Shown here: positions 1 through 64,000 of the stretch, one piece after another
Numbering within the stretch: the stretch's first letter is position 1
How the letters are laid out: each line of letters begins with the position of its first letter
Assembly (NCBI GenBank): GCA_037974965.1
Contig: JBBPFI010000011.1
Location: 992,001-1,056,000 of the forward strand
DNA length: 64,000 nucleotides
Reading direction: 5' to 3'
Source: Dacryopinax spathularia
Lineage: Eukaryota; Basidiomycota; Dacrymycetes; Dacrymycetales; Dacrymycetaceae
Program-made: the position numbers and the translations under genes
Notes under the pieces: generated by a model
Databases searched by the model: none
Told to the model about the DNA's origin: nothing
The model's input: the letters and a program-made list of their open reading frames with translations, nothing else

Positions 1-92
1 ACCCAATACTCCTGGTATGTATCTCACCTCCCTTTGTACGCGTGATGTCCTGATGCGTTCGGGTTTAGACTCTAAAGGCAATTACATCCTAA
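1..92 (+). CDS. 3' end of a TNADRFARGLPPL-family secreted protein gene (copy 0, cut by window edge)
   Basis: Only the last two exons are in the window. Bases 1-14 look like the end of the penultimate exon (reading PILL, comparable with PIPVV in other copies), followed by a donor GTATGT at 15. After a TTTAG acceptor, the last exon at 69-92 reads TLKAITS and stop. Every other copy here ends with the same kind of tiny exon (TLKILSV, TIKVV, TIKVIPLNT, TLKAI). The assignment rests on that terminal exon and its spacing alone; the diagnostic first exon lies outside the window. Confidence 0.55.
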
Positions 93-1406
93 TGCTGGTT
101 CGCCCGGTGGATGGGAAGATGATGGCGAAACGTGATCAGATGACATGCCCTGATACCGCATACTCTACTGCTAAGTATTCTGCCTTCCCACCTCTTCATC
201 CTTTGTCATTGTATGCTGGAACTTTGTACGCGCGAGCTTCCCGGGACAACTTCGTTACTGCCGGTGCGAACCTTTGAGCTCAGTAGACGGATCAAAGCAG
301 CGCCACCTAATCTGGTGGAGCAGGAATAGGCAGGGGATAGTGATCTCGACCACAGCGGGTTGGCATTGACACCTTTGGACGAAGGAAAGTAGAAGGCTTG
401 CGCACTTTTGCTTCAGTACGCTGAGGACGTGCTGTTCCGTTCCTCCATTCGACTGGGGCTTCATCCATATGAACCAACCCCCTCCCGCCCCACCCCACCC
501 CTTTCCCCCAGCTCGCCTCTCATCCTCCTGCACTGCTGAGTTGCTTCAGAGGGCTCAACAGCTGCCGGAAATAGTGCGCCCTCACAAGAGAAGAATTTGA
601 AACTCAGACTAGTTCCCATTCCCTGGCCCAGCGCGATCCACCAGGCAGCGTCACACTTCGAGCTCATTTCATTGACATGCATAGAGAACAACAGCGTTGA
701 GCGCTGGACTGAGAAAAGGTAGTTGGGGCCCTGGATACGGGGCTTCACGGAGGCATTTCTGAAAATTGCGATAACAGAGGCACGCCCGGCTGCAATCCGG
801 CACGTACGGTCTTTGCCCCGGGAATGTAATGGACAATGGGCGATGGGCGGCGACTGACCTAAAACACCCAAGGCCCTGCCTTACGATATGACGTGGGTGA
901 AGGCAAAGGCTTCGTCTCCTTTTCTGCAATATTTCGACCATAAAGGATCAATCTAGCTTGCTCCCATTCCTAGCGCAAAGGAGCGGCCTCCTGGGCAAGA
1001 AATAGAGGTTCGGTAGGACTCTTTCCAACTTCTGCCCAACCGATTGCGCCACTCGTGCCTGAAGTGTACTAGACGGGCCGAGCAGGTTTCATGTCGGCAA
1101 AGGGAACTCTGAACCTCCGAAGTTGGGCGGCAGCAATTTCCATCGAATGGGATCTTTCGGCCGGTAACTAAGTAATAGGCCTGTGAAACGACCTCATTTT
1201 GATGGTCGGGCACAGCTCTGCGGAGGAAAATATTGAACGGCCCGATAGGCGCCTTCAATATCAGTGGACTTTTGTTGTCGTGAGCAATCTTCTACTTATT
1301 TAATACACGAGGATGTTTATGCGCGCGCTTCCTTCCGTCCCGCAGCTCTGCTTCGCAAACAGCCAGACTCAGCCGGCGAACTCCTTGAACGGCAACCTCC
1401 CCAAAC
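93..1406. other. intergenic, no supported gene
   Basis: Short overlapping open frames occur on both strands but none shows a recognisable domain, signal peptide or convincing exon-intron chain. The last roughly 100 bases should hold the promoter of the next gene; an A/T-rich patch (TTATTTAAT) near 1295 is the only TATA-like stretch I see. Confidence 0.5.
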
Positions 1407-2618
1407 ATGTTGCCGTTCATCCATCGCACTCTTCTTTTGCTCCTCCTTGCTCTCGTCCCGTCCGCGTTTTCTCATCCCACCAAGAGTACGAATGGCGATC
1501 GTTTAGCCCGAGGCCTTCCTCCTCTGCGCCCGGCGAGATTGTACAATGCGACGCGCACAGGTGAGCATAATTCAAACCTATGTCTGAGCTGCGTTCGGTG
1601 CTACTTACATCATGATGCACCAAGGACCATTCTTGGCGCGTCGATCAGGGTAATGGCTGGTCACTAGTCTCGTCCCTTCTCTAGCTGATTGGAACGGTCA
1701 GATCCTCAAGCGGCTTCCTTCTTGCTGTCTACGAGGATGGCGACACAACTCCCCACTGCTACGTTGGTCAGACCGTTCCGGGTAGTCCTTTTGCGTGTGT
1801 TGGCAGGGAATCGGCATACGTATTTGTGTCGACGCAGCCTGTCGGATCCTCCACGCCGGCGGCACTTGCGGTTGTGTCTCCGGTGAGCGTAACCCATGAC
1901 CAGCCAACTTCCTGGGACTGACGCGCACCTCATTGTGTCAGTCCAGCGTGCAAGGTCAATACTTTGTAGTCGAGACTTCCGCTTTGTCCCTGGATCAAGG
2001 ATCCAGAGGGTTACGGTCAGTGTAGCATTTCCTCACCTTTTCGCACATATTGACGCATGTAGCCCTTGGGTCTGGTTTAATGTTGAAAATGTCCCGTCGA
2101 GTGAGTTCGCCGGTGGTGTAGATTTCTCCAGAATATTGACGGTGGTCAGCTGGAGCATACAGTGCTCCTGCAGCTGGTGGCAGCGCGCTCACCGCAGCGC
2201 CTTATGGCGACTATGAGTCGGACGTGGTAAGTTCGGAGCGGTTCCTGCGTCCTGTATTACACTTCAAACTCACAACGGAGCAGTATTACATTAATGCGGA
2301 CGGTAGTGTCAACGCAGTGTGGATGAACCTGAAGAATGCAGTGGATGGGAGTACGTCGTCATACCATCCCCTCCGGATCTTCGCACGTCTTTTCGTGTTG
2401 CCTTCTGACCTTCTCTGCTCAGCGGCAATCCCACTCATATTCTTCCTGAACGGGCCCACCGCTACGCCCCCGACTACAATCTACGGCTCTTACGACCCTT
2501 CCTCCGATCCTGTACTGGCCCATTTTGATCCAATACCTGTGGTAAGTTCATGATCACCGACCAATGAGATGCTTTCTCACCAGGCCCTCTGCAGACTCTG
2601 AAAATCCTGTCAGTATGA
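1407..2618 (+). CDS. secreted TNADRFARGLPPL-family protein, copy 1
   Basis: Function unknown. Exon 1 (1407-1560) encodes a signal peptide (MLPFIHRTLLLLLLALVPS) and ends in the family motif, here TNGDRLARGLPPL then RLYNATRTG, which contains an N-glycosylation sequon. Exon 2 (about 1685-1882) has the two-cysteine module (HCYVG, 12 residues between the cysteines) followed by QPVGSSTPAALAVVSP. Later small exons read VQGQYFVVETSA, FNVENVPSS, YESDVV, YYINADGSVNAVW and IYGSYDP. The final exon at 2595-2618 gives TLKILSV. The start is the first ATG ahead of the hydrophobic stretch. No interruption was seen. It pairs best with the next copy downstream (both have TNGDRLARG and the AYxFVSxQPVGSSTP form), suggesting a local tandem duplication. 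Confidence 0.75.
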
Positions 2619-3283
2619 AATACCGTTTATCGTGACCGAGTAACACGAGATTCTGGACTAGGCGCAACCTGGACTCTGAGTTGGCTTGGATCATGCTGCC
2701 CTGGTGCGGAACCCGCAGTAGATTTCGCCTGGATGTCCAAGGCTCCCTCCGGCGTCATTGTATGGCACAACTCTCCCACTTCTGTCCGACACCGCTCTGT
2801 AATGTTAGCGCAGTCTCTGCGTCTGCAGCGGTAACAATCTACAGACAGAAAAGGTCGCGGCTCCTCGGTAGTGCATGTCATCGCGCATTGCAGTGCAGAG
2901 CATCCATCGTCCCGTTCTTGCCTAGTTGCCCCTTCCTCCCCTGCCCCACCCTGGACAGGGCGCCACACCCTGGGATTGTAGGTCAGCAAGGAATGCTTGG
3001 CATTCTTGGCATGACCGGCGACCCAGGCACCGGGAGATAGGGTCTTTTCCACTGGAACCTTCTTTCTTCCACCAACAAGTGCCACACATTTGAATGCTGG
3101 TGCAGCTCTACGTTTCCTGCAAGAGCACGCCCGAGGGGCCTGGACAAAAGGCAAAACCTCCAGTGGGATATGCAGCGGGCTGTGACGAGTCAATTGCGCC
3201 TCTGTTCAGAGCTCATCATAGCCGTCCGTAGGATACATCGCCTGACCACTTGCCTCCCTTCCTTCCCTTCGTGCGTTCCAGCC
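2619..3283. other. intergenic, no supported gene
   Basis: A 188-codon open frame on the minus strand fills this gap but has no recognisable domain, hydrophobic segment or intron signals. I treat the interval as spacer holding the promoter of the next copy. Confidence 0.45.
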
Positions 3284-4895
3284 ATGAACAGTTTAGTAGC
3301 ACATTTCTGGCGGATCCTACTGCTCAGCTGCCTGGTCTCTGTTGTCCAAAGCTCTATCATACATGTTTCAAGGGACACAAATGGGGACCGGTTGGCTCGC
3401 GGCCTCCCTCCGTTAAAGCCCAAAAGATTGTACGGCATAACACCCACAGGTGAGGGATCTCTTCTTTTCGCTTGATCCAATTGCTCAGCGTTGCGCATTC
3501 CTCAGGACCCTCTTTAGCTCGCAGATCTGGGTTTGGACTCTCCCTGGCTCTATTGGAAGCTGCTGATCGAGTCCCTAGTCTTCCCACGAACACTTTCGTG
3601 ATAGCGGTGTACAAATCTGGACAGATAATACCATTCTGCTATGTTGGCAACCTCTCACCTGGAAGCGGGCTGGCGTGCACAAGCCTTGATAAAGCCTATT
3701 CGTTCGTTTCCTCGCAGCCGGTAGGGTCGAGTACGCCTGCATCGCTTATTGTGACTGCTCCGGTGCGTCTGGTGGCTTGAAGCATTTTTTTCCAACTGAC
3801 AACGGTATCTCTATCGTAGTCGACCGCCCAGGGTCAACTGCTGACCGCCGAAGCTATGGTTGCGGACCAAGGCTCGACGTCTTCCTAGTACGACATGTTT
3901 GTTTACATATGTTCTGTGCTGCGTGCCGTAATTTTCGGCATCCGATAGCCGATCTAGGTAATATACGTCCCTTATATTCGTATATGCACCCGCTGTTATA
4001 ACCGGAGTCCGCTTATCGGACTTCGGGACTTTTTGTACTATAACATTTCAGGGCTTTCGCCCTAGTGAAAAATGCATCTCTTACCACTCCTTATCCTTGA
4101 CGCCTAAGTCCGATATCGAATATCGGTCTTCACTCTCATTTACTGCCTAACCAACTTCATTACTACTACTTTCAATCCTACTACCAACATAACTACCGGC
4201 GCGACCGATATTGCTTATCGGCAACCTGGCTACGATACCTCGCATACCTCTTTACTCCTAAATACTGGGGGAACAGGTCAGTTCCGCAGATTTTGATTAG
4301 CTCAGCGCCGTTCTCGTTTACGACATGGAGAACGTTCAGTCCAGTAGGTGCATTCACTCCGTGAGTCGGCTACCGTTTACAAACGGTTTCCAGCGGGACC
4401 GAATGGCCAACCTGCTACTGGCGTTCTCAATGGGTGGGGCCCAACGACGGTCTTCTATGAGACGGACGTCGTAAGTCCAAGCATCTTCAATACAGTGCTT
4501 TTTCGTGGCTAGGCTGTTTCTGTTCGGAGGATGGGAAGAATTCATGCTGACCATTGCTGCAGTTCTACACGGCCGTTGATGGTACCATCACGTCGGTATG
4601 GATTAATCCCACAGGTTCCAAAGATGGATGTGAGTGAAGTCCTTCGAGCCAAAGACCGCGGAAACGATGAGATCTGATTGTGAACGTCGTTTCCAGCAAG
4701 CATACCCGTGACTTTCTGGCTGCCAGGCAACGCCAATTCGGCATCAGCGGTTCTCTACGGGTCGCGTGACCTTACGTTCCCTACCTCGAAGGGCTGGGAT
4801 CCTATCGCTGTGGTGAGTTTTCTGTCGAGCCAAATGGGCCCGAACCATTCTGTTTACCGGCTGCTTTGCAGACTCTCGTGGCTTTAGCACATTGA
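3284..4895 (+). CDS. secreted TNADRFARGLPPL-family protein, copy 2, with a solo LTR in intron 3
   Basis: Exon 1 encodes a signal peptide (MNSLVAHFWRILLLSCLVS) and TNGDRLARGLPPL; the usual NAT sequon is replaced (RLYGITPTG). Exon 2 has the two-cysteine module FCYVGNLSPGSGLAC and QPVGSSTPASLIVTAP. Exon 3 reads QGQLLTAEAMVADQGSTSS and ends near 3887 at a GTACGA donor. The acceptor of the next exon (GATTAG) is near 4300, and exon 4 reads LVYDMENVQSS. The 366-bp solo LTR lies wholly between them; without it the intron would be about 43 nt, normal for this family. Later exons: GPNGQPATGVLNGWG...FYETDVV, FYTAVDGTITSVWINPTGS, PVTFWLPG, and a last exon at 4872-4895 (TLVALAH). The gene may therefore still be spliced and expressed. 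Confidence 0.7.
3915..4280 (+). mobile_element. solo LTR of a Ty3/gypsy-type retrotransposon
   Basis: It starts TGTGCTGCG and ends GAACAGGTCA, and matches the 5' LTR at 55940-56304 along its whole length with about 27 differences by eye (roughly 93% identity). It is flanked by GTTC on both sides (3911-3914 and 4281-4284), a likely 4-bp target duplication. No internal element sequence remains, as expected after recombination between the two LTRs of a full element. It contains two 17-bp CCG-N11-CGG sites, at 4110-4126 and 4205-4221. The divergence from the full element indicates a separate, older insertion. Confidence 0.92.
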
Positions 4896-5157
4896 GTATC
4901 CAGAGGGCTCAGGAGTGGAACGCTTAAAGGAAGTTGAGGCTAATGGAACATCTCATGGGGCAATCGTATCTGGTAGACCGCCGGTGTATAGTTGATTGCT
5001 TCCCGCAGCGTTCAGTAGGCAACATTTCGCACGTCTCAACGTCATGATGAGCACAGAACTAGTATCTTCTGCCGACAGCTGAAGGTCGCCTCTTCACAAT
5101 GTCCACCGTCGTCCGAGGTAGGCCAGCATATCGTGCTCTTTAAGGATGTCACCTCCG

Positions 5158-6803
5158 TCACGGTCCCGTTCCAAGACCCCATTCCCTGTCGGCCAACCTC
5201 CTGACCCAGCTATATCTCCTCGTCCCAGCGCCGTCCTGGGACGCGCTAAGCTCACGCCACTCCCAAGGCCCGATACGTCTCAGTGTCGGGCAGGCTTCAT
5301 GTAGCGTCAGACAGTGGGTGGGCTCGAGCCTTCCTCGACCAATGAGTATTTGCTCGAGGCGCCTAAAAGGTCGCAGGGCATCTGCGATTTCGGGCTAGTA
5401 TGAGGTCAGCTCAGTAGGGAAGGGGAGGGAGACGGGTATGGGACGTACCAGTCTTCGGTCTAGATAGAATGCTAGTATGGAGAGCGTCCGCACCCCTTGG
5501 AGAGCCTCACCGACGCTCTGAAGACGAGAAGATAGCTGCATGCTCGTGTCCTCCCATCGAATTGCCTTGATTCCCTTGTGTAATCTGAGATGCTCGCAGA
5601 GCCCGTTTATTGATCCAGGTTCGCGATACGCGCCAGCTGTGATGCTCAGCTGTTCCAATGGTCGCAAGCCACCGGACGGGAGCGGGGCACAGACCTGCTC
5701 GTATAGCTGCGGCGAGTTGAGCCATACAACGTCAAACTCCCTCACTTTGGGCACAGCGCTCGGTGAAAGGATGACGTCGGCATGCCCGGCGCATTGAATG
5801 CTGACCCTTTCCAGTGAGGGGTGGGCGTCCAGGAAGGGACCGATCGCTTCGCTCGTTCTGACATGTCCGAGTGAGACGCAGCGAAGGGATGGAAACCGCG
5901 AAAGGAAGAGCGGATGGGCGGAAGGTACTGGGTTGATGGTTGAGAAGATGTAGAGAGAGAGGGTACGGAGGTCTTGGCAACGCGTGATGAGGAAATCGGT
6001 AATCAGATGGATGAGCTCCGTTGCTGGGCAGAGGCTCGTCATTAGCCCCGAAGGAGGAGCGCCTTATCGCAGCGATAACGGAGCACACCTTGTGCAATGG
6101 TAGCACTCGCCCAAGAGAAGTCCTCCTGGCCGCCAAGGAGATCAATCACCTATCCAGCACTGCTTCAGTCACGGCTTCGTGTCGGTCCAGAACGAGAACG
6201 CACCTCGATGGCATCGGCCAAGGCCCATCCCATTGGACCGGGCTCCTCGACGATCTCCACCGTCTTCAGTCTCCCGCCCTGCCCGTGCCCTGTCTCCAGC
6301 ACGTCCCTAGCCTTGAGACCGGCGAAGAACCCTTTCCAGGGCTTAAGGTCATACACCTTCAGCCGTATCTCCTCCAGTATAGAGCAATTCTCCGCCGCCC
6401 TCCTATGGACGTCCTCCAAATCAAGAGGCCTGACTCTGCTGAGCTCATCCTCGTCCCCTCGTGCAATGCCGAAAGGCAGAGCCCTGTATCCCGACAAGCG
6501 TCGTTGTGTCGTGGATACTGCAGGCGTGAACTCCTCCATCACCCTCTCTGACTCCAACCTTTGACCTGTCTCATTCACTGCTATTCGGTGGACCATGCGT
6601 GCGCTGCGCTTGTTGGAGGCGAGATGTGCGAGTGTCGCCATATCCGACTCTGGTAGGCAGATACGGCGCCATTTGAGATGGTCGGTTGCGGCCGCCAGCA
6701 GAGCATGGGAGGCGAGGGCAAGAGAAAGGAGGTCTTGAGGCGCAGGAATATGAAAGATCAATTCGTCTAGTAGCTCTTGGGGTAGATCGAGCATGGACGG
6801 CAT
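5158..6803 (-). CDS. F-box domain protein
   Basis: The start (MPSMLDLPQELLDELIFHI) opens an F-box of the LPxEllxxIl type, followed by LLSLALASHALLAAA and LKWRRI. Family knowledge: such proteins bind Skp1 and supply substrate specificity to SCF ubiquitin ligases; the substrate here is unknown. I read four exons: 6803 to about 6213; a short one near 6148-6091 (VIDLLGGQEDFSWAS); about 6043-5449, with leucine-rich segments (LRTLSLYIFS, LRCVSLGHV, LERVSIQCAG, LEQLSITAGA); and 5394-5158. The last exon is inferred from a GTACGT...CATACTAG intron and restores a typical ending (LHEACPTLRRIGPWEWREL) of basidiomycete F-box/LRR-like proteins. If that intron is not used, the protein would stop at 5395. 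Agaricomycetes carry large F-box families. Confidence 0.75.
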
Positions 6804-7535
6804 TATTGGGCCAATCTAAATGAGTTGATGAGGTCGATGCAGCAGCATTGGGTCTGAACACCAGCCATATCGACGGCGTTAGTGACCGCGTTGTTTAATT
6901 CCGACAGCGGGCAGAGTTCGGAAAGTGCCGGTCTCGTAAGGTCAACAAAGCGTGTAAAGCAGCTCTCTGCATCACTATAGGGGGAAAAGAAATCGGATAG
7001 TGCTAAAAGCGACCAGTATTGCCCGACATCTCCAAGAGCCGACGTTTGGTTACAATGAGCTCCTCCTCGTTCTTGTTCCAAGAACCGTGCGGTGCGGAAT
7101 TGGACGAATGTGGGGATCGCTTTTCGGGTCGATAATGCGGGCCTCACGTCCCATCACCCAGCTATCTGAGGCCTGCTAACGTGGGAAACATATTCGCATA
7201 CCGTGCCAGAGTAGTGATCTGAAATGCTAGAATACAACTGCACGACGCGCACTTGTCGAGAATACGGCTGCGGTTCCCATTTAGCAGCCGCAGTCCGAGG
7301 CTCCTCGTCGAATAGATTGCACTGGTCATCGATGGACTAGAACGCAGCCATCTATCGTCGATTTGGAAACAGGACAACGGACATGATGAGAGAGACGATT
7401 GAGAGCAAGGATGTCCTATTTTGCTGATCTCATCGCCCGCCTGGTGCTAGAAAGCATGTCGGATGATGACAGCTACGAACCTTCGTACGCGCCCAGCATC
7501 TGAATTGATATCACCCCCGAGCAGCAGCATCCTCG
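6804..7535. other. intergenic with two unassigned minus-strand open frames
   Basis: Minus-strand frames at 7147-6803 (including GAHCNQTSALGDVGQYWSLL and ESCFTRFVDLTRPALSELC) and 7377-7162 (LRLLNGNRSRILDKCASCSC) have a protein-like composition. I could not join them with credible splice sites or recognise a family. They could be a decayed gene or the 5' part of an unrecognised one. Otherwise nothing is visible. Confidence 0.3.
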
Positions 7536-8695
7536 TCAGACAACTTTGATAGTCTGGTAGCAGGCGCGTTAGAGCATCGTCTCAATGGACAGAGACTGTA
7601 TACGCACCACCGGACCAAGAGTGCCGCCGGGCGGATCATTCGTGCCATATAGGTTTGCCGGTGTGGAGAGCGGCTCAATGATTGCAAAGTTCAGGGCTGT
7701 TGTAGCTAGAAGAAGGCACGTGAGCGTGGGGAAAGGACTTGGACAAAGACGCTGGGTGCTCACGTCCATCGTTCGAGCCCGTCGGGTTCGTCCATGTGGA
7801 ACTGAGAGTACCATCTGCAGCTATGTAGAACTACCCTGCCTTCAGCTGTCTATCATGCCTCCTTGTGCGTAGCAGCATACAACATCGGTTTCGTAGTACG
7901 CGCCTCCGCCCCAGGCTTCGAGAGAGCTGCTCCCGGTGGGCTGGGCGTTCGGCCCCGCTGTAACGCCATAAGGATAGGTGGGCTAAACGAAACCGGGAAC
8001 GTACAGGGTTGTAGGGACTCAAGAGCAAGGATGATGAGAGCGCTTGGACTTCTCAGCCTTTGCAGCATGACCACAGAAGACCTACTTACGACTGACTGTT
8101 GGGGCCTTGTGATGCACTCGAGCCCTCAGCGGTCAAAACTTGGCCGTTATAGGCACCCTATAGGAGAGGCATTGATGAGCTAGGTAAGGACAAGAAACGC
8201 GCGGTGGGGAGGGAGCCACGTACAGCAGAAGTGACAGTTAGCGCCGTGGGTGTGGAGGACCCCTCCGGTTGATTTGAAGTGAACATGAGGGCATCGCCCT
8301 GGCCAACACAGACGGGCAAGCTGCCTGGAGAAGTTTGCCCGAGGTAGCACTCGGGTGTCGTCTGGCCAGGCTCGTATACACCAAGAAGGAAGCTAGTGGG
8401 TAAGCTACAGACCATGGTCAGCGGTTGGGTTGTGCCCACTTTGCATGTATTCAACCCACCCAGATCTTCGAGAAAGGTGCGGTCCTTGAAGTCAAGCCCT
8501 CATCAGCACGAGACGAGGTAGGCTGGTGGGCCAGAGCTTACCGGTGCGAGAGGCATTAAACAGTCTTTCGGGTCGCAGAGGAGGGAGTCCACGAGCGAAA
8601 CGGTCTGCATTGGTAGGCTTGTAAAGGCGGCCAGAGGTAACGGCTGTAGCATAGAGCAGAACACTGAGGAAGACAAGGAGTCGGACACATGCCAT
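7536..8695 (-). CDS. secreted TNADRFARGLPPL-family protein, copy 3
   Basis: Exon 1 (8695-8542) encodes the signal peptide MACVRLLVFLSVLLYATAV and TNADRFARGLPPL, then RLFNASRTG; the sequon is NAS rather than NAT. Exon 2 carries FLLGVYEPGQTTPECYLG with the second cysteine 12 residues on, then QPEGSSTPTALTVTSAV. Exon 3 reads GQVLTAEGSSASQGPNSQS. Exon 4 contains ILALESL. Exon 5 reads GPNAQPTGSSSLEAWGG and YYETDVV; exon 6 FYIAADGTLSSTWTNPTGS; exon 7 LYGTNDP. The last exon (TIKVV, stop at 7536-7538) follows a CTACCAG acceptor. This is the only minus-strand copy in the left half and lies head-to-head with copy 4. All splice sites I checked are GT-AG. Confidence 0.75.
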
Positions 8696-9526
8696 GTTTG
8701 CAATCGTGGGATCCAGGTGCAGGAGATACAGAAAGCTAGGAGAGGAAGGGCGGCCATCGACCTGATGCGTTGCTTGCCTCTGATTTAGAATGGCACCGCG
8801 TACATGCGAACCAGTCACTGGAGCCCAGGGCAGCGGTGGATGGGCCTGGTGAATATTGCGAGGTCATGCATGATTCAAGGGGTACGCGCGTCATGACAAT
8901 GCACGTCGGATTGCATATTGTACTCTGAGGCGACTGAAATTGCGTAAAGCCAATACTGATATTTCTGGTCAATATATTGGCGATGTCGCAAGGATAAGGC
9001 ATGTCTGACAGCTTGCAGAATGGCGGAAGGAGACAAGAGTATTGGGCTTTTGTCGGACCCCAGCTCGTTTGTTATGCACGCGTCATCGAGCTTCTCCAAA
9101 TCACGTGATGAACATTCCTCAGTTTTGGACCCGGGTACTACAAGCGCCCGCCCAATCGACGGGACTCGCGTTCTTTGTCGTCTCCTCCCCTTCTTGTTCA
9201 CAAACGAGTGACTATCAAATATTCGGCGCTCGGCACCTGTCCTTATCCCTGTGTCTTCACATTTGATATAGACTATTCACAGACGGCAATGTACTGTCGG
9301 AGTCCTCAAGCCGACGCCTGCCAGACATTATCTTGTACTATGGGCTGTCCAGTTCGAGTCGCCTGCAGCGCAGCGTTCTGCAAGTCAGATATTGACATGA
9401 TATGGGTTGTTACGTCGACGCCTTTGCACCCACTGCTCAACTTTGAGCATATAAGATAGGCCAGGCGATGTCTGGCCCGTTCTTCGTTTTCACGCTCCGG
9501 TCTTTGTGGGCTATCCAGTGTCCGCT
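8696..9526. other. divergent intergenic region between family copies 3 and 4
   Basis: No gene is supported here. The region must hold the promoters of two head-to-head family genes. A TATA-like box for the plus-strand gene is listed separately. A CACGTGAT motif (E-box/ABRE-like core) occurs near 9102; another TCACGTGATC is upstream of copy 7 near 40532, but I see it too rarely to call it a family element. Confidence 0.45.
9449..9456 (+). promoter_or_regulatory. TATA-like box of family copy 4
   Basis: ATATAAGA lies 71-78 bases ahead of the ATG at 9527. With a transcription start about 30 bases downstream, the 5' leader would be some 45 nt. Inference from spacing and sequence only. Confidence 0.4.
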
Positions 9527-10788
9527 ATGACGCTGCTCCTGAACCTCTTTTTGAGGTTCAGCATCCTACTCTTGATCTCGCCGCTCTGTACGGCTCGCAT
9601 CCTCAGGGAGACGAACGCTGATCGATTCTCTCGTGGACTGCCTCCGCTACCGCCACGACGGCTGTATAATGCCACGCGAACAGGTATGACCGTTTCCCCT
9701 ACCCTTGAATGAACCAATCACCGACCTCGCCGTCTCATGAAGGGCCCCACCTGGCACGGCGATCCAAGTGGGTTGTTTCAACTTGACTGTGAATGCGTTT
9801 TCGTCGCTGATCAACTTCCTCGGTAGCATACCCACCTCTGTCCGCCTAGGCGTGTTCGAAGACGGCCAATCGACCCCGTTCTGCTATGTCGGAGCGCAGT
9901 ATTCGGGAGACATCAGCAACTGCGCCGACATCAGCGACGCGCTTCAGTTCACATCCTCCGAACCGGAGGGATCACGCGTACCCGCGTCTCTCACTGTTAC
10001 TTCTGCCGTACGTTGCCCCGCCCCATATCGAGCAAGGTTAACACAAGAGTCCCGTCGGGCATCATAGGGTGCACTAAACGGGCAGATCCTGACAGCAGAA
10101 GGCTCGCCATCAGACCAGGGCCAACCCAGTAATGGAGTCTTGTACGTCTTTCCACTTGCGTTCAAAGTTCCCTTATTATGTAACGCGCTGACTTGCTATT
10201 TGAAGCCCGCTAACCATTTTCACTCTGGAAAGCCTTGCCCCCCGTAAGTACACCGACCGCGGCTGACTGACTGGTCGTGATGGACGTCCTCCGAACTGAA
10301 CTGAGCCGAATTGGGACAGTGGGACCTAATGCCCAACCAGTGGCGAGTAGCTCGCTCCATGCCTGGGGTATCGAGGCATACTACGAAACCGATGTGGTCC
10401 GTCTGGGTCTTCCACCCGCGCCCGACTGTCCGCTTATCGTTCTGACGATCGTCTACCAGTACTACATCGCGACCGACGGGACCGTCACCGCTCAATGGAC
10501 CGAACCCACTGGCTCCACGGACGGACGTAAGCAGTGTACTACCTGCACAGCTGCCTTCTCTAACGGCTCTCATGTGGCACGCGCGCCGCAGCGACGACCC
10601 AGATCTTCTTCTACCTGAGCGGCGCTTCCGGGAGCTTGTCCACGCCGACCCAGATCTATGGGACGTACGATCTAGCGGCGGCGGCGCACGGCGGTCCGAT
10701 CACTCCTGTGGTGAGTTCCATGTGTCCTTGCTGCGGGCAATGAATATATCTGACGCTCGTCCGCGAAAAGACTATCAAGGTGATGTGA
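9527..10788 (+). CDS. secreted TNADRFARGLPPL-family protein, copy 4
   Basis: The ATG at 9527 gives MTLLLNLFLRFSILLLISPL as signal peptide; the frame upstream has no earlier ATG. Exon 1 ends TNADRFSRGLPPL then PPRRLYNATRTG. Exon 2 holds VRLGVFEDGQSTPFCYVG with the second cysteine 12 residues further and EPEGSRVPASLTVTSAV. Next come ILTAEGSPSDQGQPS, LTIFTLESLAP, GPNAQPVASSSLHAWG with YYETDVV, YYIATDGTVTAQWTEPTGS, and IFFYLSGASGSLSTPTQIYG. The last exon is 10771-10788 (TIKVM). Downstream, on the other strand, lies the broken Ser/Gly-rich gene; the same convergent arrangement recurs with copy 5 and the intact Ser/Gly-rich gene, so the pair appears to have duplicated as a unit. Confidence 0.75.
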
Positions 10789-11234
10789 TGCTTTGACGAA
10801 GGTTCGTCAGGTGTTGTAGGTACTCGACTACGTCCAGGCGGGTTCATTCGGGGCTAGGCATGGGCAAACTGAGCGGGATAGGGACAAGCAGGCGGACCCG
10901 TACTTGATGCCTCTGTGCGTGATGCCTCTGTACGGATGAGTCTGTCGTACAATACTCTACATCGAGCGCCAGACAGTATGTCGCGGCTCGTCTGAGCCTG
11001 TAATTGCGAACGAGCGCGCACGTCTCTATGGACTCATCGTCACGTCCTTTGCAAGGGACGATGTAACCGCGGCGCAGCCAATTTGAGAGCAAAGTACGCT
11101 TCGGCAGCAGGGTGCGGGATGCGGGTCGATATGGGTCATGCACTGAACAGGGATGTGGTAACAGGCACACACCCACAAACGTTAGAGTCCGAGCAGAACG
11201 ATCCCGGCCCTCCATATCAGCGCCGTGCCCATCG
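10789..11234. other. convergent intergenic region
   Basis: No gene is supported. A short tandem duplication of TGATGCCTCTGT occurs near 10905-10935. Confidence 0.45.
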
Positions 11235-11660
11235 TTACCGCCGCCCCCAACCCACGGCTCCCACAGAAAGTGACAACGCGGAGCTCGAAGCGGGACGGAC
11301 CGTCGTGCTCGGCACGACTGGACTCACACTCACGCTTCCGTTAGGACTGACCGTTCTTCTTGTCCGGCCACCACCTGCTCCAGTGCCCGCCCCGGTACCT
11401 GGTCCAGTTCGGCTTCCACCTCCGGCGCCCGGCCCGGAAGTGGCAGATGGTGCACCGGTCTGCACGCGTATAGGGTCGGCAGCTTCTTCCCACCCTGCTC
11501 CGCCGCCGGGTAGGTTCGTACAGGCCCGCCAAGGGCGGAGCGGTCTGGCCGGGGGTTGCGCCGAGTAGGGCGCCGGATACGGCAAATGAAAGATCGGGTG
11601 CGTCGGTAAGGACGGCATTTTCGGCGTTTTTGCTAGGGTTACTGGAATCGGTGAGTCAGC
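11235..11660 (-). pseudogene. broken paralogue of the Ser/Gly-rich GPI-anchored protein gene
   Basis: On the minus strand this matches the C-terminal half of the gene at 14734-15548. Shared segments include NAVLTDAPDLSFAV (intact gene: AAVLTGAPDLSFAV), PGQTAPPLA, ACTNLPGGGAGWEEAADP, and RTVSPNGSVSVSPVVPSTT. The matching segments fall in different reading frames: the shift after PGQTAPPLA comes from one extra base near 11520, and a second shift lies near 11625. No matching signal peptide or first exons were found upstream, and the hydrophobic C-terminal tail is lost (the frame ends VGAVGWGRR). I therefore call it a host pseudogene produced by duplication together with family copies 4/5. Confidence 0.7.
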
Positions 11661-12608
11661 AATGGCTGCTTCTCAGTCTGCATGGCTCGAAAGAAGGCAA
11701 GTTGATACAAGAGAGCGACAAAACAGAGATGAGCAGGAGAAAAATATAGAAAGAGCGGAATGCACACCTAGGAAACCCATCCGCCTGCCCACCCGCGTCC
11801 AGTTTTGGAAGTGCAGATGCAAGTGGAATGTCAGCGAGAGCGCTAGGGAGCAGGAGCTGAAGGACATATGCGACAATCTAAGATTCCAGCACCGGGTGCG
11901 CAGACGTATTTGCGACGGGGAGAACCTCACACTCGGCGACAAGCCCAGACAGCGTACACCGATGTGCAGAGAGGGCAGACAACAGTTTCCGGTCCATCCA
12001 GTGTTCGCAAGTCCAGGTATACGACATGCGGGTGCTTTCCTTTGTCGGCCGCGACCAGGAAACAGCCATGTAGCTCCTAAGCTTCCGCCACAAAAAGGCA
12101 AACAAGTGTCCTATGCTGTCAATGAAACGCGGTTCGCGAGCATAGACCATGTAGGATTTAGACCCGGTGGAGGTGTCAGTGGTCCTCATGAAATTCGGCC
12201 GGAACCAAAGAAGGGGCCGGGAGCAATGGGGTTTGACACACCGGACACGCTGCAAGCTCTCCTTTATCCTTCATCTACCTACGGTACTGCATATCGTTAC
12301 GTACATCGGAGGCCTACCAAACGTTGTTATGGATCATGCTACCCTGAGCCTGCAGTGTAATCCGGCTTTGCACGTCGTCTTGGCAGAAGTATCGTGGACA
12401 TGTATTTCCATCAACTCCAGAAGTAAGCTCGACCCTGCCGACTTGGCAAGGGGTCGTCGAAGTGAAAATTATCACACCTACACGAAGCCGCGCTGTTGGA
12501 CTATAATGCTATCTCGCTGCCGTATCTATGCACCTCTGGGATGGGGAAATATTGCGAAGTGACCCGTGATCAAAACATTGGCATTTTGGTCGCCGACCGG
12601 CTGGAGAC
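11661..12608. other. intergenic, no supported gene
   Basis: Open frames on both strands show no family resemblance. The minus strand here should have held the 5' exons of the broken Ser/Gly-rich gene, but nothing recognisable remains. The right end is the promoter of family copy 5. Confidence 0.45.
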
Positions 12609-12615
12609 TATATAA
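12609..12615 (+). promoter_or_regulatory. TATA box of family copy 5
   Basis: TATATAA. It lies only 33 bases ahead of the in-frame ATG at 12642 but 57 ahead of the one at 12666. With transcription starting about 30 bases downstream, the first ATG would have almost no leader, which favours 12666 as start. The closely related copy 6 also starts at the position matching 12666. Confidence 0.5.
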
Positions 12616-12665
12616 TCGGCTAGCAATGACATGGAGCCTGGATGTCTGCACAGCCGATTACGGAG

Positions 12666-14054
12666 ATGATCTGCCAGTTGTCCCGTCTGCTTCTCTTTTT
12701 TAGTACGCTTGCCTGCCTCGCCACGACCTGCTTCAGCCGCCTGGCAAGGGACACGAATGCAGAGCGCTTCGCGCGTGGTCTTCCGCCTTTGCGCCCTCAG
12801 AGGCTGTATAATGCCACACGTACTGGTGAGCCCATTTACCTGCCGGACGTTGATCCACTTGCTGATGGCGCCGACGTTCGGTTCTGCTGTCGCAGGGCCC
12901 TACCTCTCCCGTCGATCCGGGTAGGTGTTGTGGCTGCGAATGGGCGATGCGATTGCTGATTGAGATCCAGGTTGCCTACCCGCTTTCTCCTAGGCGTTTA
13001 TCCGACGGGCTCGACAACGCCCTTCTGCTATGTGGGACTCGACAGTCCCGGGTCGTCGGCAGGATCTTGTGTCGATCAGTCAAATGCGCTCAGGTTCACC
13101 TCTTCACAGCCGGAAGGCTCCTTCATTCCGGCCTCTCTCACTGTCACCTCTCCTGTACGTCCCTATCTGCGAGGCTCCCTCTTGCACATGGTTGGTCCCT
13201 GACTTGTCTCGTAGCTGGCCTTTCAAGGTCAAGTGCTCACCGGAGAGGCAAACGATCCCGACCAAGGGCCCGGCTCGATCTCGTATGCTTGACCTTTCCA
13301 CTTTCTCGTGTATGCGTCCTAACCCAAATTCAGCCCCCTAACGCTTTTCAACGTCGAGGCCGTTGCGCCCCGTATGTCGGCCCGTTGCTCTATCCCGCTT
13401 CTGGGGCTAACTATATCCAGTCGGGCCTGGTGCACAGCCCGCGACCGGCACGCTCAGCGGCTCCGGAGGTGTCTCGCAAGTATCGTACGAGACGGACGTG
13501 GTGCGTGCGCTTTCCGATGAACTCTGCTTCAACCTCAGCGTCCAATTCGGACCGTTCCTTCCATGGCCTGCTCTGTGGACGAGGGGCGAAGGAAGACTGA
13601 CTGACGAATGGACGGACAGTTCTACATCGCCTCGGACGGCACAGTGTCTGCCACTTGGGTGAATCCCACGGGCTCGCCGGATGGTCGTAAGTACGCTGTT
13701 TAACGGCCGTGGCTCCCTGCATGTCTCCGGCAGTGGCTTCCTCGGTTGGAAGACATGGCTGGCTAACCCAGCTCACAGCCACGACTCCCCTCTATTTCTG
13801 GCTCTCCGCCCCAGGTCAAACCTTCGTGGCGCCCACACCCATATATGGATCGTATAGCTACGCCGACGTGTTCGTGCAGTCTTTCCTACCTACGCCTGTG
13901 GTGCGTCTCCTCTTCCTTTCCATTCCCATTCCGATTTCCACTCCCATTTCCATTTCCACTTGCCTCCTTTCCCATGTCCCTGCTTCCGACCTCAGTTGTA
14001 GTGCAACGCTAATACGTACAGCAGACGATAAAGGTCATCCCACTCAATACGTGA
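12666..14054 (+). CDS. secreted TNADRFARGLPPL-family protein, copy 5
   Basis: The signal peptide is MICQLSRLLLFFSTLACLATT, then TNAERFARGLPPL and RPQRLYNATRTG. Exon 2 has FLLGVYPTGSTTPFCYVG, a 13-residue cysteine spacing (SPGSSAGSC) and QPEGSFIPASLTVTSP. Following exons: FQGQVLTGEANDPDQGPGS; LTLFNVEAVAP; a segment with TGTLSGSGGVSQVSYETDVV; FYIASDGTVSATWVNPTGS; and TTPLYFWLSAPGQ with PTPIYGSYSYADVF. The last exon near 14025 reads TIKVIPLNT with stop at 14052-14054. Copy 6, on the other strand 23 kb away, is its nearest relative in the window (same MI-QxxRLLLxxSTLA signal peptide, DTNAERFARG and LDSPGS). An alternative start at 12642 would add eight residues. Confidence 0.77.
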
Positions 14055-14733
14055 TTGGTGTCATATGCTGGCACAGCGGGCATCCCAACGGGCTGGCAGG
14101 GGTCCATCGTAGTTTGTCCGGAGGAGCGAAGATTGCCGAGGGACGTCTTTGACCCGCGTATGTACAAAGCCCACGCGGGGAAACAACGTCAGGATGGCGC
14201 GGTGCTGTGCGTGTAGTAACTTCTCTCGATAGGGTTTAAAGACCTTTTTTTTTCCATACGTGGGGTTTGTCGCGCTTAGTCGGCAGCATCGTTCGAGCAC
14301 AACGTAAGGGTGGGGCGTATGCCTATGCCGATCTGGTAGCAGCGTATCGTCACCGTCAGCACCATGAGGCACGTCACGCATCCCAGTGAGAACAGGGAAG
14401 GCGGTTGACCGGACGTCTGGGAGGAGCTAAGCTCACCAGAAGAGCGGGTACGAGACACACCTGACCGGTATCTTAAAACTCAACCTCAATCTCGCGTTTA
14501 CGGTTTCGGTGGGAAATCACGGTGCCAGTAGTCCAAACGGAGGTGGGAGATTGAGCCCAAAATTCACCGAACGGGCTCTAAGCATCTGAACATCTTATCC
14601 ACAATACCGAGCCGAAGTCGTCGGGGTCGGCAAGCATATTGAGTATGTGTGCATGCCTGATATTCGTCAGGTACTGAACATACGGACTTTCTGACCAGCA
14701 TCCGGCTCTCTCACGCTCGCCGTCCTCCCATCC
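14055..14733. other. convergent intergenic region
   Basis: No gene is supported. It separates the 3' ends of family copy 5 and the Ser/Gly-rich gene, and includes a T-run near 14246-14253. Confidence 0.45.
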
Positions 14734-15548
14734 TCACAGTCCAAGAAGGCCCATGCCTTGTCCCACCCACCAGCCCAGTCCCACTCCCGCTCCGAGCCAG
14801 ACCGCCCAACTCGTCCCGAAAAGAAAGCTGCCCTCCCGCCGCGCGCTGCTCGACTGCGGTCGGACAGTCGTACTAGGCACAATTGGACTCCCGCTCACGC
14901 TCCCATTAGGACTCACGGGCCTCGTTGTCGGTCCTGCTCCACCACCGGTGCCCGCTCCCGTGCCCGCTCCTGTCCCTAGCCCGCTTCCTCCTCCCGTCCC
15001 TCCTCCCCCACCGCCCGCGCCGGGGGTGGAAGACGCTGCGCCCGTTTGGACTAGGATGGGGTCGGCAGCTTCTTCCCACCCTGCTCCGCCGCCGGCTAGG
15101 TTCGTACATGCCGCCAAGGGGGGAGCGGTCTGCCCTGGCGTTGTGGGGAGAAGTGTACAGCTGACGGCGAAGGATAGGTCAGGAGCGCCAGTAAGGACCG
15201 CAGCCTGTGCATCTTCCGCGAGCGTGACTAGATCAAAGCCAAATGCGTTAGTATGTCTACATACTAGGCACAGAGCGAGAGAGAAGGACGCACGCGTGGG
15301 GAAACCGTCCGCCTGCCCGACCCACGTTCCTGTCGGTTGGCCGGGTAGGATCTCCCATGTCGTCCGGCCGTCTTCGCCTACGCCCAGCTCGATAGCGGAG
15401 AGAGGTTGGGGGTCTGTATCGGGTATGTAAATGGAGAGTTGGGCGTGGGCTCCTTGGGTGCGGGTTAATGCACTGGGATGCAGGACGTGGGAGGATCGGA
15501 CGTACGGCTCAGCAGCGCCAGGAAGAGGGCGATCCGGAATGTGCACAT
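14734..15548 (-). CDS. secreted Ser/Gly-rich protein with predicted GPI-anchor signal
   Basis: The ATG at 15548 begins a signal peptide (MCTFRIALFLALLSRAHAQ, cleavage likely after AHA) spread over exon 1 and the start of exon 2, joined across a GTACGT...CCCAAG intron. Exon 2 reads LSIYIPDTDPQPLSAIELGV and TTWEILPGQPTGTW. A second intron (GTGCGT...CTAAC branch site...GATCTAG) leads to LTLAEDAQAAVLTGAPDLSF. Then come a cysteine pair (SCTLL, ACTNL), a low-complexity Gly/Thr/Ser tract, and a hydrophobic end (WAVWLGAGVGLGWWVG) with no cytoplasmic tail, typical of a GPI-attachment signal. Similar proteins are common on basidiomycete cell surfaces, with no known activity. A broken paralogue lies at 11.2-11.7 kb. 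Confidence 0.65.
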
Positions 15549-15835
15549 GGTCCTAATCAAGAAGTGACTTTATGTCGTCCGGGGTATAGGAGAATATTGA
15601 GAGGAATGGATGAGCCGCCCTGAGGTGTTCGACGATGAGCAGCGTATCCAACGGCGACGACCTCAGAGAGCGGAGGCACGTTAGCTTACATAATCAATCG
15701 AATCCATCGGATAATCGTCCCTGGCTGCGGCGCTCGTTCCGGGCAGCACTGGTCGTCGCCGTCTCAGATCTCCTCCTCGCACGTCTTTTGCAGCATATAT
15801 CTACGTTCTGGGCAGAGTGGAATCAGCGGGGAAAG

Positions 15836-16955
15836 ATGGTGCTGGTACTGTTGATTGGCGATTTACACATCCCTTATCGGTACGTCCCGTCCTGCTTCCA
15901 CCTATCCCCTTCCCCACCTCTCCCCGCTCATCCTCCTTCATCCACGTCCTCTGCGCCTCATCACCAGCTCATCATGCCGTGTGGCTTGCTGACTTGCATT
16001 CCCTCGCAGGACACACGACCTCTCCCTGAAATTCAAGAAACTCTTGGTACCGGGAAAGATCCAGCAGATCTTATGTACGGGCAACGTATGCGATAGGGAG
16101 ACATTCGAGTACCTCAGAGGAGTGGCGAACGAGGTCCATGTCGTCAGGGGAGAATGGGACGACGTGCGTTCGAATTTCTTTCTTTTCTTTGCCCATCTCG
16201 CTTTCTTCTTCCCAAGCGCCCCCCGCTGAGTTGGGCATGTGGACGCTCATTGCCATTCCCCCATTCCATTCCTGGGTGCATATGTGCACCTATCACGACT
16301 CTGCGCCTAACACAACTCATATACTGATTCTTATCCCCCCGCGTAGAACCCCTCCTACCCCCTCTCCCTAACAACCCAACACGGCCCCCTCCGGCTCGGC
16401 GTCCTCCACGGGCACCAATCCGTCCCCCAAGGTGACATCGACGCCCTCGCAGGCATAGCGCGACAAATGGACGTCGACGTGCTCGTTTCCGGCGGGACGC
16501 ACCAGTTCTCGGCAAAGGAGTATGGGGGGAGGTTCTTTGTCGATCCGGGGAGTGCGACGGGGGCGTGGACTGGAAATGGCCCGGCAGATAGGTACGTCTG
16601 GTTCTACTGGAGGAACGAGCGGTGGAGGTGGGAGTGGAAGTGCTGATGCGTTTGGGATAGTGATCCGGTCCCGAGCTTCGCTTTGATGGATATTCAGGGG
16701 AGCGTGATCGTCACGTTTGTCTATCAGCTCATAGATGGGGAGGTACGTCGTTCCCTTCCCCTTTCCTTCCCTTCCCCTTCCCCAACAACGGCCGCGCTAA
16801 CCATCGCTTCGTAGGTGAGAGTGGACAAGATCGAGTACCGGAAACCTACTTCCAGCGAGAAGCCCGCAGGAGCTGGAGCTGTTGGTGCTACCGGGGTGGC
16901 TAGTCCGAAGCCGACGCCGCCGAGGGGTGCGGAGAGCGTTTGGAGTGCCGCGTAG
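15836..16955 (+). CDS. VPS29: VPS29, retromer subunit
   Basis: Vps29 is the metallophosphoesterase-fold subunit of retromer, which returns cargo from endosomes to the Golgi. Five exons are visible. Exon 1 (15836-15879) reads MVLVLLIGDLHIPYR; the GDLH motif matches the phosphoesterase site region. Then come KFKKLLVPGKIQQILCTGN, ETFEYLRGVANEVHVVRGEW, LGVLHGHQSVPQGD, DVLVSGGTHQF, FFVDPGSATGAW and SFALMDIQGSVIVTFVYQL. The final exon (after GTACGT...TCGTAG) reads VRVDKIEYRK and adds a low-complexity Ala/Pro/Gly tail ending at 16953-16955. Order and spacing match the full-length eukaryotic family, and all introns have GT-AG ends. The ATG follows directly from the conserved family N-terminus. Confidence 0.95.
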
Positions 16956-17290
16956 GCTCTCTACTGCGTCCAGGGCCCGGGATACCATGGCTGGCTGCGG
17001 TGGATGGTGTCCTGGGAGGAGGGATTGTATACTGTACATATATGCGCGCAAGATATTATCTGGCCAGCTCCAGTCATGCACGAGCATTTGCTGCTTCTGC
17101 GAAGCTCTCCCCCATCCTCCTCCATCTTCTGCAAGACGCCGGACAGAGATCCCCATCACTCCACATGTCACGCTGTCCGCGACCCAGGCAGCTCTCCTTC
17201 CACCAGCCCTAGCCTGCCCTCTACCCTTTATCTTTCCCCCTGCCCACTCGCTATGAGTTCAACGCATTGCCGCAACCCTGAGTCGGAGGG
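16956..17290. other. convergent intergenic region between VPS29 and MDM35
   Basis: Nothing coding is supported; it should hold both 3' UTRs. Confidence 0.5.
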
Positions 17291-17783
17291 TTAGCGGCGG
17301 GCTGCTTCTGGCGGATCTGGGTCTATGAGCGGGTTCTCTTCCCTTGCTTGGTTTAGGAGGTCGTCGAGGCCTTTTTCGGTTAGGGCGCCCTGTGCGTGCG
17401 TGCGTGCGTTAGCGGTGCTCTCTCCCAGCGAACGCAGGGCAAAGTGTGCATATATGCGTTTGCGCTCGGCACGCAACCATGATGACGAACGACAAGGACT
17501 TGAGAAGAATGGAAAGATCCCGCACGAGAGCCACGGGACAGCAATCCCAAGCAAGCAAAAAGAGCAACGAAGGACGACGCACGCTCAAACACGCCCTATA
17601 AGCCTCCCAGACCTTCCCGCACTTGACCTCATACTCCTCCTTCTTCTCCCGCTGTCTCTGCTCCTGCTGCTCGTCCGTCATGTTCGCCGGTGTGGCCTGG
17701 AGGTAGCCCTCGAACCAGGCGTTGAAGCACGCGTCGTATTTGTGTTTGAGCGGCGTGCATTCCGGTTTGAGGGAATGGGCCAT
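17291..17783 (-). CDS. MDM35: MDM35/TRIAP1-type twin CX9C mitochondrial protein
   Basis: Two exons: 17783-17583 (67 codons, MAHSLKPECTPLKHKYDACF onward) and 17389-17291 (GALTEKGLDDLLNQARE...). They join in phase 0 through a GTGCGT...CACAG intron. Both CX9C motifs are plain: CTPLKHKYDAC and CGKVWEAYRAC. In yeast and animals this intermembrane-space protein is imported by Mia40 and partners Ups1/Ups2 (PRELI) proteins, which move phosphatidic acid and phosphatidylserine between mitochondrial membranes. At 99 residues it is close to family size. The start is the ATG immediately before the conserved N-terminus. Confidence 0.92.
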
Positions 17784-18125
17784 CGTCGGCCGGCGGTGGG
17801 CGGCGGTGTGGTTGAGGGGCGAGTTGGCGGTTGTTTCGAATGAAAGGACGAGGGTGAGTATGGTGCTGTCTCGCTTGTGGGCGGGCGGGACGGTGTGAGC
17901 AGCTGGATGGGTGTTATACCGCCTGGGGAGGCGGCGAAGACAGCGGTGACGACAAGGAACGGCGCGGACGGGCGCTGACGCGCGTTCGGCCGGAAGTGAT
18001 CGGCGATAAGGCTCTACATTCTTACACAATCGCCGATAGTTGTCACCCTCATCACCCTCTCTTCTACCGAAAAATGCGATAGAATTGCACGCAGACATGA
18101 ACAAAACTGTGTATGTATGTGCTTT

Positions 18126-18460
18126 GGCAGAGACGAAAAGACGCATCTTCGTGTCGAGCCAACCAATCTACAGTGAACACGCAGTCTTGTACTCATCTCA
18201 ACCCGAAGCTGTTTCGGCAGAAACGAAGGCCGCTTTTCTCCTTCGCTCCGAGCCGACCAGCTCTTCTAATCGCTCGCTATCGAACTACAGAATCGTCCTC
18301 TACCTGATTTGGCAGAAACGAATCCCCATGATGGAAGCGCTTCGCTTCGAGCCAACCAGGGATTCGCAAGAATAGGAATCAAAGAAAAGAACACACCTTG
18401 CCTAACTGAGCAGAAACAACAGCTTCTGCGCGAGAAGCTCCGTTTCGAACCAATCAGGTC
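18126..18460. repeat. four degenerate direct repeats of a ~45-bp unit
   Basis: Units begin near 18126, 18216, 18311 and 18409, about 90-100 bp apart. Each starts GGCAGAAACGAA or a close variant and ends about 35-45 bases later with a form of TTCGAGCCAACCAG. They lie between the MDM35 promoter and the 3' end of the NLR gene, which ends on the opposite side at 18484. No coding potential is evident. Confidence 0.5.
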
Positions 18461-18483
18461 TGAGAACCGTCCGCGCCCCCAGG

Positions 18484-21400
18484 TTACTGCTGATAACATT
18501 CCGTCCACCTGGTTCCATGTACGAACTTGCTCAAGTCCACATGGATCGTCGGTCCCGGGATGATCACCTCCTGCAGCCCGGCATACAGCCTCGGCAGCTG
18601 GTCTGGCGGAACCCACAAAATATGATCCTTTTCGTTCGCTTTGATCCAGCCCGTATCAGCGTCGATCGTGAACCGCGTCGGCTCCCCCGTGTCAGATTGG
18701 TACGGTTGTTTGAGACGATGTTCCGGGTTCGGCGAGAGAGAAAAGGTCCCATCTTCGGACAGAGGGTTACTCCAGCCAGACCATGGTGGATTGGTTGCTA
18801 CAGGCGATCCGTCGGGGCTGAAGGTATATTGTCCTAGGCCGAACCTTGGGCCAATGGATTGGCTTCTCTGTGGCGTCATGGGGGGTTGGCGGGGAAACGT
18901 GCTACTGATGGGGCTGTGCGGTCTTGAATCTGCATGGCCAAGCCCACTGCCGGGGTCAGACCATGTCGTATCCGCCCGAACGGGGTTGACGACACCTACT
19001 CGCACGCCTTCCAGGACGGGTCGCCAGATGCGAATCGTCTTGTCAGCCGAGCCCGAAACAACGCGTTCTGAGTCGGGAGAGAAGGCAACTGAGAGAACAG
19101 CAGCGTGGTGTCCCATCAGCGGCTCGCCAACCGGTTTCCGTGTGTACGCGTTCCAGACCCGGATGGTCTTATCAAGCGATCCGGAGACCATCCATCGGCT
19201 GTTCGGTGAGAAAGCGACCGAGTAGACCCAATTCTTATGCCCCTTTAAGGGCTCACCCAGGGACTGGCCAGTTTGTGCATCCCAGACTCGGATTGTGTTG
19301 TCCTGACCAGCGGATGCCAGCCAGCGCCCGTTCGGGGAAAAGGCAACAGAACGCACAGCACGCTGGTGGCCGTCGAACGACTTCAATGGTGCTCCCTTTC
19401 TCGCATCCCACAGGCGCACACTGCCGTCGTCAGACCCCGAAGCGACCCGACGTCCGTCCCGCGAGAAAGCGACAGCTCGTACCGTCTTGGTATGACCACT
19501 GAGCGTGCTGATGGAATCCTGAGTGGCAGTATTCCACACGCGCAATGTCTTGTCATCAGATGCTGTCGCAATCAGGTCTCCTCGCGGCGAAAAGACCGCG
19601 CAATGAACCGCACCAGTATGCCCTTTCAGAATGACTGGAGCACGACCCCGATCGTTCAAGTCCCATATGCGGACCGTACGATCCCAAGAGCCCGACATCA
19701 CACGATGGCCCGAGGGAGAGAAAGCCACGCAAGTAACTTGATTCAAGTGATCAACACGCGGCTCACCTATCGGATGTCCACCCTCAGCATCCCATAGCCG
19801 GGTCGTGCGGTCGGACGAGCCAGACACAATGATTCGTCCGTCAGGAGAAAAGGCAACCGAGGAGACCCACTCCTCGTGACCAATCGTTGATTCCGCGTTC
19901 ATTTGTTCCACATCGGCACTCCATATCTGAACTGTCTTGTCCGCAGATCCGGAGCTCAGTCGGCCACTGTCAGGCGAGAATTCGACGGACGTTACCGGTC
20001 CCTTATGCCCCTTCAAGGGTTCGCCGACTGATTGGCGGGACTCGATATCCCAGATCCGAATTGTACCGTCGTCAGATCCGGAAGCAAGTCTTCGGCCGTC
20101 ACGGGAGAAAGATATAGCGTTAACGACATCAGTGTGCCCTCTTAATGCCGGGCGAAGGGCAAGTCCTGCATACCCCTGTGCGTCCCACAGTCGGATAGTC
20201 TTGTCACCTGAGGCGGACGCAAGCAAGGATCCGCTGGGCGAAAACTTCACGGCATGCACAGAGCTCTTGTGGGCAGTGAGAGGTGGTCCGATTTGCTCAT
20301 ACCGCCGAGTATCCCATAGCCGGACTGTCCTATCCCGAGAACCGGAAGCCAGTTTCACGCCATCGGCAGAAAAGGCTACCGACAGAACAGCGTTTTGATG
20401 TCCCATCAGAGGAGGGCCGGCGAGTGTCCATGTGTCCCCAGTAGCAGTCCAGATACGAATGGTCCCATCCCGAGCGGCTGAAGCAAGGACTCGGTCATCT
20501 GAAGAGAAGGCAACGGAAAGCACGTCGGCCTCATGCTCGATCGGAGTCCCTGCAGGTTCACACGTTGCCGTCGTCCACAGCCTAACAGTTTTGTCTGAAG
20601 ATCCAGAAGCAAGGAATCTGCCACTTGGGGAGAATGCAACCACATTAACTTCCGCCTTATGATCGCGCATGATATGTCCAACCGGCTCGCTCGTGTTCGC
20701 ATTCCACATTCGGATAGTCTTGTCACGCGATGAAGAGGCGAGCAGTTTTCCGTCCGCAGAAACCGCCACGCAGTGGACACGATCTCGATGTGCTGCCACA
20801 GTGAGGATGTGTTGCGTCCAGGCCATGGCCGATCCCGTCATGAGCTGGGCCGATTGTGGATATAGTTGCGAATACGTGCCCGCCAGGAGAGAGCCGCGGG
20901 GTGTCCACAGGAGAGCTGAGAGATAAACATGGGCTGCGCACTGTACGATGGGCTGGGCAAAGGTTCTCAGGAACCGCAGCGCGTCACGGGCTACAGCCAC
21001 AGTGTCCGGATCGGTTACCTGACAATCTTTGATCAGCACAAGTCTGGGCATCTCCCGAAGACATACCGTGAGATAACCGCAGGCCAGCTCCAAAGAGGAA
21101 GTTGCCTCCGCAACGACTCCTGCAACGCTCGCCGCATCGACCCAAAAGAGAAACTTCTCCTGGAGAAGTTGCCGCACCAAATGCTTGAGGTCGGAGGGGC
21201 GCGAAATGTATCTTTCAGAGGCCTCGACGAGATGCCTGCCCCAGTATTTGCAAGCATATTGAAGTTCGTCAGAGACGAGAGCCTTGCGTAATGCCGATGT
21301 CAAGGCAATATCGTTCAATTTATAAGACGTCTCGAGTTTTCCAATGTTGAATTGAAGTCTATATCGGAGGAGCTGCAAAGACGCCAAGGCAAGCTTCTCA

Positions 21401-24033
21401 TGATGTCCACTGAGATCGACGTAGAACGCCCCGCCTCGTCTCGGGTCACGGAGTAGGTCGATGAACGATGAGTGGACGGGTTTAATCGGATCGGTCATGC
21501 TATCTACTCCATTCAGCAGGGAGCCCAGTGACCGGAACCAGTCCGAAACCTCTGAGGATACCGCATCCGGCAGACTTGCATCGCAAACATATGAGATGAG
21601 GGTTGCCAGAGACTGAATGCTGAGCGGTTCGACAGCGGTCATAACGAAACCCATAATGTTTTTGAAGAACTCAATTGCCCGTCTTCCTTGCTCTTCGTCA
21701 TCGTAATGGTGAGCAGTGTGCTTGGGATAGACTACTTGCCGCAAGACGGTCAAGTAAAGGTTGTCCAATCCAGTACCGGCATCGCGATTCAAGAGCTCGT
21801 AACGGCGGAGAGGGGTTTCTCCCGGGCGACCGTCCATAATATATCGACAAGCTAAGAAAGCCCACTGAAAGACTCCTTCTGCTTTGTAAACCAGGCTTTT
21901 GCAGGACTCCTCAGACAAACCAGAACAGAGCAATCCATTCTCGGAGAGAGTGTGTCTGACATATGCGTGAACATCCTCCGAAAGCTTGTCGTCGTTCTGC
22001 AGCGTTGGCATCCATTTGACGATTGTGTTTTGGGTGCAACTTGGAAAGGCCCGTCGAATGTCCGCCTCACCTCGGCTGGTCAGAAGAAATCGGAAGGCTG
22101 GCGGGGTTTCGTGCAACCTTTGACGCAAGACATTCAATAGTTGACGCCGTTCAGCAATAGTTCCACACTCGTCAAAGGCATCGATCATGACTAGAATGGT
22201 TCCGTTGATGACAAAGTCCTCGTGCTGACTCGGCTTAAGAATGAAGGTCTCGAATTGCTGCTCGATATCTTCGGTGGTGCACAGGCTCGGATTACCGCGA
22301 ACCGCATCCTGAAGAGCTTTGGAAAAGTGTTCGTAGGCGTTGGCGAGCTCATGGGCAATGTTCCGAAAGAGGCTGACTGGCTTTCGAGTGGCAGAGGCAG
22401 AGGAGCTAAAACAGAAGCAGGCCCCTAGTCTGTCCAACTTGCGGAATCGACCCGCGACGGTATGAGCCACCGTCGACTTGCCGGTACCAGCCGCACCGAG
22501 CAGAACGAACAGGCGTTCCTTGTCATCATCCTGGCTTGCCCATGTGCTTATTTCTTCAAGTAAGGCTGTTCGGGTATTTTCCAGGCAGTGTTTGCTAGGC
22601 TGATGACCAGCGCCAGGAGCGTATGGGATTCGATCGAGATGAAGAGTGATGGCTTGGTGCTCTTCAGTCTTGCGATAGCGACTAAATTCGCGAAAAGCTC
22701 GTACCGAGATCTTTGACTTTCTCTGCCACTAGAGTGGTGGTAGCTTCCGTTCGCACCTGAGACCCCAGTACCAGCTCCTGCTGTAGACTACTGAACTTGT
22801 CTTTGTACTCCTTGATACGGGCCTCGACTCCGCGAAGTCCTTGTGAAACGAGACGCTTCCCTGAGACTTTTTGTTATTCAGGTGACTAGCTTCGTTGGTA
22901 TCACTTACAAAAGCCTTTCTCCTTGGTACAGCCAGAAATGAAATAGGCGCAATCGACCGTCTGCTGGGCGAGACGAAATAATGTTCCTTCGGAAGCTTTC
23001 TTATCCAGATACTTTCGCAACCTGTTCGCATCGCAAAGCGCACTGTACACGCCCTCGAGAGTGTCGACTAGTTCTCGAACGTCCTTATCTCGCTGGCGCT
23101 GTGTTTTGACTGCCTGTAAGGGATGAGCGATTGCATGAAAATGAAGATACTGATGCAGCGTACCTGGTACACAGGTAGCAATACTGAAGTCGCTATCTTC
23201 ACATAAGGGTGGACCTGGTTGAACGTTAGCTTGTCTTCCTCCGAAGTAACGATGTAATAACCTCAGACGCAACGCTCATAAGATTCGCAAATACCTGGAG
23301 ATTCTCCATGAGTGGCTCCCAGGCGCTTCCTATATCTTCCAGGCGGTTTTTCGAGCCAATGGCCCCGTCGATGATGGCGAAATTCGGTCCTTGATGTTCC
23401 CATGCAGCCGCGGCATCCATTTCTGCCCTATCGATTGCAGCTGATATTGGACCTGCTTCATCGGGCATATTGCGCTCCTCGAGAAGAAGCTGAACCATAG
23501 TGCGTTCGTCAGGCTTGGCAGATAGAAGCGCATCTTCACGGTAAGGTCAGCAAAAGATGCACGATGAACCAGGTATGCGGCGTACAACGTTGTGTGGTCC
23601 ATTTCTGTACAGACCGTTCGGCCCTTCCAACCTCATCCACTCGGTAATGTTTCCAGTACACAACGAGCGAGAGAATCTCGTCAGGAGCACACTCGCTGCC
23701 AGTCTACGTGAGACCTAACGGTAATGGGGACAGCTGAGCTTTCAAAGCGTACATTTCGTGTCTGTCGTCTGCAGTCTCCCAGGTTGCCTTCTCATCTATC
23801 AGAGAAACCTCGCGTGTCTTCCATTGCGTCCTTCCGTTAAGGCTGAACTCAACAGAATATTTGTTGATCGCCATAGTGGACCTGCGCAACCCTCTAACGA
23901 TGATGGCTGCGGTACCTATCAGCTGCCCGGGAACCGGTCTCAGAGCAGGATACGAACTTTTCACGATGTACTTCTTCGTCGTGGCCGCTGTGCCTTCAGA
24001 AAAGCCTCCCGCGGCCGTCGTCCTCGTGGACAT
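18484..24033 (-). CDS. NACHT-WD40 (NLR-like) protein with 14 WD repeats
   Basis: The start at 24033 (MSTRTTAAGGFSEGTAAT) opens a C2-like N-terminal segment ending DDRHEM, where an intron (GTACGC) interrupts at the same point as in the NLR at 52 kb. Several small exons (about 23.5-22.7 kb) encode a helical region (MVQLLLEERNMPDEAGPISA). The large exon below about 22.6 kb holds the NACHT ATPase: Walker A LGAAGTGKST, just above 22470, and Walker B TILVMIDAFDECG. Fourteen WD40 repeats follow, enough for two seven-blade propellers. The C-terminal tail (WIKANEKDHILWVPP, HVDLSKFVHG) recurs in agaricomycete WD40-NLRs. Relatives such as HET-E/HET-D act in allorecognition and programmed cell death; the ligand here is unknown. 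Exon limits upstream of 22.6 kb are approximate. Confidence 0.85.
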
Positions 24034-24533
24034 GGCTAGATGTGGAGCAGGGTGAAGGGGACTGCCAACAGCGGATCGCTACAGGCCCCTGTAACGCTTG
24101 TCTTTATGTTCATGCTGGCGACTCGGAAGACTGCTGATAAGATGCAAGCCAAAGGATTCTGCCGACCGAAGGTAGAAGTGGTGGCCCATGATTCTTACTT
24201 CCTTTGCGGCGCAAATCCGGGCTGTACTGTGCGGCGTCTAAAGAAGCACGACTCGGCCATCCAGAGTTTGCAAACACGAAAGGTTCTTCGAACAGCGTGC
24301 TGACAGAAGTTCGCCTCCAGGTGCCGACGAGGTAAGAGTTTGTTGTAGTCCATGGGTCATAGTTGCGTCAGCAAAGTCGATCGTATGGAAGTTCAAGAGC
24401 GATGAAGAGATGGTCGGGGGGTCCGAGTCTTCCGGGTCTTCCAGTTGAGGCCATCCGCGGAAGGAAAGAGCCACGTGCAGCAGATGGACCCTAGATGAGG
24501 CAGTGCTTCCCTACACAGCCTCACGCTCAGCCA
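24034..24533. other. intergenic region upstream of the NLR gene
   Basis: No gene is supported. It holds the NLR promoter and ends at the target duplication of the hAT-like MITE. Confidence 0.45.
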
Positions 24534-24541
24534 AAGTTCTT

Positions 24542-25067
24542 TGAGTAAATTGCTCCGTCGGACCATCCGTGGAAGCGGATTTGCTCCGTCGGCCCCTACC
24601 ACTGCAATTTGCTAAAGCGGCCTCCTCAGGGACCCTTATGCGTTGCCAAGCCAAAGATATGCGAGCATAGTAGGCCATAGCTGGTTTTTGAAAAGTCTGT
24701 TTCACGCACACAAGGATACTTTTGTATCAGTATAAACTCGCTTATTATGACATATTTGGTTCCGCTTTTACTTAACTCCAATCTTGCACACACAATTTGC
24801 TTAACAACAACGCCCCTTTCTGTAACCACAACTATGCAAGGGGCAGAAGTGCTTTGCATTGAATGTAACTATTCTATTCCGAGTGTGTTTGCTCAAAAAT
24901 ATTCGCAAGTATTACTTTTCTAGAGATATTAGTAAGACTTAATTTGGAATTTGCTCTCCCCTAAGGCGCCCGGGACGCACTTAGGAGTCCGTTTTAGCAA
25001 ATTGTGCCCGGGGGGGCCGACGGAGCAAATCCGCTTCCACGGATGGTCCGACGGAGCAATTTACTCA
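24542..25067. mobile_element. hAT-like MITE (non-autonomous DNA transposon), 526 bp
   Basis: Terminal inverted repeats start TGAGTAAATTGCTCCG and end CGGAGCAATTTACTCA and match almost perfectly for about 57 bp (both carry GGACCATCCGTGGAAGCGGA), with weaker similarity beyond. The element is flanked by an exact 8-bp duplication AAGTTCTT (24534-24541 and 25068-25075); 8-bp duplications are typical of the hAT superfamily. The interior is A/T-rich and shows no transposase, so it would need a source elsewhere. TTGCTCCGTCGG occurs twice in each arm, like subterminal transposase sites. Confidence 0.85.
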
Positions 25068-25075
25068 AAGTTCTT

Positions 25076-25468
25076 TCGGGGGGATTTGCAGAGCCTATAT
25101 CCACAAACAGGCAGAGACTGGTGTGAGCTGTCATCATTTGCCCCATGAACAGCCGTCCTTCCTCGTCATACAGGACTGCCAGTCCAGCCCGTCGTCGCCA
25201 GATGCGAGTTACACAGCAGTTACATTCCAGTTCCCCGCCTGCAGGACAGGCTGTTCCCCTTCGAGTACCGACAATCCAGGTTTCGGATGATCGTTCAAAT
25301 AGCCTCGCTGAGCGTTTAACTGGCAAGGCAGGATATCACTGAGCAGTAGCGCTAGGCTCAATTCATGTTAATCCGAAGGCCGAGGGATATATAGCGAATG
25401 ACAGTGATGTAAGAGCTATCTGACAGCGGATCCCACACGACCTGGTTTTGATGCCCCGACACCTCAGA
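25076..25468. other. intergenic, no supported gene
   Basis: Spacer between the MITE and the 3' end of the P-type ATPase gene. Nothing further is visible. Confidence 0.45.
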
Positions 25469-28400
25469 TCACCATGCAAGCCAAGCTAAAATACCCTTGG
25501 GCCACTTTCGTACAGCGTATTTGCGACATTCGTCAATGAAGAGCTGTCCTGCTGATCAGCTTTGGTCGCTATTCCAATGAATAAAGAGCTCACGATCCCA
25601 ATCCCGAAAGCCATGGGCAGGAAGTAGTGCTCCACTGGGACGCCGCGAGTCAAGAACACGTTTTGGAAGAACGGAATGTAGCTGAAGAAGACGGCAATCC
25701 CAAGGGCGCAAACCATCGCTCCAAAGAGGTAATAATTGCGGGTTGAGGCGTTCCCAATAGGTGGATGTTGGAATATGGACAGACGCCGAGTGCGAGTAGC
25801 GAGCAGATTACCCCATTCTGTCAATGACGTCAACCTCTGGTAATCCTATGTTCAATCGTACTCACGCATGATGACTAGCGTGAAGAAGTATACAGACTGC
25901 GCCTCATTCAGACGCTCCGCAAATCGGTCGGGATCAATATCAGCAGGTAGATTTCCGTAGGTAAGCCACATAGCCGAGAATGGGATCCCCTTGCGCTGGA
26001 AGAACCAGTACGCGGAAGCCATGGAGCACAAAGATTCGAGAATACCAAGGAAGAAGTAGGCGTGGACAATCAGGCGCCAATTAGCTAGACGATCCTTCTT
26101 GGGTACGCGTGGGCGGCGTAAAAGCAAGTCGGCTTCGGGTTTCTCCATAACCAAGGATAGAGCAGGGAGAACGTCCGTGCCGACACATATGATGATCATC
26201 TGAAGATTGGAGAGAATTTGCGGGAGGCCAAAGAGGACATTGAGCACGACCGGCATCAACTCGGAGAATGAGCCAGCAGGAAGAAGGTATAAGACACTGT
26301 GACTTTGTCATTGGAGTCCCTTCGGTATTGTAGAAACATACGCACGTCTTCTTCAGATTGTCGAACACAAGACGACCGTACTTGATCGCGACGACAATCG
26401 TGGAGAATGGACCCAGCAGTACCATATCGGCGGCTTCCATGGCAACGTCGCTGCCAGACCCCATGGCTGTCAACTTGTAAGGCGGGGTTGTGAACGCGAC
26501 GGATTCAGCATACCTATACCCATATTAGCCGCCTTCAACGATGGAGCATCGTTGACTCCATCTCCCGTCATGCCAACAATGTTGCCGTGAGCTTGCATCT
26601 CATTCACGATTCGAAGTTTCTGCTCCGGTGACGTCCTCGCGAAAACGATTTCCTCGTACTGGCAGACTTGATCCCATTGGGACGTCGTCATCTTGGTAAG
26701 ATCGGAGCCATCCAGAACAATAGCTTTGATTTCACGATCCTCTTCATCGAAAGAAAACGGTGCCAGCTCAGTCGTGTCCGCATTTGGATCAAGATCGCTG
26801 AAACTGATACCAAAATGAGTTGCGTGTCGGTTATGAGAAATGTAAGGCTCACTGATGGATCAATTCAGGGTAAGTGACGATGCCGCACTTAGTAGCAATG
26901 GCCACAGCGGTGTTGGGATGGTCTCCCGTGACAACGAAGAAACGAATCCCAGCGCCTCGGCAGGTGCGGACGGTATCGGGAATGTCGATACGAGGCGGAT
27001 CAACGATACCAAGCTGTAAGTAACATTAATTTCTGACCCCATCGTTTACGCAGGGAACACAGCGCACCAAGCCGACAATTTCGAGGTCGTGGGCTAAGTC
27101 GCCGATCACTTGATCATATAGTGGGCTTCCCTTTGCGGCTGGGTTCGTGGTCAATCCGGATCTCTGGCGCGAAAGTACGCCTCGTGCATACCTTCCTTTG
27201 GCAGCATCTCCATTGGCAGAGTCTTCCTTGCCAGAAGCAGGACACGCTGTCCTTGGGATGCCCATCGCTCCTGAACTGCGACGAACTTGGACATGGCGTC
27301 ACCCCCAAGTGGAATCGAGTGTCCTGTGGCTGGATCGAGGCAACCGTTGCAGCGCTCCCACAGAACATCTGGCGCGCCCTTGACGAGCATCAGACATTGG
27401 TTCTCGTTTTTCCCTTCAGTCTCCACAACGAGTTTGAGCATATATTTAGTCTTGGACTGCGGAAAATGCATCAGGGTTGCGTTGCATGCGGCACGAGCAC
27501 CACTCACATTAAACGATTGCCTGTAAATCTCGGAATAACGAGCCTGTACGTCTTCAACAGGCGACAAATGTTCAGCTGAAGGAGTTCAAGTCAGAACAAA
27601 TTCTACCGATGCCGAAAATGCATACCGAACTGGAGGATCGCAGAATCCGTTGCATCTCCGGCAATTTTCTTGCGGCCGTCGTCCATCTTCTCCTCAGCCA
27701 GGAACTTCGCTGCGTTGCAGACTGCGGCAATAGTCTGAAGCGCGCGCACGACATCAGCCGAGGGGCCGCCCCTGACGAGTTTGTCGCGCGCTTCTGCAGC
27801 CGAGAACTCTTCGCTGAGAGCATAACAATGCTCGACCGTCATCCGATTCTCGGTCAATGTACCAGTCTTATCCGAGCAAATGACGTTTACGGCACCCAGC
27901 GTCTCTACAGTCGACAAGGTCTTGCAGAGGATCTGATGTAGGTATGATAAGCAACAGTCCTGGCATGGGGGCCAGAGACGGCCTACCTTGTTCTGCGACA
28001 GAACTTGTGCCGTTCTGGCAAGAGACAGGGTGACGCACACGGGGAGACCTTCTGGAATGAAAGCCACACAGACCGAGACTACGTCGATCAGCAATGTCGG
28101 AACATTGATGCTGAAAATGATCAGCCCTGGTTCGGCAGTTTCTAGCACAAGCACCTCACAAATTGGGTTGCGCCTGGTGGAGCCAAGCACCCCAAAGAAT
28201 TACCTGCACCGTGTCAGCAACAAGCCGTCGCTTGGGATTCACAGCACATACAATGATGATGGCCGTCGCAACCGCCAACCCAGCAATAAGAAGCACAAAG
28301 CGCAAGATCTCGATGACAAGCGTTGGCATGTGTCCACTCGGTTTGCTCGAGAGCTTAGCGATTCTTCCGAAAACGGTCATATCACCCGTTTGGATGACGA

Positions 28401-29561
28401 CACCTTGACCTGAGCCGGCCACACAGAGCGTGCCTTGAAGAGCAATGTTCTTGGCTAGCGCGCAGTTTGGCACACTGAGCACACGACAAAGCTCAGGAGC
28501 TTACTCTCCAGGAAATTCTCGTCCGTCTTCTCCACCGACGCAGCGATTGGAATGCTTTCGCCAGTAAGAATGGCGCGGTCAAATCTCAGGTCGCCCGAGA
28601 CCTCGATGAGCTTATATGCAACACAGTCAGTACAAGGGGCTCTTGCGGTATCCAGAGACATACCCTCATATCCGCCGGTAGTTTCTGCCCGAGACTTATA
28701 TTGACGATGTCGCCCGGTACCAGCTGCGGGGCAGGCAATGTGCGTTGTTGTCCATCACGCATGACAGACACGTCTGCGGGAAGCATGTTGGTGATACTGG
28801 ACATGGTGCGTGCCGTCGTAAAGTCCTGCCATGCGTTGAACACCTACCGTTGTCGTTGTCAGGATTCCTGTACTCGGACACCATGGAGTCACATACCGCT
28901 TGAATGACCACGACAATCAACAAGACGATTGCAAGAGCCAGGTTGCTAGCCTGCGGATCTGGAAATCCAAGTGGCTTCCAAGCGAGGAAACAGATGATAC
29001 TGGCGACAAACAACAGGCTGCCGAATCCACCGAAGAAGTAGCCAAGGATCTTGAGCAACCAGTTCGTACGAGGAGGACTTATCATGTTCTTGCCATGCTG
29101 CTGAAGACGGCGGGCCGCCTGAGCTTGATCGAGCCCGACATCCTTGGAGGTAGACAAGCGCTGCAGCACGTCGGGGACAGGAAGGACATGCCAGTCGAGG
29201 TCGAGTAGCTCTGCGCGCGGACGGCATTGGCGGGACACTAGGTGCGATTTGAAACAGACGTACCTTTGACAACTGGCTCGTTCTTCCCCTTGTCGCTCGC
29301 TGCGCCGCCCTGAGAGTGATGGGTCTCCTCGATCTGGATGCTCAGCGTGCGGAACTCGATAGGCACGCGGCTCGTGGGGCTGACAACGCCGCGCGTGGAC
29401 ACACGCCGCAGGTCGCTGCCTACACCAGGAGGAAGGTGGACATGCCCGTCTGTGCGGGTGCGGGAATGCGTCGGCGCATGTGCAAGGGACTGCGAGACTA
29501 GGGTGGAGCTGTCTCCACCCAGAGACTCAAGGTCGAAGCGTTCCTTGGTGGGACTGTCCAT
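25469..29561 (-). CDS. type II (Na,K/H,K-ATPase-like) cation P-type ATPase
   Basis: Multi-exon gene starting [16 protein letters not shown] at 29561. The N-terminus has a basic Ser-rich tract and [11 protein letters not shown]. Visible blocks in order: cation ATPase N-domain ([17 protein letters not shown]); actuator domain ([38 protein letters not shown]); M4 with the ion-site motif IPEGLP; phosphorylation motif [15 protein letters not shown]; nucleotide-binding segment [11 protein letters not shown]; hinge [19 protein letters not shown], joined across an intron to [18 protein letters not shown]; then the C-terminal membrane helices. The last exon, inferred through an intron starting GTGAGC, reads [19 protein letters not shown] and stops at 25469-25471, matching the conserved family end. 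It pumps cations across a membrane by ATP hydrolysis; the exact ions are not readable from sequence. Fungal IIC pumps are patchily distributed. Confidence 0.88.
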
Positions 29562-32041
29562 GATGGGAAAGCGGATGCAGGGGGAAGAGACTGGGAGAGA
29601 GGGCGCGGATTGGGTGGAGGACCCAATACGCGAGGGGAGTGAGAGGCAAGGACAGGCAGGAGGGCGTGAGGCCAGAGGGATGGGCAGGGGTTTAAGAGGA
29701 CTGCGACAGTGGAGTGAGAATCCGAGGAGACGCGAAGGAGGAGGATGTGATCAGATAGTGTTCCTGTCAGCTTGACCGAGAACGTGGGATGCGAGCCTTA
29801 AGTAGACTTCCGAGTGGGGCAGCGTGTGGTGCAGAATCAGTATATTGAGGGTGTGAAGTGATCTACCATGAGGGAACATATTTCCGGTCCGGCACACAGG
29901 CAAACGGAAGTCGCAGGGGAAGGAGGAGAAGGAGGCTAAGACTCAGAGCACTGTTCGTTCATTGGGACAGGGCAAGCCGTTCCAATCGCGTCAAGGGCGA
30001 GAGGTACGTGCCAGCAGAGCAGGCAGCGTATCGCGAGAAAATCTGCGCAGGAGGTATCGCATCAGGACGCTAAGAAGGAAAGAGGGGATTGGATAGGATA
30101 GGCGGGAGCGCAGACAATTCGTGCGGCGAATGCGGCCAAGGAACTGGCAGAGCATTCAATTCGAAGTCGGGGAGCAGATGGCTTGGGAACAGGAAGCAAG
30201 CCAGAAGGAGCCAGTTACGGGAGTCTGCCAGACGTGGAACCGGAGACGAGACCAAGCTGTACGAGAACAAGAATCAGGAGCGAGACGTTCCAGCAGGGTT
30301 GACGGGATGTTGGGATGACTGAGTCTTGCGAACGGCGACTGAGCGCGTCTGTGAGAAACGCGTCCAAGGAGATAATCCAGGGTGCGATCTTGTCGAGCTG
30401 CGCCATCTGGAGACAACGCTAATGACAAGCAAGACCAAGACCGAGCAATAATTAGAAACCAAGCGAGACCAGCGCAGTAATGTGTTGGCGGGCGCGAGGG
30501 AGAGGAGCAATCAAAGACGTACAAGCCATCTGCCACAACCCAACGATCCAAACTCCGCAATCCCGGACGAGGCTGTGTACCTGCTTCCGTTTGCCTCCTT
30601 CCCTTTCCCGGCCCTCATTGGCTCATCAGCTTCCGTACCGCGTCAGGCTCCTCTTTCCTCCTTGTGACGCTCGGTTTCTCCGCCGCGATGCTCTTTCACA
30701 TTTCAACAGATCTTCATCCGCCTGCTTCCGCAGATATAAACTCAGCCAAACTCAGCTGGCAGATTTTCTCACTGAGTGTACGTTCAAGATTGGAACACGT
30801 TCAACGCGACTTCTACAGCTACCGGGGCTGCTAATTGTTGGCGCAAATGGGGATGATCGACAACTGTATGGAGCAGCATCCGTGAGAGGGATGCTCCGCC
30901 CGTTTCTCCGGGAGATGGATCCACGAAAATCAACTCCGACTCCGACCTCCAACTCACCAGTCACCAATAGGAATATCTCCCAACCTCCCGAGCATCTTCC
31001 AAGCTTCCTCTTCAGGATATTCGGATACGAAAAGCATGCCATACGCGTCGAATGGCCGCCACCACTGCATACAAACCAAATGAGACGCGCCCTCGATTCC
31101 CTCATCGGCTTCCCAAAATCAGCCCCGCCGCCCACCGCCGGTCAGACGAACATTCCAACATAAATCTCACTCATCGCGTCAGAGACGGTCCCTATCCCTG
31201 AAAATAGACGCGCCATGTTTGGTATGTGTGTCTATGACGCGCCTTCATTCCGCTTGGGTTGCTTCCTTCGAGGGACGTTGCTACCCTCTGCTCTGGTGCG
31301 AATCGCTAGCTCGCGGGTTTCCCTCGCCCCTCCTCCTGCGTGCTCCCTCACTTCCATTGCAGACCTCGGATACGTGCTTATGGGGCGAGATATGTAGCAG
31401 TCAACTGTAGTCAACTTACGCAGGAAATGCTGCGCCTGATCTTCAAGATACTGCTCAGTGCTGTCCTCACACCGGGCGCCCATTGAACAAAGATCCTCTT
31501 TGAGCATTGCCCTTCGCCTCGTCCCTTTCATTGCGCCTGCTGAAGTAAAGGCTGCAGCACCGGCTTCTGAGATGCCAACCCCGAAGCGTGGTATACAGTG
31601 TTCATTCAGCCTGCTCTGGTCAGCAGAGCGCTGTCCTCGACCTCAACAGCATATGGGAGGGATTGATATATTATACCCCAGCTTTGGCTCGTCCCGCTTC
31701 ACATCCCTTTGCCTTTAGTGCAGAGCGTTGGACTCTGCACTACTCTACCCAGCTAGCTTCGGTACTCTCTTCCATTTTGAGCATTGGGAGAATGTAGTCG
31801 TCGAGCACATGTCGACAGAAGAAGCAAAAATGGCGCAATACCGATTTCATTTCGTTCATGATATATATAATCCGTATCAAATGAGAAAAACATAGACATC
31901 CCTTCAAACCCTTCGCCGCCTCTCCTCCCACTACTGTCCGCGTAGTGAAGACGCTCCTGTCGCCGCTCACCACCCTATCCCACCGCGCGAAAATACACGA
32001 GTTGCGGGAACCGCGACGACCACGATGGTCATATCCACATC
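29562..32041. other. long intergenic region (~2.5 kb), no supported gene
   Basis: Its left end is the ATPase promoter. Open frames such as 30480-31163 (+) and 31135-30752 (-) have no recognisable domain. A perfect 9-bp hairpin (AGTGCAGAG, 7-nt loop, CTCTGCACT) is at 31717-31741. No transposon ends or repeats were recognised. Confidence 0.45.
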
Positions 32042-33990
32042 CTAGATATCGGTAATAACCGACCCCTCCCTCCCCTCCCGCCCCTCCCGCCCAGTCATAG
32101 TCCTCCCCCCCGCACTCGCCAAACTCCTCGCCTCCATCTCGACCTCCTCCTCCTCCGGCCCCGGCCCGTCCCCCGCAAGAGCAGGCATCTCCTCCAGCGT
32201 CTGCAAACACGGCGCGTCAAACATGCTCCCCTCTATGCCCAATACAAGTGTGCGAGCGGCGACGTAGACCCAGATGAGGAAGAGGATGCCTGCGAGGGCT
32301 GTGCCCATCGCTTGAAGGAAATAGGAGAGCGGGGTGGGGGAGAGGGAGGAGGAGAGGGCGAGGGTGAGGAGTGTGTAGACGCCGAGGGGGAACGTTAGGC
32401 CCCACCTGCGCGAGAGTGGGCGTTAGTGAGCGCTCTCAATCTCCGCAACACGGCCCGGATCCGAATTCAACAGCATCGCCCCCGAATTCAACAGCCTGCT
32501 CAAAAGAGAGCAGCAGCAGAAGAAGAAGAGAAAGCGAAACAAGCCTCAATGAAGTAGGAAGAAGAGACGCGAACGCACCAAGGCATCCCAAACCTCGGCC
32601 CCCCGCCCCTCCAAACAGCCTCGCCAATAGTCTCCCCCGCCAACCCGAGCCAAACCAGGCCGAACCCCCACATCACCAGCGCGGTGAACACTCCAAACGC
32701 GTACGCCATCTCGCCTATCATCGTTATGTTCAAGATGGAATTCGTCGGCGGGGCAGAGGAGAGGGAGGACGGGGAGAGGATCTTTTGAGAGAGTTGGCCG
32801 AGGGTTATGAATGCTAGTCCGCCTTGCCCTAGCGGGCCGAGAGGGAGGACCACACTAGTAAGAGCTCCCCGGGGCGGAGCGCCGTACAAGACAAGCCTGA
32901 CGGTATACAAACACAACAGCAGCATCGCCGTTGGCAGCCCTAAGCCGAGCGAGGCATAGGAGACGAAGAGCGTCAGTTGGGCTCGACCTGGGTGGAGGGG
33001 GGCGAGTGCGGTCCCTACTTGTGCGCCGAGGGCCGCGGCTACTATGGGGGGTACGAAGGGGAGGAGGATTGTGGCTGTTATTGAGTCGAGGGTTAGGGGG
33101 TGGCGGGTTGATCTGCACAGCGTGAGGGCGAGGGGTCAGCGAGTTCGTGCACGCGAGTGAGGGGGAAGGAAGGCGGCTTTGGGGGAGAAGGAAAGGCGCG
33201 GGGGTGCAAGAAGGAAGAGAGGGAGAGAAGGAGGAGAGACGCACACGACATGGATCATCCCCACGCACACCACCGCACTCAACACCAAATCCGCCCACCA
33301 AGCCCCCCACAAAAACCCCAGTAACCCCTCCCCGCCCCACCCGCGCTCCTCGACCAACAGACTCGTCCCCGCATTAATAGCAGTAGCAAAGCCCATCGGG
33401 ATCGTCCCCAGAAAGAGCGACTGCTGAGGATGAAGCAGCATGAGCTTGAATATGCCTGGGAAGAGCGTGTATCGGGCTAGGGTGAAGAGTGTGAAGAGGG
33501 CTAGGAGGAGGGTGTTGAGCGCTAGGAGGACGAGGGAGGGGTAGTAGAGGTGAGGGGAGAGGGAGTAGGGGAGTTGGTGGAATACGACGGGGAGGACGCC
33601 GGTGCCTGCGGGGGCGGGTTAGCGGGGTGATCTGACTTCACTTCGTTTTATGGAGTACGGGAGGCCATTGGGGGAGGGGAGAGGAGAGGATAGGATAGGA
33701 AGAGCGGACGCACCCATCGTAACGGCAAACCAACTCGGCGTGAAATGTCTAATCCGCTCAATCAAGTTCTTCCTCCTCTGCTTCCCTGTCGAGTCCGCCC
33801 TTTTCCCCATCATAGCGAGCGGTACGCCCGAGAGCGGTGCGGCTGGAGTGGGGGTAGGCGCCGGTGTAGTGGGAGGGGAAGTGAGGGACGGGTTCGGGAT
33901 GGGCGCGCTGCGGGAGATGGCGGGGTTGAGGTGGGCAGGTTGGGGTTGGGACATTGTTGTTGATGAGGTTTGGGAGCGGTAGATCGACAT
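32042..33990 (-). CDS. SSU1-like sulfite/C4-dicarboxylate transporter (TDT/SLAC1 family)
   Basis: The start (MSIYRSQTSSTT at 33990) gives a Pro-rich cytoplasmic N-terminus, then RIRHFTPSWFAVTMG, the signature opening of fungal SSU1/TDT transporters. About ten hydrophobic segments follow, including TGVLPVVFHQLPY, QQSLFLGTIPMGFATAINAG, VVCVGMIHVV, FVPPIVAAALGAQVG, LGQGGLAFITLG and SLSPTPLSYFLQAMGTALAG. The acidic tail ends TGREGREGREGSVITDI at 32042. Several short introns interrupt it. Yeast SSU1 exports sulfite at the plasma membrane, while relatives move malate or chloride; substrate cannot be settled here. A second in-frame ATG (MSQPQP, 12 codons later) is possible. Confidence 0.85.
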
Positions 33991-34881
33991 GGTGGGCAGA
34001 CGCTCCGGAGGTGGTGGTCGATCTCAACGTCGTCGCGGTCTGCGCTTTGAGAGGAGTGAAGGATGTCAAGCAGAGGTCAAAAGGTGTTGCTTACCTATTG
34101 GCTGACTTATAACCGCCCTCTCTGCCCGCTCTCCTCACTCTCCAAATTTACTTATTAGCCCCTTCGTCGGTCCACTGCTCTGTTCACCGTACGAGCGCGA
34201 CAGTACTGTAGTCCCTCTCAGAGTCACGCAAAGACCTGCGTCATACGTCCCTGCAAAACACCGACAATTCCACTCCCATTCGCCGAGCTGAGCGAGAAAT
34301 GAATTGGCCGCTCCAGTGGGAGGGATGAACGGGCGAAGGAAGGCGTTTCCCGGCCGGTTTGGGCAGACTCGGGCCGACGGTTCCTGAGGCGGTGTAGGGG
34401 GGCACGTGATGACACAGTGAGGAGATTGGCGCTCGTGCTTAGATCCGACCGGGCCTGGTTTTGCCTCAACCCTCGTCATAGAAGGCAGTAGGATTGCTCA
34501 TACAGGCGTATGCACTCTGGATGATGATATCCATGGCAGGAGCTCAATCACATACACCGGAACTGTCCAAAAGCCTCTTATCGGCGATAGAAGCACTCTT
34601 CTTGAGAAGAGCTCTAAACGCCGCTCAGGGTCACCGCGGCGTTAACCCCCACTCCGGCCCGGCGCTAATCGGCCGGCGATAAGCGTATCACGGCGATAAG
34701 ACGGCCGTCATCGCTGCAGGAAACGTCACACTCGAAGCAATGAGTAGTCGAGGATATGATCCTTCTGCCCTCCCGCTCTTCCTCTCCTCCTCGTCATCCA
34801 CACTCTCATCCATAAACTCCCATAACAATACCACTGCACCCCATCGAAGGAAAGCACCGTACGGTACGGTACACAGGACCA
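33991..34881. promoter_or_regulatory. divergent promoter region of SSU1-like and TMEM163-like genes
   Basis: No gene is supported. Between 34570 and 34705 it holds CGGCGATAG once and CGGCGATAAG twice (near 34578, 34672, 34693). GATAAG is the core site of fungal GATA factors. A related inverted pair (CGGCGATAAG and CGCCGATAG) lies at about 18001-18030, upstream of MDM35. Regulation is inferred, not shown. Confidence 0.35.
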
Positions 34882-35867
34882 ATGCCGACCTACCGCCGTC
34901 TCCAACAACTCGCCCTCCTCATCTCCCTCCTCTCCGTCATCTACAACGCCGCCGAAGGCGGCCTCTCAATAGGCTTCGGGGCCGAGTCCGGGTCCAGGTC
35001 GCTCGTGTTCTTCGGCGTGCAGAGCGGGATCGAAGTAGCCAGCGCGGGGATGGTCATTTGGCGCTTTCGGAACGTAGCGCTGCCCGGTGAGGAGAGAGGA
35101 GTGAGGTTGGATGCTAAGGTGCTCCGGTACGCCCTTTTCCCGTCTGTCTCGCAGGCGTGTTCTGGCTGGAAGGAAGGGTGGGAGCTGATAAGAAGAGCAG
35201 GTTTGAACGTACCGGCACCCTCGTCATCGGCGCTCTGCTCGTCCTCCTTGCCCTGGCGACCGAGAGCAGCTCCATCGCCGCTCTAACGCTCCACGACCAC
35301 CCCTCCACCTCCCTCTCCAGCCTAATAATCTCCGCCTCCGCCCTCCTCCTCATGCTCGCTCTCTGGCTGCCAAAACGCTACCTCGCCCGCGCGCTAAACA
35401 GCTCAACAATGGCCGGCGAGGCAACTTGCAGCCTGTCCTGTATCCAGATCACTTTAGTCTTGTTTGTGGGAAGTCTGGTGTATAGGCTTTGGGAGGGGGG
35501 TTGGTGGGTCGATAGTGCTACTTCTCTTGTCTTGGGGGTGCTGTTCGGGTGGGAGGGGTGGAAGATGCTTAGATGGGCAAGGAGTGAGGAGTTTGATGGG
35601 GGGTGCTGTGCGGAGTGTAAGGCGCCGCCCAGGCTGGAGGAAGGGCGCGCTGGAGCGGAAGGGGAACTGGAGGAGCAGTATAGGGATATATGCGAGTGCT
35701 GCGAGAAGAGGGAGGAGTGTAGGGTTTCGGACGGGTGTAAGTGCGGGGACTGCCTGACCGGCCTGACCGGCGGCGGAGGCGATGTGGAGCACGGAAGAGA
35801 GGTACGCGCTCTATTATCCTATTTCCTTATCGCTAGAGCCGCATATGGAGCTAATGGGGACGGGTAG
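34882..35867 (+). CDS. TMEM163/CDF-like cation transporter with cysteine-rich tail
   Basis: Exon 1 starts MPTYRRLQQLALLISLLSVI and continues YNAAEGGLSIGFGAESGS, RSLVFFGVQSGIEVASAG and MVIWRF, the first half of a cation-diffusion-facilitator-like domain of TMEM163 type. A 28-nt-class intron (GTACGC...CTCGCAG, about 35128-35155) leads to exon 2 with four further helices (TLVIGALLVLLALATESSSI, SLIISASALLLMLALWLP, LSCIQITLVLFVGSLVYRL, DSATSLVLGVLFGWEGWKM). The C-terminus is rich in Cys (CCAEC, CECCEKREEC, CKCGDC) and may bind metal. TMEM163 relatives move zinc. The 3' end is uncertain: the frame closes at 35867, but a donor at about 35800 could lead to a further exon after a CCCCCAG near 35888. 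Confidence 0.7.
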
Positions 35868-36836
35868 GGCTGCTGCGGTCCCCCCAGGTCGGAAGACGAG
35901 AAATGCTGCACTCGCGAGCTTCGGCGCGGGCCACGGCCTACACAGGTGCGTTCCTAGTACGCTCTCCTCCTTCCATCTGTCGCTCATGGCTACCTTTGAC
36001 AGCCGGGCACCCGCACTGCCGCCGGAGGGGCTCGGGCTGACGCATGCGAAGACGGTTGCTGCCGCCCTTCTGCTCCTCCCTTGTCAGCTGCTCTTGCCGT
36101 TGGTCAGGCTCCTCCTGCTCCTGCTCCTGCTCCTGGCCCCCCAATCTTCGTCCCGCCTCCTACGTCCGTTCCACGTTTCGCGCCGACTCCCAACCTGCAG
36201 GGGTCTGCGGCTCGACCCGCTAGCCCTTGTGAGTCTGGGTGCTCGTGCTGCTGATCCTCTCCTGTGTGGAAGGGCGGGCTGCCTCGCTGCTAGATGGGAG
36301 TGTGTCTCGTTTTGGGTTGGGTTGGATGGGTCAAAGGGATGTTCAGCAAGTTGGAGCGTGATGGGTTGATGGGATGCTTCGGATAGCAGGGTAGCGGGTT
36401 GATGGCAGGACTTGAACGCAGGGAAACGAACGCCATGTGTTGTTGACCGAGAGACTGGATAAACTATACAGTCTTTCCCCGCTCTTCTGGCTTTTTTTGT
36501 ATGTTCACCAATGACCGTCTGACGGCATACAGTATACACCTTCTTAGACGAGCGGCATGATGGCATTTTTGGCTCTTCCACGTTTATGTCAGTGTGTCAG
36601 GCGCTTAGAACGGCCGCTGTGATGCCAGGACTGCGCTGCTGACAGACATATATTACAGAAGTCTGTGCGGGAGGAGACTGTGATGAGCGAGTGTTACAAG
36701 ACCTTCACGGCGTCCGCCCCATCCTCTACATGAGACCCCACCCACACGAAACTCACAGTAGCGTCAGTCCAGCACGCACTTCCGCTCCACAGCCCTCCAA
36801 AGCAGCACGTCACGGACAAGACAATCACAATCACAA
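35868..36836. other. intergenic, no supported gene
   Basis: It includes a short CTCCTG-type repeat near 36109-36140. Otherwise nothing is recognised. It is the 3' side of both flanking genes. Confidence 0.45.
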
Positions 36837-38122
36837 TCACACCGGGACGACCTTCATCGTCTAAGCGTATGACGCGATGAGTCAGCGTCGCGCGTTCTCC
36901 CAGAAAGCGAGAAGAAAGCACTCACCACGGGTATGGGAGAATAGCTCTGTATGCTCGGGGCCGAGTAGCTATACGAGCTGTAGATGGGAGCGGGTACGGT
37001 TAAGGGCCCATTGGCGCCGTACAGCCAGAAGTAGAGCGGGATGTTCGCTGAAGCTTACGGTCAGCGATACCCCGACCCACGGCACCCTCGCCTGCCACAT
37101 TGATATAGATCAGTACGACTTACCGCCATCGGTCGAGCCGGCTGGGTTTACCCATATGGCACTCACGCTGCCGTCGGCGGAGATATAAAACTGCCCCAGA
37201 CTGGTTAGCGCGTTTGCCCGCACACTGGTCCGATCAAGGACCCGAAAAGATCATCTTTTCCCAAAGAATGGTCGAGCGAAACTCACCACATCTGTTTCGT
37301 ATGAGACCGGCGAACTGGATCCGAATCCGTTCAGCGTTCCGATAGCAGGCTGCGCACCGGGCCCAACTACGTTTCATAAGCCTGAGAACCCGGTAGCTCG
37401 AATAGAACACAAACGGGACGAGACGGTCTCGACGTTGATAGGGGCGACGGGGCTTTCACCAAGTCAGATTCAGAGCAAAGGGAGGGCGCAGACTCAGCAA
37501 CATACTGCAGTGAGTTGGAGCCCTGGTCCGCAGAGACGGCTTCCGCCGTAAGAAGCTGCCCTTGGAAGTCATGCTGCGAGGTTCACCTCAGTTACAGCTG
37601 TCATCAGGCGCGGAACGGCTCATGCAAGGACATGGTGAAGCGGCACGCACGGGAGAGGTAACCTGAAGTGAGGCGGGAGTAGTTGAACTTTCCGGTTGCG
37701 AAGACGTGAACATAAGCGCATTCGACTGATCAACGCAAGATCCTGCCAAGGAACCGGGACTGTCGAGCCCAACATAGCAGAATGGTGTCACGGAGCCACT
37801 TGGGTATATGCCGAGGAGGAAACCAGTGGGCAAGCTGCAGGTCCATCAGCCATAGAACTGCTCATGCGTGACAGGGCTCACGCAGATCGGCGGGAGAGGT
37901 AAGGCCCTGCGAGATCATAGCGCGGTCAAAACGCCGCCCAGTGTCTCGGCCAACGGGCTCACCGGTACGCGTCGCATTGTATAGCCTCTGAGGGCGCAAA
38001 GGTGGAAGGCCACGAGCAAACCGCTCCGCATTCGTATCTTTCGAAGGGCGGCAAACGCAAACTCGTGTGAGGAAGGCCAGGGTACTCAGAAGGAGAAGCA
38101 GACGGAACGATTGCCGGATCAT
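36837..38122 (-). CDS. secreted TNADRFARGLPPL-family protein, copy 6
   Basis: The ATG at 38122 gives MIRQSFRLLLLLSTLAFLT as signal peptide; the longer upstream frame has no ATG. Exon 1 ends TNAERFARGLPPL, RPQRLYNATRTG. Exon 2: FLLGIYPSGSVTPFCYVG with 13 residues to the second cysteine, then QPESSTTPASLQVTSPV. Exon 3 reads QGQLLTAEAVSADQGSNS. Exon 5: GPGAQPAIGTLNGFGSSS with SYETDVV; exon 6: FYISADGSVSAIWVNPAGS; exon 7: IPLYFWLYGANGP and PAPIYSSYSYSAPS. The last exon reads TMKVVPV with stop at 36837-36839, after a CGCTTAG acceptor; a frame to 36694 is less likely. It is the closest relative of copy 5 but on the opposite strand, bracketing the whole single-copy gene block. Confidence 0.75.
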
Positions 38123-39009
38123 CCTTGTAAGTGCAAGTGCGCAAATCACGGCGGTTTGTCGACTGGTTATGTAGTCCCCGAGGGCTCATGTCCCTGATCC
38201 CGATTGTTTTCATGGTGATGCAGTCGGCCAACTGGGTCTGTGGCAAACTTTGACTTTGCCATATTCCAGAGGAGCATTTGGAAGGTGGCCGCGAGATAAC
38301 ATTACAGTCCTGCAGGGCTTCAAGCGGATGAATCCAGAGTCAACAAAGCAAGTCGAGATAGCTTCTGACAACGGGCAACAGGGTTACACAATGGGACGAG
38401 GAGTGGCTTGGTGTGCTGCACCAGGGCCATACCATCAATAAACTGGCACATTTCGCATGCAGCGATACAGTGCAATGGGCGAAAGGAGAGAAAAGCGCGC
38501 AGCTATCGGACGTACCAAAACATTGCTCCCGGCCGAGATGCCAATATTCCATCAAAACGCGGTTCTTTGGTTCCGGCCATATTACATCCATCGGCCGGGA
38601 GATATCTGTGACTGGGCTAAAGGGTGTGGACAAGACCAAAACCACAGCTCGCCTGGCTATGTGCAATCCATGTTTACCACCGGAATGAGCGTAGCCTGAC
38701 ATCCGTGGCGCCTTTTTACTCTTCCCGTCGCAGAGTGTTGCGCACCAGGGAACGCGGCGCCGTCATGAGTGGGGCTCACCAACATGATGGCACAATTAAA
38801 GCTCAAGTCTCGAATACAGGTGCTCGCTTATGATGTGCCATTCTCTACCGGTGCTTTCCGTTCTAAAGTACGGCTGCAATACTGGACGAAATAGGAGCAT
38901 GTGTGCCAGATTGGAGCGAGGTGAAGGGCATTGCATTGGTGGGAGAACGGTGGACTAGTCCAGCATTCAGCTGCGGCGGCGGTCGTCACTATCAAATCCT
39001 GCATGATAA
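38123..39009. other. intergenic, no supported gene
   Basis: Promoter of copy 6 and 3' flank of copy 7. The open frames have no recognisable features. Confidence 0.45.
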
Positions 39010-40207
39010 TCATTGTACGACCTTCACAGTCTTTTGGATATTCAGAGGGATAGACAAGTCTGGGGACTAAGTACGCACGACGGGAAAAGGTTGAAAATTC
39101 TGCAAGTTAGAGCTCGCGAGGTTGGATGTAGCCAGCAGTTGGGTCGGTGGGGTGGTGTAGTAACCAGTCAAGAAGAACTGGAGGGGTGTTGTCGCTGTGC
39201 AGTCAGTGGTATGAGGCTGGTGCATTTTGGTCGACAAAAGGTTGCACGCACCGCCGTCGCTAGACCCGGTGGGATTGACCCAGACCACATTGAGCGTGTC
39301 ATCCGATCCTATGTAGTACTGCTCGCCATTAGTTTGCCCTTACTCGGGAGCAGCCTTGTGAGAATAAGTAGGGTGTCTCAGGACCAGACGTACCACGTCC
39401 GTCTCGTAGTATGCTGTTCCAAGCCAAGCCTTGAGCGAGTCACTCGCCGTGGGTTGTGCGCCTGGTCCCACTGATGCAGTATCAGCTCTGCCGGCCCGCA
39501 CTTCAGAGTCACTTGATGCTTACCGGTAGGGAGGTCCTCTACGGCGAAAGCTACGAGGACACTAGGTCTGATTAGCGTGGGCTAGGTGTCGGCGGAAGGG
39601 GCGGTACCCGTTATTCGGTCCTTGATCAGCAGAACCAGCTTCGGCGGCAAGAACCTGCCCTTCGTATGTTCCCTAGATGGACGCTTTTCGTGAGTCATTG
39701 CCCCTCGCACAACGCTATCCGGTTAGGTTACGAACGGGAGATATCACCGTAATCGCTCCAGGTGTAGATGACCCTTGCGGTTGCGAGAGGGCGAATAGCT
39801 GAGCCTGAGCCTGGCTGACGCAGGAGTTCACCGTCCCGGTCGTGCCGACGTAGCATATTGGAGTGCTTTGTCCGTTCTCGTAGACCGCAAGATGAAAGGT
39901 GGCAGGAAGACTAGCTCGCAGTTGAATAGCTATATCGTGTCCATATGTTACGCGACGAACCTGGAACGGCGTGATAGGAATGGGCCTAAGCAGTGCACGC
40001 ATCACGCCGATCAGCAAGTCCGATGAGGCAGGAGTAATTGCACTAGTTACCTGTTCGCGTTGCATTATACAGCCTTTCAGGTCGCAGAGGAGGAAGCCCC
40101 CGAGCAAAGCGGTCAGAGTTCGTTTCCTTCGTGAGACGCGCCTGGGCTGGTGGAGGCCTGAGCAACAAGCTGGTGATCAAGAAAAGCAGCAGACCGATGC
40201 GAACCAT
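39010..40207 (-). CDS. secreted TNADRFARGLPPL-family protein, copy 7
   Basis: The signal peptide MVRIGLLLFLITSLLL starts at 40207; a start at 40243 would put 12 polar residues ahead of it, which is less likely. Exon 1 ends TNSDRFARGLPPL, RPERLYNATRTG. Exon 2 has FHLAVYENGQSTPICYVG with the shortest cysteine spacing of the family (10 residues) and QPQGSSTPGAITVISPV. Later exons: EGQVLAAEAGSADQGPNN; GPGAQPTASDSLKAWLG with YYETDVV; YYIGSDDTLNVVWVNPTGS; TTPLQFFLTGYYTTPP. The last exon (TVKVVQ, stop 39010-39012) follows an AAAAG acceptor. With its cysteine spacing and LQFFLTG, it is the most divergent member of the right half. Confidence 0.73.
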
Positions 40208-40976
40208 AGTCGCAATACAGAAAGTGGTTGTCGCTGGATGCACGGCCTCCGTTCATACCTTATACTCCCTAGAAGAGTGGCAGAGCGGCCGGCAGCCATT
40301 GTTTATCGAGGAGCAAACGGTCACCGACAGCTAGCCTTCTTGACAGACTCGCAATATCTGCCGGTCAGAAGAATGTACAATGTATGATTGTGCAACGATC
40401 CATTTACGAAAACTTGTTGAGTCGCCGGAGTTCCGACATGTCAAATATAAATGAAGTCCTTTGAGATAGCTGATGGATGAGCCACGTTCGACGCGACGCG
40501 AGGGTGACAGCGCGAAGCGCCCCACGACAGTCACGTGATCACTCATATCTCGGCCCGGTCGCCGAACGCGTCCTGATCGTAAGCTGCATTGACATGAACG
40601 CCGCGCATTGAAATATCTCCACTTCCCGCTGATCGCCTGGGATCGATCTTTATGAAGGGCGAGACACGTTCCGCGGTGAGCATTGTGCCCAAACGGCATA
40701 ATCAGCAGCAGAACAGCGCGCGCGACTCGGGTATCAACCGCCGTAGGGATGCTGGTTATACATAGGGCAATCATTATCCAAGCACCGTGACACACGTGGA
40801 CTGTAGTAGCTGGAATATAGCCTTATAGTACTCGGCGCAGAATGGTGTGCGAATAATGGACATGCTGCCCAATACGTCCGCCACAAGGACGACAGCCCCG
40901 AGATCCAAAGCAATAACGGGAAGAACGGGAAAGCGCAAGCACCGGATCTCAGATATGTACCCGACTCACGTACTTC
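40208..40976. other. intergenic, no supported gene
   Basis: 5' flank of copy 7 and 3' flank of copy 8. A TCACGTGATC palindrome-like motif occurs near 40530. Nothing coding was recognised. Confidence 0.45.
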
Positions 40977-42225
40977 TCAAATCGCCTTGAGGGTCTGCGA
41001 GCTCATCAGGGCCTGAGTGCATAAGCGACATGTGTTGAGGACATACCACCGGAATGGGTGTAACACCCGGACCGCCCAAGGTCGATGCGGCCGCAATGCT
41101 GTAGGAACCAAACAACTGTCCGGGTACGAAGGGCGGCACATCAGGCGCGGGCGAATCCAGGTAGAGTGCCAGGGGAGTGGTGGCTGACGCGACGCAGTCA
41201 GGGCCCGGGAAAATGACCAAGTACGGGGCCGCCCCAAGCGCAAAAAAGAACTCACCGCCATCTGTCGCGCTTCGAGGATTGGTCCAAACCACGCTAATGG
41301 TACCATCCAAGGAGATGAAAAACTGCTGACCTTGTTAGCGCACTGTGCGAGGGATGTCGTCCGGCGGTCAAGCCATGGGGACATCAGAGGAGGGGGGAAC
41401 GTACCACGTCCGTTTCATAGAAGACAGGAGATACGCCCCACGCATGCAGCCCACTGGAAGATGCAGGCTGGGCATTAGGTCCAACTACACCAGGGGTTTC
41501 AGCTTAGAACTCAATAGCTTCCAATCGAATCACATACGGGACGAAACACTCTCCACGTCGAATATGGTCGCAGGGCTGGTCTCCGTGAGCGTGAGTAGGT
41601 GCAGCGAGGATGGCATACGCGTACAAATCGCTGTTGGGCCCCTGGTCAGCAAAGTCGGCTTCCGCCGTGAACAGTTGGCCGTTGAAGCTGCCCTAGAAAA
41701 GGAGTCAGCCCCTTTCCCTTGGCTCGAGGAGCGGGCATTCAGGTGCAGTTACATACCGGAGAGACCACCTGCAAAGAGGCAGGAGTCGACGATCCCTCGA
41801 GTTGAGAGGAAGTGAACAGGAGTGCATCTGCTGCACTGACGCAGACCGTGCTTGTACCGACGCTGTCGGCTCCTATGTAGCAATATGGCGTGGTTTCGCC
41901 ATCTAGGAATGCACCAATGAGAAAGGCAAGGGGAAGTCTGTCGCGATGATAAGCGTCTTCCACAACAGTTCCAGCCACATGATGAACCCCGATCGCCGTG
42001 CAAGGAAAGGTCCTGAAGGTGTAACGTGATCAGAATGTATGCAGCCCTGTTTGCGTTAAAAATATACGTGCCTGTGCGCGTTGCATTGTACAGTCGTTCA
42101 GGCCGTACAGGAGGGAGGCCGCGAGCGAAACGGTCCGCGTTCGTGTCGCGCCTGCTGCGGGCAAGAGCAAGAGGCGCGATGCCGAGCAATATGCAGAGAA
42201 GTGATAGCAGTTCGAAGCGCTCCAT
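40977..42225 (-). CDS. secreted TNADRFARGLPPL-family protein, copy 8
   Basis: The signal peptide MERFELLSLLCILLGIAPLA starts at 42225; exon 1 ends TNADRFARGLPPV, RPERLYNATRTG. Exon 2: LAFLIGAFLDGETTPYCYIG, second cysteine after 12 residues, then QLEGSSTPASLQVVSPV. Next come FNGQLFTAEADFADQGPNS; GPNAQPASSSGLHAWG with FYETDVV; FFISLDGTISVVWTNPRSA; and TTPLALYLDSPAP with LFGSYSI. The final exon (TLKAI, stop at 40977-40979) follows a CTCGCAG acceptor. Copy 9 is its nearest relative (LLCILxG, RGLPPVRP, EDALLFTSSQ type), and GPI3 now lies between the two. The promoter is shared head-to-head with GPI3. Confidence 0.76.
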
Positions 42226-43088
42226 CGCTGGGGTAGAGACTTAAGAGTAGAATGAAGCGAGTGAGCCTGTTGCAGGTGAAGTGCGGACGTTGTGCTCGTC
42301 TCCAGAGGGATTCCGCCGGCGCTGCCGACCAGGATGCTTTATGGTTCCCATAAGTAATCAGAAAATCAATGTGAGGGGCAAGGTCTGCCGGCCCCACGGA
42401 GCCACCAGAGCTCCGGCCTCACTCTGGACTCGGTCGTCAAGACCGGGACGGCGAGGGCACAATTTTCTTGGCGTCGACAAGTCCATTCAATGGGAATTCT
42501 GCGCGGAATTCCAGGGGTCACTTTTCAGCCACAAGCGGAAGTACCTGTCAAACTTGCCCCCTTTGTTTGCTTTCCATCCATTCAACACCTCGGGCCAGGT
42601 AGGCGACTGCAATATGTAAGCGGTCACCGGCAGCCGGTGAAAAGCACCTGAGGGTGAATGGCTGGGTGTGGCGCTGAGGTGGTCGTATCACGTTGAAAGC
42701 GCAAGATTGATCGAGTTCTTCAGGTACGACCGACCCGCTTGCAGAGATATACGTCGGAACTCCGCTCAATGAGAGAGAGCACCGAGCGGAGTTCATGATT
42801 TGAACAACCGGTTCTTATGCAATGTGTGGTCGCTCGAGTCGACGTTTGCAAGTCGATGGCCGCGGTCGCGCGGAGAGGCTCTCTGCCTGTGACCGACGGG
42901 CGCTTAATTCCGGGGACGTTCAGGGTCCCTTCCGTTTTGTGCTCTGCACTTATCAACGATGAGCAGCACACAACCACAATCATATCAATGACCAATCCCT
43001 CTAGGCTTAAGTAGTAGCTATGGTCTGTGTGGGGTGTGTTCGATCTCTTGCATAACTGTTGACTTGCACTGAATCGCAATGTCACAGG
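42226..43088. other. divergent intergenic region between copy 8 and GPI3
   Basis: It may hold a short first exon of GPI3 that I could not identify, as well as both promoters. No other coding signal. Confidence 0.4.
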
Positions 43089-44833
43089 ATGGTCAGCGAC
43101 TTCTTCCATCCCGCTGTTGGTGGGGTGGAGAGTCACATCTATAACTTGGCCATCAACTTACTCGCTTTCGGTCACAAGGTCATCGTAATCACGCATGCGT
43201 ATGGTGACCGCGTAGGCGTGCGATGGCTCCTTCCAGGTCTGAAGGTGTACCACGTCCCGCTCCGTACCTTGCCGAAGAGCCAAGCGACCCTGCCCAACTT
43301 CTTCACCTTTCTCCCTTACTTTCGCTCTATCGTCCAACGAGAGAAGGTGGAGCTGATCCATGCGCATGGTGCGCTATCGAGCATGGGACAGGAAGCACTG
43401 CTTCATGCGCATCTGATGGGTGTCCGTACGACCTTCACCGATCATTCGCTGTTTGGTTTCGACGATGCGGCGAGCATATTGACGAATAAGCTGCTGGAAG
43501 GGGCGTTGAGATGCGTGGACGCGAACATATGTGTCTCCCATACGGGGTGCGCCCTGTTCCACTTCCTTCATATGTGCGACGTACTGAAAGAGGTCCAGAC
43601 GAGAGAACACCGTACTTCGCGCACGGCTGGAACCGCGTCGGGCGCATGTTATCCCAAATGCCCTCGTACCGTCGGACTTCAAGCCCGCGTCCACGCCTCC
43701 GCCTTCATCACCCAGTACGCGTACATGTATGACCTATCAGGACCGTTTTATGACCGCATATCTGCAGTTACTATCGTCGTCGTATCGCGATTGGTGTACA
43801 GGAAGGGCATCGAGCTACTTATCTCTGCCGCACCGAGAATCTGCACGGCATATCCAGACGTTCGCTTTATTATCGGTGCGCTGGCCTGCGGTCTCCCGGC
43901 GCGTTGATCTCTTATCCTTGTCCGCGTATGTAGGAGGCGACGGTCCACATCTGACCTCGCTCGAGCAGATGCGCGAGACGCACATGTTGCAGGACCGCAT
44001 CATCCTTCTGGGCAGCGTGAGGCATAGTGACGTCCGCTCGGTGCGAGCCTCCCTTTACCTCTCCCGCAATTCTTTCCTACTGACCGCAAATGCTCGCGCA
44101 GGTACTTACCCGCGGCCACATCTTCCTCAACACCTCCCTCACCGAGTCCTTTGGCATATCCATCCTCGAGGCGGCCTGCTGCGGGCTGTTCATCGTCAGC
44201 ACTCGCGTAGGAGGAGTACCCGAGGTACTGCCAAGCGATCTAGTCGAGTTCGCCAACCCCGACTCCGACGGTAGACCTCTCTTGCCTTTCAGCTCCTGAG
44301 GCAAAACTAATTGAAGGGCAGATATTGTTCGTGCGCTGGGAAGGGCGATAGAGGTCATTCGGCGTGGTGCGCGGGATCCGCTCGCCATCCACGACCGTGT
44401 GAAGGAACTGTATGACTGGCGACGTGTCGCTCGGCTCACAGAGCGCGTATACGGCCAAGTACTCGCCAGCGAGCCCTATACACTGTACGAGCGCATCATC
44501 CGGTACGACACCATTTCTCCTCTTCATGGCAACGTATATGGCTCACGCTGCTAATCCAGGACATCACAGTTGGGAACCTTCGTCGGTCCAATATACGTCA
44601 TCATCCTCGTCGTCGACTGTTTTTGGTTCGCCTTCCTGCAGTGGATGTGGCCGTATGACGAGGAGCTGGATGGTGTGGGTGCAGAGTGGGATAAGGAACA
44701 GTGGGCGAAGGTGTGTATGCTATGCTAACCACGGATGAAGCATGGACTAATTCGAAACCAGCTGGTGGACGAAGCATCGGGCATTCCGCAATGTCCCAGT
44801 AGATTGCCGCGGAGCTCACTTCACGCCTGCTGA
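43089..44833 (+). CDS. GPI3: GPI3/PIG-A, catalytic subunit of GPI-GlcNAc transferase
   Basis: It transfers GlcNAc from UDP-GlcNAc to phosphatidylinositol on the ER membrane, the first step of GPI-anchor synthesis. It opens at [20 protein letters not shown], the near-universal PIG-A N-terminus. Then: [42 protein letters not shown]; after an intron, [10 protein letters not shown] and [36 protein letters not shown]; and the GT4 donor-site motif [15 protein letters not shown]. The C-terminal membrane anchor ([20 protein letters not shown]) is followed by a last exon ending at 44831-44833. About seven exons. The start is uncertain: the ATG at 43089 lies one base after a CACAG that could be an acceptor, so a short upstream exon may add residues. 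Confidence 0.9.
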
Positions 44834-45260
44834 TCGTTCTCCCTCGAGGGCGTATACAGTCATTGGAGAACGCTGGTGGGCATTCCTATTCCTCGGGACC
44901 AATCGCACTGCCGCAAGGACGAAACGGCTCCGCATGTAGCAACCATCGTCCGGCACTCACCGCTCACCCTATCGGCTATCATATGCCGATGTCAGCACCT
45001 ACCATCGGCCCCAGTCGCTACCTCCTAGCATGCCGACCTCCCCGGCCATTGGAGCATCATGGAACGACTGGATATTATTCGAGCGCATTGGCCGTCATGG
45101 TCCACGAACGATGTGTAAGCGGGACATAACTTCCTCGCGAGTAAGCAAGAAAGAGAGGAAATATTACGGATCGAGGGAATGGATATTGTAAAGGCTTGGC
45201 TGGTGCCACTACAACTGGCAGATCGTAGTATCCCGCTTGCCATGGGAGTATTTGATCTGC
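44834..45260. other. convergent intergenic region
   Basis: 3' flanks of GPI3 and copy 9. Nothing is recognised. Confidence 0.5.
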
Positions 45261-46469
45261 TTACATCGCTTTGATGGTCTGTACCATTGTTAGCAAGGTG
45301 TAGGGGGGATAAGCTTCAACGCGTACAACACGTATGGGCTCCCAACCGGCACGCCGCGTGGCCGCGAGGTCGTAAGAGCCATATATGTACGTCGGTACCT
45401 CATAGTCGCCGTCCCAAAGCCAGAGAATGAGCGGTGTGGTCGCTGGGAAGCGTGTGAGAAATAGCCATGGATGAGGCGGGTAACGAGGCAGGGTAGCACG
45501 TACGGTCGGCAGACCCTGTAGGATCCGTCCACACCACGCTCAGAGTGCCGTCCGATGAGATGTAGTACTGTTGAAACGGTCAGTCTCTATCTATGAACGT
45601 CTTCGCACTTGAAGCGTAGGCCGCGCTAAGGCTGCAACCTACGGCCTCAACGTACCACGTCTGTCTCATAGTACACCGGATCTACCGACCAGCCTGACAA
45701 TGACGGGGCCGAACCAGGCTGGGCGTTTGGACCGACTGCAGCCATGGTCAGACTTGTTGAAGAGCGGGAGCAAGTATACTTACGAGACTGCACATTCTCC
45801 GTGGTGAAGACGGTGACGGGGCTGGGACTTCATCAGTGCAGGCAACCGCAGAGGGACGTTGTACGAACTAGGTTGTGTCCGAGCCTTGGTCAGGTGTATC
45901 GGCTTCCGCAGTTAATAACTTGCCGTTGGAGCTGCCCTGTTCCGTGAATCAGTAACCATCCGGACAGCCGCTGATGCAGACGCTCACGGGGGAGACTACA
46001 GTTAGGGACGCAGGGATGGACGACCCCTCCGGTTGGGAAGAGGTGAAGAGAAGTGCGTCTTCTGCGCTCACACAGGACACTGCTGGATCCCCGGCGTACG
46101 CGCCTACATAGCAGTACGGCGCGGTTTGAGCGTCCATGTACACTCCGAGAAGGAATGTACTCGGAAGTCTGTGGTCAGCCGGCCGGTGTGAGCATGTGTT
46201 GCAAGCGGGCTCTCGGAGAAACGACGAACCCAGACCGCCTCGCGAGGGATGGACCTGTGACAGCCAAAAGTGATCAGCAAAATACGACCATGAACCCCGG
46301 TAGTGAAAGTCTTACCAGTGCGAGTCGCATTATACAGCCTATCAGGCCGGACGGGAGGAAGCCCTCGAGCGAAACGGCTCGCGTTGGTGTCCCGGGGGGT
46401 GCGGCCAACGACGAACGGCAGGAGGCCGATCAGGATGCACAGCATGGAAAGCAGATCCAAACGCTTCAT
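45261..46469 (-). CDS. secreted TNADRFARGLPPL-family protein, copy 9
   Basis: The signal peptide MKRLDLLSMLCILIGLLPFV starts at 46469. Exon 1 ends TNASRFARGLPPV, RPDRLYNATRTG. Exon 2: FLLGVYMDAQTAPYCYVG, 12-residue cysteine spacing (AYAGDPAVSC), then QPEGSSIPASLTVVSPV. Exon 3 reads GKLLTAEADTPDQGSDT. Exon 5: GPNAQPGSAPSLSGWS with YYETDVV; exon 6: YYISSDGTLSVVWTDPTGS; exon 7: TTPLILWLWDGDYEVP with YIYGSYDLAA. The last exon (TIKAM, stop 45261-45263) follows a GTACAG acceptor. Its nearest relative is copy 8 across GPI3. A Mutator-like MITE sits about 175 bp upstream of its start. Confidence 0.75.
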
Positions 46470-46643
46470 TCTTGACTGATACTTTAGCTGTAAAGACAGG
46501 AAGGTAGAGGATTAGGCGGGCCGAGGGGCAGGCAAGTGGGAGGGAGCCAAAGAAGGAGGATGCCGAGAAAGTCAAAGCAGCTGCGGGTACTTATGTATTA
46601 TGAATTCATCCCCGAGAGAACTTCCTCGCCAGCCTCACGCCAC

Positions 46644-47152
46644 GAGGTAATTGCCAGAATGCCCCGTTTCGGACGCGGAATTGCTACAATACCCTGCCCG
46701 GGTGCAGTTTGCCAGAATGCCCCAAGGCTCGGGGTCCTGCTGGCTCGCGCGACGCGGAATTGGGACCCTAGCGGTGAAGTGTACAAAAAATTCAATGTAG
46801 AAAATTACAATCGTACAGCAAAGGTATAACAAGTTATGACATGCTTGTCAATAGAAATAAACTTTGAGGTCTTGAACATACGGCTTACAACCTCCTTTGA
46901 GATTAAACCCCTGCTTTGATTCACTAATTTGGTCTTTTCTACTTGGACTGCAGAGCATAAACAGCTATTTTTCTTAACTGTTCCAGTAGTAATGCCAGCC
47001 GCCATTTTTTGTACACTTTACCCATCAGGGTCCCAATTCCGCGTCGCGCGAGCCAGCAGGACCCCGAGCCTTGGGGCATTCTGGCAAACTGCACCCGGGC
47101 AGGGTATTGTAGCAATTCCGCGTCCGAAACGGGGCATTCTGGCAATTACCTC
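46644..47152. mobile_element. Mutator-like MITE with ~150-bp terminal inverted repeats, 509 bp
   Basis: The ends read GAGGTAATTGCCAGAATGCCCC and its exact reverse complement. Arms 46644 to about 46790 and about 47005 to 47152 are nearly identical in inverted orientation, differing only near their inner ends. A perfect 10-bp duplication CTCACGCCAC flanks the element (46634-46643 and 47153-47162). Long arms plus a 9-10 bp duplication fit the Mutator (MULE) superfamily. TTGCCAGAATGCCCC occurs twice in each arm. The roughly 215-bp A/T-rich core has no transposase. Near-identity of the arms suggests recent movement. Confidence 0.85.
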
Positions 47153-47162
47153 CTCACGCCAC

Positions 47163-47696
47163 CGCTGGACATTGTTCATTTGAAACGAGGCTAACGACAG
47201 GACCTGTCAGGAACGGAGTTGGAATGCATTCGGCACGAATTCCGCACAGAAGGTCAGGGTCCGTCATATTGCACAGCAGCACGTGACACAGGCACCGTTC
47301 CTCAGTGTGACGGTCTGTGCTCAGCGTTGCGAGCCAGTAGCACTACATACAGTAGTAGGAGTTAGTATAACAACCAGGCACATTGGCTACTGACTAGAGG
47401 CGGGTCCCGGAGCCTGGTTACAAAGGAAGTTGTGTGAGGCGAGAGCTTAGAATAGCCGTTACCAGTGCTGTACCTTTGGCGCGGGTTCGGAGGGGAGCGA
47501 TGTAAGGGCTCCCATGCCCGGGAACATAATGTCTTCTGTAGCATTTCATTCTCTCCTAAATACCATAACTTTGTACAGCAGTGTGTAATCCAGCCCTTTC
47601 CCGGGCAGGAGGGTGGACGCCCGCGACATCGGAGCCTTGTAAGCCTCTCTCCATTCCGATCACAGAGTCCGTGAGTACGTCGTTACAACAGAAAGC
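47163..47696. other. intergenic, no supported gene
   Basis: Nothing recognised between the MITE and the 3' end of the SnoaL-like gene. Confidence 0.5.
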
Positions 47697-48369
47697 TCAG
47701 CCGCGCTTCTGGTCCTGCTCCAGCTTGCGCGCGTCTTCTTCCTCCGTCTTCGGAATCCCAACAATATGAGGTGTAATCACCGCGTTCATTTTCCTCAACA
47801 GCTGCGAAATCTACGCATCAGCACATGGGACGGATGGAGAGGTGATGCACGCACATAGACCATACTGTTCGACGGGATATTCTCCATCGGCCTATCCTGC
47901 AGCCGAGTGATCTTCCCCGTCTTCGCGTCAGAGTAGATGATAACGGTCGTCTTCATCCCCACTTCGTTCCCGGCGGGCTTAAACACGAACAGCTGGTCGA
48001 GGTCCATCTCGATCCTTCCGTCGGGCGAAACGGACTTGGCCAAGTGGGAACGCGTGATGCTCTCCTTTGTCACTTTGGGAAGACCGTAGAACTGGCCGCC
48101 TGTAGATTGCCGTCAGGACTGAGCATGAGGGGCGCAGGCAGAGAGTGGGACGCACCGATCTCCTCCCTTCCCTTTGCGGTCGCGAACGCATCCTCGTACA
48201 CCCCGTCCTCCGCGAACATGTTCAGCTTCTCGAGCGTCGGTTTAGCCTGGAAGAGGTCCAATACGCAGCCAACGTGCTTCCGCTGGAGGTCGCTGAGCTC
48301 CACACCGGGCGCGACGTGGATATCGGTATTCTGGATCTCGTGTAGCTCGGAGTTGGTGACCGTGCTCAT
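47697..48369 (-). CDS. NTF2/SnoaL-like fold protein
   Basis: Three exons. The first starts MSTVTNSELHEIQNTDIHVA at 48369 and continues KPTLEKLNMFAEDGVYEDAF, the usual opening helix of the SnoaL/NTF2-like cone fold, ending EEIG at a GTGCGT donor. The second has GQFYGLPKVTKESITRSHLA, MDLDQLFVFKPAGNEVGMKT and RLQDRPMENIPSNSMVY. The third (ISQLLRKMNAVITPHIVGI) ends in a charged tail EDARKLEQDQKRG with stop at 47697-47699. About 180 residues, normal for fungal members. Some relatives are enzymes (cyclases, isomerases), others only bind ligands; I see no residues that decide. Confidence 0.8.
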
Positions 48370-48899
48370 TTTCGCGCTGTCGAGTAGAAAGATGATGGAA
48401 GAAGTGGGAAGGCTTCATCGTCGAGGGGACGCTATGGCGGGCAACTCTGTTGCCCAAAGTTGGCTGCGTCATTGCGGCGATCTCCATGTGCGGGGCGATC
48501 GGTGCGAGAAGGGGACGACTGTCTCAGTTGACTCGGCATATTCCTGCCGCTTATATGGCGAGCTGGTCGGCACGAGGGATATACAAGTTGTGTGATGTTG
48601 TGTAGAGTAGAGATTGGTTGGACGGAATTCAAGACCAGCGTGTCCTTGGCGGACATAATCCGACTCTTCTGCGGCTTAGTAGGGTTCCCGAACGACGCAG
48701 AAGCTAACCCGGTTTGGTCAGAAATGCCAGCTCAGCAAAATACACACCGCACTTGGACAATGGTCACTAAGGACATGCACCGGCCGTGCCTCAATGCTGC
48801 CTGCCATAAAGGTGCACGACCATCATGGACGATCAAGCGAGGCGATATGCCTGCACAGGTGCGCCCTTTGTACTACCATCCCCCCTAAATTGGCTGATG

Positions 48900-49552
48900 C
48901 ATTGTGGGCGCCAGCGTCGATCGACTCCCCAGTCGGAAGTTCCTTCAGTGCAAAGGCACATACTTACTCAGACTCCGGGTCGGAGACAGGGAGGAATGGA
49001 TGAGCCGGGAAGTGAGGACGAGAGGCACCAGGGCTGCGTGCGAAGCGATGGAAGATATGGACGACCTGCCACAGTCTGTCAACCCACTTCCTGCTCCCAT
49101 CGGGATACGCATGCTGATAAGGATATCAGTCAGATCCATCCGACCGACTTTGTGCAAGCCACAGTATGCAAACGGCGCCGGTCAGGGCAGATGAAAGAGC
49201 TCGGGCGACTCGTCATGCGTGCTGGGGATTGGGCAAGGTCCACGGAAGGTGCGTCTCACTATCATCAACGGGGATGCCGATTCCTGTGGCTCGTGCTGAT
49301 ACCTTTCCGTATCAGTCGATCTGGTCCACCTGGATATGCCTGCCAGTCCTAGGGCGCTCAATCTCAAGCTTCGATTGCTGATGAGAGAAGAGGACGGGTC
49401 TACTCTATCCTCGCAGACGAGTTTGCGATAGAAGATGCTCTTTCACTAGTCGATAATCTTGGCTCTTCCACGGGGTTGAATGAGGTGAATCAGGCTCTTG
49501 AGCCGGCCAAGGTGGCTGTGGATGCGGCGAGAGCCTTGAGGCAGACATGAAA
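48900..49552 (+). pseudogene. relic of an NLR gene (C2-like N-terminal segment)
   Basis: The frame from about 48904 reads GASVDRLPSRKFLQCKGTYL then EEWMSREVRTRGTRAACE. This aligns with exon 2 of the NLR at 52 kb (GARVEGLLVRKLPKLEGKYV and GGWMTRELKTRGTVADWN). Further on, a separate frame near 49380-49552 reads ADEFAIEDALSLVDNLG and ALEPAKVAVDAARALRQT, and then stops. No NACHT or WD40 sequence follows before the DUF4336 gene. I read it as a truncated, decaying duplicate. A short functional protein cannot be excluded, but frames change without clean splice sites. Confidence 0.5.
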
Positions 49553-50408
49553 GCTGCAGGTGGACAATTGGCGCTGGTTCATGCATGCCTTAGATAGGGT
49601 AGTGGCGGTACGTCAACATCACGATTCCCTGGCGATGCCCCTCCAGAGCATGCGGACCGAGCATGACGGGGTATCCCTCTGCCAAGATGGCTTGGACGGG
49701 AGTGTCTGCTGCATACAGCGTACCGCACCCCGTGCCGTCGACACCTACTACCTGACTGATACTGAATACGGTCCTCAAAGAACGTCGCAGGGTACAGACG
49801 ACGCAAACGCAATTCGACAGCTACGTCTGCCTCTCTTCGCGCAAGAGCAAGACCAGCTGATTCGCCTACACATTTGCCAACCCTGGATTGTACCAAATCT
49901 ACCACTTTGAGAGCGGGTGGATTAAGCGCAATGTTACCGATCTTATGCTCTGGTTGCTGCCGGATAGGCTGCGTAGTCTGCACTCTAGGAGTGTGCGCGA
50001 TGGTCTTTCTGGGACCGACGATTCATCCTAATTTGAGCGGGTTGGCTCGGCGAGAAGGGACGTTGGGCGGAGTATTGCGGTCAACCGCGATTAGTAGCGC
50101 CTGCTTTACTCGTTCATGTTCTGGTCTGTATTACGATAGATGAATGCGGAAGTGCTGCTATGCTGAAGGCTTGGCAAAGCACGGTACGATGTTTGCGCAA
50201 ATAATGGGATCAAGTGATGCGAATCAGATTAGATTGTGGCCGTCTTGGGGCACTGATCGATCGAACGACGATGACGCGCTTTCGATGTTTGGATATCGGC
50301 GACACCATCCAAGTCGTCTTGGCTCACAACCTGTTCACCACCATTATAGCTTATCGCCCCTCATCTTCTACTTTTGTTGCTGTAACCAGCTAGTCCCAAT
50401 ATACAGTA
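49553..50408. other. intergenic, no supported gene
   Basis: Open frames on both strands without recognisable domains; possibly further decayed NLR sequence. Confidence 0.4.
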
Positions 50409-51586
50409 ATGGCAGATACTGTCATTCGCGAGGTGACATCTCTGTATCATATCGCACGATGATCGGCCGTACTCATCCCAAACTCAGGTCGCACCTAGCG
50501 TTTGGATCTTCAGCAGGTACGCCCGACGCTACATCCTAGTCCCTCTACATTCTCATACTGTGTACCACAGGTCTTTCTCGCGATTCGGTATCATTCCCCT
50601 CGGCGGTCGGTCGACAGCGATCAAGCTCGAAAACGGGGAGGTGTGGGTTCTGGCATCGACGACGCTTGATGCACCGACGAAGGCGAAGCTGGATGAGTTG
50701 GGGCCTGTGAGGTACGCAGTGACGCATCTACCCTCAACCACCTAGAAGCAAGTATTGAGGTTCAGATAGGTACATCATGGCGGCGGATGCGGTGCATACC
50801 ATGTTCATCAGTCCGTCTCTATCACCGCTGGTCTCGACTCGCGAGGCGAGCTAATGACCCGATAGGCGAATTCAAGAATGCATATCCCAATGCGAAATGC
50901 ATAGGCGTCGAACCGTTAGGGGAAAAGCGTAAAGACATTAACTGGGATGGACGTGCGTCATCAATACCTAAACTGGAGCTGCTCGAGGGCTGACGAGGCG
51001 GAGGCGGTAGTGTATGGGAAGGATGCGCCTGGGACGACGTATGGTTTCGAGCCGGAGGTGCGTATGCTCCGTCTTGGCGCATCTTTCGTGCTGCTGACGA
51101 CCGACCAGATTCAGGCGCAGTTAGTGCTGTCCTTCATACGAGAATGAGCATGTAGTGCTGATGGAAGCGAGGTAGCTATTTCTCCACACATGTGAACAAG
51201 GACGTCGCCTTCCTGCACGCCCCCTCGAAGACGCTGATCGAGGCCGATCTGCTATTCAACCTGCCCGCCAAAGAGCAGTACTCCAAAACCAGCTCTCCGA
51301 CCTCGTTCATCCAACGCTGGACGGGTTTCGGGCCCGAATCGAACCTTCACAAGCGAGTAGGGCTGATGCTCGGGAAAGACAAAGCGTACGCCCCGTTTCT
51401 CTTCACTTCTCCCATGCCCGGATCCGCAAGTAGGCACTAACCCTCACGGGCAGGATTATGAAAGCCGACGTAAAAGCGGTCGCGGGCTGGGATTTTGAGC
51501 GGATTATACCGTGTCATGGGGATGTTATCGAGAAGGAGGGGAAGAAGGCTTGGATGAGCGCCTATGAGTGGTTGTTGAATGCTTGA
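50409..51586 (+). CDS. DUF4336 domain protein (metallo-beta-lactamase-like fold)
   Basis: Exon 1 is tiny (MADTVIRE, from 50409). A 55-nt GTGACA...CTCAG intron joins it to VAPSVWIFSR, and another leads to SFSRFGIIPLGGRSTAIKL, the conserved DUF4336 opening. Then: VWVLASTTLDAPTKAKLDEL, YIMAADAVHTMFISEFKNAY, PNAKCIGVEPLGEKRKD, FLHAPSKTLIEADLLFNLPA, then DVKAVAGWDFERIIPCHGDV and a last exon ending MSAYEWLLNA with stop at 51584-51586. The domain resembles metallo-beta-lactamases (PCHGDVIE recalls a metal-ligand histidine), but no reaction is known to me. At least six introns, all short and GT-AG by eye. Confidence 0.82.
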
Positions 51587-52146
51587 AGCTCGTCGCTCAT
51601 GGTTCTACGTTTGTGCGTTTGTTGGTTGACGTCGGAGCCGGGGGCTTGAAGGGAGGCTGGACGGGGCGAGTAGCGGATGCAGACATCAGCATAGTAGTCA
51701 GTATACAATAGTTAACTTCTAGCACTGCAGGCGAACTTGTGTTCCCGGCAGAGTTAAGAATGTGAATCCCGAGTGGCAGTGCAGCCATGATCATAACAAC
51801 GGAGTCCCGGGACGGCGTTGGGAGTCTCCGTGATGGCTGCCCAAGATATACCCAAGATATAATCATCCCATTATGCTACAAAGGCACTTCTCTCGGATAT
51901 CTGGCGCAACGCGAAGTCGATGTCCGCAAATGATTGACCGATAGGGGCATCAGCATAGGCTATTCTGAGCAACATACCGGGATTGGTCGTGCCAGCGCAT
52001 TAGCACAGCTGTGCACCAGGACTCGACCATGGCGTCTATTATCCATCCTCCTTCGACTCAGCTCTTTGCTCTTTACTTTCGACCGAGCATACACTACCTG
52101 AGCCGATTTTACAAGCGTATCGAGCTTGCTGAGACGATTATCGACG
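51587..52146. other. intergenic, no supported gene
   Basis: Promoter side of the second NLR gene. No motif was recognised. Confidence 0.45.
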
Positions 52147-55100
52147 ATGAGTGAGAATACAGTGGAACAGTTGGGTATAAGGAAGAGATACATCTTCAGA
52201 GGTGCGTAGCTTAGCTCTAGGGCTTGTTCAACGACTGATCTCCCTGTAGGCGCTAGAGTGGAAGGGTTGCTAGTACGCAAGCTGCCGAAGCTGGAGGGCA
52301 AGTACGTGTTATCGATCGACATCGGCGCTCGGGGAGGCTGGATGACGAGGGAGCTGAAGACGAGGGGGACAGTCGCGGACTGGAACGAGCAACAGGATCG
52401 ACATGAATTGTGCGCCCCCTTGTTAGCATGATGCGACCGGCGAGCTGACTGTCGAAGCAGTGAGAGCAGTCCCGCAGAGGATGTTCAGATTTCTTTGTGG
52501 ATGAATCGCGCGTTTCGGAACGCACTGCAACTCGGGGAGGTTGTGCTAAGCCTCGATGAGTGGATAAGCGCCGTACAGCGTACGTCCCTTCGTATACCCT
52601 GTTGGCTCTTTCTGATGTTCCGCTGCGTTCCAGCAACCATTTTCGTCCTGAACACTGCCGCCAAGATCACAAATCCCATCACACTCCAGGTGTTCATAGA
52701 AGAAGTCATGAAAGAGGCAAGGGAGTCAAAGGAGGAAGGCGACGTACAGGCTGCTGAACGAGCAGAGGCAGTGGAACGGGCCGAATCGGACGCTGAGGCG
52801 ATGCACATGGGCAGAGCGGTTGGCCGGCTGGAAGCCGTCGTCGAACAAGGCAGCAAGGCACAGGATTCGGTGTCCGCCATAGCGCAAGCGTGCGGATCGC
52901 TTCTGGATAACCTAGAGTGGTTCGCGGACGTGATGGATACGGTAGCAGAGGTACGTATGGAAAAATACACGTGTCGTGCAACTCTAAAATCGGCGGATCA
53001 GGTCCATCCTTACGCCAAGTTGGCTTGGACGGTCTTCTCTGCGGCATACAAGGTGGGCCCCTCGTTTCGCCTCAGGCATCCCTCCTCATCCTTTTACAGC
53101 TATTGGAGCGCCAGACCAGCCTTGATAGCAGTATCTTCGACCTGCTCGAGACATTGAAGGACGTGCACCAGTTCATTAAGGATGCAGCTGCGGTCAAGCA
53201 AATAGCCGCCGCACCTGGACAAGACACGCTTCGTGAACGCGCTCTTTGTCGCCTAAGCAGCCAAACGATCGAGTGTGCCCACTTCATCTCAACCTACAGC
53301 AAAGACAAGAGCTTCTGTATGTGTTCTGCTCAGCTCTTTGAGAGCGCAATGGTTGATGCTGTCATAGTCGTCCGATTAGTGAAGCAAACCGGGTCTACTG
53401 CAAAGGACACGATAGGAAAATACGTGGAGAGCTTCGAGAAGCTGAAGAAAGCCTTTTTGGATGGGTCCCATGTGCAGATGGAGATCGTTGCGTTCAGATT
53501 GGTTGGCAAACTTGACGACCTCTGTGAGCCCCAGCTTGTCGTTGTTAGATTCTCGCCTTTGCCGACCATCACGCAGCTGCGACGCTCGACGTGCACCAGA
53601 TCCCATACGTCATTGAAGCCGGCTACGAGCCCAGTAAACGCTGCCTTGCCGGGACTAGAATTAAGCTCCTGGACGAAATAACGGAATGGGCGTCCAGCGA
53701 GGATCCAAGTACGCCTCGTGTCCTCGTCCTGGCCGGGCCCGCTGGAACTGGCAAATCCACGATTGCCCATACGGTGGCTGGACGGTTTGATGATATAGGC
53801 CAGCTCGGTGCAACCTTTTGCTTCAACAGGAGCGAGGCAGCAAGGAGGACGCCTGCGTCGTTGTTCCGCAACATCGCACGTGACCTGTACAAGAATCGTC
53901 CTGCGTTCAAGCTCGCGCTGGCACAGTCCATCGCAGATGACGCCGACGCGTGTGGAACGAAGGACGTGGCTCGGCAGTTCGAACGATTCCTCCTCGCTCC
54001 CGCCAACATGCTCCTCGTCAGCGGCACGGTCTTGATCGTCATCGACGCTCTTGACGAAAGTGGAACAGCCCGTGATCGAGAGGGCTTGTTATCCATTCTT
54101 AGTGCACGACTGAAGGACCTACCGCCGATGTTCCGGTTTCTGGTCACATGTCGACCGGAACTGGACATTCTTGAAAGCATGGAACCCTCGTACGATATCA
54201 GGCTGCATAGGATGCCGACCGTGAAAACCGAGGAGACTCTGCCGGCCGACATTCTCCGCTACATCCGACACAAGCTCTCAGATAAGGCAGGCAACCTGCT
54301 TACCGGCCTCGACGATCACTGTTGCCGATCATTGCGCGAACGAGCCGAAGGCCTATTTCAGTGGGCATTTGTCGCGTGCGACTTCATTCTTGGAGAGCGA
54401 CGCGCGCGTACGATGGCTGGGAGGCGATATAAGAAGCTAATGGCTTCTCCGCGAGGGGGTAATGCTCTAGACAACCTGTATGAGGCGGTGCTATCGGACC
54501 TGTTCAGCGATGGGGATGCACTCAACGCGCTCAAGATCTCGATGGGGATGCTCCTGTTCGCTGTTGAGCCTCTTTCTCGACAAATGCTTCGCACCATGGT
54601 CGGCTATCTTCAACCAGAGATGGAGGTGGATATCGAATATTTGAAGGATGACACGGTTCTGCCCTCCTTGGGTTCCCTCCTCACCGGTGTCGACAGTGAG
54701 ACTCAGCCAATTCGGCCTCTCCACTCCTCGTTGCAGGACATGTTGTGTAGCCAAGAGCGGGGTGGAAAGTACTATGTTGGAAGTGTAGTGAACCATACAC
54801 GGCTGGCCACGTCGACGCTCGGTCTGCTGAACGATCGATTACACTTCAACATGGGCGAAGTACGCAGCTCATATCTCCTCAATCGCCAAGTCGACGGTCT
54901 GGAGACCAAGGTGGGGCAAGAGCTGCGTTACGCATGCCAACACTGGGGATATCATTTGTCGAGTTGCGATGCAGATCTTAGGAAGGATGGTGCGGGCGCC
55001 GTACTCGGCGAACTGCTGCGTACCCTTCTCCTGGAGAAATTATTGTTTTGGATCGATGCCGGGAGCGTGGCTCGCATTATTGCGTCCCTCGCTCCCTGCC

Positions 55101-55939
55101 TGTCCTTTGCTCTGACGAAGATACCCGTAAGTGTTCTTTCGCGTTTGTCGATGGTCACTGAGCTCCTGACATAGACCGATGAGACCGCTCTGATCGCCAT
55201 GGCCAGGGATGCGCAGCGTTTCTTGCGACAATTCGGATTCGTTATTGGGCAATCTGCGCCCCATGTGTATGTCTCTGCCCTCCTTTGGACTCCTTCCCAA
55301 GTCCCGCTTTACCGCTCCAAGATGGGGAAATATTGGAGAGGCGGGAGGATTACGTCTGGCGGAGTATCCTCTTGGCCGGCATTGCATCGAATTCTGCACG
55401 GACACACGAATTGGATCACCTCCGTCGTGTTCTCCTCGGACGGCGCGCGGCTCGCATCATGTTCGAGGGACGAGACTGTGCGCCTCTGGAACGCGGAGAC
55501 GGGCGACCCGGTCGGCGAGCCTCTCACGGGACACACGGATTGGGTCAACTCGGTTGTGTTCTCCCCGGACGGCAGGCGGCTCGCCTCGTGCTCGGGCGAC
55601 CGGACCGTGCGCCTCTGGACCGCGGAGACGGGCGACCCGGTCGGCGAGCCCCTCACTGGACACACGGATGCGGTCCGCTCGGTCGTGTTTTCCCCGGACG
55701 GCACGCGGCTCGCCTCGTGCTCGGAAGACCAGACCGTGCGCCTGTGGAATGCGGAGACGGGCGAACCGGTCGGCGAGCCTCTCACGGGACACAAATATTC
55801 TGTCACCTCGGTCCTGTTCTCCCCGGACGGCGCGAGGCTCGCCTCGTTTGGCTCGTACGACGAGACCGTGCGCCTGTGGAACGCGGCCACGGGCGAACCG
55901 GTTGGCGAGCCTGTCATGGGACACACGTATTGGGTCAAC
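52147..55939 (+). CDS. NACHT-WD40 (NLR-like) gene, WD40 tail interrupted by an LTR retrotransposon
   Basis: It starts MSENTVEQLGIRKRYIFR at 52147; an intron then leads to GARVEGLLVRKLPKLEGKYV (C2-like segment), ending DRHEL at the intron position shared with the NLR at 24 kb. Helical exons follow (AERAEAVERAESDAEAMHMG; LLETLKDVHQFIKDAAAVKQ). The NACHT domain is in the large exon from about 53.6 kb: Walker A AGPAGTGKST, Walker B VLIVIDALDESG. After an intron near 55130-55175 come WD40 repeats: four complete and the start of a fifth (GHTYWVN), where the 5' LTR begins at 55940. The repeats are nearly identical in DNA (129-132 bp period from about 55402). The rest of the propeller, if present, would lie beyond the element. 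As it stands the product would end shortly inside the LTR. Confidence 0.83.
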
Positions 55940-56304
55940 TGTGCTGCGTGCCGTAATTTTCGGCATCCGATAGCCGATATTGGTAATAAACGTCCCTTAT
56001 ATTCACATATGCACCCGCTGTTATAACCGGAGTCCGCTTATCGGACTTCGGGACTTTTTGTACTATAATAGTTCAGGGCTTTCGCCCTAGTGAAAAATGC
56101 ATCTCTTACCATTCCTTCTCACTGACGCCTAAGTCCGATATCGCGTATCGGTCCGCACTCTCATTACTGCTTAACTAAATTCATTACTACTACTGTCAAT
56201 CATACTACAAACGTAACTACCGACGCGACCGATATTGCTTATCGGCACCCGGGCTACGGTACCTCGCATACCTCTTTACTCCTAAATACTGGGGGAACAG
56301 GTCA
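55940..56304 (+). repeat. 5' LTR, 365 bp
   Basis: TGTGCTGCG...GAACAGGTCA, directly after GTCAAC of the NLR gene. It contains two 17-bp sites CCGATA-N5-TATCGG at 56135-56151 and 56229-56245, and seven CCGATA/TATCGG hexamers in all. About 93% identical to the solo LTR near the left end. Confidence 0.93.
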
Positions 56305-56306
56305 TT

Positions 56307-56322
56307 TGGAGCCCAACGCGAG
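56307..56322 (+). other. candidate primer-binding site
   Basis: TGGAGCCCAACGCGAG begins two bases after the 5' LTR. It starts with TGG, as expected for pairing with the CCA end of a tRNA. The tRNA was not identified. Confidence 0.6.
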
Positions 56323-56572
56323 GGGTTATAGCCTGGATCTGCCACGTCGATAACGCGCACGGACCAGTTGGCAAAAATCGGCCAAACTGACTACTCGGAG
56401 CGGACGCAATTATCGGACGCAAATCCCCCGGTGGATTCCGCGAATTCGTAGAAACACCGAAACTTCCATCTCTCCGTTTACGACTCCGCCCGACTCCGCC
56501 GACGAATACATACCGGATATCGACCTATCATCACACCTACCAAGTCGGACAGAATCGGAACCGGACTCAGAT

Positions 56573-58939
56573 ATGCCGGCCGATAATCAAAATGATCCCG
56601 ACAACCGCGGGGTTGGTCAGGGTCCAAACGACGGTGATCACGGCGCAGTTCCCGAAAATAGACGGCCGCGATATCCGATGCCCCTACGGACGAGTCCCAA
56701 TGCGCCAGCTCTCGTACAAGGGACAGCCGATAATGTTGTCCGATACCTCGAGGACGTGGAACAATGTGCGGAGTATGCGGAGCTGGACCGGGGAGAATGG
56801 CCGAAATGGTGTCTCCGATATGCACCCCCGAAAGTACAGGAGATCTGGTCGACATTACCGGAGTCCAAAGGTCGAGACTACAACGCCTTCAAAATGGCGG
56901 TACTACGGCTATATCCAGGCGCTGTGGACGATAAAAGACGATATACGAAACTGGATCTGGAAAGGCTGGTCAGTCGGGCCGCCCTTATCGAAATGGACTC
57001 CCGTAATCAGCTCGCCGAGTACCTTCGCCAGTTTTCGGTTATCGCGGAATACCTGGAGGAAAGAGGAAAGCTATCGGTCGACGACCGTGACCGATTTTTC
57101 ATCAGAGGTTTCCACCCTGATTTTCAGGATGCCCTACGCAACCGATTGGCGATAAAGGAACCGGACCATCATTATCCTATGGACCCCTATACGATGAAGT
57201 CCGTTACCGAGGCAGCAGAGCACCTTCTCTATTCTACACCTGCTACCGCTCCCTATATTCCTATCGATTGGGATTCGGGCCCTGTAGGTACGAAAGGCCC
57301 GACGAAGCCGAAAACAGAGGAGAAAACCGATATCAAGGTCGAGCCGAGCCTGCAAATTCAGGAGCGCATGCTTCAGTTAATGGCCCGGTTAGAGGGGAGA
57401 ATGGACAATATCGCGCGAAACCAGCAGCAACAACACTATAATCCGCCGTACCAACAGACGTTTCAGCGACAACCGCCTCCCCATATGACTGGACCTGGAA
57501 TCGGCGGAAACCCGATAAACCGAAGCCAGCGCTGTCTATGGTGTGGCCACACCGACCATCTCATCCGAGACTGCAGCGACCTTGAGGAACATATCCGGAA
57601 TGGATACGTTATTAGGAGTACCAATGCCGGAGGACGTGTCACCTTACCGGATGGCCGATACGCCCCAGCTTCTATGGGTGACACCCTAAAAGAGCGAACC
57701 CTGGCCTGGCACGCTTCTAATCCCGGGCATAGGGTACAAGACCTAAACTCCAAGGCAGGTGTTCCCAGCCGAACAGCTCAACCCGTCAATCTACTGCACA
57801 ATATCGGCATTCCACCAGCGATAACGGTCGATATCCCGCATGATGCCCTTCCCTTTCAGGCATTACCGGTCAATATCCTTCACAACCTCGGGGACGCCGA
57901 TAACGTTATCGGCCAGCCGGAGGAGGAGTTAGAGAGAACGATTGCCGTGTTGCAAGCCCAATTGGACCGTACCAGAGTGGGCAGGCGGACCGATAAGGCC
58001 CCCGCGGGTCGGCCCGTTCCCTTTCGGCGACAACCTCACAAAGAGTATGACAACCAACCCGATAAAAACAATCGGATGGGCGAGGGTACCGGGGCAACCG
58101 AACCGAGAGAAGAACAACAAGCCGACAAAGGCGATAAGACGGACACACGTCCTGACACCAATCCTTATGGGAGGATGCAATTTCGTAGCCCAGCCGAGAA
58201 CGAAGCATTGGTTGATACGGTTATTGCCAACTTCATGAAAACTCAGACCTCGGTGTCGCTGGCGGAGCTGTTGGCTGTTTCTCCACAGGCACGAAAACAT
58301 CTGCAACAACAAACGCAATCCAAACGTATCGCCAAGGCTCCTCCGGTTCTAAACGCGTTCACCGGCGCGATAATAGAAGAGGAAGTGGATCAAGAACCCG
58401 ATACGAGCGACCGATATAGACTTCCGTCGATTATTGAACACGTCTGGCACGTATCGGGAGCTCGAGACGCCCCGAAAGGAATTGTCGTGGGGCACAACAT
58501 GATCGGATTGCGCGATATAGATGTGCGGGTGGGTGATGACGACATCACGGTCACCGGTTGTCTTGATTCAGGCTCGACAATGATTCTCCTACATAGTCAT
58601 ATCGCGAGACGCCTACACCTTCATTACTACCCGGAGGATAAGGTCGGAGTGCGATCTGCAAATGGCGAGATCAGCTATACCAAAGGCTGCATTCGCAATT
58701 TGAGGATATCGGTGGGAACGCTTACCGGTCTCTTTCAAGTTCAAGTATCGGACGATCTGCCTATACCGCTTCTTATCGGTCGCCCTTTCCTTGCCCTGTT
58801 CCGGTGCGAATCCAAGGACCACCCTAGCGGCTACCAGGAACTAACGCTTACGTGTCCCAACACTCATGAGCAACTCGTCGTACCGACAAAAGCCTCGACC
58901 ATCGAATCCAGCTCGGATTTTTACAAGTCAATGAACTGA
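56573..58939 (+). CDS. gag/protease region of the LTR retrotransposon
   Basis: A long open region. It contains a retrotransposon gag-type helical domain (around WPKWCLRYAPPKVQEIW and YLRQFSVIAEYLEERGKL), a single zinc knuckle CLWCGHTDHLIRDC (C-X2-C-X4-H-X4-C) that binds element RNA in particles, and an aspartic protease segment near the end (CLDSGSTMILL, LLIGRPFLALF). Treated as part of the element, not a host gene. Confidence 0.88.
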   Translation: MPADNQNDPDNRGVGQGPNDGDHGAVPENRRPRYPMPLRTSPNAPALVQGTADNVVRYLEDVEQCAEYAELDRGEWPKWCLRYAPPKVQEIWSTLPESKGRDYNAFKMAVLRLYPGAVDDKRRYTKLDLERLVSRAALIEMDSRNQLAEYLRQFSVIAEYLEERGKLSVDDRDRFFIRGFHPDFQDALRNRLAIKEPDHHYPMDPYTMKSVTEAAEHLLYSTPATAPYIPIDWDSGPVGTKGPTKPKTEEKTDIKVEPSLQIQERMLQLMARLEGRMDNIARNQQQQHYNPPYQQTFQRQPPPHMTGPGIGGNPINRSQRCLWCGHTDHLIRDCSDLEEHIRNGYVIRSTNAGGRVTLPDGRYAPASMGDTLKERTLAWHASNPGHRVQDLNSKAGVPSRTAQPVNLLHNIGIPPAITVDIPHDALPFQALPVNILHNLGDADNVIGQPEEELERTIAVLQAQLDRTRVGRRTDKAPAGRPVPFRRQPHKEYDNQPDKNNRMGEGTGATEPREEQQADKGDKTDTRPDTNPYGRMQFRSPAENEALVDTVIANFMKTQTSVSLAELLAVSPQARKHLQQQTQSKRIAKAPPVLNAFTGAIIEEEVDQEPDTSDRYRLPSIIEHVWHVSGARDAPKGIVVGHNMIGLRDIDVRVGDDDITVTGCLDSGSTMILLHSHIARRLHLHYYPEDKVGVRSANGEISYTKGCIRNLRISVGTLTGLFQVQVSDDLPIPLLIGRPFLALFRCESKDHPSGYQELTLTCPNTHEQLVVPTKASTIESSSDFYKSMN

Positions 58940-59127
58940 GATTTACTCAGAGAGACGTTTTCGCCGCAATCCAGTATACCGTTCCGATACCCGAAATTCC
59001 GTATATAGACTTCAGTCTGGTCGAAGAGACCTACCAACACGATCCGATACACAATACCCTTGCAGTCCGAAAATACAAAAAAGTAGAGGACCGTGTCAAA
59101 CCGGTCCCTACCGTCCACCCCGAGCAT

Positions 59128-60759
59128 TTGAAGATCCGCCGCCGATTTCCCTCGAACCCCTTAGAAAACCTCCAGCCATTGCCGCGGAAACCACCGATAT
59201 TTTCTCCCGGGAAACGATTAACCCAGGAACGATATGAGGCCCTTAACATAAACAAATATGGGTTCCTCTGGCCAGAAGAAGAAAAGCTGGTCGCCTGGAT
59301 CTTTCGGACACACGAAATGGCGTTTTCGTGGACGGAATCCGAAATTGGTCGATTTCGCGACGATTACTTCGATCCGGTAATATTCCCGACCGTCGAACAT
59401 ACCCCCTGGCAGGAACGTAACATTCCGATACCCCCAGCCATTATCGACGATGTCGTACAAGTCCTACGTGATAAAGTCGCAGCAGGCACCTATGAACCCT
59501 CACAGTCGTCTTATCGGAGCCGTTGGTTCGTGGTACTCAAGAAATCCGGCGAATATCGTCCCGTTATCGATGCACGGCCGCTTAACGGCGTCATGATCAG
59601 GAGCTCATCGGTCCCGCCCCTTACCGAGCATATCCTCGAAAGCTATGGGGGAAGGGCTTGCTTCGGCCTGTTGGACTTTTATCACGGTTTCGAACAACAC
59701 GCCCTGGCGCCTCAGTCGAGAGACTATACCTCATTCCAATCTCCTATCGGTCCACTCCGATATACAGTTGCGCCCATGGGAGCCCACAATATGCCAGGAA
59801 TCATGCAGGACAACGTCAATTTCCTTTTCGGAGACGAAATGCCACATATCACGACCCCGTTTATCGACGACCTAGGCGTGAAAGGCCCTGCAACCCGATA
59901 CGAACAAAACGAGGGCTACGAGACCATCAAAGGCAATCCGGGCATACGCCGCTTCGTATTCGAGCATCTCGAAAATATGAATCGCATCATTACGCGAGCT
60001 GAACATGCAGGCGCGACCTTTTCGGGACCAAAAGCCGAGATATGCGTGCCCGAAATGATCCTTTTAGGATATCGGTGTTCCTACAACGGCCGACATCCGG
60101 ATCCATCGAAAGTCCAGAAGATACTGAACTGGAAACTCCCCTGCGAGAACTTATCGGAGGTGCGAGCCTTCCTGGGCACAGTTGGCATCATGCGTATCTT
60201 TATACGTAATTTTGCCGAAAAGGCGAGGCCCTTGGAGAGACTGAAGCAAAAAGGAGTTATTTTCGAATTTGGAGACGCCGAAATGAAAGCTGTCAAAGAT
60301 CTCCAGAAGGCTGCGCAAGAAGCGGAGACGAATAATGTTTTGGTCCCTATCGATTATCGGTCCAAGCGAAAAGTCATCTTGGCTGTCGACTCCTCCAATA
60401 TCGCCTGTGGTTACGTACTATATCAACTCGACGATAAGGGCCGTCGGCGACCCAGTCGATTTGGCTCTATCGGATGGAATGACGTCGAAAGCCGATATTC
60501 GCAGCCGAAACTGGAGCTTTACGGCGTGTACCAAGCCTTAAAGGCAATGCGAATATGGCTTATCGGCTTATCGGAGTTTGACTTAGAAGTGGACGCCAAA
60601 TTCATTCAGGGCATGTTGAACCATCCAGATATTCAACCAAACATGGTTATCAACAGATGGATCGCTTGGATTCACCTCTTTAATTTCGTATTGGTACATG
60701 TACCGGCAACACGACACACGGCCCCAGACGGATTGTCCCGACGACCTCCAGCCGATTAA
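59128..60759 (+). CDS. reverse transcriptase/RNase H region of the LTR retrotransposon
   Basis: Shows the RT fingers and palm segments (PVIDARPLNGVMIRSS, FGLLDFYHGFEQHAL, RYTVAPMGAHNMPGIMQ, PFIDDLGVKG) and an RNase H segment (ILAVDSSNIACGYVLYQL, QPKLELYGVYQAL). The order places it in the Ty3/gypsy group. Confidence 0.9.
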   Translation: MKIRRRFPSNPLENLQPLPRKPPIFSPGKRLTQERYEALNINKYGFLWPEEEKLVAWIFRTHEMAFSWTESEIGRFRDDYFDPVIFPTVEHTPWQERNIPIPPAIIDDVVQVLRDKVAAGTYEPSQSSYRSRWFVVLKKSGEYRPVIDARPLNGVMIRSSSVPPLTEHILESYGGRACFGLLDFYHGFEQHALAPQSRDYTSFQSPIGPLRYTVAPMGAHNMPGIMQDNVNFLFGDEMPHITTPFIDDLGVKGPATRYEQNEGYETIKGNPGIRRFVFEHLENMNRIITRAEHAGATFSGPKAEICVPEMILLGYRCSYNGRHPDPSKVQKILNWKLPCENLSEVRAFLGTVGIMRIFIRNFAEKARPLERLKQKGVIFEFGDAEMKAVKDLQKAAQEAETNNVLVPIDYRSKRKVILAVDSSNIACGYVLYQLDDKGRRRPSRFGSIGWNDVESRYSQPKLELYGVYQALKAMRIWLIGLSEFDLEVDAKFIQGMLNHPDIQPNMVINRWIAWIHLFNFVLVHVPATRHTAPDGLSRRPPAD

Positions 60760-62488
60760 CGACGAAATCCGAAATCGATTCCCTGAGACAGATGAAGAGG
60801 ACTCATTCGCATTATCGACAGCATTCCAATTGGAACTGGCTAGTCGAAAACCAGTTCCAATTTTTTTCGGCCCCCCGGAGGAGATATTACCGCGCACCGA
60901 AAAGACGAAAAATGCGGACGAAAAACTCCAAAAGGTGATTCGATACTTGAGGAACATGCGCAGACCGAATGGAATGAATGATGCTCAATGGAAATCGTTC
61001 CTCGAACTCACAAGGAGGTACTTCCTGGTCGGAGAGGATGATTTATACAAGAGACAACCAAATGGTCAACATCGGCTCTATATCGCTTATCATCAGCGCC
61101 TGAACGTCTTGCGACATCTTCACGACGATATTGGACATCGAGGCTATCGGACGGTGTACCAACACGCACAACTTCGATTCTTCTGGCCAAATATGAGCGA
61201 CGATATCAAGTGGTACTTACGGACGTGCTTAGAGTGCCAAAGGCAACAAATGCGTCACGTTATCATTCCGCCTACAGCACAACGCCCTCAACCGTTATTC
61301 GTACGGGCCTACTGCAATACGATGCTCATGCCGGTCGCGAAAGGCCGATATAGAGGAATGCGATATATATTACAGGCCCGATGTTCGCTCACCCATTGGC
61401 CTGAATACCTGATATGCCGAAAGGAAACCGCAGACATTATCGAGGACTTTCTCTATAAGAACGTTCTATGTCGATGGGGAACGATAACCGAAATTGTCAC
61501 CGACAACGGTACTCCGTGGGTCAAGGCAGTCCAGCAGCTGAGCGATAAGTACGACGTTACCCATATCCGAATATCGAGCTATAACTCGCAGGCCAACGGA
61601 GCGGTCGAACAGAGCCATGGAAGCGTGAGAGAAGCGATCGTGAAACTTTGCAAAGGCAATATAGACAAGTGGCCCGAGGTAGTGCCTTCGGTTTTCTGGG
61701 CGGAAAGAATCGCGATACATAGCTCGACTGGGATGTCCCCTTTCTACATGGCGCGCGGAATTCATCCGATATTGCCGATGGATATCACACAGGCAACTTG
61801 GCTTGTCCCTCCACCCGACAACCTGTTATCGCGTCAGCAGCTTATCGCGTATCGGGCGCAACAGCTCCTCAAACGACCGGAAGACCTGGACGACATGGAG
61901 AACCGGATCATGAAGTCACGATACCAAAATATCGAAAGATTCAAAGAAAAATTCGAAGGATTGATATTCGATCATGAGTTCAAAACTGGGGACTTGGTAT
62001 TATTGAGAAACAGCAAACACGATGGACCATTACGGGACAAAACGAAACCGCGATATATCGGCCCATATATCGTGGCTCGGCGAAACGCAGGAGGCGCCTA
62101 TCATATCGCTGACTTGGACGGGACGATATTCCGTCATACCGTCGCACAGTTTCGCGTCATTCCATACCTAGCCCGGGGAGATTTATCTCATATCGTCAAT
62201 ACCGTCTTGGAGAACCTGGACAAAGCCAAATTCACCGATAACGATCCCGATTACCTGCCCGATAATGAGCAAGAGCAGATCGACCGCGACGGAGAAGGGG
62301 ACTCAGAGCTGGGAGATGTTGGAGCTGATGTGGGCGATAACGTAGAAGGAGAAGAAGAAGAAGAAGGAGAAGAAGGAGAAGAAGGAGAAGGAGCAGAAGG
62401 AGAAGCAGGAGGAGAAGTAGAAGGAGAAGGAGAACGGGCAATTGCGCCTACATATCGGAACAACGCCGATAAAACAACGCTGGTGTAA
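60698..62488 (+). CDS. integrase region of the LTR retrotransposon
   Basis: Includes the N-terminal HHCC zinc segment (HLHDDIGHRGY ... CLECQRQQ), an integrase core (EIVTDNGTPWVKAV, SSYNSQANGAVEQSHGSV), a C-terminal chromo/SH3-like segment (LIFDHEFKTGDLVLLRNS, RYIGPYIVARRNAGGAYHI) and an acidic tail of Glu/Gly repeats (about 62340-62430). Confidence 0.9.
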   Translation: MYRQHDTRPQTDCPDDLQPINDEIRNRFPETDEEDSFALSTAFQLELASRKPVPIFFGPPEEILPRTEKTKNADEKLQKVIRYLRNMRRPNGMNDAQWKSFLELTRRYFLVGEDDLYKRQPNGQHRLYIAYHQRLNVLRHLHDDIGHRGYRTVYQHAQLRFFWPNMSDDIKWYLRTCLECQRQQMRHVIIPPTAQRPQPLFVRAYCNTMLMPVAKGRYRGMRYILQARCSLTHWPEYLICRKETADIIEDFLYKNVLCRWGTITEIVTDNGTPWVKAVQQLSDKYDVTHIRISSYNSQANGAVEQSHGSVREAIVKLCKGNIDKWPEVVPSVFWAERIAIHSSTGMSPFYMARGIHPILPMDITQATWLVPPPDNLLSRQQLIAYRAQQLLKRPEDLDDMENRIMKSRYQNIERFKEKFEGLIFDHEFKTGDLVLLRNSKHDGPLRDKTKPRYIGPYIVARRNAGGAYHIADLDGTIFRHTVAQFRVIPYLARGDLSHIVNTVLENLDKAKFTDNDPDYLPDNEQEQIDRDGEGDSELGDVGADVGDNVEGEEEEEGEEGEEGEGAEGEAGGEVEGEGERAIAPTYRNNADKTTLV

Positions 62489-62671
62489 AAATCCAGAGTC
62501 AGAGTCCGCTCATACCCATACCCCAGCGGCCGATATACCGATATCCGAAATCATCACACTCGTTTGGTTTTTCTCACTATTTTCTTTCCACCGTCTAACT
62601 ACGACAAAAACCTATCTAAGGCCGCACCAAGAAGTCCGAAAACCGAAATCCTCCGATCCGATAACACCGAC

Positions 62672-64000
62672 TCACTCATCCTGGAGGAAGTGGACGAAGG
62701 AGGTGATCTTCGCCGGGTGCCTTATCGGCTGGCCGAGGGAGCGCTCGTTGGCGTCGATCGGGTTCACGATAAACGTGACCTCCTCCTCACCAGCCTCCGT
62801 AGCCACGATGAACCGGCGCCAGCTGTGCATATACATCTCGTTGAAGGCCATCAAACGACGGGCCTCAACTTGGATGCGGCGAGCAGCAACAGCTGTAACC
62901 GAAATCAGCCGAAATCCAATATCGGGCCGTGAAAATTACTTACTGCGGGGCAAGGTCACCATACGGAAGTCCGGCGTCATCGAAGGACGCCAGGCGTATC
63001 GGTCGTACGCCTCGATGTCGCTATCGGTGATGACGGGCTCGCGGGAAGTGCTGGCGACCGGCTTCACCTCCTTGACTTCCGATACGGCCCTCTTGGCCTT
63101 TTTCGCGGCCGGACCGGGCTCCCCATTGTCATCGCGGGCACGTCCCTTTCGGCCACGTCGATTCGCTACCGATACGGTCAGAACGAACGATATCGTTTTG
63201 AATATCGGACTTACAGGGCGCGGCATACGAGCAAGTGGTGCCTTTGATCTGGCACTGGTCGCAGATGATGCCGGCGATCTCCTTACCGCGACCCTTCGGA
63301 TTGAACTTGATTCCTCCGGTGCAGAGGATATCGGCCTTGATGCACGAGTCGCACTGTGGTCGATTGTCAGCGTTGTCCGATAACCGAAAAGAGGGACTTA
63401 CGGCGGTATCGTTCTTATAGCCGCGGCGGAAATGCGGCTTACCGAAGAGCTTCTTCATCCGGTCGGTCCAACCTTCGGTAACCACCTCCATGGGCGTGAT
63501 AACGCTCATGTTGAGGCCGGCGGGGCGATAAGAAGGGTCGGCGTCGTCCTTCGAATATGGTTAGCCAAGCCCGATAACCGAAAACCGATAACTTACGACA
63601 TGCCACACCCACTCCTCCGGATGGTCTTCCCTTTTCTCCTGCTCAATGAGTCAGCACGGTCGCCGATAAACGATAAAAGATCACTTACCGCCGTTTTCGC
63701 GGCCGGAGTCACAGCGACGGCAGGCCTTTTCGCCGCGGCAGCCGTAGAGCCGGAGTCCACACGGACGCTCTTACCGGTTTTCGGCGCGGCGGTCTCCTTG
63801 CCCTTGCCCTTGCCCTTGTCCTTGAGCCAGGCAAGCTCCTTCTCGATATCCGCCAAATCGGGCTCCGGCTCCTCCAAGACGGCAGCTTCGTCCTTCGCGT
63901 AGAACTCCTCCAGCGCGATTTCGGCAGCTCTCGTTCCGGCTCTGTTCCGGAACTTTTCGTCGTAGGGCTTAAAGCCCGTCCACTCCTCGTGGATGCTCCT
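62672..64000 (-). CDS. antisense intron-containing gene with a Zn2Cys6-like cluster, inside the retrotransposon region (5' end beyond window)
   Basis: Exon-like open blocks on the minus strand are separated by about 50-nt introns with GTAAGT donors (donor sides near 63688, 63597, 63400, 63209 and 62940). They carry an acidic segment (EPEPDLADIEKELAWLKDKG), a Lys/Gly-rich stretch, a cysteine cluster at 63353-63231 (CDSCIKADILC and CDQCQIKGTTC, i.e. C-X2-C-X6-C-X19-C-X2-C-X6-C), a basic nuclear-localisation-like stretch (PAAKKAKRAVSEVKEVK) and a final block (MAFNEMYMHSWRRFIVATEA) ending at 62672. The cluster matches the fungal Zn2Cys6 pattern except for a longer middle loop. Because the element-specific CCGATA hexamer bias continues through this region, I infer that it belongs to the element rather than to the host flank. 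A host gene next to a degraded element end is the alternative. Confidence 0.65.

Follow-up and report, generated by a model that had tools for sequence, protein, structure and literature searches.

Sequence-specific anti-silencing is already known from the VANDAL transposons of Arabidopsis, and antisense open reading frames (ORFs) with predicted DNA binding are known from the plant Retand elements (PMC11963269), as described in the excerpts of the respective papers used here. In those on VANDALs, the motif of the VANC21 protein is given as a sequence of nine bases, YAGTATTAY, found mainly in non-coding DNA, in one orientation and often in tandem repeats (PMC5735166); motif density matters, related VANC proteins differ in their motif, and binding accompanies methylation loss (PMC5735166; PMC10398659). 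As for the gain of such motifs, the excerpts judge simple base substitutions a poor explanation and favor tandem repeats (PMC5735166). In the open-licence literature, as represented by titles and the beginnings of abstracts, the matches listed include neither an antisense zinc-cluster gene nor an element-wide sequence “word” in any fungal retrotransposon, and a term look-up in the Laccaria transposon survey (PMC3411680) finds no mention of antisense or zinc ORFs. Here we describe such a word, together with a predicted antisense gene, in an LTR retrotransposon of Dacryopinax spathularia.

The window, that is, the whole stretch of 64,000 nucleotides analyzed, contains at 55940-64000 part of an element of about 9.8 kb in total, which we will refer to as clade A. 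This element is a Ty3/gypsy LTR retrotransposon, as follows from its protease, RNase H and integrase domains, scoring above the Pfam cut-offs, together with matches to the reverse transcriptase (RT) and the integrase core below them; the domains stand in Ty3/gypsy order between direct 365-bp LTRs with 4-bp target duplications. The 5' LTR (55940-56304, plus strand, TGTG...GGTCA) has the target duplication CAAC on both sides, and the 3' LTR, past the window end at 65409-65773 in window coordinates, is 100% identical to it by BLAST. Between them, the plus strand carries an ORF for gag and aspartyl protease (56354-58939; Pfam Asp_protease_2 and DUF4100), another for RT and RNase H (58870-60759; RT_RNaseH and RT_RNaseH_2 above the cut-off, RVT_1 below) and a third for the integrase (60620-62488; Integrase_H2C2 above the cut-off, rve below); a AGAAGGAGA tandem repeat at 62344-62434 encodes the acidic Glu/Gly tail of the latter. 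At 3915-4280, the family is also represented by a solo LTR (366 bp, plus strand, GTTC target duplication on both sides). One clade A copy (loci L010 and L011, contig C13, 38041-47863) has an inner LTR bordered on both sides by element-internal sequence, an LTR-internal-LTR-internal array of the pattern expected from unequal recombination. The element of the window is inserted in the WD40-repeat part of an apparent NACHT-WD40 (NLR-like) host gene (53549-55939, judged by eye), whose WD40 frame halts at the 5' LTR; the next letters, NSVVFSPD, resume past the 3' LTR (locus L006) with the CAAC duplication. Just before the element, this gene holds three WD40-repeat DNA copies at 129-bp spacing (55400-55847), the later two being 86 and 83% like the first, and further upstream the window contains a 126-bp inverted repeat (46644-46769 and 47027-47152), 100% complementary, with 257 nt between its arms.

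The initial annotation of this DNA had singled out two palindromic sites in the LTR, and the pattern is larger than that. The over-represented unit is the hexamer TATCGG/CCGATA, not the palindrome (dyad), and it occupies the whole element. In the 8,062 bp of the element within the window, counted from 55939, it ranks first among over-represented hexamers, with 66 copies, 29 forward and 37 reverse, where dinucleotide composition predicts 6.7 (z 22.9); a further 23 in the 1,773 bp past the window end bring the whole element to 89. This corresponds to about 9 per kb, the density in host DNA being 0.40 per kb. Both strands and both coding and non-coding DNA are covered: the 66 copies are split into 7 in the 5' LTR, 20 in the gag-protease ORF, 15 in the RT part (58940-60759), 9 in the integrase part (60760-62488), 3 in the gap after it and 12 in the antisense gene (see below) as far as it lies within the window. 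At the LTR borders of three copies, 1-2 hexamers per 1.5 kb were counted outside against 9-17 inside, and the top hexamers of six 8-kb host windows reach z values of 4.6-10.0 (the highest for GAGGAG) against the 22.9 of the element. The sense ORFs contain 44 hexamers, compared with a mean of 8.2 and a maximum of 18 in 300 synonymous-codon shuffles, so that neither the protein nor codon usage explains them. The bases flanking the hexamers show no strong conservation, and one-letter neighbors of the word are also raised in the element (TTTCGG 34 against 7.5, TATCGC 22 against 5.8, TATCGT 17 against 5.2). Direct TATCGG pairs at most 25 bp apart number 145 genome-wide, against 81 for the reversed control, and among the matches listed only clade A copies exceed two such pairs per 10 kb. 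Tandem repeats were considered as the source of the word and discarded, as none of the five arrays listed for the element within the window contains TATCGG/CCGATA. In a comparison of four copies, motif columns vary only slightly less than other non-coding columns (variable in 8/102 against 115/745, p 0.050), and in exons there is no clear difference between motif and other columns (p 0.31), which counts against the explanation that we favor below.

The genome analyzed (one genome, 29.2 Mb in 24 contigs) gave 85 matches with the RT as query. By the RT identity of the long matches, four clades were distinguished, namely A (98-100%), B (74-75%), C (68-69%) and D (54-56%), the remainder being shorter pieces and distant elements, mostly at 32% identity or less. 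The words are clade-specific. In one 9.9-kb stretch per clade, B shows TTTCGG (47 against 10.9 expected) and C shows TACCGC (39 against 5.1) and TAACGC (37 against 4.7); the clade A word numbers 12 in B (5.6 expected), 12 in C (6.1 expected) and 3 in D (5.2 expected). In cores of 5.5-6 kb, TTTCGG is raised in 5/5 B copies (21-26 against 5.6-6.7) and both C words in 3/3 C copies (TAACGC 26-30 against 2.8-2.9), each word having been chosen from the same data used for counting and the extra copies being replicates of the same families. Synonymous shuffles of the sense ORFs give a similar contrast, with 29 against 5.0 and 20 against 4.4 for the C words and 26 against 9.1 for the B word. All words of A to C fit TNNCGS. 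At sites of the RT frame where the amino acids of two clades agree, the word is common to just 2 of 28 comparisons, which argues for separate gains of the words, point changes being the simplest route. On the other hand, the excess in B is modest in one core (19 against 5.4, z 5.9), a result that counts against the favored explanation; AGAAGA-type repeats exceed TTTCGG in z in most B cores, and TCGCGA is raised too.

The word of clade D is palindromic, unlike the hexamers of A to C. CTCG-N3-CGAG is a dispersed dyad in two of three copies (12 against 0.75 in 9.9 kb, 5 against 0.39 in 6 kb); it is absent at N2 and N4 spacing and occurs twice in 51.6 kb of host DNA; the copy C3 has neither the dyad nor a clear word. 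Two clade D loci, L041 (contig C9) and L055 (contig C6), contain CGAG-N2-CTCG dyads besides the dispersed CTCG-N3-CGAG. No hexamer exceeds z 6.3 in three D copies or in four distant gypsy elements, the latter represented by one 5-kb piece each and belonging to three lineages (two are 78% alike in DNA), a sample of many. A separate dyad, TCGA-N5-TCGA, occurs in one distant element (4 against 0.22), which also counts against the favored explanation. In one distant element, about 0.8 kb separate the pol ORF from the 3' LTR, and this interval contains an antisense ORF of 221 amino acids.

Between pol and the 3' LTR, the clade A element carries on its minus strand a conserved antisense gene, which looks real on the grounds of nine predicted introns, purifying selection and a Zn2Cys6-like cysteine cluster. 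Its model extends from 65089, close to the 3' LTR and past the window end, to 62672, with 10 exons, nine GT-AG introns of 48-53 nt and 654 amino acids. Exons 4 to 1 are predicted past the window end, up to 65089; those predicted within it, all on the minus strand, are exon 5 (63689-64000, the exon extending to 64042), exon 6 (63597-63638), exon 7 (63402-63548), exon 8 (63215-63353), which holds the cluster and opens exactly at the first Cys codon, exon 9 (62944-63165), opening with the basic stretch that follows the cluster, and exon 10 (62672-62892), with the stop codon. The four-copy comparison adds to the model for exons 5, 6, 7 and 9, exon 10 is kept in the four copies, and all nine intron borders are kept in 4/4 copies, three of which have no internal stop and the fourth one. 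For the six pairs of these copies pN/pS is 0.14-0.21, and variable columns amount to 144 of 1,965 in exons and 62 of 456 in introns.

The usual spacing of Zn2Cys6 domains is C-x2-C-x6-C-x(5-12)-C-x2-C-x(6-8)-C. The cluster of clade A reads C-x2-C-x6-C-x19-C-x2-C-x6-C, followed by the basic stretch, and clusters in a like place read C-x2-C-x6-C-x20-C-x2-C-x8-C in clade B and C-x2-C-x6-C-x8-C-x2-C-x6-C in clade C; thus, the loop of C (8) fits the usual 5-12, those of A (19) and B (20) are longer, and all six cysteines are present. In B and C, the upstream intron ends at the first Cys codon and the intron after the cluster was read as phase 1, these introns being read by eye and the phase of the first one in B depending on the frame chosen for the preceding exon. 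We call the domain Zn2Cys6-like because the scores for Zn_clus (PF00172) remain below the Pfam cut-off of 21 bits, both in A (14.3 for the unspliced ORF, 9.7 for the whole protein, 13.9 for the cluster) and in C (12.4, with zf-CXXC at 13.6, likewise below the cut-off); the B cluster has no Zn_clus match in Pfam. Up to E 10, Pfam finds Zn_clus alone in the spliced A protein (E 1.3), TRP28 (PF04195) being absent, and eight antisense ORFs of clades B, C and D have no Pfam match above the cut-off. A match of DUF4211 on the unspliced antisense ORF (E 0.0024, 18.5 bits against a cut-off of 27) is absent from the spliced model and was set aside.

With tblastn, the A protein gives three co-linear weak matches on the antisense strand of B (E 0.07-0.6), but it matches a distant element equally weakly (E 0.54), and the antisense sides of C and D give no match; the link of the A protein to B and C rests on the cluster, the introns and the place. 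For antisense residues 420-654, no protein homologue was found at E ≤ 0.1 among 805 candidates; in a control for the presence of fungal relatives among the proteins searched, the RT matches 456 proteins, the named ones among the 120 listed being from Leucocoprinus, Candolleomyces and Armillaria. In viral contigs, two stretches matched a pattern and neither encodes a relative. Single-sequence structure models of the cluster are of low confidence (mean pLDDT 70.0 for C and 53.5 for A), and a sequence search of solved structures with the clusters gave no convincing match (best E 0.89 and 0.81).

Zinc clusters recognize CGG-like triplets. Clades A, B and C each have a TNNCGS word together with a cluster, and both the cluster residues and the words differ between clades, which favors the protein as the reader of the word. 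In the reading that we prefer, with a probability of roughly 0.45, the hexamer would be a half-site for the antisense zinc-cluster protein, whose binding along the element would oppose the silencing of its own DNA. The predicted Zn2Cys6-like protein would read TATCGG/CCGATA, many dense sites together would result in a family-specific occupancy of the element, and this occupancy may, by analogy with VANC of Arabidopsis, keep silencing off; in this way the element would mark its own DNA with an address code. Further points against it are the Zn_clus scores of A and C below the cut-off and the missing match of B, the long loops of A and B, the low confidence of the structure models, the D frames that show no two-part cluster together with the D copy that has no dyad, and the strand skew of the words in B and of TACCGC in C. 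The extension of this reading to the whole lineage is more tentative: a self-address of these fungal LTR retrotransposons, in which each family would possess its antisense protein and its word, synonymous codons would be recruited about every 110 bp, protein and word would switch together at family splits, and each protein would shield only its own copies.

The LTR palindromes bear on where such binding would act. The four exact CCGATA-N5-TATCGG sites reported by the initial annotation are all present, at 56135-56151 and 56229-56245 in the 5' LTR and at 4110-4126 and 4205-4221 in the solo LTR. The spacing, described as identical, is so for the inner N5, the distance between sites being 94 bp in the 5' LTR against 95 bp in the solo LTR; the center of the first site does vary (TCGCG in the 5' LTR, TCGAA in the solo LTR), and a copy on C7 adds TCGCC. 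A search with the 5' LTR of the window gave 12 matches, namely 11 LTRs at 7 places and one 43-bp fragment, and the 11 LTRs (one truncated) were aligned with the fragment excluded. The claimed conservation of both dyads across LTRs is borne out for site 1, exact in 11/11, and only in part for site 2, exact in 6/11 with an arm change in the other 5. The expectation that the arms would be more conserved than their flanks was not borne out: they are invariant in 12/12 columns at site 1 and 9/12 at site 2, yet 48 of the 349 LTR stretches of 17 bp equal site 1 in conservation and 257 of 367 columns are invariant, so that LTR conservation alone proves little. A third LTR site (55967-55983), found by the mismatch scan and in the LTR alignment, has two CCGATA half-sites in a one-mismatch dyad. 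Genome-wide, all 17 exact CCGATA-N5-TATCGG occurrences in 29.2 Mb lie inside LTRs of the clade A family, and the reversed control has no exact occurrence in the whole genome; tolerating one mismatch raises these numbers to 65 and 27. Within the window, 10 matches at up to two mismatches were found against 1.92 expected, a number that 0 of 100 shuffles reach.

As the unit of the pattern, the CCG-N11-CGG dyad was rejected, there being no preferred pair spacing over the element part of the window, where the N5 dyad occurs twice, both times within the 5' LTR. The Gal4 site is CGG-N11-CCG, relative to which CCG-N11-CGG is everted. The idea that these sites bind the antisense protein of the element itself is supported in part, without the dyad as its unit: the sequence makes the LTR dyads candidate sites that probably bind protein, and they may be dimer sites close to promoters, with the predicted Zn2Cys6-like protein under purifying selection. 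The main alternative is that the antisense protein binds the word but controls transcription via the LTR dyads, by activation or by a repression that limits copy number, the sites in the body acting as a decoy or dosage sink. It would suit the LTR being the part richest in hexamers (19.2 per kb), the presence of dyad site 1 in 11/11 LTRs, the occurrence in the B LTR of CCGAAA-N6-TTTCGG, a dyad of like layout in the word of B, and the beginning of the antisense gene model near the 3' LTR. For a promoter, however, synonymous-position sites over gag and pol are superfluous, yet 44 of the 66 hexamers lie in sense ORFs; the self-regulation through LTR sites proposed by the initial annotation likewise fails for most sites, as hexamers occur throughout the element, coding regions included. 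We consider transcriptional control unlikely.

Quite improbable, in our judgment, is a host protein as the reader of the word, for instance as a boundary factor or an activator, which the element would have evolved to attract. Clade D gives this explanation its foothold: two of its copies have a word, yet the zinc cluster was not found there, the long antisense frames of D being without a two-part cluster, and the D word thus needs another reader. Nonetheless, a single host factor would favor one word, whereas sister clades in one genome have different ones, and TATCGG/CCGATA is not in excess in the host DNA of the window (22 against 20.6 expected). More doubtful still is a coating by the antisense protein of the double-stranded cDNA of its own family, as an aid to nuclear import, protection or integration; the element-wide distribution of sites, which in A involves both strands, and the family-specific words would agree with it, and we know of no precedent for cDNA coating by such a sequence code. 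The least probable origin of the words is an RNA packaging or translation signal or a mutational bias, which the strand skew of the B word (12 to 35, of a kind that an RNA-level reading could use) and of TACCGC in C (29 to 10) would suit, but against which stand the near-even strands of A (29:37) and the even ones of TAACGC in C (18:19), the richness in the word of the antisense-gene introns (10 hexamers in 453 nt), the difficulty of imagining a hexamer-level bias that switches between sister clades, and Markov simulations of orders 1, 2 and 3 (200 runs each; means 7.0, 11.4 and 29.8, maxima 18, 20 and 48), which even at third order fall short of the 66 observed.

The findings suggest that selection acts on the DNA of an entire mobile element, through its codons, for a word that changes between clades. 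If the pairing of protein and word is true, sequence-specific anti-silencing, known from DNA transposons of plants, would extend to retrotransposons of fungi and there involve another DNA-binding domain, and clades A, B and C would constitute natural sets of protein plus word for the evolution of zinc-cluster specificity. Furthermore, the role of antisense genes in gypsy elements, an old question, becomes directly testable.

Among the known systems, the Tekay and Athila elements of sunflower resemble the present ones, according to the excerpts used, in encoding an extra conserved LTR-retrotransposon protein suggested to modulate silencing; the extra ORF of Tekay is situated at the 5' side and is likened to double-stranded-RNA-binding proteins, and no DNA word is described in these excerpts (PMC11728184). 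Retand is closer in architecture, being also Ty3/gypsy and having its antisense gene, with predicted DNA binding, in the interval from pol to the 3' LTR, but its antisense ORFs carry TRP28 (PF04195), which the clade A protein is without, and the excerpted text describes no lineage-specific element-wide word (PMC11963269). For the combination in a fungal LTR retrotransposon, or for a word spread through coding sequence, the titles and abstract openings among the matches listed contain nothing. The fungal Zn2Cys6 domain (Gal4-type, PF00172) shares the cysteine cluster followed by a basic stretch, most closely in the spacing of C, and the present clusters differ from it in their scores (9.7-14.3 bits, where the cut-off is 21, and no match for B) and in the long loops of A and B. 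VANDALs are DNA transposons (MULE-type), whereas the clade A element is an LTR retrotransposon; compared with the motif of VANC21, its word is a hexamer, lies in coding DNA too, is nearly even between strands and has no word-bearing tandem repeat. Anti-silencing has been shown for VANC, and for the clade A element we infer it by analogy. As far as the excerpts describe VANC/VANDAL, both systems have a family-specific short motif, dense in its own element, rare elsewhere and differing in related families, along with a transposon-encoded protein, here a predicted one, that has highly variable regions (PMC5735166; PMC10398659).
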